The notes beneath the pieces are model-generated. The model searched no databases. It was not told the origin of the DNA and saw nothing but the letters and a program-made list of their open reading frames with translations. Of a stretch of 64,000 nt of DNA, positions 1-64,000 are shown piece after piece. Position 1 is the first letter of the stretch, and every line of letters begins with the position of its first letter. The DNA comes from Candidatus Nanopelagicales bacterium. Its GTDB lineage: Bacteria; Actinomycetota; Actinomycetes; Nanopelagicales; Nanopelagicaceae. Both the position numbers and the translations under genes were made by a program. The stretch spans positions 1 through 64,000 of the forward strand of contig JAURGA010000005.1 of NCBI GenBank assembly GCA_030834095.1, given 5' to 3'.

Positions 1-73
1 AACCATCACAGAGATGATCGGCGACTAAATGCTCAAATGGCGTCAATTCTCGAGACATAATCTTAATATCCAT
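1..73 (-). CDS. 5' end of a CDS running off the left edge (MDIKIMSRELTPFEHLVADHLCDG...), function unknown
   Basis: Open minus-strand frame from ATG at 73 to window edge, AGG upstream, divergent from the next gene; too short for the ORF track. Confidence 0.4.
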   Translation of the reverse strand, partial: MDIKIMSRELTPFEHLVADHLCDG

Positions 74-148
74 AATTAGATTACCTAAGCCCTCTCCGAC
101 TTTAGAAATACCCTTTGAAATCTTGATTCTTCACCATAAACTGCCCTG

Positions 149-895
149 ATGGGGAATATTTCAAGTAATAAGTTGGGCCAAGTTCTGCATCTCACCTTGG
201 ATCGTCCTGAGAAGAAGAATGCGCTCACGCCAGCGATGTATTCCGATCTTTCCAAGGCTCTCAACACTGCAAAAGACGATTTCGACATCAGAGTGGTCGT
301 GATTTCAGGGGCTGGAAGTGCTTTCACAGGTGGCAATGACATTTTAGATTTTATGGACACTCCACCCACTGGGCCGGATTCACCGGTGATGCAGTTTCTT
401 GCCGTTCTACACGATTTTCCAAAACCATTGATTGCGGCAGTTCACGGTAACGCAGTTGGAATTGGCACAACGATGTTGATGCATTGTGATTTGGTTTATG
501 CAACAGCGGATGCAAAGTTATCTATGCCTTTTGTTTCACTTGGCCTGGTTCCTGAAGCTGGATCTTCATTACTTTTTCCAAGACTTGTTGGACATGCAAT
601 TGCATCTGAAATCTTTCTGACTGGCCGCAACTTTTCTGGAACCGAAGCGCATCAGATGCGATTGGTAAATGAAATAGTTTCAGACCCACTTGCTAAGGCG
701 CTAGAGATTGCAGAAGTTATTGCAGATCAACCACCAACTTCCGTTATAAACACCAAGGCACTTCTTAAGAGCGGTCAACATCAAGCAGTAGCAATGGTGA
801 TGGAAGCCGAGGGCGAGCTATTTAGAATTGCACTGGAATCAGATGAAGCCCAGATCGCATTCATGAAGTTTCTTGAGAAAAAATCAAAGGGGTAG
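149..895 (+). CDS. Enoyl-CoA hydratase/isomerase family protein
   Basis: Crotonase motifs (LTLDRPEKKNALTPAMY, GAGSAFTGGNDI, AAVHGNAVGIGTTMLMHCDLVYA). Confidence 0.9.
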   Translation: MGNISSNKLGQVLHLTLDRPEKKNALTPAMYSDLSKALNTAKDDFDIRVVVISGAGSAFTGGNDILDFMDTPPTGPDSPVMQFLAVLHDFPKPLIAAVHGNAVGIGTTMLMHCDLVYATADAKLSMPFVSLGLVPEAGSSLLFPRLVGHAIASEIFLTGRNFSGTEAHQMRLVNEIVSDPLAKALEIAEVIADQPPTSVINTKALLKSGQHQAVAMVMEAEGELFRIALESDEAQIAFMKFLEKKSKG

Positions 896-898
896 AAA

Positions 899-1729
899 AT
901 GTCACTAGCCGGAAAACGATTATTCATCACTGGGGGATCTCGAGGAATCGGACTTGCGATCGCACTTCGGGCGGCAGCTGATGGAGCAAGTATTGCGATT
1001 GCAGCGAAAACCGCGGAGGAGAATCCAAAGCTTCCAGGAACAATCTTCTCGGCCGCTAAAGAAATCGAGGTGGCAGGCGGAACTGCGCTACCAATTAAAT
1101 GTGATATTCGAGACGAAACTGCAATTGAAGCCGCTGTCGCAAAAGCGGCAACGCAATTTGGCGGGCTAGATATCTTGATCAACAACGCAAGTGCTATCAA
1201 CCTAACCCCTACCGAAAAGACCCCGGCAAAGCGCTTTGATTTGATGTTTGATGTAAACGTTCGAGGAACCTTCTTAAGTTCACAAGCCGCTATTCCATAT
1301 CTTCGAGAGAGCGCGAAGGCTGGACGTAATCCTCATATTCTTACGCTCTCGCCACCACTTTCAATGAGCCCAAAATGGTTTAAAAATCATGTGGCCTACA
1401 CAATGTCTAAATATGGAATGAGTATGTGCGTTCTAGGAATGTCAGAAGAGTTCAAGCGTGAGGGTATTGCGGTAAATGCACTCTGGCCTCGCACCGCAAT
1501 CGATACTGCGGCACTTCAAATGATTCCGGGCGTAGATACTGATTTCTGTCGCAAGCCAGAGATTCTTGCTGATACCGCTTACATAATTCTAAATCGCGAA
1601 GCCAAGACAACCACCGGAAACTTCTTTGTTGATGATGAAGTTCTAGTGTCCGAGGGCATCACAGATCTAGAGAAATATTCAGTCAAGCCAGGAACCACAG
1701 ATTTCTTGCTTGATTTCTTCCTGGACTAG
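899..1729 (+). CDS. Short-chain dehydrogenase/reductase (HSDL2-like)
   Basis: TGGSRGIG Rossmann motif, NNAS, YTMSKYGMS catalytic motif. Confidence 0.88.
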   Translation: MSLAGKRLFITGGSRGIGLAIALRAAADGASIAIAAKTAEENPKLPGTIFSAAKEIEVAGGTALPIKCDIRDETAIEAAVAKAATQFGGLDILINNASAINLTPTEKTPAKRFDLMFDVNVRGTFLSSQAAIPYLRESAKAGRNPHILTLSPPLSMSPKWFKNHVAYTMSKYGMSMCVLGMSEEFKREGIAVNALWPRTAIDTAALQMIPGVDTDFCRKPEILADTAYIILNREAKTTTGNFFVDDEVLVSEGITDLEKYSVKPGTTDFLLDFFLD

Positions 1730-1741
1730 TCAGCCTTAGAT

Positions 1742-3214
1742 TTAATTGATTGCTCCGGACTCACTTTCCACAAGTGAATCTTTGCCGACATTTAATAAGA
1801 AGAAGCTGACAATTGCGCCAAGTAAAAGGAAGCCAGCACCAAATTTAAATGCTGTGCTAAATCCGTGGACCTGGGCGTAGACCTGAACATTTTCACCAAG
1901 ACTGGTATTGACTTTCGCATATGCTGAAGCCGAAGAGATTGCAACAGTATTTAGAAGAGCGGCGCCGAGTGCGCCACCGATCTGTTGGCTGGTATTTAAA
2001 ACTGCACCCGCAACACCGGCATCGTGTTCACCAGCGTTATGTAATGCGGTGGAAGCGCTGGGAATAAAGAAGAGCGCCATGCCGCTGGACATAACTAGTA
2101 GTGCCGGCAAAATATCTGCAACATAAGTTGATGTCGGTGTAATTCTTGAAAGCAGTAGAAGTCCGGCAGATGCCGCAATAAGTCCGGTTGTCATAAGTGG
2201 CTTAGGGCCAATTTTTGGAAGCAATTGTGAGGCAATACCGGCAAAGACAATTATGCCCGCTGAGAATGGCAAGAATGCGAAGCCGGATTTCAGCGATGAA
2301 TATTGCAAGAAACTTTGTAGGTAAATACTTAAGAACAAGAACATTGCAAAGAGGCCAGTTCCGACTAGGAGCGAGGCCAAATATGAACCACCGCGGTTGC
2401 GCTCAGTTAAGACGCGAAGCGGAAGGAGCGGATTCGGAACCTTCTTCTCAATAACAAAGAAGGCGATAAGAAAGATTGCTGAGACTATGAAGAATCGATA
2501 GGTAGAGTAATCTGACCAGCCTTCAGTTGCAGCTTGGCTGAAGCCATAGACAAGTGCGACCAGCCCGAGAGTTACGGTTGTGGCGCCTGGAATGTCATAT
2601 TTATTATCGCCCGTCGCCTTTGATTCATTAATGAATGGAATCGCAAGCAGCACTGCGAAAAGTGCAATTGGAACATTGACTCCCAAACACCAACGCCAGT
2701 TTGCATATTCGGTTAGCACGCCGCCAAGGATCAAGCCAATGGCTGCGCCACCGCCAGCGATTGCGCCGTAAACACCAAAAGCTCGGGCACGCTCCTTGGG
2801 AACTGTAAAAGTCACATTAATAAGTGCGAGGGCAGCTGGTGCAAGTAGCGCACCAAATGCACCTTGAAGTGCGCGAGCGGCAAAGAGCAACTCTTGGTTA
2901 GAGGCAATTCCGCCTAGAGCAGAGGCCACAGCAAAACCAATTAGTCCAACAATAAATATTTTCTTTCTGCCAACATAATCAGATATGCGGCCACCAAGTA
3001 GAAGCAAACTTCCGAAGGCAAGTGAGTATGCGGTTACAACCCACTGTCGGTTTGCATCTGAAATGCCTAGCTCTGCCTGAGCACTTGGCAATGCAATATT
3101 TACAATCGATGCATCAAGAACTACCATCAAGGAAGCGATTGCAATAACAAAAAGTGCGCGCCATCTATTTGGATCTAATCCATTTTCATCTAATTCAACG
3201 CGCGCCTTAGCCAT
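1742..3214 (-). CDS. MFS transporter, DHA2/EmrB-QacA family
   Basis: 490 aa, multiple TM segments, VVLDASIVNIALPSAQ and GGRISDYVGRKK motifs. Confidence 0.9.
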   Translation of the reverse strand: MAKARVELDENGLDPNRWRALFVIAIASLMVVLDASIVNIALPSAQAELGISDANRQWVVTAYSLAFGSLLLLGGRISDYVGRKKIFIVGLIGFAVASALGGIASNQELLFAARALQGAFGALLAPAALALINVTFTVPKERARAFGVYGAIAGGGAAIGLILGGVLTEYANWRWCLGVNVPIALFAVLLAIPFINESKATGDNKYDIPGATTVTLGLVALVYGFSQAATEGWSDYSTYRFFIVSAIFLIAFFVIEKKVPNPLLPLRVLTERNRGGSYLASLLVGTGLFAMFLFLSIYLQSFLQYSSLKSGFAFLPFSAGIIVFAGIASQLLPKIGPKPLMTTGLIAASAGLLLLSRITPTSTYVADILPALLVMSSGMALFFIPSASTALHNAGEHDAGVAGAVLNTSQQIGGALGAALLNTVAISSASAYAKVNTSLGENVQVYAQVHGFSTAFKFGAGFLLLGAIVSFFLLNVGKDSLVESESGAIN

Positions 3215-3650
3215 TTAAACTCCTTGGGTTTTGTATATACATTTATAACCTAATAATTTCTTATTCTCTCGTAGTTACGTCGCGCCTCATGGCCGAAAGG
3301 TCCGTCTTTGCTTGTGATTAAACAGACATGAGAAATTTCTGAGACTGGGCGCCCACGCATAATTTTTGAAAAATCTTCAGAAATTGTCCAAAATAGAGGG
3401 GCTGAACATGCGAAAAGTCAGCCTATTGGTGCGTTTTCTGGGATTCCCTGATACCTTCGTCTTCATAAGAAAACTACCAAGTTTTCCCTTAAACAAAGGA
3501 GCTCGTACCCAAAAGGGATTCGCTGATCAGTAGTGGGCCATCCAACAAAAGGTACTTCTTTCCAAAATGACCTGAACTCTAGAACCACAGACTTTCCGCA
3601 AGACACCAAACGTTGTCACTCCAGTTTCGCCTGAAAGAATAAAAGAATTA

Positions 3651-4958
3651 ATGGCTGCTGAATGGGAGTTATTTTCAAATTCAACCTTCGCTTCAGGCGT
3701 TGAAAGCACTATTGCAAAAGACTCTTCGCCACTAGGCGTGACCTCAAGCTTCCAATATTGGGATCCATACCCAATTAGCATCGTTTCAGCTAAGGGTGCC
3801 TGGATGACCGATGTTGATGGCCGACAACTACTTGATCTTTCAATGGGCTTTGGCGCAATGCTCGCCGGTCACCTGAACGAAGAAGTAATTGTCGAGACCA
3901 AAGCAGCTCTCGAGGGTGGAACGCTTTTTGTTACGCCATCCCCAATTTCTCGCGATGGCGCAGAACGCCTGTGCAAGAGATTTGGTATCGAGAAGGTGCG
4001 CTTTGCAAACTCTGGAACTGAAGCCACGATGTATGCAGTTCGCACTGCAAAGGCTTTCACTGGCAAATCTGCAATCGTTAAGTTAGAGGGCGGTTATCAC
4101 GGTAGCTATGACCCACTTACGGTTTCAGCGAAGCCATCACTAGATCAGGCTGGCAATCCAGAAGAGCCAAAACCAGTAATCGGACATGGCGTTAATGCTG
4201 GGGTTGTATTTGTAGTTCCGTTCAACAACCTTCCTGCACTTGAAAAGGTTTTTGCTCGCGATCACGAGTCAATTGCCTGCTTTATCTTGGAACCAGTTCT
4301 TGAAAACCTTGGCATCGTTCTGCCTGATGCTGGCTATCTTGCAGCTGTTCGCGATCTCTGCACGAAATACAACATCGTTCTTATATTTGACGAAGTTAAA
4401 ACTGGTCTGACCGCTGGCCATCAAGGCGCAGCACATCGCATCGGTGTTCAACCAGATCTAATCTGTCTTGCTAAATCAATCGGTGGTGGACTTCCACTTG
4501 CTGCATTTGGTGGCAAAGCAGAAATCATGGACACAATCACAACTGGTGCAATGGCGCACTTCGGAACATTCAACGGAAACCCGCTTGCAATGGCAGGCCT
4601 TCGCGCAATGGATCGTTTGTGCACCGAAGAGGCGCTTGCAAAAGCTGAAGCTCTAAACAGGCAAGCACTCAATCGCATCCAAGTAATCATTGAAGAGTTC
4701 CAACTTCCTGCACATACAGTCGGCTTTGGAGTTAAGGGCTGCGTAACTTGGTCGAAAGATCCAGTCCGTAATTACCGTGATTACAAGGCAACTGATTTTG
4801 CAATCGCAGAACTTTCTTGGCTCTGGTCAATGAACCGTGGAATCATCACACCTCCGGGACTTGATGAGCAGTGGTTGATTTCTCTGGCTCATGGCCAGAA
4901 GGAAATTGATTTACTGGTTGAAGATTTCCGCGCATTTGCGGTCGCACTTCGTTCTTAA
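3651..4958 (+). CDS. Class III (glutamate-1-semialdehyde-like) aminotransferase
   Basis: PLP-dependent class III motifs (NSGTEATMYAVRTAKAFTGK, IFDEVKTG, LAKSIGGGLPLAAFGG); true start may lie upstream. Confidence 0.85.
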   Translation: MAAEWELFSNSTFASGVESTIAKDSSPLGVTSSFQYWDPYPISIVSAKGAWMTDVDGRQLLDLSMGFGAMLAGHLNEEVIVETKAALEGGTLFVTPSPISRDGAERLCKRFGIEKVRFANSGTEATMYAVRTAKAFTGKSAIVKLEGGYHGSYDPLTVSAKPSLDQAGNPEEPKPVIGHGVNAGVVFVVPFNNLPALEKVFARDHESIACFILEPVLENLGIVLPDAGYLAAVRDLCTKYNIVLIFDEVKTGLTAGHQGAAHRIGVQPDLICLAKSIGGGLPLAAFGGKAEIMDTITTGAMAHFGTFNGNPLAMAGLRAMDRLCTEEALAKAEALNRQALNRIQVIIEEFQLPAHTVGFGVKGCVTWSKDPVRNYRDYKATDFAIAELSWLWSMNRGIITPPGLDEQWLISLAHGQKEIDLLVEDFRAFAVALRS

Positions 4959-4999
4959 AGCCCTAAAAACTCCTAAATCACAGAAACGTTTTGACAATT

Positions 5000-5028
5000 A
5001 ACGGGGGAACCACGGTTTCCCCGTTTAA
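5000..5028 (+). terminator. Rho-independent terminator-like hairpin
   Basis: aacgggggaaccacggtttccccgttt inverted repeat followed by short T-run. Confidence 0.6.
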
Positions 5029-5126
5029 TTCATTTTACCTATAGAGTTCGTCACACATGTGAGGTGAAAACTCCCATCCTGGCAAATTGCCAAAGGCATT
5101 ACCAAGGTTTGGGGAGTCTAAAGAAA

Positions 5127-6218
5127 GTGGTTCATTCCAAGGGAGATTTTTACAACGATGATCCAGCTGAGTCAACTCGTGTCCGAGGAAAGCGAAAATT
5201 TTCATCCGTCCTTGCATTCCTTCTGCTTCTTGCTGGCGGAACTTATTTAGTCCAGACCACGCTTGCCGCTAACATCGCGCTAAACACAGGTTCACCTATT
5301 GAATTTGGTCAAGGTGTAACAGCTACAACAGCATGCTCTGGAGCAACCAACTTAACAATCACACCAAATTCAACTTTCATAAATGTTTCCGCTGGCGGAG
5401 CACATTATCTTTCATCGCTTAGAGTTTCAAATATACCTTCAGGTTGTGATGGCAAGGATTTCACAATAAACGCCTATGGAAATTCGGATAGCACAGCCCT
5501 AGCTGTTTTCAATTCAGCGTCAAAAAACGTAGTTGTTTATAGCAATGCCGGAACATTTGAACTTGGCGCAGGATCCCTTTCTGGAGCAAGCATTACAAGC
5601 GGTTCAGGAACATTCACGGTCACCTTTACAGACCCAGTTGCTACTTCTGGATCAGTGTTTAAGGTCTCCTTGCAAAGTGGAGGACACACAGTTGTATCCT
5701 GTGCAACCGGGGGAGTTTGTGTTGTTGGTAATACCGGTCCTGGTGGTGGCAAAGTCTTTTACGTTGCTAGTTCGCCATTTGCCTGTGGCCCAACAGTTGC
5801 AGCAAGTTGCACTTATCTCGAAGTTGCACCAAGTGATTCCCAAGAAAATTTCTGTGATGCTGGATCTACTGTAGGTGATGCTGGAAGCACGCGCCTTGCA
5901 ACTTTGAATCCAGACACAATTGGTGCTGGATTTGCGAGCACACTTGTAATTACAGCAGGTTGTAATTCGGGCGCTGCCGTTACTTCAAGGGCTTATCGCG
6001 GTGGTTCGTTTAGTGACTGGTATTTGCCAAACCGAGCAGAATTAGTTCAGGTTTACAACAATAGAGTGACAATCGGTGGCTTTATTTCCGCACAATACTG
6101 GCAATCTTATGCGAACAGTTCAACACGATTCACGGCTCATAACTTTGGTGACGGTTATGCATACAATGAATTTCCAAAATCAACTGTGAACCAATTCCGT
6201 CCAATCCGGGCTTTCTAA
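5127..6218 (+). CDS. Secreted or membrane-anchored surface protein with C-terminal DUF1566/Lcl-like domain (paralogue of 61893-62987)
   Basis: N-terminal TM (VLAFLLLLAGGTYLVQTTLAA), GNTGPGGGKVFYV, DWYLPNRAEL, terminal RPIRAF; GTG at 5127 preferred over 5064 from alignment to the paralogue. Confidence 0.75.
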   Translation: MVHSKGDFYNDDPAESTRVRGKRKFSSVLAFLLLLAGGTYLVQTTLAANIALNTGSPIEFGQGVTATTACSGATNLTITPNSTFINVSAGGAHYLSSLRVSNIPSGCDGKDFTINAYGNSDSTALAVFNSASKNVVVYSNAGTFELGAGSLSGASITSGSGTFTVTFTDPVATSGSVFKVSLQSGGHTVVSCATGGVCVVGNTGPGGGKVFYVASSPFACGPTVAASCTYLEVAPSDSQENFCDAGSTVGDAGSTRLATLNPDTIGAGFASTLVITAGCNSGAAVTSRAYRGGSFSDWYLPNRAELVQVYNNRVTIGGFISAQYWQSYANSSTRFTAHNFGDGYAYNEFPKSTVNQFRPIRAF

Positions 6219-6223
6219 AAGAA

Positions 6224-7840
6224 TTATTCGAGGGCAATTAGCTCTAGATACTGATTGCCCCATAAATCTTCATCGCCATCTGGCAACAATAAAACTCGCT
6301 CTGGTTTAAGGGCCTGCACTGCGCCAACATCGTGGCTTACAAGAACAACAGCACCTTGATATTCACCAAGTGCAGCAAGAATTTCTTCACGTGATGCTGG
6401 ATCCAAGTTGTTCGTCGGTTCATCAAGTAAGAGAACGTTCGCAGATCCGACTACAAGAGTGGCAAGAGCCAATCTGGTTCGCTCGCCACCACTTAAAACC
6501 TTCACCGGCTTTTGAACATCGTCGCCAGAGAATAAGAATGAGCCAAGTGTTTGACGGGCTTGCTGTTCGCTGATTTTGTCACCAGCAGAGAGCATGTTCT
6601 CTAGAACGGTTCGTTCGAAGTCCAACGATTCATGTTCCTGCGTGTAGTAACCAATTTTTAAACCATGTCCCGGCAGAATTTCACCGGTATCGGACTCGTT
6701 GGTTCCACCCAAAATGCTTAATAACGTTGTTTTACCTGCACCATTCAAGCCAAGGATCACGACACGAGAAGAGCGATCAATTGCAAGATCAACGTCGGTA
6801 AAGATTTCTAATGAACCGTAAGACTTACTTAATCCAGTCGCCATAAGCGGTGTCTTGCCACAGGGAGCTGGAGTAGGGAATCGCAGCTTTGCGACCTTGT
6901 CAGATTTACGGACATCTTCAAGATTAGAGATAAGGGATTCAGCGCGACGTAACATTCCTTGGGCGGCAGTTGCCTTCGATGCCTTGGCGCGCATTTTCTC
7001 GCCCTGCTTCTGCAGGATTTCAGCCTTCTTTTCGGCATTCGCGCGTTCCTTCTTACGACGGTGCTCATCAGCTTCGCGCTGCAATAAATATTTCTTCCAG
7101 CCCATGTTGTAAACATCGATAACGTTTCGGTTGGCATCGATATAGAAAACTTTGTTTACGACGGTTTCGATTAGGGCAACATCGTGAGAGATAACGACTA
7201 GGCCACCGGAATACTTTGTTAAGTAATCGCGGAGCCAGTTGATAGATTCGGCATCCAAGTGGTTTGTTGGTTCGTCGAGTAGAAGAGTTTCGGCGCCACT
7301 AAATAGAAGACGTGCAAGTTCGACGCGACGACGCTGGCCGCCAGATAGAACTTGAATTGGTTCTTCAAACAATCGTTCGGGTAGACCAAGGTTTGTTGCA
7401 ATTGATTCTGCTTCAGCCGATGCGCCATATCCGCCGGCAGCATTGAATTCACTATCGACTCGGGCATAACGTTCTAACGCGAGTTCTAATTCTTCGGGTG
7501 TAGCTGTTGCCATTGCCTCTTCGGCTTTTCGCATTCGCACAACAATCTGGTCTAAGCCACGTGCAGACAAAATTCGATTTATAACGCTCTCATCTTGATC
7601 GCCAGTTCGTGGATCCTGGGGGAGATATCCGATAGTTCCGGTTCGGGTTATCTGGCCACCAGCCGGCAGGGTTTCACCTGCAAGGCATTTCGCGAGGGTC
7701 GATTTACCGGCGCCATTTCGGCCTACGAAGCCGATTCGGTCACCGCTGTTGATACGGACAGCCACATCTTTAACTAAGAGTCTTGCGCCAGCTCGGAGTT
7801 CTACGCTTTGAGTGGCAATCACTGGGCGATACTCCCACAC
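6224..7840 (-). CDS. ABC-F family ATP-binding protein (two NBDs)
   Basis: Two Walker A (GRNGAGKST, GLNGAGKTT) and two signature (LSGGQRRR, LSGGERTR) motifs, no TM; start could be GTG at 7822. Confidence 0.92.
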   Translation of the reverse strand: MWEYRPVIATQSVELRAGARLLVKDVAVRINSGDRIGFVGRNGAGKSTLAKCLAGETLPAGGQITRTGTIGYLPQDPRTGDQDESVINRILSARGLDQIVVRMRKAEEAMATATPEELELALERYARVDSEFNAAGGYGASAEAESIATNLGLPERLFEEPIQVLSGGQRRRVELARLLFSGAETLLLDEPTNHLDAESINWLRDYLTKYSGGLVVISHDVALIETVVNKVFYIDANRNVIDVYNMGWKKYLLQREADEHRRKKERANAEKKAEILQKQGEKMRAKASKATAAQGMLRRAESLISNLEDVRKSDKVAKLRFPTPAPCGKTPLMATGLSKSYGSLEIFTDVDLAIDRSSRVVILGLNGAGKTTLLSILGGTNESDTGEILPGHGLKIGYYTQEHESLDFERTVLENMLSAGDKISEQQARQTLGSFLFSGDDVQKPVKVLSGGERTRLALATLVVGSANVLLLDEPTNNLDPASREEILAALGEYQGAVVLVSHDVGAVQALKPERVLLLPDGDEDLWGNQYLELIALE

Positions 7841-7890
7841 CTAGGCCGGCACAATTCCCAGACTCGCAATTAGTGCTTTGAAGTTGCAGG

Positions 7891-7905
7891 TGCAAATTAC
7901 TTGCA
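7891..7905. promoter_or_regulatory. Inverted repeat TGCAA-n5-TTGCA upstream of cbiM, candidate metalloregulator operator
   Basis: tgcaaattacttgca just upstream of the cbiM ATG. Confidence 0.3.
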
Positions 7906-7918
7906 TTAAAATTCACTT

Positions 7919-8593
7919 ATGCATATTCCTGACGGATTTATCGATATCCCGACCTCAGCGGCCTTTGCCGGTGTTTCTGCGCTCGCCGTCGGTGCTTGCC
8001 TTAAGGGTGCCGCGAAATCTCTTGATGAGAAAACTGCACCTCTTGCAGGACTGACCGCGACATTTATCTTTGCAGTTCAAATGCTTAACTTTCCCGTGGC
8101 AGCTGGAACAAGCGGACACCTCTTTGGAAGCGTCTTGGCAGCTGTCCTAGTCGGGCCCTACGTTGCAACCCTCGCCCTGAGTGTGGTCTTGCTTTTGCAA
8201 GCTCTGCTCTTTGCTGATGGTGGATTAACTGCCGCAGGGTTGAACGTATTTAATCTTTCACTTGTTGGCGTCTGGGTTGGGTACGGAATATTTCTTCTAG
8301 TGAAGAAGGCGCTTCCGAAGAATAAGGCTTCGATCACGACGGCAGCTACCATCGCTGGATTTATTTCTGTGCCGGCGGCAGTCATGGGCTTCTTGCTTCA
8401 ATATGCAATCGGCGCAAATTCAACATTTTCACTTACAGCAGTTTTTACCGGAATGATGAGCACGCATGTTCTGATTGGAATTGGTGAGGCAGTAATTACA
8501 GCCTTCTCAGTTACCGCTGTTATGGCAACCCGACCAGATCTTGTATATGGGTACCGTGGCACAAAACAGCAACTTGAAATTCGAAGAGCATAA
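7919..8593 (+). CDS. cbiM: Energy-coupling factor cobalt/nickel transporter substrate-specific component CbiM
   Basis: Starts MHIPDGFID (N-terminal metal-binding motif), multi-TM; first gene of M-N-Q-O array. Confidence 0.93.
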   Translation: MHIPDGFIDIPTSAAFAGVSALAVGACLKGAAKSLDEKTAPLAGLTATFIFAVQMLNFPVAAGTSGHLFGSVLAAVLVGPYVATLALSVVLLLQALLFADGGLTAAGLNVFNLSLVGVWVGYGIFLLVKKALPKNKASITTAATIAGFISVPAAVMGFLLQYAIGANSTFSLTAVFTGMMSTHVLIGIGEAVITAFSVTAVMATRPDLVYGYRGTKQQLEIRRA

Positions 8594-8594
8594 G

Positions 8595-8894
8595 ATGAAA
8601 AATCCTTTGATTATTTTCGGTTTCGCAGTATCGCTTTTTCTAGCAGGCGGTATTTCTTACTACGCATCATCACAACCTGATGGCTTTGAGAAAGCGGCTG
8701 GTGAAATTGGCTTCTTAGATACGGCCGAAGAGAGCCCGCTGAAAGATAGCCCGTTGGCTGAATATGGTGTTGCCGGGGTAGAGAATGAACGCATCTCTGG
8801 TGGCCTTGCAGGTGTAGTCGGTGTCGCAGCAACCGCTGCTATTTCATTTGCAATCTTTTACGGATTGCGTCGATTCAATAAGAGCAAACCGTAA
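8595..8894 (+). CDS. cbiN: Cobalt transport accessory protein CbiN/PDGLE-domain protein
   Basis: Two TM segments, SSQPDGFEKAA motif, position between cbiM and cbiQ; ATG at 8595 rather than 8541. Confidence 0.85.
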   Translation: MKNPLIIFGFAVSLFLAGGISYYASSQPDGFEKAAGEIGFLDTAEESPLKDSPLAEYGVAGVENERISGGLAGVVGVAATAAISFAIFYGLRRFNKSKP

Positions 8895-8998
8895 AAACTC
8901 AAACAGAGCTCCAGCATCATCATGGCCATGATGTAGGGGAGAGACTCTACCTACATCGCCATTCCTTAGTTCATGGCCTGCCGGCGCATGTAAAGATC

Positions 8999-9685
8999 AT
9001 GGCGGTTCTTACTTTTATCATCATTGCCGCTTCAACACCTATTACTCAATGGCAGGCATTTATTGCCTACTTCGTAGCGATTTTTCTAGTCTCACTTATT
9101 GCCAAAATTCCAACACCTACACTACTTAAACGATCGCTGATTGAGATTCCCTTTATTCTCTTTGCAATTCTCATGCCATTTTTTGGAACCGGCGAGCGTT
9201 TTGAAGTGGGACCACTTAATCTCTATCGTGAAAGTTTGTTGGCGGCGGCAGGAATTGTTGCCAAAGGAACCCTGGGAGTTTTGAGTGCTGTTATTCTCTC
9301 AACAAGCACTACTGCGCGCGAACTCTTACGCGGATTAGAGAAGCTACACCTACCCAAGTTGATGGTTCAGATTGCCGCCTTTATGTTGCGCTATGTCAAC
9401 GTAATTAGCGATGAGATGGAGCGTATGAAAGTCGCCCGTGAATCACGTGGTTTTATTGCCACCGGATTGAAGGATTGGAAAGTTATCGCCATCGCTGCTT
9501 CGGCTCTCTTTATTCGATCCTACGAACGCGGTGAACGCGTACACCTTGCAATGCTCTCTCGCGGATATAGCGGAGTACTTCCTCATGACCAGAGCGAAGG
9601 TGCATCGTTTAAGATTTGGTTAAAAGGTCTTGCGCTTCCACTCTTTGCGCTTTCTATACTTATCTCAACATTTGTGATCGGATAA
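8999..9685 (+). CDS. cbiQ: ECF transporter transmembrane component CbiQ (N-terminus probably extends upstream, see findings)
   Basis: Multi-TM protein with ARESRGF and AMLSRGYSG coupling motifs, between cbiN and cbiO. Confidence 0.85.
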   Translation: MAVLTFIIIAASTPITQWQAFIAYFVAIFLVSLIAKIPTPTLLKRSLIEIPFILFAILMPFFGTGERFEVGPLNLYRESLLAAAGIVAKGTLGVLSAVILSTSTTARELLRGLEKLHLPKLMVQIAAFMLRYVNVISDEMERMKVARESRGFIATGLKDWKVIAIAASALFIRSYERGERVHLAMLSRGYSGVLPHDQSEGASFKIWLKGLALPLFALSILISTFVIG

Positions 9686-9688
9686 ATA

Positions 9689-10432
9689 ATGACAATTGCA
9701 CCAAGCCTATTAATCGAAGATTTGGCATTTGCTTATCCGGACGGTAATCAAGCGCTCTTTGGCGTAAACCTGCGGGTAGAGCGCGGCGAACGTGTTGCAA
9801 TCCTTGGACCAAATGGTGCCGGTAAAACAACTTTAGTAATGCATATGAATGGTATTCATCCGGCAGAACATGGAAGTGTCAGTGTTGCTGGTGAGGTAGT
9901 TGATACAAAAGATAAAGCCCTTTTGCGCCGGATTCGTGGCAAGGTTGGTGTGGTTTTTCAAGATCCCGATGATCAGTTATTCATGCCAACAGTCGGTGAA
10001 GATATTGCATTCGGTCCTTACAACATGGGCCTCCGAGGTTCAGAACTAGATGCAGTTGTTGACCAAGCCCTAGCACTGGTTCACATGTCTGAATTTAAAG
10101 ACCGCCCACCACACCACCTCTCTTTCGGTCAGAGGCGAAGAGTGGCAGTTGCAACCGTTCTTGCTATGAAGCCAGAGATTTTAGTCTTGGATGAACCATC
10201 TTCAAATCTCGATCCGGCAAGTCGCAGAGAGTTGGCAGATATTTTGCGTTCGCTGGAAATCACAATTCTGATGGTCACGCATGATATTCCTTATGCGTAC
10301 GAACTCTGTGAGCGTTCAATTATTTTATCTGGTGGCATAGTTGTTGCTGATGGTGATACCAAGACGATTCTTAGCGATTCAAAATTACTAAGCGAGAACC
10401 GTCTCGAACTTCCCGTTGGATTCTCGCTTTAG
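9689..10432 (+). CDS. cbiO: ECF/cobalt ABC transporter ATP-binding protein CbiO
   Basis: GPNGAGKTT, LSFGQRRRVAVATVLAMKPEILVLDEPSSNLDP. Confidence 0.93.
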   Translation: MTIAPSLLIEDLAFAYPDGNQALFGVNLRVERGERVAILGPNGAGKTTLVMHMNGIHPAEHGSVSVAGEVVDTKDKALLRRIRGKVGVVFQDPDDQLFMPTVGEDIAFGPYNMGLRGSELDAVVDQALALVHMSEFKDRPPHHLSFGQRRRVAVATVLAMKPEILVLDEPSSNLDPASRRELADILRSLEITILMVTHDIPYAYELCERSIILSGGIVVADGDTKTILSDSKLLSENRLELPVGFSL

Positions 10433-10452
10433 ATTCAGCTCTCGTTTATTGT

Positions 10453-10486
10453 AAAAAAGCCCCCCAATTTCTTGGGGGGCTTTTTT
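10453..10486. terminator. Bidirectional Rho-independent terminator between cbiO and glnA
   Basis: aaaaaagccccccaa-tttc-ttggggggctttttt, near-perfect symmetric hairpin between convergent genes. Confidence 0.95.
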
Positions 10487-10497
10487 AACGCTACTTC

Positions 10498-11928
10498 TTA
10501 GAGGTCGAAGTAAAGCTCGAACTCTGCTGGATGTGGACGCAAGCGGACGTAATCCACTTCTTCCTTACGCTTCCAAGTAATCCAAGTATCGATTAGATCC
10601 TTTGTGAATACGCCTCCCTTTAGCAGGAACTCGTGATCAGCTTCTAGGTTATCTAGAACAGCATCAAGTGATCCTGGAACTTGTTGAATAGCGGCTGCTT
10701 CATCGCCCTCTAGTTCATACAGATCCTTATCAACTGGCTTTGGTGGTTCGATCTTGTTTTGAATTCCATCTAGTCCAGCCATAAGCATTGCTGCGAATGC
10801 TAGGTAAGGGTTTGATGATGGATCTGGGCAACGGAATTCGATGCGCTTTGCCTTTGGATTCGAACCAGTGATTGGAATACGAATACATGCAGAACGGTTA
10901 CGTGCTGAGTAAACAAGATTTACTGGCGCTTCGTATCCTGGAACTAAGCGACGATATGAGTTAACTGTTGGGTTGGTGAATGCAAGCAATGAAGGTGCGT
11001 GCTTTAGGAGGCCACCGATATACCAACGAGCCATATCTGAAAGATCACCATATCCATCACCGAAGAACAATGGCTTGCCATCTTTCCAGAGTGATTGGTG
11101 AACGTGCATTCCTGAACCATTGTCGCCGAATAGTGGCTTTGGCATGAAGGTCGCGGTCTTGCCAGCTTCCCATGCAGTGTTCTTAATAATGTATTTGAAC
11201 TTCATAACGTCATCGCCAGCATTCAAAATATCTGAGAAGCGATAGTTAATTTCCATCTGTCCTGCAGTTCCCACTTCGTGGTGTGAACGTTCAACAAGAA
11301 GTCCGGCTTCGCCAAGTTTCATAACCATCTGATCGCGAAGATCTGCGAATTGATCTGTTGGAGAAACTGGGAAATATCCACCCTTTACGCGAGTGCGGTA
11401 TCCGCGGTTTGGTGTGCCATCCGGATCGTATTCAACGCCGGTGTTCCATGCGCCTTCATATGAATCGATGTGGTGATAAGACTCGTTGATGCCAGTCTTG
11501 AAACGAATTGCATCGAATACATAGAACTCAGCTTCAGGTGCGAAGAATGCAGTGTCTGCAATTCCAGTTCCCTTTAGGTATTCAACTGCTTTTGCAACAA
11601 CACCTCGTGGATCACGTGAATATGGTGAGTTATCAACTGGGTTGTGTACTGAGAAAAGAATTACCAAAGTCTTAACATCACGGAATGGATCGATGAATGC
11701 TGATTCTGGAATAGGAAGCAACTTCATATCTGATTCGTGAATTGCTTGGAAACCACGGATTGAAGAACCATCAAACATCAGACCGTCAGTAAAAACTGCT
11801 TCGTCAAATGATTCAACTGGAACGTTGAAGTGGTGTTGGATACCTGGAAGGTCAATAAAACGAACATCGACTAGCTTTACATTCTCTTTCTTGATGTAAG
11901 CAAAAACTTCTGCAGAATTCTTAAACAT
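10498..11928 (-). CDS. glnA: Glutamine synthetase type I
   Basis: [36 protein letters not shown] motifs; DKDLYEL near adenylylation site. Confidence 0.97.
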
Positions 11929-12030
11929 TTCTCTCCCGATTTAGGATTAGTCGCACTTGGCCAGGTGCTTCGCTGCGCCTGCCAATCTGGTTGGTGATGG
12001 GGAAAATATAGGTGGTCAACGTAAAAAACG

Positions 12031-12058
12031 GTTAACCGAATTGTTACATTTATGTTTC
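12031..12058 (-). promoter_or_regulatory. Candidate GlnR-like box upstream of glnA
   Basis: On the minus strand GAAAC-n6-GTAAC then a degenerate third element, about 100-130 bp upstream of the glnA start. Confidence 0.25.
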
Positions 12059-12103
12059 ACCTTTCAGCTGGGGTTGCGACTGGCGAACAGATAGCCTTGG
12101 CGG

Positions 12104-12457
12104 ATGGTTAAAGCAGGTACGGGCCGCCGATTTCTGGCTCTGATTATCGATTGGCTGATGTGTCTGCTCATCTCGAGCCTGGTGGGATTCGGATCTAGAT
12201 CGATCAGCACGCTAGTTATCTTCTTCATCCAGGTCAGTATTTTGACGACTTTGCAGCAGGCTTCAGCAGGTCAACGGATACTGCGAATGCGAGTGGTGGA
12301 TTTTACGAATTATGGAGTTGTGCCGGCCCGGAAAGTTTTGATTAGAACGTTTCTAATCTGCCTAGTGCTCCCAGCAGTTTTCACTCGAGAGGGCAGGGGA
12401 TTGCATGACTGGGTTGCAAATTCTGTGGTCGTGAGAAACGCTAAAACTAAATCTTAA
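12104..12457 (+). CDS. RDD family membrane protein
   Basis: GRRFLALIIDWLMCLLISSLV, LHDWVANSVVV. Confidence 0.85.
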   Translation: MVKAGTGRRFLALIIDWLMCLLISSLVGFGSRSISTLVIFFIQVSILTTLQQASAGQRILRMRVVDFTNYGVVPARKVLIRTFLICLVLPAVFTREGRGLHDWVANSVVVRNAKTKS

Positions 12458-12468
12458 TTAGCGCTTAT

Positions 12469-13167
12469 TTAGCGTTTAGGAATTTTCGCATTTCGATTGA
12501 TCGGCATTGGCCCCTTAGGAATTGGGATATTTAATCCACCAACAGCCTTTATTCGACTGCGAAGTTCACGTAACTGAACTTTATTAAGTTTCTTAGGCAG
12601 TTTCTTTAAGTGCTTCTGTAGTTTACGAAGTGGAACTTGACCAGCACCTTCACCAACAATTACTTCGGTTAGTGCAACACCTGGGATAAATCGCTCCATC
12701 TTACGACGCTCATCCAGCAGAAGTTGTTTAACAGCTGGGCTACCTTCTCCCACGAGAACAATGCCTGCGCGACCGACACTTCGGTGCACCATATCTTGGT
12801 TACGAGCGACACTGACTGCTGTAGTTGTTGTAAATCCTTTGCGAATCGCCATCAAGACCGAGGCGCCTGCACCAAGTTGATCCTTGATAGATAAAAATGC
12901 TGCGGTATTGGCTTGCCGAGTAAAGACGAAGAATGCAGCTAGAAATGCGATTGGAAAGGCAATAATTGAGAAATAAATTGGATGATCAAAATTTAATCCA
13001 AGAATAAGTCCGATGCTCATGACTACGACGAAGGAAAGAATCATCCACAAAAATGCAATTGGCTGGTGCTTGCGAACTAGCGCGAAGGCATCTTTTAGGA
13101 CCTTCATCTGTCCTTGCTTTTCGCCTTTAACTTTTTCAGCCTTAGCTTTTCTCTTAAATAGAGCCAT
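12469..13167 (-). CDS. DUF4191-like membrane protein
   Basis: Two TM segments, basic ends, context next to lipA as in other actinobacteria. Confidence 0.7.
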   Translation of the reverse strand: MALFKRKAKAEKVKGEKQGQMKVLKDAFALVRKHQPIAFLWMILSFVVVMSIGLILGLNFDHPIYFSIIAFPIAFLAAFFVFTRQANTAAFLSIKDQLGAGASVLMAIRKGFTTTTAVSVARNQDMVHRSVGRAGIVLVGEGSPAVKQLLLDERRKMERFIPGVALTEVIVGEGAGQVPLRKLQKHLKKLPKKLNKVQLRELRSRIKAVGGLNIPIPKGPMPINRNAKIPKR

Positions 13168-13934
13168 TACGCCTTCTCCTCATTCTTTGCTTTCTCTCTT
13201 TCTTGTTTAAGCAAATGCTCAGCCCATTCTATTTCAACTTGCTCAGGGGTTGGCGCGGTTCCACCCAAACGAGCAGGCGCCCATCGCTGTCCAACATGTG
13301 AATCTGGATACGAATCTTGCACTTGAGTTAAAAGGTCCTTCATCTGCTGGCGTAAATTCGCTTCAGCTTCATCTACATCCTGCCCTTTTTTAACTATAAA
13401 AGGTTGGCCAAATGCGACAGTGATGGGGAACTTATTCCGCTTCCAATTTGGCTTTACTTTCTTTGTGAAAATTCGCTGGCTGCCCCAGACAATTGTTGGA
13501 ATTATCGGAGTATCTGATCCCATAGCCAATCGAACCGCACCGGTTTTCATCTCTTTAATTTCAAAACTCCGGCTAATTGTTGCCTCCGGAAAGATCCCAA
13601 CTATTTCACCTGCTCGCAAATACCGCAGGGCCGCGACAAAAGAACTAGAGCCGCTAGATCGATCAACGGAAATGTGGTGCATGCCGCGCATGAGAGGGCC
13701 AGCAATTTTGTGATCAAAGATCTCTTTCTTTGCCATGAAGCGGACATATCGCTTGCGTGGCAGAACTCCAGTTCCAGTAAGAGCGAAGTCCAAATATCCG
13801 ATGTGGTTGATGGCGAGAACTGCGCCACCTGTTGCGGGAATGTTCTCAATGCCTTTGAAAACAAATCTCAATCCCAAGTATTTCCAGAGCGTTTTTATTG
13901 CTACAACAACTGGGGGGTAGACGAAATCACGCAT
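13167..13934 (-). CDS. 1-acyl-sn-glycerol-3-phosphate acyltransferase (PlsC-like)
   Basis: NHIGYLD, FPEATIS acyltransferase motifs. Confidence 0.88.
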   Translation of the reverse strand: MRDFVYPPVVVAIKTLWKYLGLRFVFKGIENIPATGGAVLAINHIGYLDFALTGTGVLPRKRYVRFMAKKEIFDHKIAGPLMRGMHHISVDRSSGSSSFVAALRYLRAGEIVGIFPEATISRSFEIKEMKTGAVRLAMGSDTPIIPTIVWGSQRIFTKKVKPNWKRNKFPITVAFGQPFIVKKGQDVDEAEANLRQQMKDLLTQVQDSYPDSHVGQRWAPARLGGTAPTPEQVEIEWAEHLLKQEREKAKNEEKA

Positions 13935-14863
13935 TAGATATTTGCTCGTTTTTCTTGCGCTTGCTTATACAACCTGCCTGCGCGATAACTTGATCGAACA
14001 AGTGGGCCGCTCATTACACCAGCAAATCCAATGTCATTTGCCTCAGCGCTAAGTTCAACAAACTCATTTGGTTTGACCCAGCGCTCGACTGGATGGTGCT
14101 TAGGTGTTGGTCGCAAATATTGGGTGATCGTAATTAAGTCACAACCGGCAGCATGAAGGTCTACCAGGGCTTGGGTTACTTCTTCGCGGGTTTCTCCCAT
14201 ACCAAGAATTAGATTCGATTTGGTAATTAAACCAAAAGCTCGCGCTTGCGAAATCACATCGAGCGAACGCTCGTATCTAAATGCCGGGCGAATTCTCTTA
14301 AAAATTCGGGGGACGGTCTCAAGGTTGTGTGCAAAAACTTCGGGACGAGTTTCAAAGACTTCATTCAATAAATCTGATTTACCACTGAAATCTGGAGCCA
14401 ACATCTCGACACCAGTTCCTGGATTTAGTTCATGAACTTTGCGAATTGTTTCGGCATACAACCAGGCGCCCTCATCCTCTAAATCGTCGCGAGTAACACC
14501 AGTGATAGTTGCATATTTAAGTTGCATGGTCTGAACAGATTCAGCAACCCGGCGAGGCTCATCTCGATCTAGGGGATCAGGTTTTCCGGTATCGATATTG
14601 CAGAAGTCGCAACGGCGTGTGCACTTCTCGCCACCGATTAAGAAAGTTGCCTCGCGATCTTCCCAACATTCAAAAATATTAGGACAGGCTGCTTCTTGGC
14701 AGACTGTGTGTAGGCCTTCCTTTGCAACCAACGAACGAAGCGCGGTGTATTCCGGCCCCATGATTGCGCGGGTCTTAATCCATTCAGGTTTGCGTTCAAT
14801 TGGAACCGCGGCATTACGAGCTTCAATTCGAAGTAATGGCCGACCTTCGGGTGCAAGCGTCAT
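13934..14863 (-). CDS. lipA: Lipoyl synthase
   Basis: [15 protein letters not shown] radical SAM cluster plus [15 protein letters not shown]-terminal cluster. Confidence 0.97.
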
Positions 14864-15525
14864 TCTGAAATCCGTTCTAGTGCACTCAATAAATGACGTT
14901 CAAGGACAGGTAGAACTTCCTCAATCGAAATATCTTTGCCAAGCTCTTTTGCGAGTGAAGTAACGCCAGTATCGGTGAATCCGCATGGCGAAATGTGATC
15001 ATAGGCAGTGAGATCAGGATTTATATTCAAGCCAAACCCATGCATGGTTACGCCCTTTGCCACTCGAATTCCAATTGCAGCTATCTTTCGATCAGATTTT
15101 GAATCTCGAATCCAGACCCCGCTCCGTTCACAATATCTCTCAGTTTTCAAATCAAATTCTGCGCAGACATCGATGAGTGCGTTCTCAATTTCGCGAACGA
15201 AACCGACTACATCATTTCGATTTCGCAATTTAACAATTGGATAACCAACAATTTGGCCTTCGCCATGCCAGGTGATTTTTCCGCCGCGGTCAACATCAAT
15301 AACAGGTGTTCCGTCAATTGGGCGCTCATCGATTTGGGTACGTCGGCCTGCGGTGTAAACCGAAGGATGCTCAACCAAAATCAATGTATTTGGAATTCGG
15401 CCTTCAATAACTCCGGCTTGAATTTCACGTTGGTATTCCCAGGCTTTTTTATAGTCGACAAGTCCTAAGTGTTCTACCGATATCTGGCCAGAATTCACTT
15501 CAAGGCTTGAAGTCTTCGCATACAT
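14860..15525 (-). CDS. lipB: Octanoyltransferase LipB (ORF-track extension to 15714 judged non-coding)
   Basis: [32 protein letters not shown] at 15525 avoids overlap with the divergent MMPL gene. Confidence 0.93.
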
Positions 15526-15592
15526 AGGTCTGAGCCTAAGGTAACCTACGGTTCTTAACCAATTATTAGGGCTTGAAATCGGAAGGCTAGGC

Positions 15593-17809
15593 ATGTTCTC
15601 AGACGCTAAATCAAAAACCTCAAAAATTAAGGGTCGTAAACCACTCTGGCTGGCCATCGTTGTAGTCATTGCATGGATGTCAATCTCAAGTTTCACCGGG
15701 CCGCTATTTGGCAAACTTTCGACTGTTCAAGAGAACAACAATTCATCTTTCCTGCCTGAAGATTCGGTAGCCACAAGAGCAGCAAATGCAATCACAAAAT
15801 TTTCAGATAGCGCGAATGATCAGATTCCAGCCTTAGTTCTCTTTACTGGTGAAGTTACTCCAGAAAAAATTGTATCGACTCAGGCGTTTGCACAGACTCT
15901 TGGTTCTAAGCCAATAGTTCACAGTGATGGCGAACTTTTGAAGGATACTGAAGGTAATGACGTTTCAATCCCAATCTCAGATTACTTTATCGACGGCGCC
16001 CCAATATCTGCCTTTCCTTCAGAAGATGGCGAAGCGATTCTTGCCAACTTTCCGATCAGCGTCCAGATTGCTACTGAATTTCTACCAGGCAGCGAAGAGC
16101 CAGCCCTTCCTGGAATAGTCGAAGCGATACGTTACTATGCAAACGAATTTGCTGATAGCAATAGTTTCGTGACACATACAACTGGATTTGCCGGAATTTT
16201 GGCCGATCTTTTTGGTGCATTCGGCAGCATTGACTCAACGCTTTTGACTACTACCGCAACTGTAGTTGCAATTATTTTGATTGTTGTTTACAGATCCCCA
16301 ATCCTTTGGATCCTGCCTTTGCTATCAGCGGGAATAGCGCTCACTCTTGCCGGTGGCGTTGTCTATCTATTAGCCAAGAATGATGTAATTACACTCGATG
16401 GACAATCGCAAGGAATTCTCTCAGTTCTGGTTCTGGGCGCCGCGACGGATTATGCGCTGCTCTTGATTGCCCGTTACCGAGAAGAACTTCATCTTCACGA
16501 ATCCAGATTCGATGCGATGAAAGTTGCTTGGCGTGGAGTAGTTGAACCAATCCTTGCCTCCGGAACAACTGTTGTTATAGGCCTAATGGTTCTGCTCCTT
16601 AGTCAATTAAATAACAATCGAGGGCTTGGACCAGTAGGCGCAATTGGAATTATTTGTTCAATGATTACGATTTTGACACTACTGCCAGCGCTATTGGTTA
16701 TTTTTGGCCGCTGGATATTTTGGCCAAAAATTGCACGCTTCGGCGAGGCTGACGAGAAATTAACCGGAGCTTGGGCCAAAGTTGGAATAGCTACTGAGCG
16801 CAAGCCTCGTAGATATTGGATCGGTACGACCGCGCTGCTCATAGTTTTAGCTGGTTTCTCAACAACGCTAAATGCAACAGGTCTTTCAACGATTGATTCA
16901 TTTACTAAGCGCACTGATTCGGTAGTTGGTCAAGAAGAATTACTTAAGCATTTCCCTGGCGGACAAGGCCAGCCAACACAAGTTGTTGTGAAAGAGTCAG
17001 TGGCACCAGGTGCGCTTGCAAAGTTGAAATCAAATCCAGGGGTTGACTCTGTTGAGGCCATGTTTATGGGTTTTGCGGTGCCCGGACAACCGCTTCCTCC
17101 AGCAAAAGTAGTCGATGGAAATATGCTGCTGAATGTAACTTTGAAATATGCACCTGATTCCGAAGAGGCCATTGCAATGATTCCAAGGCTTCGCGCGGAT
17201 ATGGAGAGCGTGGATCCAGCGATTCTGGTGGGCGGATCTACATCTGTTAGTTATGACATCAATCAAGCTTCAAAGCATGATCGAAATCTGATAATCCCAA
17301 TCGTTCTATTCCTGATTGCAATAATTCTCGGGCTGCTGCTACGTTCTATTTATGCCGCTGTTCTGTTGTTGGGCACAGTAGTCGTGTCATTCTTTGCAAC
17401 GCTGGGCGCATGCGCAATTGTCTTCAACCATATCTTTGGTTTTGCTGGATCAGACCCGGCATTCCCATTATTCGCATTCATCTTCTTGGTCGCGCTGGGA
17501 ATCGACTACAACATCTTCTTGATGACTCGCGTCCGTGAAGAATCAATTAAGTTGGGAACCCGAGCAGGAATGACGAAGGCCCTAACAGTCACTGGTGGTG
17601 TGATTACATCGGCAGGAATTGTTCTGGCAGCAACATTCGCAGTTCTTGGAGTTTTGCCACTTGTCTTCCTTGCCCAATTAGGTTTCGCAGTTGCCTTTGG
17701 AGTTCTGCTCGATACCATGATTGTTCGCTCGATTTTGGTTCCAGCACTGGTGCACGAAATTGGGCCAAAAGTTTGGTGGCCTTCCAAGTTACAGCATCAA
17801 GGTAAGTGA
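15593..17809 (+). CDS. MMPL/RND superfamily transporter
   Basis: 738 aa, two 6-TM-like halves, [18 protein letters not shown] and [15 protein letters not shown] motifs. Confidence 0.9.
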
Positions 17810-18939
17810 GTAAATCAGTTGTAGTAGTTGGCGCAGGTTTAGCTGGACTGACCTGCGCGATCTACCTGCAACGCCGAGGCGCAAGCGTCACGGTTCTCGA
17901 AAGTAGTGATCGCGTAGGGGGAAGAGTAAAGACAGATTCGGTTAATGGCTTTCTATTCGATCATGGCTTTCAGGTCATAAATCCAAACTATTCCGAAATC
18001 AAAAGGCTTAATGCGCTCTCGGAATTGGAGTTCTGCGAAGTTTTTAACAATCTTCGGATTTTCGAGGAATCTGGTGAAGTCGAAATTGGCTTAAGTCACC
18101 TGGTGAAAACTCTGAGCATTGGAAGTTTTGGCGAGAAAATTGAATTTGGTAAATTTTTAGTTAGCAATTCTAGAGATAAAAAACTAGGAGATTCCAGACA
18201 AAAGTTTAAAGGGCTATATGAGACTGCGCTATCACCGTTTTTGCGTGGTGTATTTCTTACTAACCCTGATCTGATCCGCGCTGATATCGCCAGAGAGATT
18301 ATTCGCTCATTTATTTTTGGGCGGCCTGGAGTCCCGCAATTTGGTGTTGGAGAATTCAGCAAAAATCTTGCGGCTGAAGTCTCAGACATTAGATTCAATT
18401 CACAAGTCGATGAGATTAAGCAGGGGAGTGTTCAAGGTAATTTTGGGAGAATCGATTGTGACGAAATAGTGGTTGCCACAGATCTAACAACGGCGGCACA
18501 GATGCTTGATCTTGGCGAGATTCCAAAGACTTTGAGTTCAACGACTTGGTATCACGCAACCAACGAAGATTTAATAAACGATAATTATTTGGTGCTAGAT
18601 TCGAAGAGTCCACTTGTTAATTCTTTGGTTATTTCTAAGGTATCCAGAAGCTATGCGCCAGTTGGTGTGAATCTGATTTCTAGCACCACTATTGCGCCGA
18701 TATCCGAGAGCGAAGTCCGAAAAGAGTTATCGAGATTCTGGAAATGCGATACCCGAAATTGGGATTTAGCTGCCCGATATGAAATAAAACAATCCTTGCC
18801 ATTTAGAACCGATTTAGATCAATTGAATCGCGCTCCGAAAACTAATGGTGGAATATATGTCGCTGGCGACCACAGAAGCGTGCCTTCACAAAATGGCGCT
18901 ATGAAATCTGGGCGCCAAGCTGCACTAGCAATTATTTAG
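17806..18939 (+). CDS. FAD-dependent amine oxidase/phytoene desaturase-like oxidoreductase
   Basis: [40 protein letters not shown]-terminal [26 protein letters not shown]. Confidence 0.87.
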
Positions 18940-19838
18940 TGAGGAACTACAAGAGTTTCTAGAGCGCTTGTTAAGTGTGGATAATCAAAGACAAAATTAT
19001 CGTCTAACAAAGCTTGTGGAAGAATTTTCTTTGAGCCCAAAATCTCAGATGAAAATCCACCGAGCGCAAGTTTCAGTGCAAAACTTGGTGCTGGAAAGAG
19101 AGCTGGTCTATGCATTGCTCGGGCAAGTGCGGCGGTAAATTCTTGATTTGTAGATGGATTAGGTGCAGTTAAATTCACTGGTCCAGAAATCTTTGATTCC
19201 ATCAAATGGCAAATAGCCCGAACTTGATCGTGCAAGGTAATCCAAGACCACCACTGCTTTCCATTTCCAAGTTTTCCGCCAAGACCGAAACGGAAGAGTG
19301 GAATCATTCTTCCAAGTGCGCCACCAGTCGGATCCAGAACTAAACCAGTTCTGATCTTTACTGTGCGAACATCACCGGCAAGATCGGCAGCAGCTTCCCA
19401 TTCTCGGCAGACCGCAGACAGAAAATCATCGCCGCCACGATCAGATTCAGTTACTGCGCGGTTTCCAGTTTCGCCATACCAACCAATCGCACTTCCTGAG
19501 ATGAAAACCGAAGGCTTCACCGTTGCAACTGCATTTGCTATTGCAGTTGTTCCAAGTAAGCGAGAGTTCAAGATTGTTGATTTATATTTCTTAGTCCAAC
19601 GCTTATCGCCGACTCCTGCTCCAGCCAAATGGATTACTGCATCAACACCTTCGAGCGCACTTAAATCAACGGTTCCGGCCTTTGGATCCCAACTTATTTC
19701 ATCGCGAGCAATTGCAGGGCGACGAACAAGTCTTTGGACCGTATGTCCTTCGCTGCGGAGATGACCAACTAACGCGGTTCCGATTAATCCGGATGCGCCA
19801 GTAACCGCTACGCGTTGTGGCGGAAGGCGAGTGGCCAT
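18936..19838 (-). CDS. TIGR01777-family epimerase (SDR)
   Basis: [40 protein letters not shown]. Confidence 0.9.
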
Positions 19839-19840
19839 AC

Positions 19841-21523
19841 TTAGGAGAGACCCAAATCAGATTCGAAACGACCGCCTTCTAGGCGATCCTTTAGCGTAAC
19901 CAAGAATCTTGCAGCATCTGCACCATCAACAATACGGTGATCATATGAAAGACCGAGATAAACCATTGAGCGAACTGCAATAGTTTCTCCGCCATCAGTA
20001 CCCTTCATGACCATAGGGCGTTTAACAACAGCACCTAAGCCAAGAATTGCTACCTGAGGTTGATTAATAATTGGCGTATCAAAGAGTGCTCCGCGACTTC
20101 CAGTATTTGTAATCGTGAAAGTTCCGCCACCAAGTTCATCAGGTGAAATCTTGTTATCGCGAGTTCTCGCCGCTACATCTGTAATCTTTCGAGCAACGCC
20201 ACCCATATTTAAATCACCGGCATCGCGGATCACTGGAACAAGTAGACCGCGTTCGGTATCAACTGCAATTCCAAGGTGTTCAGCGTTGTGATAAGTAATT
20301 TGGTCGCCATTTACTGAAGCATTTAATACTGGATGCTGCTTAAGTGCTTCACAAACTGCAACTGCAAAGAATGGTAAGAATGAGAGCTTTGTGCCTTCAC
20401 GAGCTTCGAAAGACGCCTTTGCGCGATCGCGCAGACGAGCAATCGCAGTTACATCTACTTCGACAACGGTGGTTAATTGCGCACTTACATGAAGTGATTC
20501 GAGCATGCGTTCTGCAATAACTTTGCGAAGTCGGGACATCGTCACTGTTGTTCCACGCAATGGTGAAACCGCAACTGGGGCAGCGCTGGATTGTGAAACT
20601 GGCGCAGCAGCAACAGGTGCACCTTGGGATGTAGCGGCTGCTCTAGGAGCTGCAGCAAGAACATCTTCCTTGCGGATTCGGCCACCAATACCGGTGCCCT
20701 TAACTTTCGATAAATCAACGTTATTTTCTGAAGCAAACTTACGCACGATAGGTGTCACGTATGCATCATCGTTTAAAACTTGAGATACAACTGGCGCTGC
20801 AACGACTGGTGCTACGGGTGCTGCCGCAATTGGTGCAGGTGGTGGAGTAACAGGGGCGGCTGCAACAACTGGAGCAACTGGCGCAGGAGGAGGTGTCGCA
20901 ACTGCAGCACCAGATCCACCAATTACTGCAAGTCGCGCACCGACTGGAACTGTTGAATCAACAGCAACATCAATTGAAACAAGTGTTCCGGATGCTGGAG
21001 AAGGAATTTCGGTATCAACTTTGTCGGTAGAGACTTCTAATAGTGCTTCATCAACAGTTACTTGATCGCCAACGTTTTTAAGCCAACGTGTGACAGTTCC
21101 CTCAGTTACTGATTCGCCAAGTGCTGGCATCGTCACAATAGTTCCGGTTGATGATGGAACTGCGACTGGAGCGGCTGGAGCAGGAGTCATGGTAGCGGCA
21201 GCAACTGGCGCGGCCGGTGCTGGCGGCGGAGTAACCGCAGCGGCAGCAACTGGAGCAGCTGGTGCTGGGGTAGTGGCACCCGAAGCGCCATCGGCAATAA
21301 CTGCAAGTTCGGCGCCGACTGCAACAGTTGAATCGACAGCAACAACAATTTTCTGCAAAATTCCGGCAACTGGAGAAGGAATTTCAGTATCAACTTTGTC
21401 GGTAGAAACTTCTAGGAGTGGCTCATCAACAGCCACCATGTCGCCTTCGTTTTTCAACCAACGCGTAACAGTTCCTTCAGTTACCGATTCGCCAAGTGCT
21501 GGCATCGTTACAGAAAAGGTCAT
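19841..21523 (-). CDS. 2-oxo acid dehydrogenase dihydrolipoyl acyltransferase (E2), two lipoyl domains
   Basis: Two [11 protein letters not shown] lipoyl motifs, Ala/Pro linkers, peripheral subunit-binding domain, [14 protein letters not shown] catalytic motif; SucB is likely. Confidence 0.93.
20997..21133. repeat. Lipoyl-domain coding repeat, copy A
   Basis: High nucleotide similarity to 21372-21508. Confidence 0.8.
21372..21508. repeat. Lipoyl-domain coding repeat, copy B
   Basis: High nucleotide similarity to 20997-21133. Confidence 0.8.
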
Positions 21524-21537
21524 TTTATTTTCTCCCG

Positions 21538-22905
21538 TTACCCGTGTGCATGTAGTGGTTTACCAGCAAGTGCTAAGTGTGCTTCGCCAACAGCTTCGGA
21601 AAGCGTTGGGTGAGCATGAATCAAAGCAGCAACATCAGAAGCTTCTGCCTCCCAGTTGCATATTAATTGTGCTTCGGCCAAAAGTTCGCCAACTCGGGCG
21701 CCAACCATATGAATTCCAAGAACTGGGCCATTTTTTGCTGCAACCAACTTAATAGCGCCAGCGGTCTTTAGGATTTGAGCTTTACCATTTCCGGCTAAGT
21801 CGTAATTCAATTCAACGACATCATGTCCGCGCTCTTTGGCCTGCGCAGTAGTAAGGCCAACAGATGCAACTTCTGGCTCAGAATAAGTAACACGAGGAAC
21901 CCCGTCGTAATTAATCGGGCGCGGATTCAAGCCACCGATTTCTTCAGCAACCAAAATACCTTCACCAAATCCAACGTGTGCCAATTGAAGCGTGGGGATT
22001 AAGTCACCGACTGCCCAAATACCTGGAACATTCGTGCGGCACTTGTCATCAACCAATACATATCCGCGATCCATAGTTAAACCAGCTTCTTCATAACCTA
22101 GGTTTGCAGAAACTGGACCTCGACCGACTGCAACAAGTAGAACTTCGGCAGTAAAGGTCTTTCCATCCTCAAGAGTTACGGTCACTCCCTTGGCATCTTT
22201 GCTCGCAGACTTAAAGCGAGTTCCAAGTTCAAAATTAATTCCACGTTTTCTAAACGCGCGCTCTAGACCCTTGCTTGAAGATTCATCCTCAAGAGCAATC
22301 AAGTGGGGTAGGCCTTCAATGATTGTTACTTCAGAACCAAAGGATTTCCAGACAGATGCAAATTCGCAACCAATAACTCCACCACCAAGAACAATTACGC
22401 TCTTTGGGACGCGGTCCATAGCAATCGCTTGCTCACTGGTAATTATTTGGGTGCCATCAATATCCAGACCAGGAAGCGTCTTTGGGTAGGAACCAGTAGC
22501 TAGAACGATGTTCTTGCCAGTGTATTTAACGCCATTTACTTCAACTTCGTTCTTAGAAACTAAACGACCGTGGCCTTCAATGTAAGTAACGTTTCGAGAC
22601 TTAACTAAACCTTGTAGACCCTTGTGAAGTTTTGAGACAACGCCATCTTTGTAAGCATTTACTGCCAACATATCGATGCCGATGAACTGGGTATTTACCC
22701 CGAAATCAGCGGAGTGGCGCGAGCTATCGGCAACCTCGCCGGCATGAAGTAGCGCCTTAGTTGGTATGCAACCGCGATGTAAACATGTGCCGCCGAGCTT
22801 GTTCTCCTCGATCAAAGCAACCGACAAACCAAGTTGAGATGAACGTAGGGCGCAGGCGTATCCGCCGCTGCCTCCACCAAGAATCACTACATCAAATTGC
22901 GACAC
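21538..22905 (-). CDS. lpdA: Dihydrolipoyl dehydrogenase
   Basis: [17 protein letters not shown] redox site, [17 protein letters not shown]. Confidence 0.95.
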
Positions 22906-22992
22906 AGAGCACCTTTCGCTTGTAACCGATGAAACTTAAGCCCAATCTTGCCACGAATTCCACCAGAGCCTAATTCGAGGTTGATTGAGGAT

Positions 22993-24489
22993 TTACTCTG
23001 AACGCGGCGCTTGTGATGAAGCCGACTCGACCAAGGTTACAAGGGATCGGAGGGCGATTCCGGTGCCACCAACTGGCGTATATCCATGTGGAGTGGGCTC
23101 GTTATATGCAGGCCCTGCAATATCTAAATGAAGCCACGAAATATCAGGCTCAATAAATTCCTTCAAGAAGAGACCAGCGACCAACATCCCGCCCATTCGG
23201 TCACCAATGTTTGCAAGATCTGCGACAGGTGAATCAAGTGATGCACGGAGTTCTTCGGGAAGTGGCATTGGCCAGAAGGCTTCACCAGCTTTCTCAGATG
23301 CTTCTAAAAATTGTTGAGAAAATTCCACATCATTTGTCATGACCGCACTAATTCGAGTTCCCAGGGCAACAACTTGCGCGCCGGTAAGAGTTGCAACATC
23401 GATGATGCCATCTAGCCCGCCAGCTTTCTTAGCAACTTCCTGTGCTCTAACAATTGCGTCAGCTAAAACTAATCGACCTTCAGCATCTGGATTTAAAACT
23501 TCGACGGTTTTTCCACCATAAATACTTATGATGTCACTCGGCCTAGTTGCATTTTCACTGACCATGTTCTCAGCTAATGGCGCCCAGGCATCAATTGCAA
23601 CGGATAACTTCAATTCAGCTATTGCAAAGATCGCACCAATAACTGCAGCCGCACCACTCATGTCGCTCTTCATTGCTTCCATACCATTCGCAGGCTTCAG
23701 CGCCAGACCACCAGTATCGAAAGTTATGCCCTTGCCAACAAATGCGTATCGCGCTCTTGCTTTGCCCGGCGTGTAAGAAATATGAAGGAGGCGTGGGGGA
23801 TTCGCAGAACCTTGACCTACTCCAATGATTCCACCGTAACCCTGATTCTTAAGTGTTGCTTCATTCAGAATTTCAACCTTTAACCCAAGCGGCGTGGCTA
23901 ACTTTTTCATACGAGTGCAGAAAGAATCCGGCGTTAAGTGACTTGGGGGAGTATTAATCAGATCGCGAACCATTGCAGTATTGCGTGCAATTATTTCAGC
24001 CCGGACTAAGAATCGTTTTGCAGCAGCATCCGATGTTGATTTTGTGGCAATAACAATTTGCTCGAGAGGCTCTTTAAAATCTGATTTGGTGCTCGATCTA
24101 AATTCATTGAAAGCATACGCACCAAGAGCAGCGCCTTCGGCAACTGCAGAGATCTGGGCGAGGGTAGATGCGGGTAGCGCAAAAGTTGCAGTGCTCTGGC
24201 CAGCTAATTCACGGGCGGCAGAACCAGCGGCTCTACGCAGATTTTCCGGTTCATAGCTCTTTGAAGTTTCGCCCAAACCCGTAAAGTAAATAGTTTGAGG
24301 CTTGCTATAGGGAACTTTTATAATTTCATCACTTTTTCCAGTAGCGCCAAGATTTTTGAGAATTTCAATTAAGGCTTTCTCATTTACAGTGACAGCTCCG
24401 GATTCAATCTTTAACTTGCCATCTTTTGCGGATAGCCCAATAACTGCGTATGGAGTTGCCAGAGTAGAAGCTAACTTCAACGCTCTCAT
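22993..24489 (-). CDS. pepA: Leucyl aminopeptidase (M17)
   Basis: NTDAEGRLVLADA-type motif (NPDAEGRLVLADA), GKGITFDTGGLALKP. Confidence 0.95.
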   Translation of the reverse strand: MRALKLASTLATPYAVIGLSAKDGKLKIESGAVTVNEKALIEILKNLGATGKSDEIIKVPYSKPQTIYFTGLGETSKSYEPENLRRAAGSAARELAGQSTATFALPASTLAQISAVAEGAALGAYAFNEFRSSTKSDFKEPLEQIVIATKSTSDAAAKRFLVRAEIIARNTAMVRDLINTPPSHLTPDSFCTRMKKLATPLGLKVEILNEATLKNQGYGGIIGVGQGSANPPRLLHISYTPGKARARYAFVGKGITFDTGGLALKPANGMEAMKSDMSGAAAVIGAIFAIAELKLSVAIDAWAPLAENMVSENATRPSDIISIYGGKTVEVLNPDAEGRLVLADAIVRAQEVAKKAGGLDGIIDVATLTGAQVVALGTRISAVMTNDVEFSQQFLEASEKAGEAFWPMPLPEELRASLDSPVADLANIGDRMGGMLVAGLFLKEFIEPDISWLHLDIAGPAYNEPTPHGYTPVGGTGIALRSLVTLVESASSQAPRSE

Positions 24490-24585
24490 AATTCTCCTAT
24501 TTATGTCCTGATGAACTTCAATTCAAGTTAGTCGAACTATAAATCAACTTCCTTGGATTGCCTAAGTTTAAGATAAGTTTGCCCC

Positions 24586-25701
24586 ATGAAATCACCGTTA
24601 TATGAGTGGCATGGTGCCATGGATGCAAAGTTGGCAGACTTTGGTGGTTGGGATATGCCAATTGAATATCCCAAGGGGATTGCAGGGTTTAGTGGCGGCA
24701 CACTTGCTGAACATGCATCAGTTCGGGAGCGCGTTGGAGTATTTGATGTCTCACACTTAGGGAAAATAAGCGTCAAGGGTCAAGGCGCAAAAGATTTTGT
24801 AAATTCAATGGTCACCAATGATCTAAATCGCATAACTTCTGGGCAAGCGCAATACAACCTTTTTTGCAATGACGCAGGTGGCGTGATTGATGATTTGATT
24901 GTTTATCAATTTGCACCCGATGATATTTTCATAATTCCAAATGCATCAAATTGTTCGCAGGTGGCAGCAGATCTAAGCGCTGTTGCACCAAGTGGTATCA
25001 CGGTTAAAAACATCCATCAGGAATATGCAGTTCTGGCCTTGCAGGGTCCAAATAGCTCAAAAGTTTTAGCTGATATTGGAATCAATCTGGATTTGGAATA
25101 CATGTCATTTGGAAAGATAACTTTGCCCGGCAGTGAAGACCTTGGCGAGATAATAATTTGCCGAACTGGTTATAGCGGAGAATTAGGTTATGAACTGTTA
25201 CCCAAATGGGAGAGTGCTACCCAAGTGTGGGAAGTTCTGGTTGAAAAAATAGCGAAATACGATGGTCGAGTTTGCGGGTTAGGCGCGCGAGATACCTTGC
25301 GAACTGAGATGGGATATCCGCTTCATGGACATGAGCTTTCACTTGAAATTACTCCAGTGCAAGCAAGTGCCAGTTGGGCGGTTGTTTTTGCAAAGAATGA
25401 ATTTCGTGGAAAGGCGGCGTTGGAAATTGAGAAAAGCAAAGGACCAACAAGAGTTCTTAGGGCGCTTAAATCTAATGATCGGGGCATACCGAGATCGGGC
25501 ATGACGGTATTAGATTCTTTGGGCAGTGAAATAGGTGAAGTAACTAGCGGAACTTTCTCGCCAACCCTAAAGGTCGGCATAGCGCTTGCCTTGTTGAGTC
25601 CAGAATTTAAAGTTGGTGACCAAGTTCAAATAGATATTCGCGGCCGGTTAAGTAGCGCGTCAATCGTTCGCGCACCATTCGTTGAACCACGGGTCCGCTA
25701 A
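24586..25701 (+). CDS. gcvT: Aminomethyltransferase (glycine cleavage T protein)
   Basis: DVSHLGKI, TGYSGELGYEL, GLGARDTLRTEMGYPLHGHEL. Confidence 0.94.
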   Translation: MKSPLYEWHGAMDAKLADFGGWDMPIEYPKGIAGFSGGTLAEHASVRERVGVFDVSHLGKISVKGQGAKDFVNSMVTNDLNRITSGQAQYNLFCNDAGGVIDDLIVYQFAPDDIFIIPNASNCSQVAADLSAVAPSGITVKNIHQEYAVLALQGPNSSKVLADIGINLDLEYMSFGKITLPGSEDLGEIIICRTGYSGELGYELLPKWESATQVWEVLVEKIAKYDGRVCGLGARDTLRTEMGYPLHGHELSLEITPVQASASWAVVFAKNEFRGKAALEIEKSKGPTRVLRALKSNDRGIPRSGMTVLDSLGSEIGEVTSGTFSPTLKVGIALALLSPEFKVGDQVQIDIRGRLSSASIVRAPFVEPRVR

Positions 25702-26456
25702 CTAGTTAAATCTTTATTCGCAACAATGACTGGGCGCCCAGAATCCAAGGTGTAGACATTGATTCGATTTTCAAAGGCGCTCTTTAGCTCTGGTGAATGA
25801 ATTACAAAATCCGAAGTTCCATTTAGAAGAACTTTTCCTTCCTGCATGACCACGATTTTTTCGGCATACATAGCTGCAAGCGTTATGTCGTGCATAGTAG
25901 AAATAATTGTCACACCGCGTTCTTTGAGAATTTCGATGTTATTCAAGACTGAAATTTGATGGTGTAGGTCCAGAGCGCTGGTCGGCTCATCAAGCAAAAT
26001 CAGTGTTGGCTCTTGGACGAGCGCACGCGCGATTAGCGCACGTTGCATCTCGCCACCAGAGAGCAGTGACACATGTTGGCTCTGCATCCCAAAGAGACCA
26101 GTCAGTTTAAGAATGTCCACAACCATCTTGCGGCTATGACTGCTCTCGTTGCCCCAACCGTCACGTTTCGACCGACCCATCATTACATATTCACCCACGC
26201 CCATACCGATTGGGATTTGTGGATGTTGCGGAACAAAAGCGACATTGCGATCATGATTCCTAAACACTTCAACGCCGTTATCAGTAATCGAACCGGAATA
26301 TGGGAGAGAGCCCAGAAGTGATTTAAGGAGTGTGGTCTTTCCGGCACCATTAGGACCAACTAGGCAAGTCCACTTTCCATCTTCAATTTCAATGTTTATA
26401 TCGGAGAGGATGCTGCGCTGACCAATCCGAACACTTAAATCTGAAATATTAATCAC
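25698..26456 (-). CDS. btuD: Vitamin B12 (or iron-siderophore-type) ABC transporter ATP-binding protein
   Basis: GPNGAGKTT, LSGGEMQRALIARAL; operon under a cobalamin riboswitch. Confidence 0.85.
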   Translation of the reverse strand: MINISDLSVRIGQRSILSDINIEIEDGKWTCLVGPNGAGKTTLLKSLLGSLPYSGSITDNGVEVFRNHDRNVAFVPQHPQIPIGMGVGEYVMMGRSKRDGWGNESSHSRKMVVDILKLTGLFGMQSQHVSLLSGGEMQRALIARALVQEPTLILLDEPTSALDLHHQISVLNNIEILKERGVTIISTMHDITLAAMYAEKIVVMQEGKVLLNGTSDFVIHSPELKSAFENRINVYTLDSGRPVIVANKDLTS

Positions 26457-27490
26457 TGCGCTACCAACCTTTTCTTTCGTAGAACAAATAGGAAGAACGG
26501 TGCTCCGACAAAGGCTGTGATTACGCCAATCGGAAGTTCAGCTGGTGAGAGAAGTGTTCTTGCCCCGAGATCTGCGAGCACAAGGAAGCTGGCTCCCACT
26601 AACGCGATAGTAAGCAGGCCCCGATTTGTGACGCGATGAGTTAAACCTCGGACTAGATGTGGAACGACGATTCCCACAAAGCCAATCAATCCACTGGCCG
26701 AAACTGCTGTAGCGGTCGCTAGGGTCGCAGCCACAACTGCAATTACGCGCAACTTATTCGGGTTTATTCCAAGCGAGTATGCCTCTTCATCGGTAAGCAT
26801 CAGGCCATCTAACTGTTTGGAAACTGTAAATAAAATAATAAGTGCAATAAAAATATAAATCGATGACCAAGTAACTACTTGCCAATTGGCAACTGTAAGT
26901 TCACCAAGTATCCATGAGTAAACAGGTCTGAGCGAGGCACTATTTCGCTGCTGCAGATAAGTTTGAACCGCCGTTGCAAAAGAGCCAACTGCGATACCTG
27001 AAAGAAGGAGTGAGTTTGGTTCGGCGAAGAATTTGCCGGATATAAAGAAGCTGACTAAAACCGCAGATATGGCTCCGAAGAATGCAAACACTGGAAGCAA
27101 ACTACGAAGATCGGCGCCTGCGCTTGTCAATGCAATAGTTGCACCAAGCCCAGCACCTGCCGCCGCACCAAGTAGATATGGATCTGCAAGTGGATTTCGG
27201 AAAACTGTTTGATACACAGCGCCACTTGTAGCAAGTGCAGCTCCAACAACTGCGGCAAGAAGGGCTCTTGGTAAACGTAGATCAATTAGCAGAGTGCGAT
27301 CTTGGCCAGTTAGTCCGCCAGGCAATCCCAGCAGAGTTCGAATAATCTCTTGAAAGCTCAAGGAAACTGGCCCAAAACTTATTGCAAGAATTCCAACGAA
27401 CAAGAGCAGGGCGGCAGCGAAAGCGGTTATCTTCCAATTCCAAATTGGAGCCAAACCGCTATCTTCGCCCTTGCTCTTGTTCTTAATCAT
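26453..27490 (-). CDS. btuC: FecCD-family ABC permease, probably B12
   Basis: DLRLPRALLAAVVGAALATSGAVYQTVFRNPLADPYLLG. Confidence 0.88.
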   Translation of the reverse strand: MIKNKSKGEDSGLAPIWNWKITAFAAALLLFVGILAISFGPVSLSFQEIIRTLLGLPGGLTGQDRTLLIDLRLPRALLAAVVGAALATSGAVYQTVFRNPLADPYLLGAAAGAGLGATIALTSAGADLRSLLPVFAFFGAISAVLVSFFISGKFFAEPNSLLLSGIAVGSFATAVQTYLQQRNSASLRPVYSWILGELTVANWQVVTWSSIYIFIALIILFTVSKQLDGLMLTDEEAYSLGINPNKLRVIAVVAATLATATAVSASGLIGFVGIVVPHLVRGLTHRVTNRGLLTIALVGASFLVLADLGARTLLSPAELPIGVITAFVGAPFFLFVLRKKRLVAQ

Positions 27491-27498
27491 TTGATGAG

Positions 27499-28365
27499 CT
27501 ACTTAACCTTCACAATTGCATCTGCGATGAATTGATAGAAATCAACAAGCCTTGGACCCCAACGAGATGGAATATCTTCCGGCAGTGAAACCACGTTCTG
27601 TTTTTTCACTGCTGAAATTCCACTCCAGCCAGGTCGCTTAGTTAACGTGGCAAGTGATTCACCATATTGCGCATCTGCAAGAAATACTATTTTTGGGTTT
27701 GATTTGATTACATATTCAGATTGCAACTGCGGATAACCAGCAGAATCTACTGATGCAGCGGGGTCTGCGATATTAATCAGTTTGAAGTCTCTGTATACCT
27801 TGCCAATGAATGTATCTGACGTCGCGGTATATAGGGTGTTATCTAATTCGTGAAAGAAAGAGATCTTCTTGGAAGTTCTTCCACTCTTAACTGCCGCAGC
27901 AATTTTTCTCTTCATATCTGACACGATGCTCTGAGCACCAGAGATTTTTCCGGTAGCTCTGCCCAGTGCAGTGATCTCACGATAGGCCTCACGTAGTGTT
28001 TTTGGCGCCCGTTCTAGGAATACCTTTATCTTTAATTGCTCAAGTGCTGCCTTAACTTCTAAAGCTTTTGTGGCATCCGCATTCAGGATGATCAAATCTG
28101 GTTTGTAGTTTAAGAGCGCCTCAACATTTGGATTAAAGGCTGAGAGTTTTGTCATCGGAGCTTCACTTGGATAGTTTGAGAGATCGTCCACCGCGATGAC
28201 TTGCTCCCCAGAACCAATTGCGTAAAGAATTTCAGTGGCGCTAGGTGAAAGTGAGATAATTCGCTTCGGGATATTTGGTGCTGCTTGTGATGGATTAATT
28301 GCTATGGATAAGAGCGCCATTGTGGCTATGGCCAATTTGGCTAAAAACTTTCTGTTTTGAAACAT
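27499..28365 (-). CDS. btuF: ABC transporter substrate-binding protein, probable cobalamin-binding
   Basis: Signal peptide, KRIISLSPSATEILYAIGSGEQVIAVDDLSNYP; downstream of riboswitch. Confidence 0.87.
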   Translation of the reverse strand: MFQNRKFLAKLAIATMALLSIAINPSQAAPNIPKRIISLSPSATEILYAIGSGEQVIAVDDLSNYPSEAPMTKLSAFNPNVEALLNYKPDLIILNADATKALEVKAALEQLKIKVFLERAPKTLREAYREITALGRATGKISGAQSIVSDMKRKIAAAVKSGRTSKKISFFHELDNTLYTATSDTFIGKVYRDFKLINIADPAASVDSAGYPQLQSEYVIKSNPKIVFLADAQYGESLATLTKRPGWSGISAVKKQNVVSLPEDIPSRWGPRLVDFYQFIADAIVKVK

Positions 28366-28372
28366 AAAAAAT

Positions 28373-28394
28373 CTCCCTCAAGATTTTGAGGGAG
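28373..28394 (-). promoter_or_regulatory. Riboswitch expression-platform hairpin (overlaps SD, followed by U-tract)
   Basis: Minus strand CTCCCTCAAAATCTTGAGGGAG-ATTTTTT-ATG. Confidence 0.8.
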
Positions 28395-28429
28395 GAAGCT
28401 TGGGCAAAGTAGAAAATAAATTCTCTAGA

Positions 28430-28595
28430 AGCCCGACCTTCCTCCGAGGTCGGATACATCAATAATGTGTCAGGCGACCTGGCTCGGATTTGGACTTAAA
28501 TTGCTTTAAATCAAATCTCTACAGTTGCGGGACAGCGCCGGATTTTCACCGGACTTCGCTAAACGCATTACTACTGGTCAAGCACGAGGCTTTTC
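28430..28595 (-). ncRNA. Cobalamin (AdoCbl) riboswitch aptamer
   Basis: Minus strand GCGAAGTCCGGTGAAAATCCGGCGCTGTCCCGCAACTGTA and B12-box-like GAGCCAGGTCGCCTGACAC upstream of btuF; boundaries approximate. Confidence 0.93.
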
Positions 28596-28730
28596 TCAGC
28601 GCCGCAAAATTAGCACTACTTCAGGACTTTATGCCAGAACAGCAGTAAATCGAATTGGCGAGTCCGATGGGAATCATTTGCCCGGCGCCAAAGGCGAATA
28701 ATTCGCTCACCAGAGACTAGGCTTTTAATT

Positions 28731-29732
28731 ATGGAATATCGTCGCCTTGGCTCGTCAGGTATGTATGTCTCCGAAATCTCATATGGCAATTGGATTACTC
28801 ATGGCTCGCAAGTCGAGCAAGATGCAGCCATCAAATGCGTTCACGCTGCGCTGGATGCTGGAATAACAACTTTCGATACCGCTGATGTTTATGCTGGAAC
28901 CAAGGCCGAAAGCGTTCTCGGAAAAGCGCTTAAAGGTGTTAAACGTGAGAGCTATGAATTATTCACAAAAGTTTATTGGCCAACCGGGCCAGGTAAGAAC
29001 GATCGCGGTCTTTCCCGCAAACACATTATGGAATCAGTGAATGCATCATTAAAGCGTCTCAATACCGATCACATCGATCTTTATCAGATGCACCGCTTTG
29101 ATTATGAAACTCCATTAGAAGAATCGTTACGTGCATTCGACGATCTAATCCGCCAAGGGAAAGTTAATTACATTGGCTTCTCGGAATGGACCTCATCTCA
29201 GATAAATCAAGCGCTAAAGATTCAGAAAACCAGTAACTTTGATCGCTTTGTTTCTAGCCAACCTCAATATTCGATGCTCTGGCGAGTAATTGAATCGAAA
29301 GTCGTTCCACTTTGCATCGAAGAGGGGATTGGCCAGATAGTTTGGTCACCGGTAGCTCAAGGAGTTTTAACTGGCAAGTATCTGCCAGGCAAGAAGCCAC
29401 CAACCGGTTCACGAGCCACTGATAAGAAGAGCGGCGCCGAAATGATTTCTCGTTGGATGCGCGATGAAGTTCTCGAAGCAGTCGTGAAATTAAAGCCAAT
29501 CGCACAAGGCCTAGATTTAACAATGTCACAACTCGCCCTTGCCTGGGCGCTGGCCAATCCAAATGTTTCATCAGTGATTATGGGTGCTTCTAGACCAGGA
29601 CAAGTAAAAGAGAACGTTAAAGCTTCTGGAGTAAAGCTCTCACCTCAGACTCTTGCTGAAATAGATAAGGCCCTCGGTTCGATTCCGGAAACTAATCCAG
29701 AACGAACAGAGAGCCCAAATCCGAGAGCTTAG
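28731..29732 (+). CDS. Aldo/keto reductase (Kv-beta-like)
   Basis: FDTADVYAGTKAESVLGKAL, DHIDLYQMHRFD. Confidence 0.92.
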   Translation: MEYRRLGSSGMYVSEISYGNWITHGSQVEQDAAIKCVHAALDAGITTFDTADVYAGTKAESVLGKALKGVKRESYELFTKVYWPTGPGKNDRGLSRKHIMESVNASLKRLNTDHIDLYQMHRFDYETPLEESLRAFDDLIRQGKVNYIGFSEWTSSQINQALKIQKTSNFDRFVSSQPQYSMLWRVIESKVVPLCIEEGIGQIVWSPVAQGVLTGKYLPGKKPPTGSRATDKKSGAEMISRWMRDEVLEAVVKLKPIAQGLDLTMSQLALAWALANPNVSSVIMGASRPGQVKENVKASGVKLSPQTLAEIDKALGSIPETNPERTESPNPRA

Positions 29733-30284
29733 TTAAAAGCGATCACCAAGTTTTTTCTGTGGTGCTGGTGCTCGCAATTTGCGCATCTGAGTAGAGCGTA
29801 GCCAGCCATACATACCGATGCCTTTAGTTGATTCGCCAGGAAATTTTTCGGCGACAAGTATCTTGATTTTTTTGCTAACGAAATATCCATAGATAACTGA
29901 ATAGAGCATTGCGCCATACATTACGAAAATAGCGAGCGTTCTAATTTCTTGAGATGGAATTAGCGTAAGCGCTAAGACAAAAATCATGAGTGGTAAGAAA
30001 TATTCACCAAGTGATCGTCGGGAATCTACATAGTCACGGACAAATCTCTTCACCGGTCCGCGGTCTCGAGCAGGCATTGCACTCTCGTCGCCACGCATAT
30101 AGGCAGCGCGCGCTTCAGCTCGCGCAGCCTTAAGTGCTGAGCGGTTCTTTGAGCGATCAGCTTTAGTTACCGGAGCAGTAATTGAATTCACCTTTGTTGC
30201 AGCAACAGCATCTTTTCGTTTAGGCGTCGCCTTGCCTTTTTTATCTGGGCTCTTTGCAGGATTCTTATCGTCGGCTTTTGTCAT
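29733..30284 (-). CDS. DUF3043 family membrane protein
   Basis: Basic Lys/Ala-rich N-terminus then MRGDESAMPARDRGPVKRFVRDYVDSRRSLGEYFLP; ATG at 30284 chosen over 30320. Confidence 0.82.
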   Translation of the reverse strand: MTKADDKNPAKSPDKKGKATPKRKDAVAATKVNSITAPVTKADRSKNRSALKAARAEARAAYMRGDESAMPARDRGPVKRFVRDYVDSRRSLGEYFLPLMIFVLALTLIPSQEIRTLAIFVMYGAMLYSVIYGYFVSKKIKILVAEKFPGESTKGIGMYGWLRSTQMRKLRAPAPQKKLGDRF

Positions 30285-30288
30285 GTCA

Positions 30289-31440
30289 CTACGGTAGGGC
30301 GAGCATTCGCTCGAGCGCAACTTTTGCGTAAGTGGCGGTCTGCGAATCTACTGAGATTTGGTTAACCAAACGTCCAGCTACTAAGGACTCCATTACCCAA
30401 ACCAGATGGGGTAGGTCGATCCGGTTCATGGTCGAGCAATAGCAGACGGTTTTATCCAAGAAATGGACTTCGCGATCCGAAAATCTATTTGCGAGTCGTT
30501 GGACCAGATTCAATTCGGTTCCTACCGCCCATTTGCTGCCTGGGGCGGAATTTTCTATGGTCTGAATAATCATCTCAGTGCTGCCAACAACATCGGCATT
30601 TGAAACTACTTCATGCTGGCATTCAGGGTGAACCAGAATTTGAACTCCAGGAACTCTCGCCCGCATCTGAGTTATATTCTCAAGTGAAAATCTTCCATGA
30701 ACCGAGCAATGTCCGCGCCAGAGAATTACCCTTGCCGCGATAATTTGGTCATCACTAAGGCCACCATTTGGTTTCCAGGGATTCCAGAGAACACAATCTT
30801 CAAGTTTCAATCCTAGGTTTAACACTGCTGTATTGCGTCCCAGATGTTGGTCGGGGAGGAATAAGACTTTCTCGCCCTTCTCAAAAGCCCAGTTCAGTGC
30901 ACGCATCGCATTTGAGGATGTGCAGACCGCGCCACCATTTTTTCCGGTAAAGGATTTAATCGCAGCCGATGAATTCATATATGTAATTGGAGTTGTCTTG
31001 CTTGCTACTCCAACTTTCTCCAGGGCTTTCCAGCAATCGTCAACTTGTTTAGCGGTTGCCATATCAGCCATCGAGCAACCCGCAGCTAAGTCGGGAAGGA
31101 TAATTTTTTGATTTGGCGATGTAAGGATGTCGGCGCTTTCCGCCATAAAGTGCACGCCACAGAAGAAGATAAATTCGGCAGAGTCATTGGCTTGTGCGGC
31201 CTGAGCTAACTTGAATGAATCGCCAGTTATGTCGGCAAATTGGATTACTTCATCTCGCTGATAATGGTGGCCTAGCACCATCGCACGATTGCCAAGTGCG
31301 GCTCTTGCTGCCCGAGCTCGCTCTACTAATTGTGGGTCACTTGCTGTGGGCAGTTCGCCATCACAGGACACTCCACGTTCGCTCTTCGGATCGGCACCTT
31401 GGCCGAGCAAGAGCAATTCTGAAAGTCTTGATGAGCCCAT
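30289..31440 (-). CDS. nadA: Quinolinate synthase
   Basis: VLGHHYQRDEVIQFAD, HPECQHEVV, conserved Cys residues. Confidence 0.95.
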   Translation of the reverse strand: MGSSRLSELLLLGQGADPKSERGVSCDGELPTASDPQLVERARAARAALGNRAMVLGHHYQRDEVIQFADITGDSFKLAQAAQANDSAEFIFFCGVHFMAESADILTSPNQKIILPDLAAGCSMADMATAKQVDDCWKALEKVGVASKTTPITYMNSSAAIKSFTGKNGGAVCTSSNAMRALNWAFEKGEKVLFLPDQHLGRNTAVLNLGLKLEDCVLWNPWKPNGGLSDDQIIAARVILWRGHCSVHGRFSLENITQMRARVPGVQILVHPECQHEVVSNADVVGSTEMIIQTIENSAPGSKWAVGTELNLVQRLANRFSDREVHFLDKTVCYCSTMNRIDLPHLVWVMESLVAGRLVNQISVDSQTATYAKVALERMLALP

Positions 31441-31493
31441 AGGGACATTATGGAGTAGCCTTTACTCATTATCTAATTTAGATGGGGAGAACG

Positions 31494-31865
31494 ATGAGCA
31501 CAGAGACTTCACAAGAGGTAACAATTACCAATGCGCCAGCAACTGGAATTGGACTCACCGATGTAGCGGCCACAAAGGTTGCTGCGCTTCTAGCTCAAGA
31601 GGGTCGCGATGACCTAAGCCTGCGCGTTGCAGTGCAACCTGGTGGATGTTCCGGCCTGAAATACCAACTCTATTTTGATGATCGTTCATTAGATGGTGAC
31701 ACTGTTACTAAATTTGGTGGAGTAAGCGTTGTTACCGACAAGATGAGCACGCCTTATTTGATGGGCGCATCAATTGATTTTGTTGACACTATCGAAAAAC
31801 AAGGATTCACAATTGACAATCCAAATGCCCAGGGTTCATGCGCCTGTGGCGACTCCTTTAACTAA
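31494..31865 (+). CDS. erpA: Iron-sulfur cluster insertion protein, HesB/IscA/ErpA family
   Basis: QPGGCSGLKYQLYFDD ... GSCACGDSFN; SD GGGGAG before ATG 31494. Confidence 0.92.
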   Translation: MSTETSQEVTITNAPATGIGLTDVAATKVAALLAQEGRDDLSLRVAVQPGGCSGLKYQLYFDDRSLDGDTVTKFGGVSVVTDKMSTPYLMGASIDFVDTIEKQGFTIDNPNAQGSCACGDSFN

Positions 31866-31888
31866 CTAAACAGTTACTTAAAAAAGCA

Positions 31889-32878
31889 ATGAAGATCGCC
31901 TGCGCTGGTTCTGTTGGGCGCGATCATTTGATGACTTTTCCTGGAAAGTTCACTGACTCTTTGGTAGTTGGTTCACTCGATAAAGTCTCACTCTCTTTCC
32001 TAGTCGATGGTCTTGATATCAGACGCGGTGGAACCGCGGCGAATATTGCATTTGGAATCGGTGCGCTAGGTCTAAACCCATATCTCATTGCTGCAGTAGG
32101 AACTGATTGGTCGGATTACGATTCTTGGCTGACAAGGCATGGCGTTGATACCACTCACGTGAAAGTCTCTAAGGAACTGCTAACCGCCTCTTTTATGGTC
32201 ACGACCGATAAAGAGTTAAATCAGATTGCATCCTTCTTTCCTGGTGCCATGAGTGAAGCTAGAGAGATTGAGTTAGCACCAATAGTTGAGAGAACTGGCA
32301 AATTTGATTTACTAATAATTTCACCCGATGATCCGGATGCGATGTTGAGCCACAGCCAGAGCGCACGAACAATGGGGATCCCATTCGCTGCCGACCCATC
32401 TCAACAATTGGCTCGAATGGATGGCGAAGAAATTAAGCAGTTAATCGAAGGCGCACAGTATTTATTTTTGAATGAATACGAACTCGCTTTAACTATTCAA
32501 AAAACTGGTTGGAGCGATGCCGAAATCTTTAGCAAAGTTGCGGTTCGTGTTATCACGCTTGGATCTGATGGGGCAAAAGTTGAAGAACATGGCAAAGAGC
32601 CAATATCTGTGGGAGTTCCAAAGGAGAAGGTAAAGATTGATCCGACTGGGGTTGGTGATTGTTTCCGTTCAGGTTTTATCGCCGGACTTGCATGGGGCCT
32701 TAGCCATGAACGATGTGCCCAAATAGGTTCGATGCTCGCCACTTTCTGTATTGAAATTAAAGGGACCCAGGAATATCGATTTACAAAAGATAAATTTATT
32801 ACAAGATTTACCGAGGCCTATGGTCGAGTTGCTGCCGATGAAGTAAGCGCGAAGCTTGAGCCAAGATTATTTGGCTAA
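31889..32878 (+). CDS. PfkB-family carbohydrate/nucleoside kinase
   Basis: RRGGTAANIAFGIGALG and DPTGVGDCFRSGFIAGLAWG motifs. Confidence 0.9.
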   Translation: MKIACAGSVGRDHLMTFPGKFTDSLVVGSLDKVSLSFLVDGLDIRRGGTAANIAFGIGALGLNPYLIAAVGTDWSDYDSWLTRHGVDTTHVKVSKELLTASFMVTTDKELNQIASFFPGAMSEAREIELAPIVERTGKFDLLIISPDDPDAMLSHSQSARTMGIPFAADPSQQLARMDGEEIKQLIEGAQYLFLNEYELALTIQKTGWSDAEIFSKVAVRVITLGSDGAKVEEHGKEPISVGVPKEKVKIDPTGVGDCFRSGFIAGLAWGLSHERCAQIGSMLATFCIEIKGTQEYRFTKDKFITRFTEAYGRVAADEVSAKLEPRLFG

Positions 32879-33076
32879 CTTAGTTATCTGAAAAGTGTTT
32901 GCCTCGCTAGTTTCAACAGAATTTCCGGTCATCCGCGCCCATGCAATCAGGTCAGGTTGGGAGGCTGGATCATCGCTCAAGAGCGTTAACTTAAAACCAA
33001 TTGACTCATCTGCCAGAGCTTTTGCAAGTTCAATAATTGGCAGCGGGCAGCGTTTTCCTAAGCAATCTAGAATCAT
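32867..33076 (-). CDS. TusA/SirA-family sulfurtransferase
   Basis: LDCLGKRCPLPIIELAKAL, 69 aa; start overlaps upstream stop (TAATG). Confidence 0.88.
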   Translation of the reverse strand: MILDCLGKRCPLPIIELAKALADESIGFKLTLLSDDPASQPDLIAWARMTGNSVETSEANTFQITKLAK

Positions 33077-34134
33077 TATTCGCTCCGCAATTCACTAATG
33101 GTATCGGCTAAAATATCTAAAAATGCATGGACCTCTTCAAAGGTAATTGCATGATGAATTGTGAGTCGAATATTCCCTTGAGTCAGCACGCCAAGTGCAG
33201 CCAGAACATGACTTGGTTGCATATTGACTGAGCTACATGCAGAGCCTGAATCCACGGGATAGCCCTTGTCCGCAAGCTTTGTCACCAGCTGTTCAGCATT
33301 TACATACAGGAATGAGGCGCTAATTAAATGGTCGGCGCCACCGGGTGCAAGATCTGAATCTGGAATATTGCTTGAAATGTAACTTCGAATCTCGCTATTT
33401 ATTGCCGCAATTTTCGATGCCAGATTCTTCTCATCTGCAACCCAACTATCTATCGCAAGTGCGCTGGCAACAATTAAAGCAAGAGATGCCGGTCCGGGAT
33501 TGACTCGGCCATCTAAATGAGGGAGTGGGTTGCTCCAGTTAGCGTTCTTTGAAACAGCAAATACTCCAAGCCCACTTGGTCCAGCCCATGAGGTCGAATC
33601 CCAGAGCGCGGTGCTCCAATTTGCGGGAAGTTTAATTCTGGTGCCGGAGGCAGTTGCATCGACAAATAAACCAGCCAACTGATCTGGCCCATCTGGTATT
33701 CCGGCTTGAATGATTCCGGTTTCGCGATTGCAAAGCTGCAGAGCCAGAACGTCACCATTGTTTAATTCTGAAAAATCTATCTGACCATTTGGGTCAACAT
33801 CTAGCATCTTGGATGGATGGCCCGCGGCTACTGCAAAAACTTCCATCCGATCTATGTTGCTATAAACCAATCTTCTCTGGCCCGACATCAAGCCGTTGAT
33901 TCCCAAGTGAAAACCTAGATTGGTTTCGCCCAAAAAATGGATTTCATCACTGCGCATTCCCAGATGGCTGGCAAAGGTTTCTCGGGCTTCATTTAAAAGA
34001 AGGGCAGCGCTCCTTGAATCGGCGCCAAGTTTTGATGGATCTGGCCAAGTTACCTCAAAAATATGGGGGAGTGCCATCCGAGCAGCATCATGGAGCCGGG
34101 ATTGGGATTGGAAACTTGGGGTGATGGAAACCAC
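33076..34134 (-). CDS. Cysteine desulfurase-like (aminotransferase class V fold) protein with atypical PLP site
   Basis: GSACSSVNMQPSHVLAALG Cys loop, LCNRETGIIQ, FVDATAS; expected SxHK lysine absent. Confidence 0.8.
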   Translation of the reverse strand: MVSITPSFQSQSRLHDAARMALPHIFEVTWPDPSKLGADSRSAALLLNEARETFASHLGMRSDEIHFLGETNLGFHLGINGLMSGQRRLVYSNIDRMEVFAVAAGHPSKMLDVDPNGQIDFSELNNGDVLALQLCNRETGIIQAGIPDGPDQLAGLFVDATASGTRIKLPANWSTALWDSTSWAGPSGLGVFAVSKNANWSNPLPHLDGRVNPGPASLALIVASALAIDSWVADEKNLASKIAAINSEIRSYISSNIPDSDLAPGGADHLISASFLYVNAEQLVTKLADKGYPVDSGSACSSVNMQPSHVLAALGVLTQGNIRLTIHHAITFEEVHAFLDILADTISELRSE

Positions 34135-34192
34135 GCATCGAACGCTACTCCCGCATGGTTAAAGAGGCGAATCCGAGGGATATTCTTATCCA

Positions 34193-34957
34193 ATGAGTTT
34201 TAAACCCACCAAGAAATCTTTAGCCAGAGCCCTCTTCACGGGGATTTTAGTCGGGTCGATTTCCTTTCTGACATCTTGCTCAACAGGGAACATATCTGGC
34301 ATGGGATTTCCTAAGGGTGTTTCAAGCGTCAATGACACAACAATTCCGCTTTGGCAGGGCGCTTGGATTGCAGCCGCTGTTGTTGGAGTCTTCACTGCGA
34401 TCTTAATTATGTGGCCAGTGTTCCGACATCGCCGCAAGGGCGACGAAGTTCCTAAGCAGACTCAGTACAACGTGCCAGTCGAAGTTGCTTACACAGTTAT
34501 TCCATTCATTATTGTTGCAGTCCTATTCTACTTCACCGCAGTTAAGCAATCTGAAATTGTAAAAGTTACACCGGATAGTCAAGCCAGTCATTTAATTGAT
34601 GTGAATGCATTTCAATGGTCATGGCAGTTCACCTATCGTGATAATCCTGAGGCTCCGATAGTTACTGGAACTACGGCAGAGCCGCCTACCCTAGTACTTC
34701 CTCTAGGTGAGCGCGTTAAATTTAAAATAACCTCAACGGATGTTGTTCATGGTTTCTGGATTCCAGCCTTCATGATTCAGATCCAAAATCTTCCTGGAGT
34801 GACCAACAATATTGAGTTCAGCGCAAATAAACTCGGCACCTATCCGGGTTTCTGCAATATTTTGTGTGGACGTGCCCACTCTCAAATGCGCTTTAACGTG
34901 AAAGTTGTAACCCCAAGTGAATATCAAGAATATATATCGAGTTTGAAGGTGGCTTAA
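34193..34957 (+). CDS. ctaC: Cytochrome c oxidase subunit II
   Basis: Lipobox LTSCS, CuA motif [14 protein letters not shown]. Confidence 0.96.
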
Positions 34958-34958
34958 T

Positions 34959-36614
34959 ATGACTACATACGCAACCAGAACAGCAGTTGAAGGTGGTCCA
35001 GTTAAGAGAGAGCTCACTAAAGGTCAGCTTTTCGTAAAAATCATCACATCTACTGATCACAAGATGATTGGTTATCTATACCTATATACAACATTTGCCT
35101 GGTTCCTAATCGCTGGACTATTGGCGCTAATTTTGCGTGCCGAACTTGCACGCCCTGGTCTGCAATTTATTTCTAACGAGCAATACAACCAAGTATTCAC
35201 TATGCACGGAACGATTATGTTGCTTATGTTTGCAACACCATTGTTCGTTGGTTTTGCGAATGTAATCATGCCGCTGCAAATTGGTGCAGCAGATGTCGCC
35301 TTCCCAAGAATGAATATGCTCTCGTATTGGCTCTTCCTCTTCGGAGGAATAATGGCTTTTGCCGGATTCTTAACACCAGGCGGAGCAGCGTCATTTGGCT
35401 GGACTGCTTATGCGCCACTTTCAAATGCACAGTATTCACCAGGCATCGGTGGGGATTTATGGATTGTTGGATTAGCAATTAGCGGTATTGGAACAATTCT
35501 TGGTGGCGTTAACTTCATTACAACTATTTTTACAATGCGCGCCCCTGGAATGACGATGTTCCGTATGTCAATCTTTACCTGGAACGTTCTTCTGACTTCA
35601 ATTTTAGTTCTGCTCGCGTTCCCACCACTAGCAGCAGCATTTTTAGCTCTGGAATCTGACAGATTATTTGGCTCGCATATCTTTGATCCGGCTAACGGAG
35701 GAGCGATGCTCTGGCAGCATCTCTTCTGGTTCTTCGGGCACCCCGAGGTTTATATCTTGGCGCTTCCATTCTTCGGAATTGCCACTGAAATTCTTCCGGT
35801 ATTTAGCCGCAAACCGATCTTCGGTTATAAAGGACTTATCGCAGCGACAATCGCAATCTCTGCGCTCTCAGTATCAGTTTGGGCGCACCACATGTTTGCT
35901 AGCGGGCAGGTTCTGCTTCCATTCTTCTCATTCATGACATTTCTAATCGGTGTTCCAACTGGCGTTAAGTTCTTTAACTGGATCGGAACGATGTGGCGCG
36001 GAAGCGTTTCATTCGAAACCCCGATGCTCTGGGTAATGGGCTTCTTGATTACCTTCCTCTTCGGTGGAATTACTGGAATTATTCTCGCTTCACCTCCACT
36101 TGACTTTGCAGTCTCTGCTTCCTACTTCGTAGTTGCTCACTTCCACTACGTTCTCTTTGGAACTGTGGTCTTTGCGATGTTTGCTGGTTTCTATTTCTGG
36201 TGGCCAAAGATGACCGGCAAGATGTTGAACGAGCGCCTTGGAAAGATCCACTTCTGGACTCTGTTCTTCGGCTTCCATATGACATTCCTTATTCAACACT
36301 GGCTCGGAATTAAGGGAATGCCACGACGTTATGCAGATTATTTAGCTACCGATGGTTTTACAACAATGAATACAATTTCAACAATAGGCTCGGTTCTCTT
36401 GGCACTTTCAATGATTCCATTCTTTATGAACGTCTGGATCACTAGAAAGTCTCCGATGGTAGGAGTGGACGATCCTTGGGGATATGGTGCTTCACTTGAG
36501 TGGGCGACATCATGTCCACCACCACGACACAACTTCACATCAATGCCTCGAATCCGCAGCGAGCGCCCAGCATTCGATCTCAATTACCCTCACATAAAGA
36601 CTGAAGGACATTAA
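34959..36614 (+). CDS. ctaD: Cytochrome c oxidase subunit I
   Basis: [41 protein letters not shown]. Confidence 0.98.
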
Positions 36615-36616
36615 GT

Positions 36617-37018
36617 ATGAAAACTGGTTACTGGTTATTTAATGGGCTCGCAGCTTTTTACGCAATCGTCACAGTAATTTATTGGTTACTTGGTGGCGAA
36701 GCGGTGGGAATTACAGCCATGGCTTTATCTGGTGGATTGGCTGGTTTGATTGGTTTCTACCTCTGGTTTACAGATAAGCGTCTTGGAAATACTCTGCCAG
36801 AAGATAACGTCACTGCCGAAATTTCAGATTCTGCTGGTGAACTTGGTTTCTATTCACCACATTCATGGTGGCCACTTCCGTTGGCATTTTTCATGGTGCT
36901 ATCAGGCTTAGGCTTGATAATCGGTTGGTGGTTAACGCTTATAGCTGTAGGTGGATTAGTTGTTAGCATTTTTGGCTTCGTCCTTGAATACGAAAAACCA
37001 TCTAACAACGCTCACTAA
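36617..37018 (+). CDS. ctaF: Cytochrome c oxidase subunit IV (actinobacterial)
   Basis: Multi-TM small protein, GFYSPHSWWPLPLA motif, after ctaD. Confidence 0.9.
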   Translation: MKTGYWLFNGLAAFYAIVTVIYWLLGGEAVGITAMALSGGLAGLIGFYLWFTDKRLGNTLPEDNVTAEISDSAGELGFYSPHSWWPLPLAFFMVLSGLGLIIGWWLTLIAVGGLVVSIFGFVLEYEKPSNNAH

Positions 37019-37046
37019 TTAAATCCTAAGTATTAAATCCTAAGTA

Positions 37047-38654
37047 TTAGTGGTGTCCGCTTCCTAGCGCTTTCGCTTCACTCTCAGTCGGCGCCGGAAT
37101 CTGTTCGACATGTGCCTGACTAAATCGTGCACGAATCTTGCCCTTAATGCCCTGCGGGTTTTTTACACCATTCGCATCGGTATCCGGAACAACAAGTGCC
37201 TTTGGTTGCAGGTGTTGGGTAAGCGTGAACTTCTCAGCTGCAGTTAACTCTTCGTGAATTTCAACGAATTCACCGTGAGGGAGCATCACTAAGCGACCAG
37301 TTTCGCGGCCATGCAGAACTTTCTCGCGATCAGCACGCTGCAGTGATAGACAGATTCTCTTAGTTATAACGAAGACCAGCGGTGGGATTACGATGACACC
37401 GATTCTGCTGAACCACATGATCTGATTAATAGTGAGGTCAAAGTGGGTGGCGAGAAGGTCATTTCCGCCATTAATTAAGGTAACTAAGACGAAGGACAAT
37501 GACATCGCGCCAATAGCAGTACGGTTTGGATTATTGCGTGGTCGATCTAGCAAGTGGTGTTCGCTCTTATCTCCGGTCATCCAAGATTCGATAAATGGAT
37601 AGAGCGCCATCAAGGTAAATAAAATGCCAGGAATAATTAGGCCTGGAATTAAAATGTTCCAGGAAATTGTGTAGCCGAGAACGTAACTCTCGAGTGGGGG
37701 GAACATTCGAACTAAACCATCGAGCCAACCCATATAAAAGTCCGGCTGTGAGCCGGCAGATACTTGCCCGGGGTTGTACGGTCCATAGAGCCAGATGGGG
37801 TTAATGGATGCAAGTGCGCCGAGTAAGGCAGTAACACCAAAGACTATGAAGAAGAAGCCACCGGCTTTCGCCATGTAGATCGGCATTAGCGGATAGCCAA
37901 CAACATTCTTTTCAGTGCGCCCAGGTCCTGGATATTGGGTGTGCTTCTGATACCAAACCAACATCAAGTGAATTGTTATTAGCGCCAAGAACGCTGCGGG
38001 AAGTAAGAGCACATGCACCGTATAGATTCGAGGAATAAACGCTTCGCCTGGGAAGGCACCACCAAAGGCAAAGAACGCCAAGTAGGAACCAACAACGGGA
38101 AGTGCTTGAATAATTGCTTCTGCGATTCGGACGCCAGTTCCTGAAAGTAAATCATCTGGAAGTGAGTAACCAAGGAATCCTTCAACAATTCCAAGTGTTA
38201 CAAGGCCAACTCCAATTAACCAGTTAGCTTCACGAGGCTTGCGGAAAGCGCCGGTAAAGAAGACGCGCATCAAGTGGGCGATCATTCCAGCCATGAATAG
38301 GAGCGCAGACCAGTGGTGTATCTGGCGCATTAACAGACCACCGCGAACATCAAAGGAGATGTGAAGCGCGGATGCGTATGCTGCTGACATCTTTATATCT
38401 TGAAGCGGCTCGTAACTTCCTTCATAGACTACTTCGCGCTGGGAGGGATCGAACCAGAAAGTTAAGAATGTTCCTGAAAGAAGCAAGATCACAAAAGAAT
38501 AGAGAACAATCTCGCCGAGCATGAAGGACCAATGATCTGGGAAGACCTTGGTTAAATTCTTGCGAAGCCACTTCGCAGCACCTGTGCGATCATCTACATA
38601 GCTCGCAACATTGCCGCCAATACGTTCTGCTTTTTTCATGATGAGCGCTCCCAA
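37047..38654 (-). CDS. qcrB: Cytochrome bc1 complex cytochrome b subunit
   Basis: HHWSALLFMAGMIAHLMRVFFTGAFRKPRE, GYSLPDDLLSGTGVRI. Confidence 0.97.
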   Translation of the reverse strand: MGALIMKKAERIGGNVASYVDDRTGAAKWLRKNLTKVFPDHWSFMLGEIVLYSFVILLLSGTFLTFWFDPSQREVVYEGSYEPLQDIKMSAAYASALHISFDVRGGLLMRQIHHWSALLFMAGMIAHLMRVFFTGAFRKPREANWLIGVGLVTLGIVEGFLGYSLPDDLLSGTGVRIAEAIIQALPVVGSYLAFFAFGGAFPGEAFIPRIYTVHVLLLPAAFLALITIHLMLVWYQKHTQYPGPGRTEKNVVGYPLMPIYMAKAGGFFFIVFGVTALLGALASINPIWLYGPYNPGQVSAGSQPDFYMGWLDGLVRMFPPLESYVLGYTISWNILIPGLIIPGILFTLMALYPFIESWMTGDKSEHHLLDRPRNNPNRTAIGAMSLSFVLVTLINGGNDLLATHFDLTINQIMWFSRIGVIVIPPLVFVITKRICLSLQRADREKVLHGRETGRLVMLPHGEFVEIHEELTAAEKFTLTQHLQPKALVVPDTDANGVKNPQGIKGKIRARFSQAHVEQIPAPTESEAKALGSGHH

Positions 38655-39628
38655 AAGCTAGGTCCGACAGGTTCGTTAAATGGTCTTTGTGCGACTAGAT
38701 TTCCATCGCTATCCACGGTTATCGCAAGTTGTGGCAGCGGCCTTGCGGAAGGTCCGAAGATAACCTTCGCTGCTCGCGTCACATCAAATGTTGATTGGTG
38801 GCAAGGACAGAGTAAATGTTTTGTCTGTTGTTCGTAGAGTGCAACGGCGCATCCCATATGAGAGCAAATCTTTGAGAATGCAATGATTCCGTCATACGTC
38901 CATGAGAGCCGCTCGGCATCTAATTGAAATTCCGAAGGGCGAAGTCGGATAAGTAGAACCGCATCTTTTGCGATGTCATACAAGTGGCGCACCTTGCCAG
39001 GTTCTAACTCAGGAAGAACCTGCGCGACAGCACCAACTTCTAAATCTTCTGGACGGATAGGTCGATCGCCCGGATCTGTAACTAAACGAGTTCCGGTTTT
39101 CCAGGAAGTTTTCTCAAGTTCTTTACCTGGCAACGGGCCTAAATCACGAAGTAAAACAATTGGGGTAAGGGCAGAGGCGCCGAGCGCTAATCCGAGAGTC
39201 CGCTTGATTAGAGAGCGGCGTCCTAATCCTGCAGCACCAGCTTGTTCCTTGACAGTTCTTACAAAATCTGCACGATCTTCATCGGGAGAACGAAATTCAT
39301 GGCGCTCAGCAATAACTTCAGTATCGGGCATCAAATTTTTTGCCCAATGAACTAAACCAAGACCGATAAATAAAAGTGAGAAAGCCATGCCAAGACCGAG
39401 GAATAGTTGGTGGGCATTTGTGTCACCCATTATTGGAAGGAAGAAGAAAATTTCATCACTGATAAAAACATATGCGTAGATTGCTAAAGCGGTAGATAAG
39501 GCAGATAGAACAAAGAGAATTGATACTTGGCGCTCTGCTCGGTCTGCGGCCTTTGGATCTACATCCGTTTTGCGATGAACATGTTCAGGCAGGCCAGGGT
39601 CTTGAAACTTCTGAATCTCATTAGACAT
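38636..39628 (-). CDS. qcrA: Cytochrome bc1 complex Rieske iron-sulfur subunit
   Basis: CSHMGCAVALYEQQTKHLLCPCHQSTFD Rieske motifs. Confidence 0.97.
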   Translation of the reverse strand: MSNEIQKFQDPGLPEHVHRKTDVDPKAADRAERQVSILFVLSALSTALAIYAYVFISDEIFFFLPIMGDTNAHQLFLGLGMAFSLLFIGLGLVHWAKNLMPDTEVIAERHEFRSPDEDRADFVRTVKEQAGAAGLGRRSLIKRTLGLALGASALTPIVLLRDLGPLPGKELEKTSWKTGTRLVTDPGDRPIRPEDLEVGAVAQVLPELEPGKVRHLYDIAKDAVLLIRLRPSEFQLDAERLSWTYDGIIAFSKICSHMGCAVALYEQQTKHLLCPCHQSTFDVTRAAKVIFGPSARPLPQLAITVDSDGNLVAQRPFNEPVGPSFWERSS

Positions 39629-39639
39629 TTTTCGCTACC

Positions 39640-40455
39640 CTATTTCGCTTTCACTGTTAGCCAGACGGCTATTCCAATTAGTAAACCAAGACCAAGTGTC
39701 CAAACTAAGAGTCCTTCAGTAACTGGGCCAACACGACCCAGCGATGCACCGCCTAGATTAGGTTCATTCTCTGCAGCTTTAATCCATTTAATAATTGACA
39801 ACTTCTCTTCGGGGGTGATGGTCTTATCGCTAAATACTGGCATCGATTGTGGACCTGTAATCATCGCTTCATAAATATGCTTAACATCAACTCCCATAAC
39901 AGTTGGGGCGTATTTTCCTTGAGTAAGCGCGCCACCTTGACCAGCAAAGTTGTGGCACATTGCGCAGTTGGTTCGAAATAGTTCGCCACCCTCTGCAGTA
40001 TTTCCATCGCGCTCATAAGTTATTTGTGCTTCGTTAATTACAGCAGGGCCAGGAGCAAGTGATGCAACATATGCAGCAAGTGCAGCGGTTTCCTCTTCGG
40101 TGTAAACCGGCTCTTTACGCATAGCCTGTTGGCTCATATCGGCCATTGGCATACGGCCAGTTCCCACTTGGAAATCAACAGATGCGCCACCCACGCCAAT
40201 CAAAGATGGAGCTATGCCACTTCCTTCAAGGTTTAATCCGTGACAGGTCGAACATCCGAAGTTGTATATTCGCTTACCTTCTTCAATCAAAGTTGACTTC
40301 GGCGCAATCTCTTTCTCGCTTGAACTAGGAACCGCACTGGCAACTTGAAAGGTAGTTCCAAGAGTTATCAGCGCAACAATTAAAAGCGCTGGGCCAGCAA
40401 AGCGATGGCGGCGATATCTGGAGATCTTCTTGATTCCTGAATTCATTTTTTCCAT
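39640..40455 (-). CDS. qcrC: Cytochrome bc1 complex diheme cytochrome c subunit
   Basis: Two CXXCH motifs (CSTCH, CAMCH), C-terminal TM. Confidence 0.95.
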   Translation of the reverse strand: MEKMNSGIKKISRYRRHRFAGPALLIVALITLGTTFQVASAVPSSSEKEIAPKSTLIEEGKRIYNFGCSTCHGLNLEGSGIAPSLIGVGGASVDFQVGTGRMPMADMSQQAMRKEPVYTEEETAALAAYVASLAPGPAVINEAQITYERDGNTAEGGELFRTNCAMCHNFAGQGGALTQGKYAPTVMGVDVKHIYEAMITGPQSMPVFSDKTITPEEKLSIIKWIKAAENEPNLGGASLGRVGPVTEGLLVWTLGLGLLIGIAVWLTVKAK

Positions 40456-40478
40456 TCTCGTTATTTCACCCTAGTCCA

Positions 40479-41105
40479 TTACTTAATCAGATAAATCGTT
40501 GCGAATAGCGCGATCCAAACAACGTCAACAAAGTGCCAGTAATAGGAGACCACAATTGCTGTTTGCGCTTGCTTATGTCCAAATCTTTGGGCGCGAAAGG
40601 TTCGAATCATTACGATCAAGAATGCAATTAAGCCACCCGTTACGTGCAACCCATGGAAACCAGTTGTCATATAGAAAACCGAACCATAAGCATTTGATGA
40701 GAGTGTTAAGTTCTCTTGGACTAAGTGTGCATATTCATAAACTTGACCACCGATGAAGAAGGCTCCCATAAGGAATGTCAGCGCGAACCATTCACGCATT
40801 CCCCACTTACTAAATTGAAAGATCGAACCAGTTCGCTTAGCTTGGAAACGTTCAGCAGCGAAAACACCAAACTGACATGTAACGGACGAAAGAACCAAGA
40901 TTGTTGTATTCGCAGCAGCAAAAGGAATAGCTAATAGCTCAGTTGATTCAAGCCAAATTTGTGGACCCTGAACTGCGCGCGTTGTGAAATACATTGCAAA
41001 GAGCGCGGCGAAGAACATCAACTCACTTGCAAGCCAGACAATTGTTCCGACCGCAACCAGATTAGGACGGTTTATCTTCTGGGGTGGCAGAACGGCAGTT
41101 GTCAT
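40479..41105 (-). CDS. ctaE: Cytochrome c oxidase subunit III
   Basis: [43 protein letters not shown]. Confidence 0.97.
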
Positions 41106-41233
41106 GGGGGCGATTATTCCCGATTCGTGGGGGAAATGAGATATTTATAGGCCAGGACGGCACTCACTTCTGGTGAATCTCATCACCAATTCACATCCTT
41201 GGTTAAAGCTCTTTCTGGGATTTTATTGGCGCT

Positions 41234-41674
41234 TTGGCGGCTAGAATTATGGCCATGCCTTCTGAGAAAAATCTGGCCAAACTGATAATCGCGCTCTATT
41301 CGGATGACTCATCCGTCCGCTCATCAATAATCACTGCACTTGGCCGTCGGGTTTCAGCCGATCTGCCAGAACACAAGATTGTTGAGTTTGCCACCGGCCC
41401 AGCTCTTCGGCTTTATCTAGATTCCAAGCAGAGCGCAGATCTCTTTATTCTCGATGGCGAAGCAGTCCCTGAAGGTGGATTGGGCCTGGCCCGCCAGTTA
41501 AAAGATGAGGTTTTTAATTGCCCACCAGTCTTAGTCATTACCGGTCGGGTCCAAGACAACTGGCTAGCTGCCTGGTCGAAGGCAGATGATGCGATTCTTC
41601 ATCCCATCGACCCGTTCACTCTCGCCTCAAAAGTGGCGAAGTTGCTTAAGAATAAGGCAGAAATCAGCGCATAA
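41234..41674 (+). CDS. Response-regulator-receiver-like protein
   Basis: KLIIALYSDDSSVRSSI, DLFILDGEAVPEGGLGLARQLKDE; no output domain. Confidence 0.65.
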   Translation: MAARIMAMPSEKNLAKLIIALYSDDSSVRSSIITALGRRVSADLPEHKIVEFATGPALRLYLDSKQSADLFILDGEAVPEGGLGLARQLKDEVFNCPPVLVITGRVQDNWLAAWSKADDAILHPIDPFTLASKVAKLLKNKAEISA

Positions 41675-42275
41675 ATTTCTTCAGCTCCGAGATGCTGAAA
41701 ACTTCAAAACCAGCAAGTCGTTCTATCAATCGATGTAGAACCTCAATCGTTGTTTTCACATCGTCTAGAGCTCTGTGATTCGGTAGCGCCTTGGTATCGA
41801 AAAACTGAGAAAGTGTGCCAAGTTTATAATTCTGGATTTCAGTTCGATCAATCACACGCCTTGCCAATTTCACGGTATCGATAACCTCATACTTGGGCCA
41901 GTTATGCGAAAGCGAGTGTGCTGCCGCTTTTAAGAAACCGATATCAAATGGTGCGTTATGGGCAACCAGATGGACATCTTCATGGCGGTTAATGAACTCG
42001 ATGAACTCAGGGAAGGCCTGGTCGATAAGCGGGGCACCCTCTAACATTTCATCGGTTATGCCAGTTAAATTAACTATGTATTCCGGTAATACAACTTGCG
42101 GATTAACAAAGGTTGAGAACTCTTCCAGAATCTCGCCACCACGAACTGCGATCGCCCCGATTTCAGTTATGGTGCAACCATTGGCAGGGGAGGCCCCTGT
42201 TGTTTCTAAATCCAACACTATAAATGTGATCTCAGCTAACGAGGCTTGATTTTTAGGTGTCATTCGAATTGCCAT
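41664..42275 (-). CDS. 3'-5' exonuclease, DnaQ/RNase T family
   Basis: FIVLDLETTG, HNAPFDIGFL, NHRALDDVKTT (DEDDh). Confidence 0.92.
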   Translation of the reverse strand: MAIRMTPKNQASLAEITFIVLDLETTGASPANGCTITEIGAIAVRGGEILEEFSTFVNPQVVLPEYIVNLTGITDEMLEGAPLIDQAFPEFIEFINRHEDVHLVAHNAPFDIGFLKAAAHSLSHNWPKYEVIDTVKLARRVIDRTEIQNYKLGTLSQFFDTKALPNHRALDDVKTTIEVLHRLIERLAGFEVFSISELKKFMR

Positions 42276-42304
42276 TTGAAAATACTAATGAGGCGCACTG
42301 ACAT

Positions 42305-43450
42305 TTAGCGGTTGGCCTTAATGCCAATAATCGATTGCGCCAGAATAAGAGCAGCAATCAAATACGTTGCAATCAGCCAACTATTTGAAGCTTCATAGGT
42401 ATAACCAATCAGGACTGGGAATATGGCAGCGATGCAGTAACCAATTCCTTGGGCCATCGAAGATAGATGACTAGTGGCCCCAACGCTGGGGGACTTCATT
42501 GCAATTAGGCCAAGTGCCAGCGGAAGTGCTGCGTGGGTTGTCGAAATCAAAAGCAAGGCCGGGATGGACCAGCTATTTGAGAGATGATTTAGTAGCAAGA
42601 ACCCAATGATTCCCGGAATTGAAGTTGCGAGAATCGCTAGTTTCAAATTTTCGCCACGACTAAAAACCAAAGGCAGAATTAGGGTTAAAGCAAAACCGCA
42701 GAGAGTTGAAAGGCCAAAGAGCGCGCCGGCTTCTGCGGCTGAATAACCTTTATCAATCAATATCTTCGGCATCCACGCTACCTGGGTATAAAAGATTGCG
42801 GATTGAACTCCCATGTAAAACGAGACCAACCAAGCCTTCTTTGACCGTAACAATTCTTTGAAATGATTCTCATGGTTATCGGGCATTGGTTTCGCTTTTC
42901 GAAGCAGTGGAATCCAAATGAGTGCCACTAATATCGCCGGTATTGCCCAAACTGAAATTCCAATTTTCCAATTGTCTCCGAAGTAAGACGCGATTGGAAT
43001 CGAGAGGCCAGCACCAAGTGATGCCATTAGCGCAAGAACTGCAGAATAAATCGGCATGACGGTGGTTATCTTCTTTGGATAATCTCGTCGAACAAGTGCT
43101 GGTGTAACGATATTTAAAATTGCGATACTAATACCGAGGATGATTGTTGATCCAAAGAGCAAAGAGTTCGAGCCAAGAGATCGCAAGATAGTGGCTGCGG
43201 CAAGGGCGAGGAGCGCGAAAACTATGAGTTGTTCGGTCTTGATTCTGCTGAAGATTCGAAGGCTTGGAAGTGGCGCCGCAACTGCAAAACAAATAACTGG
43301 AATTGCCGTGAGAAAACCGAATTGAACTATTCCTAAATTTTGGCCTTTGCTAATGGCGGTTATTTGAGGGCCGATACTTGTAATCGGAGCGCGAATGCAT
43401 CCCGCGATTGCAAGGAGTGCGATCAGCTGAAAATGACGCGTTGCTTGCAT
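42305..43450 (-). CDS. MFS transporter, CynX/NimT-like
   Basis: AGCIRAPITSIGPQITAISKGQNLG, 12 TM-like segments. Confidence 0.85.
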   Translation of the reverse strand: MQATRHFQLIALLAIAGCIRAPITSIGPQITAISKGQNLGIVQFGFLTAIPVICFAVAAPLPSLRIFSRIKTEQLIVFALLALAAATILRSLGSNSLLFGSTIILGISIAILNIVTPALVRRDYPKKITTVMPIYSAVLALMASLGAGLSIPIASYFGDNWKIGISVWAIPAILVALIWIPLLRKAKPMPDNHENHFKELLRSKKAWLVSFYMGVQSAIFYTQVAWMPKILIDKGYSAAEAGALFGLSTLCGFALTLILPLVFSRGENLKLAILATSIPGIIGFLLLNHLSNSWSIPALLLISTTHAALPLALGLIAMKSPSVGATSHLSSMAQGIGYCIAAIFPVLIGYTYEASNSWLIATYLIAALILAQSIIGIKANR

Positions 43451-43616
43451 TACGGCAGTATAAATCCGTTTATTTGCTCCGATTTCGTTTAACTTTAAAC
43501 CTCTAGTTGAGACTTTGTTATCGAAACATCAGTCAGCGAAGCTTGCAAGCAATTGGCGAAAGAGTAGGGTTTCTCCCAAATCAATCCCTTTAAAAAGGGT
43601 TAATCCAGGAGGCGCT

Positions 43617-44660
43617 TTGAAAAAGTCATTTAAGCTAATTGCAGTAGCCGCATCTCTGACACTCATTACAGGTGTTGCAGTTGCTCCTTCAGCACAAGCA
43701 AAGAAAATTAAATTATGTCTCGCTCTAGACACTGGCGGCGTAGACGATCGTTCATTCAACCAGGGTGCATGGGAAGGTGCTCAGGCTTCTAAAGTTGCAA
43801 CAGCAGAATATCTGGCAGCAGCTACACCTGCCGATTTTGCGCCAAACATCAAAGCTTTCGTAGATAAGAAATGCCAATTAATCATCGGAGTTGGCTTTGC
43901 TATTTCAAGTGCGATTGTGAAATCAGCGTTGGCTAACCCGAAAATTTCATATGCTGTAGTTGATGATGCAGGCGCAGATTGCGATGAAAACTTCAATTGC
44001 AAGCCGGTAAAGAATGTTAAGGGTCTTACCTTTCAGACAGATGAAGCTGCTTTCTTGGCAGGTTACTTATCTGCAGGAATGACGAAGACCGGTAAGGTTG
44101 CAACCTACGGTGGCGCGCCTTATCCAACAGTTACAATTTTCATGGACGGATATGTTCGTGGAGTTGACTACTACAACAAGCTCAAAGGAACGAATGTTTC
44201 GGTTTTAGGTTGGGATACTAAAACTAAGACTGGCTCTTTCGTCGGTAACTTTATCGACCAAAATGCCGCGCTAACTCTTTCAAAGGGCTTTGAACAACAG
44301 GGAGCAGACATCATTCTTCCGGTCGGCGGAAACCTTGGATCGGCATACGCCGCTGCTAACGAGAAGACTAAAAAGGCGCTAACAATTTGGGTTGACTCAG
44401 ATGGTTACGACCTACTCCCAGCTGGAAAATCAACACTTCTAACAACTGTCGTCAAGGAAATTGGCGCATCAATTAAATCAGTTGCTAAGGATGTTGCGGC
44501 TAAGAAGTTCAACGGAAGCCTTTATGTCGGAACACTTAAGAACAGGGGTGTTTCACTTGCTCCGTACCACGATCTAAGTCCACGAGTTCCAGGCAAATTA
44601 AAGCTTGAAGTTCGCAAGATTAGAGATCAAATCAAGGCAGGAACCTTGAAGATAAACTGA
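43617..44660 (+). CDS. BMP-family substrate-binding protein (nucleoside uptake)
   Basis: TTG start after AGGAGG; signal peptide MKKSFKLIAVAASLTLITGVAVAPSAQA; ALDTGGVDDRSFNQGAWEG. Confidence 0.92.
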   Translation: MKKSFKLIAVAASLTLITGVAVAPSAQAKKIKLCLALDTGGVDDRSFNQGAWEGAQASKVATAEYLAAATPADFAPNIKAFVDKKCQLIIGVGFAISSAIVKSALANPKISYAVVDDAGADCDENFNCKPVKNVKGLTFQTDEAAFLAGYLSAGMTKTGKVATYGGAPYPTVTIFMDGYVRGVDYYNKLKGTNVSVLGWDTKTKTGSFVGNFIDQNAALTLSKGFEQQGADIILPVGGNLGSAYAAANEKTKKALTIWVDSDGYDLLPAGKSTLLTTVVKEIGASIKSVAKDVAAKKFNGSLYVGTLKNRGVSLAPYHDLSPRVPGKLKLEVRKIRDQIKAGTLKIN

Positions 44661-44673
44661 TAAGTACGCATTT

Positions 44674-44714
44674 AAAAACAGGGGGCTCCGAGCAATTGGG
44701 CCTCCTGTTTTTTG
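44674..44714 (+). terminator. Rho-independent terminator / attenuating hairpin after BMP gene
   Basis: aaaaacagggggctc...gggcctcctgttttttt. Confidence 0.8.
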
Positions 44715-44739
44715 CACTAATAGTCGATAGGATTCGAGA

Positions 44740-46254
44740 GTGTCATTAGAATTGCGGGGAATCACCAAAACGTTTGGCTCATTTACAGCAAATGATTCCA
44801 TAAACTTAAAAGTTGAGACTGGCCAAATCCACGCCATTTTGGGCGAGAATGGCGCGGGTAAATCCACGTTAATGAATATTGTGTATGGCCTACTTAAGGC
44901 TGATTCAGGTGAGATTCTGATTGACGGGAAAAGCGTAGACATTTCGGGCCCTAGTGATGCTCTAAGCGTAGGTATCGGAATGGTTCACCAGCACTTCATG
45001 CTGGTTCCAGTCTTTAGTGTTGCTGAAAACATAATGTTGGGACACGAGAAGTTTAACAAGTTCAGGGTTCTAGATTTAGATGAAGCGCGTAAAGCAATTC
45101 GTGCTATTTCGGAAGATTTTGGTTTGCAAGTTGACCCAGATGCAATTGTTGAAACTCTTCCGGTTGGAATCCAACAAAAAGTTGAAATTATTAAGGCGCT
45201 AATTCATGAGGCAAAAGTTCTAATTTTGGATGAACCTACTGCGGTGCTCACTCCACAAGAGACTGATGAGCTTCTAAATACTATGCGCGATCTGAAGAAC
45301 AAGGGAACATCGATAATTTTTATCACCCATAAGTTACGGGAAGTCCGCGCGGTCGCAGACCAAATAACAATTATCCGTCGTGGCAAGGTGGTTGCCTCGG
45401 TTGCTCCGGAAGCTTCGGAAGGTGAGTTAGCGTCGATGATGGTCGGTCGAGCCGTGGATTTGGCTCCCGAAAAATATGCGCATGAGATGGGCAGTGCAAT
45501 TTTAGAAGTTAAGAACCTAACGGTTCGGGATGCACTGGGGACTGCGGTAGTGAAAAGTGTCAATTTTCATGTAAATGCCGGCGAGGTCCTTGCTGTTGCA
45601 GGAGTACAAGGAAATGGCCAATCTGAACTTGCTCGGGCGCTTATTAACCTAGAGGAGCACATCGAAGGTTCAGTCCTTTTGGATGGAAGAGAGATTCGAG
45701 GCTCAAGCATTAAGGATTCGTTGCACGCTGGTATCGCATTTATCCCAGAGTCTCGGGAGCTAGATGGAGTAATTGGAAGCTTCTCGATAGCCGAAAATCT
45801 TATTCTCGATTTGCATGATAGGGCCCCTTATTCAAAAGGTATAAATATTTCAGCAAAGGTGATGCAGGAAGAGGCGGACAAAAGGGTTGCTGAATTTGAT
45901 ATCCGCGCCCAATCAATCATGGACTCGGTTTCCACATTGTCTGGTGGGAATAAGCAGAAAGTTGTAATTGCCCGCGAACTTTCAAGACCAATCAAAGTTC
46001 TTGTGGCTTCACAACCAACCCGTGGTCTAGATGTTGGTTCTATCGAGTTTGTCCACGAAAGAATTTTGTCTGAAAGAGATGCCGGTCGTGGCGTCGTTCT
46101 TTTTAGTACTGAACTTGATGAGGTGATCGCTCTTGCTGATCGCATTGCGGTTATGTATCGCGGTGAAATTCTAGACATTGTGGATTCAAAAGTAACAAGA
46201 GAAGAACTTGGATTACTTATGGCTGGAATTTCATCTTCGAAAGCAAGCGCCTAA
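44740..46254 (+). CDS. Nucleoside ABC transporter ATP-binding protein (two NBDs)
   Basis: GENGAGKSTLMNIVYGL, second half GVQGNGQSEL and LSGGNKQKVVIARELSRPIKVLVASQPTRGLDVG. Confidence 0.93.
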   Translation: MSLELRGITKTFGSFTANDSINLKVETGQIHAILGENGAGKSTLMNIVYGLLKADSGEILIDGKSVDISGPSDALSVGIGMVHQHFMLVPVFSVAENIMLGHEKFNKFRVLDLDEARKAIRAISEDFGLQVDPDAIVETLPVGIQQKVEIIKALIHEAKVLILDEPTAVLTPQETDELLNTMRDLKNKGTSIIFITHKLREVRAVADQITIIRRGKVVASVAPEASEGELASMMVGRAVDLAPEKYAHEMGSAILEVKNLTVRDALGTAVVKSVNFHVNAGEVLAVAGVQGNGQSELARALINLEEHIEGSVLLDGREIRGSSIKDSLHAGIAFIPESRELDGVIGSFSIAENLILDLHDRAPYSKGINISAKVMQEEADKRVAEFDIRAQSIMDSVSTLSGGNKQKVVIARELSRPIKVLVASQPTRGLDVGSIEFVHERILSERDAGRGVVLFSTELDEVIALADRIAVMYRGEILDIVDSKVTREELGLLMAGISSSKASA

Positions 46255-47423
46255 TGCTCAACCGGATTTCACAAATAGGTCACTCATTAAAACTTCCTGG
46301 GCTATCTTTCTTAATGGCATTTACAATTACCGGGATCATTATTGCGCTATCGGACTCAAAAGTCATGGGGAAAATTGGATCACCAATAGAATTCTTAAAG
46401 AGTGCAGGCTCAAGTGTGGGCAATGCTTATCTCGCACTATTCCAAGGTTCAATTTACGATACCCGATTGGCAGAAAGTGGTTTCTTTGAAGGCTTCTATC
46501 CTTTCTTTGAAACTCTAGTCACTGCAACACCATTAATTTTGACAGGACTATCTGTTGCATTAGCGTTCAAATCGGGACTGTTTAATATCGGCGCACAAGG
46601 ACAATTTATTTTTGGCGCAATAGGCGCTTCTTATGTAGGCTTCCGCTTTGATCTGCCGGTAGGAATTCATATTTTAGCCGCGGTGATTGCCGGAATGTTT
46701 CTTGCAGCAATCTGGGGTGGAATCGTTGGTTTCTTGAAGGCAAAGACTGGCGCCCATGAAGTTATTTTAACAATCATGATGAATTACATCGCGGCTTATT
46801 TCATTTTATGGATATTGAAAACACCCACTTTCTTGCGGAAAGGGCGTCTTGACCCGCTTGCACCTGAAGTAAAAGAAAGTGCAAGGTTGCCGCTCTTAGC
46901 GGGATCAGAATTTCGGATACATGCCGGTATTTTTATCGCATTAGCTGCGGCCCTCTTTGTTTGGTGGTTGTTAACAAAGACAACTATTGGTTATAAATTT
47001 CGCGCAGTAGGTGCAAATAGCAAAGCTGCTCGAACTGCAGGAATATCAGTTCCCTTTGTAATCACTGCCACCATGATGATTTGTGGTGCACTTGCAGGTC
47101 TTGGTGGTGCAGTCCATGTTCTGGGTAGCGAATATGCGCTCAACGCAGGTATCGCTGGTTCACTTGGCTTCGATGCAATAACAGTTGCTCTACTGGGCAG
47201 GGCACAACCTCTCGGAACAGTTTTTGCAGCACTCTTATTTGGTGCACTTCATACTGGTGGTCGAATGATGCAATCAAATACCGGTGTTCCACTAGACATT
47301 GTGGTTGTTACTCAAGGATTAATTGTTCTATTTATCGCTGCGCCAGTATTTGTCCGCTACATATTTAGATTAAAGAAATTGAATGTGGCATCAGCCCTCA
47401 CATCAAAGGGATGGAATGGGTAA
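46254..47423 (+). CDS. Nucleoside ABC transporter permease
   Basis: FNIGAQGQFIFGAIGASYVG, EVILTIMMNYIA. Confidence 0.92.
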   Translation: MLNRISQIGHSLKLPGLSFLMAFTITGIIIALSDSKVMGKIGSPIEFLKSAGSSVGNAYLALFQGSIYDTRLAESGFFEGFYPFFETLVTATPLILTGLSVALAFKSGLFNIGAQGQFIFGAIGASYVGFRFDLPVGIHILAAVIAGMFLAAIWGGIVGFLKAKTGAHEVILTIMMNYIAAYFILWILKTPTFLRKGRLDPLAPEVKESARLPLLAGSEFRIHAGIFIALAAALFVWWLLTKTTIGYKFRAVGANSKAARTAGISVPFVITATMMICGALAGLGGAVHVLGSEYALNAGIAGSLGFDAITVALLGRAQPLGTVFAALLFGALHTGGRMMQSNTGVPLDIVVVTQGLIVLFIAAPVFVRYIFRLKKLNVASALTSKGWNG

Positions 47424-48682
47424 TGAAGATTCGTTCAAATGTAGAGAAGCGAAGACTTCAAGGGATTGCAATAATTACAGCTCTTTCCTCGCTCTCGTTC
47501 CTGTATTTTGGAATTCTAAAGCCTGGTAAAGAAGCAACAACTTTTGGCTTTGTATTGAACGATGAGTGGGTAATCATTAAAGATTGGGTGATTTCATCAC
47601 AGACTGGTGCCCGAATTTTCTCAATAACCTCACTACTGGCTAGCGCAATCGCAGTATTAGCACTTAAAAAGGGTCGGTCGATATCGGTCCCAGTTGCGGT
47701 CGCAAGTTTTGGAATTCTTATGTCCTTCCTTACGTGGATCGCATCTGGAAAATTTATTCCTTTCACTGGACTGTTGCAAGGCGGATTGCTGCTTTCAATC
47801 CCATTGATTTTTGGTGCTATGTCAGGTTTAGTTTGCGAGCGATCAGGAGTGATTAACATCGCGATTGAAGGCCAACTCTTGGCCAGTGCTTTTGTTTCTG
47901 CCGTAGTTGCAAGCCTTACTGATCTTGCTTGGTGGGGCTTGCTGGCAGCTCCTTTTGCAGGGGCGGCGATTTCTTATCTGCTGGCAACTTTCGCTATCAA
48001 GTTTTCAGTCGATCAAGTTATTCTTGGTTTCGTAATTAATGTTTTAGTTATTGGGTTAACTGACTATTTATATAAGAAGCTCTTAATTCCACAACAAAAT
48101 ACCTGGAATTCACCGCCACTTCTTGAAGTAGTTCCAATTCCGATACTCTCTAAGATTCCAGTGGTCGGGCCAATTCTTTTTACACATACAATTGTTGTCT
48201 ATCTAATGGTTGCGATTGTTTCAATGGTTACCTTTGGACTCCACAAAACTAAGTGGGGGTTGCGCACAAGAGCGGTTGGCGAACACCCAACTGCAGCAGA
48301 TACCGTTGGAATTGACGTCAATAAACTGCGTTTCAGAAATGTTATTTTTTCTGGAATGATTGCAGGAGTTGGCGGTGCTTTTTATACGGTTGGCTCAGTT
48401 GGTGCTTTTGGTAAAGAGATGACAGCAGGTGCCGGTTTTATTGCACTTGCCGCTCTAATTTTTGGCAAATGGAGTCCAATAGGCGCTCTCTTTGCGGCGC
48501 TCTTATTTGGTTTCGCAACTAACTTACAGAGCACACTCTCAATTATTGGAGTAGCTATCCCATCAGAATTTATGTTAATGGTTCCTTACATCGCAACAAT
48601 TATTGCGGTGACTGGGTTGGTTGGCAGAGTAAGAGCACCTGCGGCTGATGGCATTCCATATATCCGCGGTGGCGCTCACTAA
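47423..48682 (+). CDS. Nucleoside ABC transporter permease
   Basis: CERSGVINIAIEGQLL, FGLHKTKWGLRTRAVGEHPTAADTVGID. Confidence 0.92.
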   Translation: MKIRSNVEKRRLQGIAIITALSSLSFLYFGILKPGKEATTFGFVLNDEWVIIKDWVISSQTGARIFSITSLLASAIAVLALKKGRSISVPVAVASFGILMSFLTWIASGKFIPFTGLLQGGLLLSIPLIFGAMSGLVCERSGVINIAIEGQLLASAFVSAVVASLTDLAWWGLLAAPFAGAAISYLLATFAIKFSVDQVILGFVINVLVIGLTDYLYKKLLIPQQNTWNSPPLLEVVPIPILSKIPVVGPILFTHTIVVYLMVAIVSMVTFGLHKTKWGLRTRAVGEHPTAADTVGIDVNKLRFRNVIFSGMIAGVGGAFYTVGSVGAFGKEMTAGAGFIALAALIFGKWSPIGALFAALLFGFATNLQSTLSIIGVAIPSEFMLMVPYIATIIAVTGLVGRVRAPAADGIPYIRGGAH

Positions 48683-48684
48683 TT

Positions 48685-49074
48685 ATGGAAATTGACTGGG
48701 AACTACTTCACGGCGAAGCTAAATCAATCATGAAGAAGGCTTATGCGCCTTATTCAAAGTTTCCAGTTGGCGTTGCTGCACTGGTAGACGATGGCCGAAT
48801 TGTTTCTGGATGCAATGTTGAGAATGCTAGTTACGGCCTTGGGCTCTGCGCCGAATGTGGTCTAGTTTCGAATTTGATCTCTACCGGTGGCGGACGTTTA
48901 ATCGCTGCAGTTTGTGTCGGCGCAGATGGAAATTTTCTTTCACCGTGTGGTCGCTGTCGTCAATTGTTATTTGAACATGGCGGAAATGAGATGCTATTGA
49001 TGACACCAGATGGTCCATCGCCAATGTCAGTGGTATTGCCTTGGGCTTTTGGTCCGGATGATTTAGAAAAATGA
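48685..49074 (+). CDS. cdd: Cytidine deaminase
   Basis: AYAPYSKFPVGVAAL, GCNVENASYGLGLCAE, SPCGRCRQLL. Confidence 0.96.
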   Translation: MEIDWELLHGEAKSIMKKAYAPYSKFPVGVAALVDDGRIVSGCNVENASYGLGLCAECGLVSNLISTGGGRLIAAVCVGADGNFLSPCGRCRQLLFEHGGNEMLLMTPDGPSPMSVVLPWAFGPDDLEK

Positions 49075-50366
49075 GCGAGGTCTTTGACGCGGTCGAAATA
49101 ATTGGCGCAAAACGCGACAACAATGAGTTAAGTGATCCGCAGATTGATTGGGTAATTGACGCCTATACAAAGGGCGTTGTGGTGGATGAACAAATGTCTG
49201 CGCTTCTAATGGCGATTTTGTTAAACGGTATGAACTCTCGTGAAATTTCTCGCTGGACTGATGCGATGATTAACAGCGGCGAACGTATGGAATGGTCGAT
49301 GCTTGATCGTAAGACTGTTGATAAGCATTCGACCGGAGGAGTCGGAGATAAAATTACTTTGCCCCTTGCACCATTAGTTGCAGCTTGCGGGGGAGCAGTC
49401 CCACAACTTTCTGGTCGCGGACTTGGCCACACTGGTGGAACGTTAGACAAATTGGAATCCATACCCGGTTGGCGAGCTTCACTAACCAATACTGAGATGC
49501 TACGAGTTATTGAAAGTTGTGGCGCAGTTATCTGCGCAGCGGGTGCGGGCCTAGCACCAGCCGATAAAAAACTTTATGCGCTGCGAGATGTGACCGGAAC
49601 AGTTCAAGCAATTCCTCTAATTGCATCAAGCATCATGAGTAAGAAAATTGCCGAAGGAACTAGCGCATTGGTTCTCGATGTTAAAACAGGTTCTGGTGCT
49701 TTTATGTCAGACCCAAAGAAGGCTAGTCAACTTGCCACAGTTATGGTTGATTTAGGAACCCGGGCTGGAGTAAAGACTCGAGCACTTGTTACTGCGATGG
49801 ATGTTCCCCTTGGTTTAACTGCAGGAAATGCACTGGAAGTGCGAGAGAGCGTTGAAGTTTTAGCAGGCGGAGGACCTTCCGACGTTATTGAGCTGACTCT
49901 AGTTTTGGCTCGCGAAATGTTAGATGCGGCGGGAATCAAACAGCTTATGGATCCAGCTGATGCTTTGAACAATGGCGCCGCGATGGATAGTTGGAAGAAA
50001 ATGATTCGCGCACAAGGCGGAGATCCTGAAGCGAAACTTCCGGTGGCAAAAGAGAATGTAAAGATTCTTGCTGACAAAGATGGAACGCTTTCATCAATGG
50101 ATGCAATGAGTGTTGGAATAGCAGCTTGGCGCTTAGGAGCTGGTCGATCCAAACAAGGTGAGCAGGTTTCGTTTGGTGCCGGAATCGAAATACATGCAAA
50201 ACCAGGTGCACAGGTTAAGAAGGGCGATCTGATTTACACGCTACATACTGATGAATCTGCACGATTCGAACGAGCACAGAGCGCGCTGCAAAATTCATTT
50301 GTTATTAGCCAAGATGGTTCGGTAGCACCTCGATTGCCTCTTATACTTGAGAAAATTGAGGGATGA
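49071..50366 (+). CDS. deoA: Thymidine/pyrimidine-nucleoside phosphorylase
   Basis: DKHSTGGVGDKITL, SGRGLGHTGGTLDKLESIPG, VLDVKTGSGAFM. Confidence 0.96.
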   Translation: MSEVFDAVEIIGAKRDNNELSDPQIDWVIDAYTKGVVVDEQMSALLMAILLNGMNSREISRWTDAMINSGERMEWSMLDRKTVDKHSTGGVGDKITLPLAPLVAACGGAVPQLSGRGLGHTGGTLDKLESIPGWRASLTNTEMLRVIESCGAVICAAGAGLAPADKKLYALRDVTGTVQAIPLIASSIMSKKIAEGTSALVLDVKTGSGAFMSDPKKASQLATVMVDLGTRAGVKTRALVTAMDVPLGLTAGNALEVRESVEVLAGGGPSDVIELTLVLAREMLDAAGIKQLMDPADALNNGAAMDSWKKMIRAQGGDPEAKLPVAKENVKILADKDGTLSSMDAMSVGIAAWRLGAGRSKQGEQVSFGAGIEIHAKPGAQVKKGDLIYTLHTDESARFERAQSALQNSFVISQDGSVAPRLPLILEKIEG

Positions 50367-50367
50367 G

Positions 50368-51459
50368 ATGACGCTTACAAAGATTCCAACGGCAGAGCAG
50401 ATTATGCGGTTACCAAAGGCGCTGATTCATGATCATTTAGATGGTGGTCTTCGGCCGCAGACAATTATTGATTTAGCAGCAGAGATTGATTACAGACTGC
50501 CAAAGGACAACGCGGAGGATCTTGCTGATTGGTATTTCGATTCTTGCAATTCTGGATCTCTAGAGCTTTATCTCGAAACCTTCGAGCACGTTATAGCCGT
50601 GATGCAGACCCGTGAAGCAATCATTCGAGTCGCCAGCGAATGTGCATTGGATCTAGCTCGCGACGGTGTTGTTTATGCAGAAGTGCGTGGTGCACCAGAA
50701 CTTTTCACTCGTCAAGGTTTAACACTGGATGAAGTTATCGAGGCAACTATTGAGGGCTATCGCCAAGGCGAGAAAGCTGCAGCAGCCGAAGGATTCAAAA
50801 TTCGGGTTGAATCTTTGTTATGCGCCCTTCGCCAGAATTCGATTGCCCAAGAAATTGCCGAAAAGGTAGTCAAGTATCGCGATCTTGGTGTTGTCGGCTT
50901 TGATATTGCTGGACCCGAAGATGGTTTTCCGCCAACGAATCAATTAGAAACTTTTAATTATCTTCGTCAAGAGAACGCACACTTCACTATTCATGCTGGC
51001 GAAGCCTACGGATTGCCTTCGATTTGGCAGGCGATTCAAATGTGTGGGGCCGAAAGATTAGGACACGGCGTTCGGATAGTTGATGACATAGATTTTTCTG
51101 CCAACATACCAAAACTCGGAAGACTGTCTGCCTATATTAGGGATCGCCGTATTCCGCTAGAGCTATGCCCTACATCCAATTTACAGACTGGCGCTGCTAA
51201 GTCGATTGCAACTCATCCAATCGGCGCCCTTGCAAAGTTAAGATTCCGAGTGACAATCAACACCGATAACAGATTAATGAGCCGCACTTCAATGACTAAT
51301 GAGATGGTTGAAGTTGTTCAGGCTTTTGATTGGACCTTTCAAGACTTGCAACGTGTGACTATAAATGCGTTAAAGAGCTCATTTATTCCCTTTGAGGAAC
51401 GTCTGGCAATTATCGAGGAAGTTGTAAAACCGGGATATTTAGCCATAGCTAGCGAATAA
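50368..51459 (+). CDS. add: Adenosine deaminase
   Basis: LPKALIHDHLDGGLRP, FTIHAGEAYG, CPTSNLQT, INTDNR. Confidence 0.95.
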   Translation: MTLTKIPTAEQIMRLPKALIHDHLDGGLRPQTIIDLAAEIDYRLPKDNAEDLADWYFDSCNSGSLELYLETFEHVIAVMQTREAIIRVASECALDLARDGVVYAEVRGAPELFTRQGLTLDEVIEATIEGYRQGEKAAAAEGFKIRVESLLCALRQNSIAQEIAEKVVKYRDLGVVGFDIAGPEDGFPPTNQLETFNYLRQENAHFTIHAGEAYGLPSIWQAIQMCGAERLGHGVRIVDDIDFSANIPKLGRLSAYIRDRRIPLELCPTSNLQTGAAKSIATHPIGALAKLRFRVTINTDNRLMSRTSMTNEMVEVVQAFDWTFQDLQRVTINALKSSFIPFEERLAIIEEVVKPGYLAIASE

Positions 51460-53055
51460 TTTCTTAAAGTCTTCTTTGATTTTTTCGACCAATTCATCAG
51501 CAGATTTAACTTCACCGATGACTTCGATATAAGTCTTTAGCTTTGGCTCAGTTCCGCTCGGTCTGATGATGATTCTCGCGTTGTCACCACATTTAATTCG
51601 CAGGCCAACAGTTGGGGCCGAACTCTTACTTAAGTCCTCAAAACTTTCTACATCAAGGCCGGCTATTTGTTGAGGGGGATTCGCAATAAGTGCTGCGATG
51701 ATTCTGGAGATCTCTGAAATTTCTTCAAACCTAATCGAAAGTTGTTCGGTGCGGTGATAGCCAATCTCGCTCCAGATTTCATCAAGGTAGGCAAGCAAGC
51801 TTGAACCTCGAATAATAAGTTCAGAGTTAATCTGTGCGATTTTCAAGGCGGCAGAAATTCCATCCTTATCATTTACCCTCGAAGGATTGACGCAGTATCC
51901 AATCGCTTCTTCATAGCCAAAAGCTAGATTCTTGATTTTGGACAAATACTTGAAGCCAGTTAACGTTTCTTGAAAATTAGCGCCACAGTTTTTAGCAATT
52001 TTCGCCAGAGCACTTGAAGAAACAATAGTTGTAGCAAAGGTTCTGCCAGCAACGCTTTCGCTCTTTGAAATGTAATGGCCAAGGATGATTCCGAGTTCAT
52101 CTCCTCGCAGGGTCCTCCAGTTTCCAGTTGAATCTTTTGCTGCTACTGCGCAACGATCTGCATCGGGGTCATTAGCAATAACCAAATCCCCATTCTGCGA
52201 AATTGCCAATTTCATTGTCAAATCCATTGCACCAGGTTCTTCTGGATTGGGGAATGCAACTGTCGGAAAATCTGGATCTGGCTCGCATTGCTGTTCGACC
52301 AAGATTGGTTTTGAGAAGTTCGCTGCTTGAAATACCGATAGCAAAGTTTGTGCACCAACACCGTGCATGGCGGTATAAACGATCCTCTGAGGGGTAGCTT
52401 CGAGAGAGCCACTGACACAGCTTGAAACATAACTATTGATTATTTCTTCGCCGACTATCTTCCAGTTCGATCCACGTGGACTTGGAAGCGCAACCTCGCT
52501 AATCAACTTGGAAATTTCTTTATCGATTGGGGCGATTATCTGACTGCCTCGATAGTCGACGCCATCGATGTTTCCACCGAGATAAACCTTGTATCCGTTA
52601 TCAATTGCTGGGTTGTGGCTTGCAGTCACCATGATTCCGCAATCCATTTTCATTTCATTTACTGCAAAAGCTAATACCGGTGTTGGAAGTTCACGGGGGA
52701 GTAAGTAAACATCTAGGCCCGCACCCGACAGAATCTCGGTGCTTTCTTGCATAAATTCTGCTGAACCATGTCTTGCATCTCGGCCAATAACAACTTTAGA
52801 CAAACCTCTAGAAATCAAAAATGCAGCGATTCCGGCAGCGGTGCGTCCAACGACTGCGCGGTTCATTCCTGATGGGCCTGGTCGAACTGGTCCACGTAAT
52901 CCTGCAGTGCCAAACTCTAGAAAACCATTAAATGATTTGCGAAGTTCAGTCTCGTTATTTTCAGAGAGCCATTTAGTGAGAAGAGAAGCAGTATCTGAAT
53001 CTGGATCCTTTGCAATCCAATCTAAAACCTCTAGCCGGAACTGCTCTTCAATCAC
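51439..53055 (-). CDS. Alpha-D-phosphohexomutase superfamily (phosphomannomutase/phosphopentomutase-like)
   Basis: MVTASHNPAIDNGYKVY, NDPDADRCAVA, RPSGTEPKLKTYIE. Confidence 0.93.
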   Translation of the reverse strand: MIEEQFRLEVLDWIAKDPDSDTASLLTKWLSENNETELRKSFNGFLEFGTAGLRGPVRPGPSGMNRAVVGRTAAGIAAFLISRGLSKVVIGRDARHGSAEFMQESTEILSGAGLDVYLLPRELPTPVLAFAVNEMKMDCGIMVTASHNPAIDNGYKVYLGGNIDGVDYRGSQIIAPIDKEISKLISEVALPSPRGSNWKIVGEEIINSYVSSCVSGSLEATPQRIVYTAMHGVGAQTLLSVFQAANFSKPILVEQQCEPDPDFPTVAFPNPEEPGAMDLTMKLAISQNGDLVIANDPDADRCAVAAKDSTGNWRTLRGDELGIILGHYISKSESVAGRTFATTIVSSSALAKIAKNCGANFQETLTGFKYLSKIKNLAFGYEEAIGYCVNPSRVNDKDGISAALKIAQINSELIIRGSSLLAYLDEIWSEIGYHRTEQLSIRFEEISEISRIIAALIANPPQQIAGLDVESFEDLSKSSAPTVGLRIKCGDNARIIIRPSGTEPKLKTYIEVIGEVKSADELVEKIKEDFKKLFASYG

Positions 53056-53870
53056 AGTTGTTTTAGAACCTTCGCAAGCAATTCACCCATTCGCCCAGCA
53101 GCTGCTTGCCCAGCTTCCATAACTTCAGTGTGGCTCAATTTTTCTCCGGTGACGCCGGCAGCAGCATTTGTAACAAGTGAAATTCCCAAAACTTCAGCGC
53201 CTAGCGCATGTGCTGCTATCGCTTCAGGGACTGTAGACATTCCAACTAAGTCTGCGCCAACTGTTCGCAACATATTTATCTCTGCTGGTGTCTCATAGGC
53301 TGGCCCGCGCCAATGAACATAAACACCTTCAGCTAGCGATGGATCTTCACTCTTCACAAGTTGGCGAATTCGCTTGCTATACAAGTCAGTTAAATCTACG
53401 AAGTCAGCACCAATCAGTGGGCTCGTTGCGGTCATCGAAATATGGTCCCGAATCAGAACAGGCTGTCCGACTTTGTAATCCCGATTTATTCCACCACAGG
53501 CATTGGTTAACACAACTACTTTGCAACCAGCTTTTACCGCTGTGCGCGCCCCATGAACAACAGGTTCTAGACCTTTACCCTCGTATAAGTGGGTCCGACC
53601 AAGAAAGACGAGTGCTTGGATTTTTCCATTTGCGCCATCGATTTCATAAGAGCGAATCAATCCACCGTGGCCGACAACTGTCGGAGCTGGAAATCCCGGA
53701 ACATCGGTTACTGCAAATTCGTGAGTCGGTTTTCCGAGTGCATCAGTCGCAGGCATCCACCCGGATCCCATTACAAGTGCAACATCGTGCTTTGGTTTTC
53801 CGGTTATCTCAGCAATCTTTGCTGCCGCCAGAACTGCAGTGCCTAATGGATCGGAATATAAATCGCTCAT
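53052..53870 (-). CDS. Purine-nucleoside phosphorylase
   Basis: VMGSGW, GRTHLYEG, VVLTNACGGIN, TVPEAIAAHALG. Confidence 0.94.
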   Translation of the reverse strand: MSDLYSDPLGTAVLAAAKIAEITGKPKHDVALVMGSGWMPATDALGKPTHEFAVTDVPGFPAPTVVGHGGLIRSYEIDGANGKIQALVFLGRTHLYEGKGLEPVVHGARTAVKAGCKVVVLTNACGGINRDYKVGQPVLIRDHISMTATSPLIGADFVDLTDLYSKRIRQLVKSEDPSLAEGVYVHWRGPAYETPAEINMLRTVGADLVGMSTVPEAIAAHALGAEVLGISLVTNAAAGVTGEKLSHTEVMEAGQAAAGRMGELLAKVLKQL

Positions 53871-53879
53871 CAGGCAAAC

Positions 53880-54494
53880 CTACCCGTTTCCGTCGTGATC
53901 TTTAGAGCTCATATTTGCCATGTGGTGCTTTCGACATAAAACTTCGTAGACAACTTCAGCGTCTGGTGAGGTGTCACCTGGAACAAGCTGGTCTCCTTCA
54001 CGAGTCATTCGCCCATTAATGATACGAGCGTTGTGTGTTGCACGATGCCCACACCAACAGAGCGCTTCAACCTGCAATGGATTCACCCGATCTGCTAATT
54101 CAATAAGCCGCATCGAACCTGGGAATAGGGTAGTTCTGAAATCACTAAGGATTCCGAAGGCGAATACATCTACATTCAAAATATCTACGATTCGAGCAAG
54201 TTGATCGATCTGTTCACTTTCATAAAATTGAGCTTCATCAAAAATCAAATAGTCCAAAGCGCCATTCTTCTTCTGATGCTCTTCTACGAAAGCAAAGATA
54301 TCCATCTCGCTACCGACTTCTATAGCTGGGCTTTGAAGCCCCAATCTTGAAGAGATTATTCCGGTGCCGGCGCGATCTCGATTTGTGAAAACCAATCCGT
54401 GACGGCCACGACTTTCATAGTTATGCGCGGTCTGCAGAGCCAATGTGGATTTTCCGCTATCCATCGTGCCGCAGTAATAAATCAGTTGAGCCAT
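53880..54494 (-). CDS. tdk: Thymidine kinase (type II)
   Basis: YYCGTMDSGKSTLALQ, LIFDEAQFYES. Confidence 0.94.
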   Translation of the reverse strand: MAQLIYYCGTMDSGKSTLALQTAHNYESRGRHGLVFTNRDRAGTGIISSRLGLQSPAIEVGSEMDIFAFVEEHQKKNGALDYLIFDEAQFYESEQIDQLARIVDILNVDVFAFGILSDFRTTLFPGSMRLIELADRVNPLQVEALCWCGHRATHNARIINGRMTREGDQLVPGDTSPDAEVVYEVLCRKHHMANMSSKDHDGNG

Positions 54495-54543
54495 AGCGGC
54501 AGTTTGTCATAACCAGAGCTGAAAGATCAGCGCGGCACGAGTT

Positions 54544-55887
54544 TTATTCGCCAGTGTAATACTTTCCGATTTCGGCCAAGGATTTGTCGAGAATTTCTAG
54601 ACCAAGTCGGGCATCTGCTTCTGAGATATTGCAAGGTGGACATAAATGGATCCGATTGAAATTAGTGAATGGCATCATTCCGTTGGCCTTACACGCAGCG
54701 ACTAGTTCGTTCATCGCGGGACTGGATCCACCATAAGGTGCAAGTGGTTCATGTGTTTTGCGATCGCTAACTAGATCAACACCCCAGAAAACACCAGCGC
54801 CTCGAATATCGCCAATTACCTTATGTTTCTTTGCTAATTCTTGTAGACCAGGACCGAAAATTTTCTCACCAATAAATGTTGCGTTCTCAAGCATTTTCTC
54901 TTCTTTCATAACATCAATTGTTGCAACTGCAGTGGCAGCTGCTAGTGGGTGTCCCATATATGTAAGGCCACCAGGAAATACTTGTGCGTCGAAAGTCTTT
55001 GAAATTTCGTTGCCAATCACAACACCCCCGAGAGGGACATAACCTGAAGTCACGCCTTTCGCGAAGGTGATTAGATCAGGAACAACCTTCGATGATTGGA
55101 ATGCAAACCATTTTCCGGTTCGACCAAAACCAGCCATAACTTCATCTGCAATCCACAGGATCTTGTATTTGTCGCAGAGCGCACGAACGCCTTCGAGGTA
55201 TCCAGTTGGTGGAACAAGAACTCCAGCAGTCCCCGGAACACTTTCTAACAAAATAGCAGCAATTGTGTGTGGACCTTCGAAGATAATTGTTTGCTCTAAA
55301 TGTTGCAGAGCACGTTCACATTCTTCCTCTTGGCTAGACGCCCAGAAAGATGAGCGATAAAGATATGGACCCCAGAAATGCACATGCCCAAATGCAAATT
55401 CATTCGGGAATCTGCGGGGATCGCCAGTTGCATTGATCGCAGCTCCGGTATTGCCATGATAGGAACGGTAAGTTGAAAGCACCTTGTGTTTACGAGTATG
55501 AATGCGAGCCATGCGGATGGCATTCTCAATCGCGTCGGCACCACCGTTAGTAAAGAAGACTTTCGCAAAGTTTGATCCAGCAAGTTCAACGATGCGCTCT
55601 GCAGCTTGGTTTCGGATATCGCTGGCATGTTGTGGTGCAAGCGCAGTCAATGTTGCAGCTTGCTCTTGAATTGCAGCGACAACCTTCGGATGTTGGTGCC
55701 CAATATTTGTGAAAACTAATTGGGAAGAGAAATCTAAATACTCTTTGTCATCATGATCCCAAAATCTAGAACCCGAACTCTTTGCGACGGGGATAGGTGA
55801 AATCGCGCCTTGGGCCGACCAAGAGTGGAAAACAAAATTGTGGTCTGCTGCGCTTACTTCAGCGTTGCTCTTTGAACCTGTGCTCAC
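54544..55887 (-). CDS. Class III aminotransferase (omega-amino acid type)
   Basis: FFTNGGADAIENAIRMAR, WIADEVMAGFGRTGKWFAF, TFAKGVTSGYVPLGGV. Confidence 0.92.
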   Translation of the reverse strand: MSTGSKSNAEVSAADHNFVFHSWSAQGAISPIPVAKSSGSRFWDHDDKEYLDFSSQLVFTNIGHQHPKVVAAIQEQAATLTALAPQHASDIRNQAAERIVELAGSNFAKVFFTNGGADAIENAIRMARIHTRKHKVLSTYRSYHGNTGAAINATGDPRRFPNEFAFGHVHFWGPYLYRSSFWASSQEEECERALQHLEQTIIFEGPHTIAAILLESVPGTAGVLVPPTGYLEGVRALCDKYKILWIADEVMAGFGRTGKWFAFQSSKVVPDLITFAKGVTSGYVPLGGVVIGNEISKTFDAQVFPGGLTYMGHPLAAATAVATIDVMKEEKMLENATFIGEKIFGPGLQELAKKHKVIGDIRGAGVFWGVDLVSDRKTHEPLAPYGGSSPAMNELVAACKANGMMPFTNFNRIHLCPPCNISEADARLGLEILDKSLAEIGKYYTGE

Positions 55888-55972
55888 CGATTGCCCCTAG
55901 CATTTGGACGACTTGGACATAACAGCCGTCATTGATTGGCGCCATCATATTCCTCTGCCGTAGATTAACGCT

Positions 55973-57466
55973 ATGACTCAGACGAAAATCATCACACATT
56001 GGATAAACGGCGCACTAGATACCGGAAAAACTGAACGCACCAGCGAGGTTTTTAATCCGGCGACTGGCCAAGTTTCAGCGAATGTAGCGCTTGCAAATGT
56101 TGCGACGGTTGATAAGGCAGTAACGGCTGCCAGCGATGCATTTGTCTCTTGGCGTCACAGTTCATTAACTAAGCGCACCCAAGTTTTATTTGCTTTCCGT
56201 GAATTAGTTCTGCAGAACAAAGAGAAGATTGCGGCACTGATTACTGCCGAACACGGAAAAGTTTTAAGTGATGCAGCAGGCGAAGTTACTCGTGGACTTG
56301 AAGTTGTTGAATTTGCCTGTGGTATCCCGCATCTACTGAAGGGCGGCTTCTCCGAGGAAGTTTCGACCGGAGTCGATGTTTATTCAATCCGCCAACCTCT
56401 TGGGCCAGTCGCAATTATTTCACCATTCAACTTCCCAGCGATGGTTCCGATGTGGTTCTTCCCAATTGCAATCGCTTGCGGAAATACAGTTGTTCTAAAG
56501 CCTTCAGAGAAAGATCCAAGTGCTGCAATGCTCTTAGCCGAACTTTGGAAGGAAGCTGGACTTCCTGACGGTGTCTTCAACGTTGTTCATGGCGACAAAG
56601 AATCTGTCGATGCACTTCTAACGCACCCAGGAATCAAGTCAGTTTCATTCGTAGGTTCAACACCAATCGCGAAATATGTTTACGAGACCGGAACCAAGCA
56701 TGGCAAGCGCGTTCAAGCACTCGGTGGCGCAAAGAACCACATGGTCGTTCTTCCGGATTCTGATCTAGAACTTGCAGCAGATGCTGCAATTAATGCTGGC
56801 TTTGGTTCAGCAGGAGAGCGCTGCATGGCAATTTCAGCAATCGTTGCCGTGGAACCAATCGCAAATGCCTTGGTAGCAAAAATAAAGTCACGAATGGCCG
56901 ATATCAAAACTGGTGATGGAACTAAGGGTTCAGATATGGGACCACTTGTTACCAAAGTTCACCGCGACAAAGTTGCTTCATATATTGAAGCTGGTGAAAG
57001 AGCTGGTGCAACTCTTGTCGAAGATGGTCGCAAAGTTAAAGTGGATGGTGACGGTTTCTTCCTCGGACCAACACTTTTCGACAACGTAACACCTGACATG
57101 AGCATTTATAAAGAAGAAATTTTTGGACCAGTTCTAAGCATTCTGCGCGCAAATACTTATGATGAAGCGCTTTCACTTGTAAATAGCCATCCTTATGGAA
57201 ACGGAACAGCAATCTTCACTAACGACGGCGGTGCTGCACGTAGATTCCAGAATGAAGTAGAAGTAGGAATGGTTGGAATCAACGTTCCAATCCCAGTCCC
57301 AATGGCTTACTTCTCATTCGGTGGTTGGAAGAATTCACTATTCGGAGACACTCACGCACACGGCACAGAAGGAGTTCACTTCTTCACACGTGGCAAAGTT
57401 GTTACAAGCCGCTGGTTAGATCCAAGCCACGGCGGAATTAACTTAGGTTTCCCACAAAATAGCTAG
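55973..57466 (+). CDS. mmsA: CoA-acylating methylmalonate-semialdehyde dehydrogenase
   Basis: SPFNFPAMVPMWFFPIAIACGNTVVLKPSEKDPSAA, GGAKNHMVVLPD, GERCMAIS. Confidence 0.95.
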   Translation: MTQTKIITHWINGALDTGKTERTSEVFNPATGQVSANVALANVATVDKAVTAASDAFVSWRHSSLTKRTQVLFAFRELVLQNKEKIAALITAEHGKVLSDAAGEVTRGLEVVEFACGIPHLLKGGFSEEVSTGVDVYSIRQPLGPVAIISPFNFPAMVPMWFFPIAIACGNTVVLKPSEKDPSAAMLLAELWKEAGLPDGVFNVVHGDKESVDALLTHPGIKSVSFVGSTPIAKYVYETGTKHGKRVQALGGAKNHMVVLPDSDLELAADAAINAGFGSAGERCMAISAIVAVEPIANALVAKIKSRMADIKTGDGTKGSDMGPLVTKVHRDKVASYIEAGERAGATLVEDGRKVKVDGDGFFLGPTLFDNVTPDMSIYKEEIFGPVLSILRANTYDEALSLVNSHPYGNGTAIFTNDGGAARRFQNEVEVGMVGINVPIPVPMAYFSFGGWKNSLFGDTHAHGTEGVHFFTRGKVVTSRWLDPSHGGINLGFPQNS

Positions 57467-58072
57467 TTAGTTGAAATTGTAAAACGCCAAGAACGCCGCG
57501 ATTGAAAGCATGATTGCGGCGATTAGTGAATCAAGTACTTTCCAGAAAATAGGCCGTGACATAAACCGCGAGGCTGACTTAGCCCCAAAACCGATAGATG
57601 TGAACCAGAGAAAACTTGCAATTATTGCGCCTGTAACAAAGAACCACTTATCAGAACCGAATTGATTCGAGATACTGCCAAGCAAAATTACGGTGTCGAG
57701 GTACACATGCGGGTTTAAAAAGGTCAAGGCCAAAACTGTTAGAACTACGCTCTTCTTGTTGGCAGAAGCTTCTCCCGCAGAGTTCAAGAATTCTTGTTTA
57801 AATGCAGATCTTGCTGACTTGAATGCGAACCACAACAGGTAGGCAACTCCGAACCAGCGAACGAATTCCAGAAGATCTTTATTCGACTTAATCAAAGCGC
57901 CGAGTCCGCTGGCTCCAAGAGCAATCAACAAAGCGTCGGAACATGCACAGATCAAAACTGTTAATAAAACATATTTCTTAGTCAGACCCTGTCGAATTAC
58001 AAAAGCATTTTGGGCACCAATAGCAATAATCAGTGAAAGTCCGGCTAGAAATCCCGGAATGATTGCGAGCAT
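57467..58072 (-). CDS. LysE/ArgO family amino-acid exporter
   Basis: IAIGAQNAFVIRQGL, ALTFLNPHVYLDTVILLG. Confidence 0.93.
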   Translation of the reverse strand: MLAIIPGFLAGLSLIIAIGAQNAFVIRQGLTKKYVLLTVLICACSDALLIALGASGLGALIKSNKDLLEFVRWFGVAYLLWFAFKSARSAFKQEFLNSAGEASANKKSVVLTVLALTFLNPHVYLDTVILLGSISNQFGSDKWFFVTGAIIASFLWFTSIGFGAKSASRFMSRPIFWKVLDSLIAAIMLSIAAFLAFYNFN

Positions 58073-58120
58073 CGAATAAGGATACTTGGGAAATCGCAGA
58101 GAGGCTTCTATTATTGCGAC

Positions 58121-58573
58121 ATGCCAATAGTCCGAGCATTAAGAGCTGAAGACAAGAGTCAATGGCTTCTATTGTGGGATGGCTACCTAGAGTTCTATAA
58201 AACCGAGTTAAGTGACGAACAAACTCAGCTCACTTGGGCAAGATTGCTCGATGAGAAATTCAATCTTCATTGCTTAGTTGTTGAAGTCGATGGTGTAGTT
58301 AGAGGATTAACGCATTACTCTTTTCAAACTTCGACTTGGGCTCCAAAGAACTATTGCTATCTTGAGGACCTCTTCACCGATCCTGCCGAGCGCGGCAAAG
58401 GTTTGGGCAGACTGTTAATTGACTCAGTTAAGGAAGTAGCTATGGGCGAAGGATCATCGCGCCTTTACTGGAATACCGACGAAACAAATACAACAGCTCG
58501 AAAGCTTTACGACTCTTATTCGTTGGATTCGGGGAAAATTCAATACCGAATCCCTCTAGATCCAAATGATTAA
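58121..58573 (+). CDS. GNAT family N-acetyltransferase
   Basis: YLEDLFTDPAERGKGLGRLLI, TDETNTTARKLYDSY. Confidence 0.9.
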   Translation: MPIVRALRAEDKSQWLLLWDGYLEFYKTELSDEQTQLTWARLLDEKFNLHCLVVEVDGVVRGLTHYSFQTSTWAPKNYCYLEDLFTDPAERGKGLGRLLIDSVKEVAMGEGSSRLYWNTDETNTTARKLYDSYSLDSGKIQYRIPLDPND

Positions 58574-58589
58574 ATCTAAATAATTATCT

Positions 58590-59177
58590 TTATTCGAGTA
58601 GAGCGCGCAGACCGGTAATCGCAAATTTTTGTGCATATTTAATCTCTTGAACTGCGTCGTTGCCCGATTCAATTCGAACAGATGCAACATCGATTGTAGC
58701 TTGAACATAGGCGAGTCCCAATTTCACATCAGGCAAACCAATTTCACTTAGTGGCCTGATGATTGTTCCCATTAAATCTCGGTGGCCTTGCGCAATATCT
58801 GACTTGCGATAATTCGGGGTAGTGACGGTGTTCAAACTTTTAACAAGTAAGTGTCGGCCATCAACTACGTATTGAAGCGCTTCTTCGATCCAAAGCTTGA
58901 TGTACTCGAAAGGATCTTCAACGTTGTCCACTGCTTTCAGTAAACGCTTGTTGTAATAAGCCATCTCTTCCATGACTAAATCCGCAATCAAATCAGCTGA
59001 CGATGCGAAGTATTCGTAAATCGAAGAGCGTGCTAATCCTGCTCGCTTTGCTACGGCAGAAACAGTTACCGAATCAACTCCATCTTCCATCGCAAGACTA
59101 AGTGCGGCATCCATCAATTGGCGCTGGCGCATCTGACGTTGCTCACGAATGGTGGCTTCTTGAATCCTTGGAGACAT
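58590..59177 (-). CDS. TetR/AcrR family transcriptional regulator
   Basis: N-terminal HTH: VSAVAKRAGLARSSIYEYFASSADLIADLV. Confidence 0.9.
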   Translation of the reverse strand: MSPRIQEATIREQRQMRQRQLMDAALSLAMEDGVDSVTVSAVAKRAGLARSSIYEYFASSADLIADLVMEEMAYYNKRLLKAVDNVEDPFEYIKLWIEEALQYVVDGRHLLVKSLNTVTTPNYRKSDIAQGHRDLMGTIIRPLSEIGLPDVKLGLAYVQATIDVASVRIESGNDAVQEIKYAQKFAITGLRALLE

Positions 59178-59186
59178 GGTCGAACT

Positions 59187-59954
59187 CTACTTCAGTAGTA
59201 GCCCTGGGTTCACTCCGAGTCCCATTGAGGCATCAAGAACTGCCCCATGCAATAACTTTCCTGCATCAGTTGTAAGGAAATATCCCAGTTCAGCAATTTC
59301 TCGAGGATCTATCAAACGGAATTTAGGAAGCGAAGCAATGACTTTCTTCTGCTCTTCATCGTTTAAATGATTAAGTGTGCTTGCCTGGAACATTGGCGTA
59401 TTGGTTGCACCAGGACAAATAGTGAAGACATCAACCCCGGTCTGCGCAAGATCTGCTCCCAAAGTTCTTCCCAAAAATGCAATCGCAGCTTTGCTCATGC
59501 CGTCTGCATAGTTAAATCCTGGAAATTGGGTAACTCCGCCGCCGACGGATGAGAGCAAAATAATCTTTCCGCTTCCTCGTTCAAGCATTTTTGGTAGCAA
59601 CAGATTGTTGAGCCAAAGAGTCCCAATCGCATTCACTTTAATCAGCGCTTCGGCCTGACCTTGTGGAGTATTGGATACCTTCTCGACTGTCTTTGAACCG
59701 AGCCCAGCATTGTGAATCAAAACATCAGGAGTTGAAGGAAGCGCAGATGTAAGAGATTCAATAGATGCATAGTCGGCAAGATCTAGGTTGAATCCAGTAA
59801 CAGATCCCTTTGGATATGCCCCTGTTACTTCAGCTGGTTTTTCGCCCTCAGAGAAATAGGTAAACCAAACCTCGAAACCATTCTTGGCGAATACATCCAC
59901 AAATTCGCGACCGATGCCGCTGGTCCCGCCAGTAATCAAAACTTTCTTGCTCAT
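59187..59954 (-). CDS. SDR family oxidoreductase
   Basis: ITGGTSGIGREF, HNAGLGS, YADGMSKAA. Confidence 0.9.
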   Translation of the reverse strand: MSKKVLITGGTSGIGREFVDVFAKNGFEVWFTYFSEGEKPAEVTGAYPKGSVTGFNLDLADYASIESLTSALPSTPDVLIHNAGLGSKTVEKVSNTPQGQAEALIKVNAIGTLWLNNLLLPKMLERGSGKIILLSSVGGGVTQFPGFNYADGMSKAAIAFLGRTLGADLAQTGVDVFTICPGATNTPMFQASTLNHLNDEEQKKVIASLPKFRLIDPREIAELGYFLTTDAGKLLHGAVLDASMGLGVNPGLLLK

Positions 59955-59999
59955 ACTGTCCCAACTCTCATTTCAAAGAAGCATAACGTTTAAGTCCAG

Positions 60000-60755
60000 T
60001 TACTTCCGCTTTTTGGCCTTGAACAAAACTTCATCAGCACCGATGCGGTGAGCCTTGAAAGAATTCACAGGTGAATCACTCGGATATCCGATAGCCATTC
60101 CGCAGAGGAGTCGGTAATCCTTTGGAATCTCAAACTCTTTTCTTACAACGTCATCCCAGATATTGACTGCACCCTGTGCGCATGTGCCAAGCCCGTGACC
60201 ATGTGCAGACAGCATCAAGTTCTCCATCATTAAACCTGCGTCTGATGCCGCGTAGACATTAAGACTTTTGTGGATATAAATAAACATTTCGACCGGTGCA
60301 CCAAAGAACGAATAGTTCTTGCCCCATTGCTTGTCTCTGGCATCACGATCACCGTGTTTTACGCCAAACAGTTCATAGAGTTCTTTACCAACTCTCTGGG
60401 CTCTTGGTCGAAGTTCTGGCACATACGGCTTAACAATCATTCGGTTGCTAGTTGGCAATCCATATCGTGAATAAACAAGGCGCAATTTATTCTTTAAGCC
60501 CTTGCGCATAAGTCTTGAAAGCACGGTCCAACGAGAAAGAAATTCGCCACTGATCCGATCTCTTACATCACCGGTAGCCACTGCAATTTTGAATGGTCTT
60601 GTGTTTGACCAGCTTGGCGCGGTCAGAGCATCAGTCAGAATCTGATCGATTATGTCCTGTGGAACCGGAGTAGGAAGAAAATCGCGAGTCGATCTGCGAG
60701 AAGCTAAAAAATTAGAGACCCATGCTGCATCGCGGTTGTTTGATTCCAAACTCAT
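60000..60755 (-). CDS. Nitroreductase family protein
   Basis: RRSTRDFLPTPVPQDIIDQIL, APSWSNTRPFKIAV, GLGTCAQGAVN. Confidence 0.9.
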   Translation of the reverse strand: MSLESNNRDAAWVSNFLASRRSTRDFLPTPVPQDIIDQILTDALTAPSWSNTRPFKIAVATGDVRDRISGEFLSRWTVLSRLMRKGLKNKLRLVYSRYGLPTSNRMIVKPYVPELRPRAQRVGKELYELFGVKHGDRDARDKQWGKNYSFFGAPVEMFIYIHKSLNVYAASDAGLMMENLMLSAHGHGLGTCAQGAVNIWDDVVRKEFEIPKDYRLLCGMAIGYPSDSPVNSFKAHRIGADEVLFKAKKRK

Positions 60756-60781
60756 TTGGAAATCTTACAACAGAGCTATTT

Positions 60782-60813
60782 TGGTGGACCGTACTGGGAT
60801 CGAACCAGTGACC
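60782..60813 (-). other. Truncated tRNA 3' end (T-arm, acceptor strand, CCA)
   Basis: Reverse complement GGTCACTGGTTCGATCCCAGTACGGTCCACCA; no matching 5' half. Confidence 0.75.
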
Positions 60814-60928
60814 ATATAGATCATGTTCCACAACTAGTAGAAATTCCTACTTGGTTCACATTTAACACCATGACGCAGACAAATACCTCTTGGATCCCAA
60901 ATATTCCGAGATTGGAGGCAGGTTTGGG

Positions 60929-61072
60929 CTATTTCTTCCGTCTGCCATCTACTTTGGGCCTATTTTCAAAACTTCTTAAATCCTCTACCAATTCCTGAAT
61001 GGAAGTTACATGTTTGTAGGACTTGGATTTCCAAGCCTCAGTCATGCCGTCAAAGCGTCCAACAACGCTCAC
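60929..61072 (-). pseudogene. Short residual ORF (47 aa), possible 3' remnant of a disrupted gene
   Basis: MSVVGRFDGMTEAWKSKSYKHVTSIQELVEDLRSFENRPKVDGRRKK; protein-like text in an adjacent frame just upstream. Confidence 0.3.
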
Positions 61073-61178
61073 GGGAGATAGTTCTTATGGCCACCGTGGC
61101 AGAGCGCATGCAATCGGCTACATACAAGCCTTGATCGAGGTTGTTACCAACAATTAATCACCTCAGTAGACTGAACTA

Positions 61179-61628
61179 ATGAGTGAGTTTCGCTTTATCG
61201 TTGTTAAAGCCGGGTTCCTCTTGCTTTTTCTTGGTTTAACGCTCGTTCAATTTCTTTCTTTTCCTGGTCAGTTTGAACACATGCGCAGGACTCAGGGTAT
61301 CTCTCTGCTTATTGAAGTTGCCCTAACAATCGTGGTTGGACTTTGGATACTCTGCGGACAGGTAGCTCTATATTTTTTGTGGCAAATTGTGGAAAGCATG
61401 CGGCGACAGCAGTTTTATTTAGTTCAGAATCTCAATTGGATTGCACGGCTATTGATGTGTTTCAAAGTCGCATCGGTGATACCAGCTGTTCTTTTTCTGA
61501 TGCTAGTTCCTGAAGCAGATGATCCTGGATTCTTTGTCATGCTGACGATTGTTGCTTTGTTCCTTTTTTCACTAACCGCTACAACTTCACTCTTAAAGGA
61601 TCAGATCGCCTCCAAGATTTCGAAGTGA
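61179..61628 (+). CDS. DUF2975-like small membrane protein
   Basis: 149 aa, four TM-like segments. Confidence 0.6.
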   Translation: MSEFRFIVVKAGFLLLFLGLTLVQFLSFPGQFEHMRRTQGISLLIEVALTIVVGLWILCGQVALYFLWQIVESMRRQQFYLVQNLNWIARLLMCFKVASVIPAVLFLMLVPEADDPGFFVMLTIVALFLFSLTATTSLLKDQIASKISK

Positions 61629-61642
61629 TTTTCGCGTTCAGA

Positions 61643-61674
61643 TGGTGGACGATACTGGGATCGAACCAGTGACC
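61643..61674 (-). other. Truncated tRNA 3' end, tRNA-Val-like
   Basis: Reverse complement GACATTGTGGGGGTCACTGGTTCGATCCCAGTATCGTCCACCA; T-arm and acceptor present, no paired anticodon/D/5' acceptor. Confidence 0.75.
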
Positions 61675-61892
61675 CCCACAATGTCAATCCGTTCGAATAC
61701 TTCCGCAAGCGTCCCATGGGGATTGTTCTTTCCAAATATTAATGGAAATGGAGCGTGAGAATCTCTACATATATGAATTATCTCCAGATTAGCCACACAC
61801 CTTTGCTTTACCTGCCCCTCTGTCACCTTTAGACTCGACCATACAGTTTTATTCAGTTTTGTAGCCCAGGGCTAGTTAGGCAGGTCAGCTAA

Positions 61893-62987
61893 GTGTCTAA
61901 CCTCGACTTCTACAACGATGACCCAGTCGACTTCAAACGCCCAAAATCGAAGAAGCGCATCTCTGGAGTTCTAGCCCTTATCGCAGCGCTAATTGGTGGC
62001 ACTTTATATATTCAAACTACTCTTGCTGCAAATATCTCACTTAACTCAGGCTCAGTTGAATTTGGTCAAGGTATTACCCAGACCGTTGCCTGCTCGGGAT
62101 CACAATCTTTAACAATAACTCCACTCTCAACTTTTGTTAATGCAAGTGGCGGAGGGTCATATAAGTTCTCCGGAATAACAGTCGATAACATCCCAACTAG
62201 CTGTCAAGATACCGACTTCACCTTCTCTGCCTACAACAACGTTGCTGCAAGCGCAGCGCAAGCGATCTTTAATACTTCAAGTACTAGAGCCGTTGTTTAT
62301 ATGACAAGTACTAACGCATTTGAAGTCGGAACCGGTGGCAGCGGGCTAAGCGTTGCAACAAACTCAGCATCATCATTTACCCTCACCTTCACAGCCCCAG
62401 TTGCCCCATCAAGTGCTGTCAATAAAGTAACTGTTGAGAGCGCAGCGCATACGGCAATCACTTATAACGTAGGAGATACGGGTCCAGGCGGTGGAAAGAT
62501 TTTCTATGTTGCAGATACATCATTTTCTTGCGGTCCAACCCTGAACTTAAGTTGTAATTACCTAGAGGCAGCACCGCCTCTCTGGAATGCTGGTGGGGCA
62601 GACCCCGGTCTAACTTGGGCTCAAAGCACTTATTTCACTACATCCGTCGGCGGAACTGAAACTGGAATCGGTCTGGGTTTTCAAAATACCCGAGCAATTA
62701 TTTTGCAAGGAAATACCGATACTGCCACCTCTGCTGCAGCACTAGCCGATGCATATACGGTCACAGTTTCCGATGTTGTCTATGACGATTGGTATCTGCC
62801 ATCAAAGAATGAACTAAATAATCTTCGGGATAAGCGAGTAACTGTTGGTGGTTTTGCGAACTACTACTACTGGTCTTCATCTCAGTACAATGCGTCCAAT
62901 GCGTGGTCCCATAACTTCTCCCAGGTCAGCCCAACCGCCGTTGGCAAGAACGGCCCCTTCTACATTCGTCCAATTCGAGCTTTTTAG
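61893..62987 (+). CDS. Secreted or membrane-anchored surface protein with C-terminal DUF1566/Lcl-like domain (paralogue of 5127-6218)
   Basis: DFYNDDP N-terminus, TM, GDTGPGGGKIFYV, DWYLPSKNELNNL, YWSSSQYN, terminal RPIRAF. Confidence 0.8.
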   Translation: MSNLDFYNDDPVDFKRPKSKKRISGVLALIAALIGGTLYIQTTLAANISLNSGSVEFGQGITQTVACSGSQSLTITPLSTFVNASGGGSYKFSGITVDNIPTSCQDTDFTFSAYNNVAASAAQAIFNTSSTRAVVYMTSTNAFEVGTGGSGLSVATNSASSFTLTFTAPVAPSSAVNKVTVESAAHTAITYNVGDTGPGGGKIFYVADTSFSCGPTLNLSCNYLEAAPPLWNAGGADPGLTWAQSTYFTTSVGGTETGIGLGFQNTRAIILQGNTDTATSAAALADAYTVTVSDVVYDDWYLPSKNELNNLRDKRVTVGGFANYYYWSSSQYNASNAWSHNFSQVSPTAVGKNGPFYIRPIRAF

Positions 62988-63151
62988 CCCTTCATTTATT
63001 TACCTATTCACCTTTTAAATTTTGAATGGGTGAATGATTTGTTGGATTATGAAACCCTTGGTCGTGAGCGTGGACGATACCTAATTTGTCTTCAGAGGGG
63101 AATATACCTATCTGTGATCTGGTTTAAGTTATTGGGATAAGGGAGATAGTT

Positions 63152-63504
63152 TTGAAACAATTCAAGAAGGGCTGGTGGAGAATTCAGCCTAAAGGATCAG
63201 GTCTTACAAGTGGGGCGGAATTTGGACTGCGAATCAACCGTATAGTTTTGTTAGTGAATCTGAATTTAATATGGACATTACTTTGAATGAACAATTCAAC
63301 CCAACCGAGTGGACGTATCCGATTGATAACGGAATTGAAGCGCGAATGCCTTTCTATCAACCTGGGCAGTGCTACGTTCTATCGACCACAAACGACAATT
63401 GGTGGTGGGGAACAATTGTTTCGACGTGCGGCTGGACCCCGGCCCCCTGGATCGAAGGCACAGGCGGGCAAGACCCCGGAATCATTTGGTATTGGGTCCG
63501 ATGA
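63152..63504 (+). pseudogene. Small Trp-rich protein, apparently frameshifted near 63193-63210
   Basis: SD GGGAG plus TTG start (MKQFKKGWWRIQPKGSGL) in one frame; SYKWGGIWTANQPYSFVSESEFNMDITLNEQF... to WYWVR in another. Confidence 0.4.
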
Positions 63505-63536
63505 CGACTGAATCTAGGTTCGTCTAAACTCAACAC

Positions 63537-64000
63537 GTGAGGCTCAGGGTTAAATCCGCGATTACTTCGGTAATCCTTGCTGGGCTTGCATCGGTGTTTA
63601 TTTCAGCACCTGCACATGCCGCTGTTTCGACTTTGAATTTAGCATCTACAACCGCAAATGCTGCTGTTGATCCTAACTTTCAAGTTGGAACCACATTAAG
63701 TGCAACGAGTTGGGCATCCGCATATGGTGCCACTCAATGGTGGGGAACAACATCAATTTCTGGTGGTGCTATTTCAAGTACCTGGATCGCATGTGACACC
63801 ACTCAAGGACAGACTTGCCAAAACACGACGAGGTATTTCAGATATCGATTCAACATGCCATCGGATTACTCATCCCCTTCGCTCACAATCAAGTGGCTTG
63901 TAGATAATTCTGGCTCAATTTATTTAAATGGAACACAAATTCCAAACTCAATTCACTCGGGTGGGAATAACAGCACTAACACGGCAACTAGAACAACGGG
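63537..64000 (+). CDS. 5' portion of a secreted protein with Sec signal peptide, running off the right edge
   Basis: GTG start; MRLRVKSAITSVILAGLASVFISAPAHAAVSTLNLASTTANAAVDPNFQVGTTLS...; open to window end, absent from ORF track. Confidence 0.75.
   Translation, partial: MRLRVKSAITSVILAGLASVFISAPAHAAVSTLNLASTTANAAVDPNFQVGTTLSATSWASAYGATQWWGTTSISGGAISSTWIACDTTQGQTCQNTTRYFRYRFNMPSDYSSPSLTIKWLVDNSGSIYLNGTQIPNSIHSGGNNSTNTATRTT

Follow-up and report, generated by a model that had tools for sequence, protein, structure and literature searches.

Two DFYNDDP-tagged proteins of a Nanopelagicaceae genome belong to a surface-type protein family with a candidate SipW-like export system

The window, a 64,000-nt stretch of Candidatus Nanopelagicales bacterium contig JAURGA010000005.1 (assembly GCA_030834095.1), carries two open reading frames (ORFs) that encode a DFYNDDP motif, a hydrophobic segment, an EFGQG-containing middle part and an Lcl-like end, just as a reading of the sequence alone had described them (Table 1). 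The GTG start of the first lies 10 nt downstream of GGGGAG, in a frame that is open from 5064. In the whole genome of 1.36 Mb the coding pattern of DFYNDDP is found at two sites only, one in each of these ORFs; the reversed control pattern occurs 0 times. The proteins are 46% identical overall and their motif codons differ synonymously (GATTTTTACAACGATGATCC vs GACTTCTACAACGATGACCC), and the motif is therefore not the trace of a recent duplication.

Table 1. Coordinates of the two window proteins, their parts and the operon signal peptidase.
Feature	Position	Strand	Remarks
Long-form module protein 1	5127..6218	+	363 aa, GTG start; DDP tag, signal segment, EFGQG module, Lcl_C-like C-terminal payload
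Protein 1, cytoplasmic tag DFYNDDP	5145..5165	+	
Protein 1, N-terminal extension ANIALNTG..EFGQG and beta module with two invariant Cys	5268..5687	+	From alignments; putative cleavage TLA↓A
Protein 1, Lcl_C-like (DUF1566) C-terminal region	6000..6209	+	18.7 bits, below gathering score alone
Long-form module protein 2	61893..62987	+	364 aa, GTG start
Protein 2, cytoplasmic tag DFYNDDP	61905..61925	+	
Protein 2, hydrophobic helix (residues 25-40), signal segment	61965..62012	+	AlphaFold2 secondary structure
Protein 2, mature N-terminal extension (residues 46-60) and beta module to KVTVES	62028..62441	+	Putative cleavage
Protein 2, Lcl_C (PF07603) payload domain	62607..62978	+	38.4 bits, over gathering score
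Operon signal peptidase	L040:11312-11992		TIGR02228, 63.5 vs cut-off 51.85 bits

The suspected DUF1566/Lcl end is borne out. Protein 2 exceeds the Lcl_C gathering score of 34.9 bits and its model agrees with the solved structure of the Lcl C-terminal domain, 8q4e (E 3.3e-5, TM 0.73 on target), which together make it a member of this family; protein 1 alone falls under the cut-off but aligns with protein 2. Structure prediction, proposed for the middle domain, yielded good AlphaFold2 models of module and payload (mean pLDDT 83.6 and 80.9) but no significant fold match of the module in a Foldseek search against the PDB, where beta sandwiches were resembled weakly. Residues 39-54 of protein 2 are unplaced in its model, with pLDDT <50.

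Alignments of family members reveal a shared architecture of an N-terminal tail, the hydrophobic segment, a cleavage-type site, x-[IL]-N-S-G, EFGQG, and a beta module in which two Cys are invariant. The putative cleavage site is mostly [ST]-[LF]-[AGS]↓[AGS]-N, with residues of the peptidase type, T at -3 and A/G/S at -1, across the family. A single transmembrane segment had been proposed; one hydrophobic segment is indeed present, but the -3/-1 residues argue against a permanent anchor and make a cleaved signal peptide probable. Core B proteins, short relatives described below, end with the module, at the point where payloads start in long forms. The payload is Lcl_C in 22/33 long forms scanned; others are C-type lectin, laminin-G or BNR/sortilin-like domains. 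Judged from these domain matches, the long forms are composed of the module and an exchangeable lectin- or adhesin-like payload, and the two window proteins are likely surface adhesins. The idea of a sortase finds no counterpart at their C-termini: both end in ...RPIRAF, and sortase-anchored proteins were rejected by inspection, with neither LPxTG nor a C-terminal hydrophobic stretch. Inspection also led us to reject type IV prepilins: a prepilin site is missing ahead of the segment, TLA↓A follows it, and there is no family match.

A homology search of the whole genome located a third long paralogue on contig C24 and a cluster of short relatives, organised as an operon, on contig C28; long forms are scattered, away from the operon. 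Relatives are present in numerous genomes of the same genus, with up to 14 copies per genome, and in smaller sets in other Nanopelagicaceae genera. Among 247 genomes of the class, the four with module matches are all Nanopelagicaceae, and the module was found in none of the ~220 genomes outside this family. None of 51 pattern stretches from viral contigs is a relative, and virus-borne module copies were rejected. No Pfam or NCBIfam family matches the module, and literature searches on SipW-dependent signals and on freshwater actinobacterial surface systems yielded nothing relevant and no description of this system. The module family and its operon are real and sizeable and, apparently, undescribed.

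The proposal of a surface-type protein family with a conserved cytoplasmic N-terminal tag holds up, as 37 distinct relatives carry [YF]-x-D-D/N-P and the motif is not confined to the window pair. These members were selected with that pattern, so invariance of D-D-P among them is by construction; Y occupies -2 in 36/37, and acidic residues often follow. Spacing from tag to FGQG is 47-52 residues in the 37 tagged members, and synonymous codons vary. The motif had been called strictly kept, which calls for a qualification: 28/36 members keep DDP in the module clade of the window proteins (support 98), and in the family as a whole DDP is one of several classes.

On a module tree built without the N-terminal tail, the tag classes, which were assigned by patterns tuned on the same sequences, require 25 changes vs 63 when shuffled. 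Two long forms from one genome have the same tag class in 164 of 165 pairs; 2000 shuffles give a mean of 81 and a maximum of 111. Where genome and module neighbours disagree over the tag, the genome is right in 13 cases and the module in 1, most of the 13 discordant cases lying on weakly supported branches and two being well supported. The L066 protein combines a module inside the DDP clade (98) with its genome's own tag, MSLLNF; L106_986 combines a module inside an MxILNF clade (99) with its genome's DDP tag. In some C-core tails the two tag types follow one another (L094:9947, MGILNLGGS...DEYYYDDE), and further tag classes are conserved in the operon's own subunits. Tag homogeneity may come partly from species phylogeny and 5' recombination between paralogues. 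These patterns lend indirect support to the tag as a sorting or assembly signal; it would probably be an address that is matched to the host machinery and read at the membrane.

The operon on C28 has the order P300, A, B, C, signal peptidase, LTWERG multi-pass protein, collagen-like protein, P235, P117, so that three short module proteins lie beside a signal peptidase. A co-occurring processing gene, which the sequence-only reading advised looking for, is thereby found, in the form of a SipW/ER-type signal peptidase encoded next to short relatives. The subunit tags are SPLSG in A, MEIL in B and acidic and Tyr-rich in C (EYFEYTDDPDFEE in this genome); the end of the collagen-like protein resembles the module. 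Similar operon order recurs across several Nanopelagicaceae genera, in some of which C is missing or replaced by other short subunits. The TIGR02228 score and the Ser (SMxP) and His (HRI) catalytic motifs, invariant in 15 orthologues, identify the peptidase as an ER/archaeal-type (SipW-like) signal peptidase I, and it resembles human SEC11A (1.2e-7). It is not Bacillus SipW proper (NF046067, 30.2 bits vs a curated cut-off of 190). Compared with the Bacillus SipW profile, it has ~60 more residues before the catalytic domain; this extension is conserved in the 15 orthologues and may be a candidate tag reader.

Several neighbouring or related loci were noted. Two membrane proteins without a Pfam match (L040:6643-7829) stay next to the operon in several genera, frequently in the opposite orientation. 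A 1134-aa secreted-type protein with fn3 and SUEL rhamnose-binding lectin domains (L040:3185-6589) adjoins a short module protein with a DGDEL tag. Genome G016 carries, on contig C17 (L055:2781-7696), a second, diverged version of the operon. It encodes short proteins, of which one has an N-terminal NSPLGTPRGSG tail, its own peptidase with an N-terminal extension, a membrane protein with LTWQRG, and a fusion of a DnaJ domain to collagen-like repeats.

Across 61 genomes of the family, the LTWERG protein (E<1e-50) is found in 13/15 module-positive and 0/46 module-negative genomes (Fisher 1.6e-11, kinship ignored). In G009 a single contig (L133, G009:C5) joins both operon flanks, with ~12.5 kb including the core operon missing relative to L040:2740-15253; on either side of the junction lie the truncated remains of a DGDEL-tag gene and of a P300 gene. 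As read from this MAG contig, G009 has lost the operon by a clean natural deletion, and its sole surviving DDP gene stops at the module, without a payload. The complete genome G195 has a single intact DDP-tagged long form (L132:8488-10026, a 513 aa frame with a BNR/sortilin-like payload) and neither the system peptidase nor the LTWERG protein. G004, which is 79% complete, has seven module proteins, and the same two components are absent. Either the machinery is not always needed, or the module genes in G195 and G004 are relics or newcomers.

With moderate confidence, we interpret the window proteins as payload-bearing substrates of the SipW-type surface system on C28, which would be addressed by their tags, cleaved, assembled and displayed as adhesins. 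Each protein would be made with the DFYNDDP address tag, a basic patch and one hydrophobic signal segment, exported presumably by Sec, and cut after T-L-A, the predicted site, by the ER/archaeal-type signal peptidase of the operon. The freed N-terminus, ANIxLNSGxxEFGQG, would then serve as an assembly strand linking the protein to the core subunits at the cell surface, so that the lectin-like domain at its C-terminus, here Lcl_C, would be displayed as an adhesin; the unplaced N-terminal stretch of the AlphaFold2 model is compatible with TasA-like strand donation. Most likely the system itself would read the tag, on the cytoplasmic side of the membrane, with the peptidase's additional N-terminal domain or the multi-pass LTWERG protein as candidate readers, and the tag would route the window proteins to the system and away from the housekeeping peptidase. 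More tentatively, the tags could constitute a cytoplasmic address code, read by the accessory domain of the ER-type peptidase or by its LTWERG partner, that routes scattered lectin-payload genes to one surface fibre, such that any protein entering a genome must take the tag of that genome; we regard this specific form as possible rather than probable.

As a rival explanation, the proteins would be ordinary Sec-exported adhesins: any signal peptidase could cut them, and the motif would be kept only by common descent and 5' recombination within genomes. The clustering of tag classes on the module tree, the intact tagged gene that G195 retains without the system, and the dispersal of long forms away from the operon all fit this explanation, yet it does not readily account for near-fixed tag spacing alongside free synonymous codons, the genome-matched tags of L066 and L106_986 despite their well-supported module placements, the conservation of more tag classes in the operon subunits, or the co-occurrence of module and LTWERG protein, and we consider it rather unlikely. 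Uncleaved signal-anchored proteins, in which the tag is a lasting cytoplasmic tail for localisation or signalling and the segment a permanent membrane anchor, are improbable given that T and A/G/S occupy -3/-1 throughout and that a dedicated peptidase adjoins relatives; such proteins would explain a conserved hydrophilic tail ahead of a single hydrophobic segment and the lack, on inspection, of any other anchor, be it LPxTG or a C-terminal hydrophobic segment.

It is equally improbable that the proteins are genuine but highly diverged TasA/CalY fibre proteins, served by a SipW peptidase. They share the gene logic, short beta-rich subunits adjoining a SipW-like peptidase, and a free mature N-terminus like that of TasA, whose N-terminal strand goes to the next subunit (PMC9674648). 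Against membership, the module matches no sequence family and has no profile match among PDB sequences, and TasA is absent among the Foldseek matches listed; by sequence and fold we therefore rejected it. Within our preferred reading, of tagged substrates of a SipW-type system, a function of the tag is a good hypothesis that can be tested.

The genomes of freshwater Nanopelagicaceae are streamlined. The presence of as many as 14 module genes in a genome of 1.3 Mb, many of them encoding lectin-like payloads, suggests that it is important for these bacteria to vary their surface adhesion or to evade grazers and phages. If the tags are read, they would represent a new way of sorting exported proteins, and the substrate choice of a SipW-type peptidase would become directly testable.

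Three known systems invite comparison. Legionella Lcl is a type II secreted trimer whose C-terminal domain is a trimeric glycosaminoglycan-binding domain (PMC11162425); the likeness lies in the C-terminal Lcl_C/DUF1566 payload domain and the presence of a collagen-like protein in the operon, whereas the window proteins have no collagen stalk and Lcl_C sits on the EFGQG module. The Sulfolobus thread filament protein Saci_0406 is, as is proposed for the proteins described here, a predicted signal peptidase I substrate that assembles by strand complementation, but it is archaeal and has no detected sequence relation, and the parts of its description consulted (PMC9715654) mention neither a tag nor a dedicated peptidase. 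TasA fibres assemble via an N-terminal donor strand, and SipW cuts the signals of TasA and TapA (PMC9674648). Both TasA-SipW-TapA of Bacillus and CalY-SipW have small beta-rich subunits beside an ER/archaeal-type signal peptidase and, after a signal segment, a free stretch at the N-terminus. By the sequence and fold tests made, which found no relation of the EFGQG module to TasA/CalY, the system described here would work like a SipW-type surface system without being a TasA member, and it differs in its cytoplasmic tags, the extra N-terminal domain of its peptidase, the LTWERG and collagen-like proteins of its operon, and its payload-bearing paralogues elsewhere in the genome.
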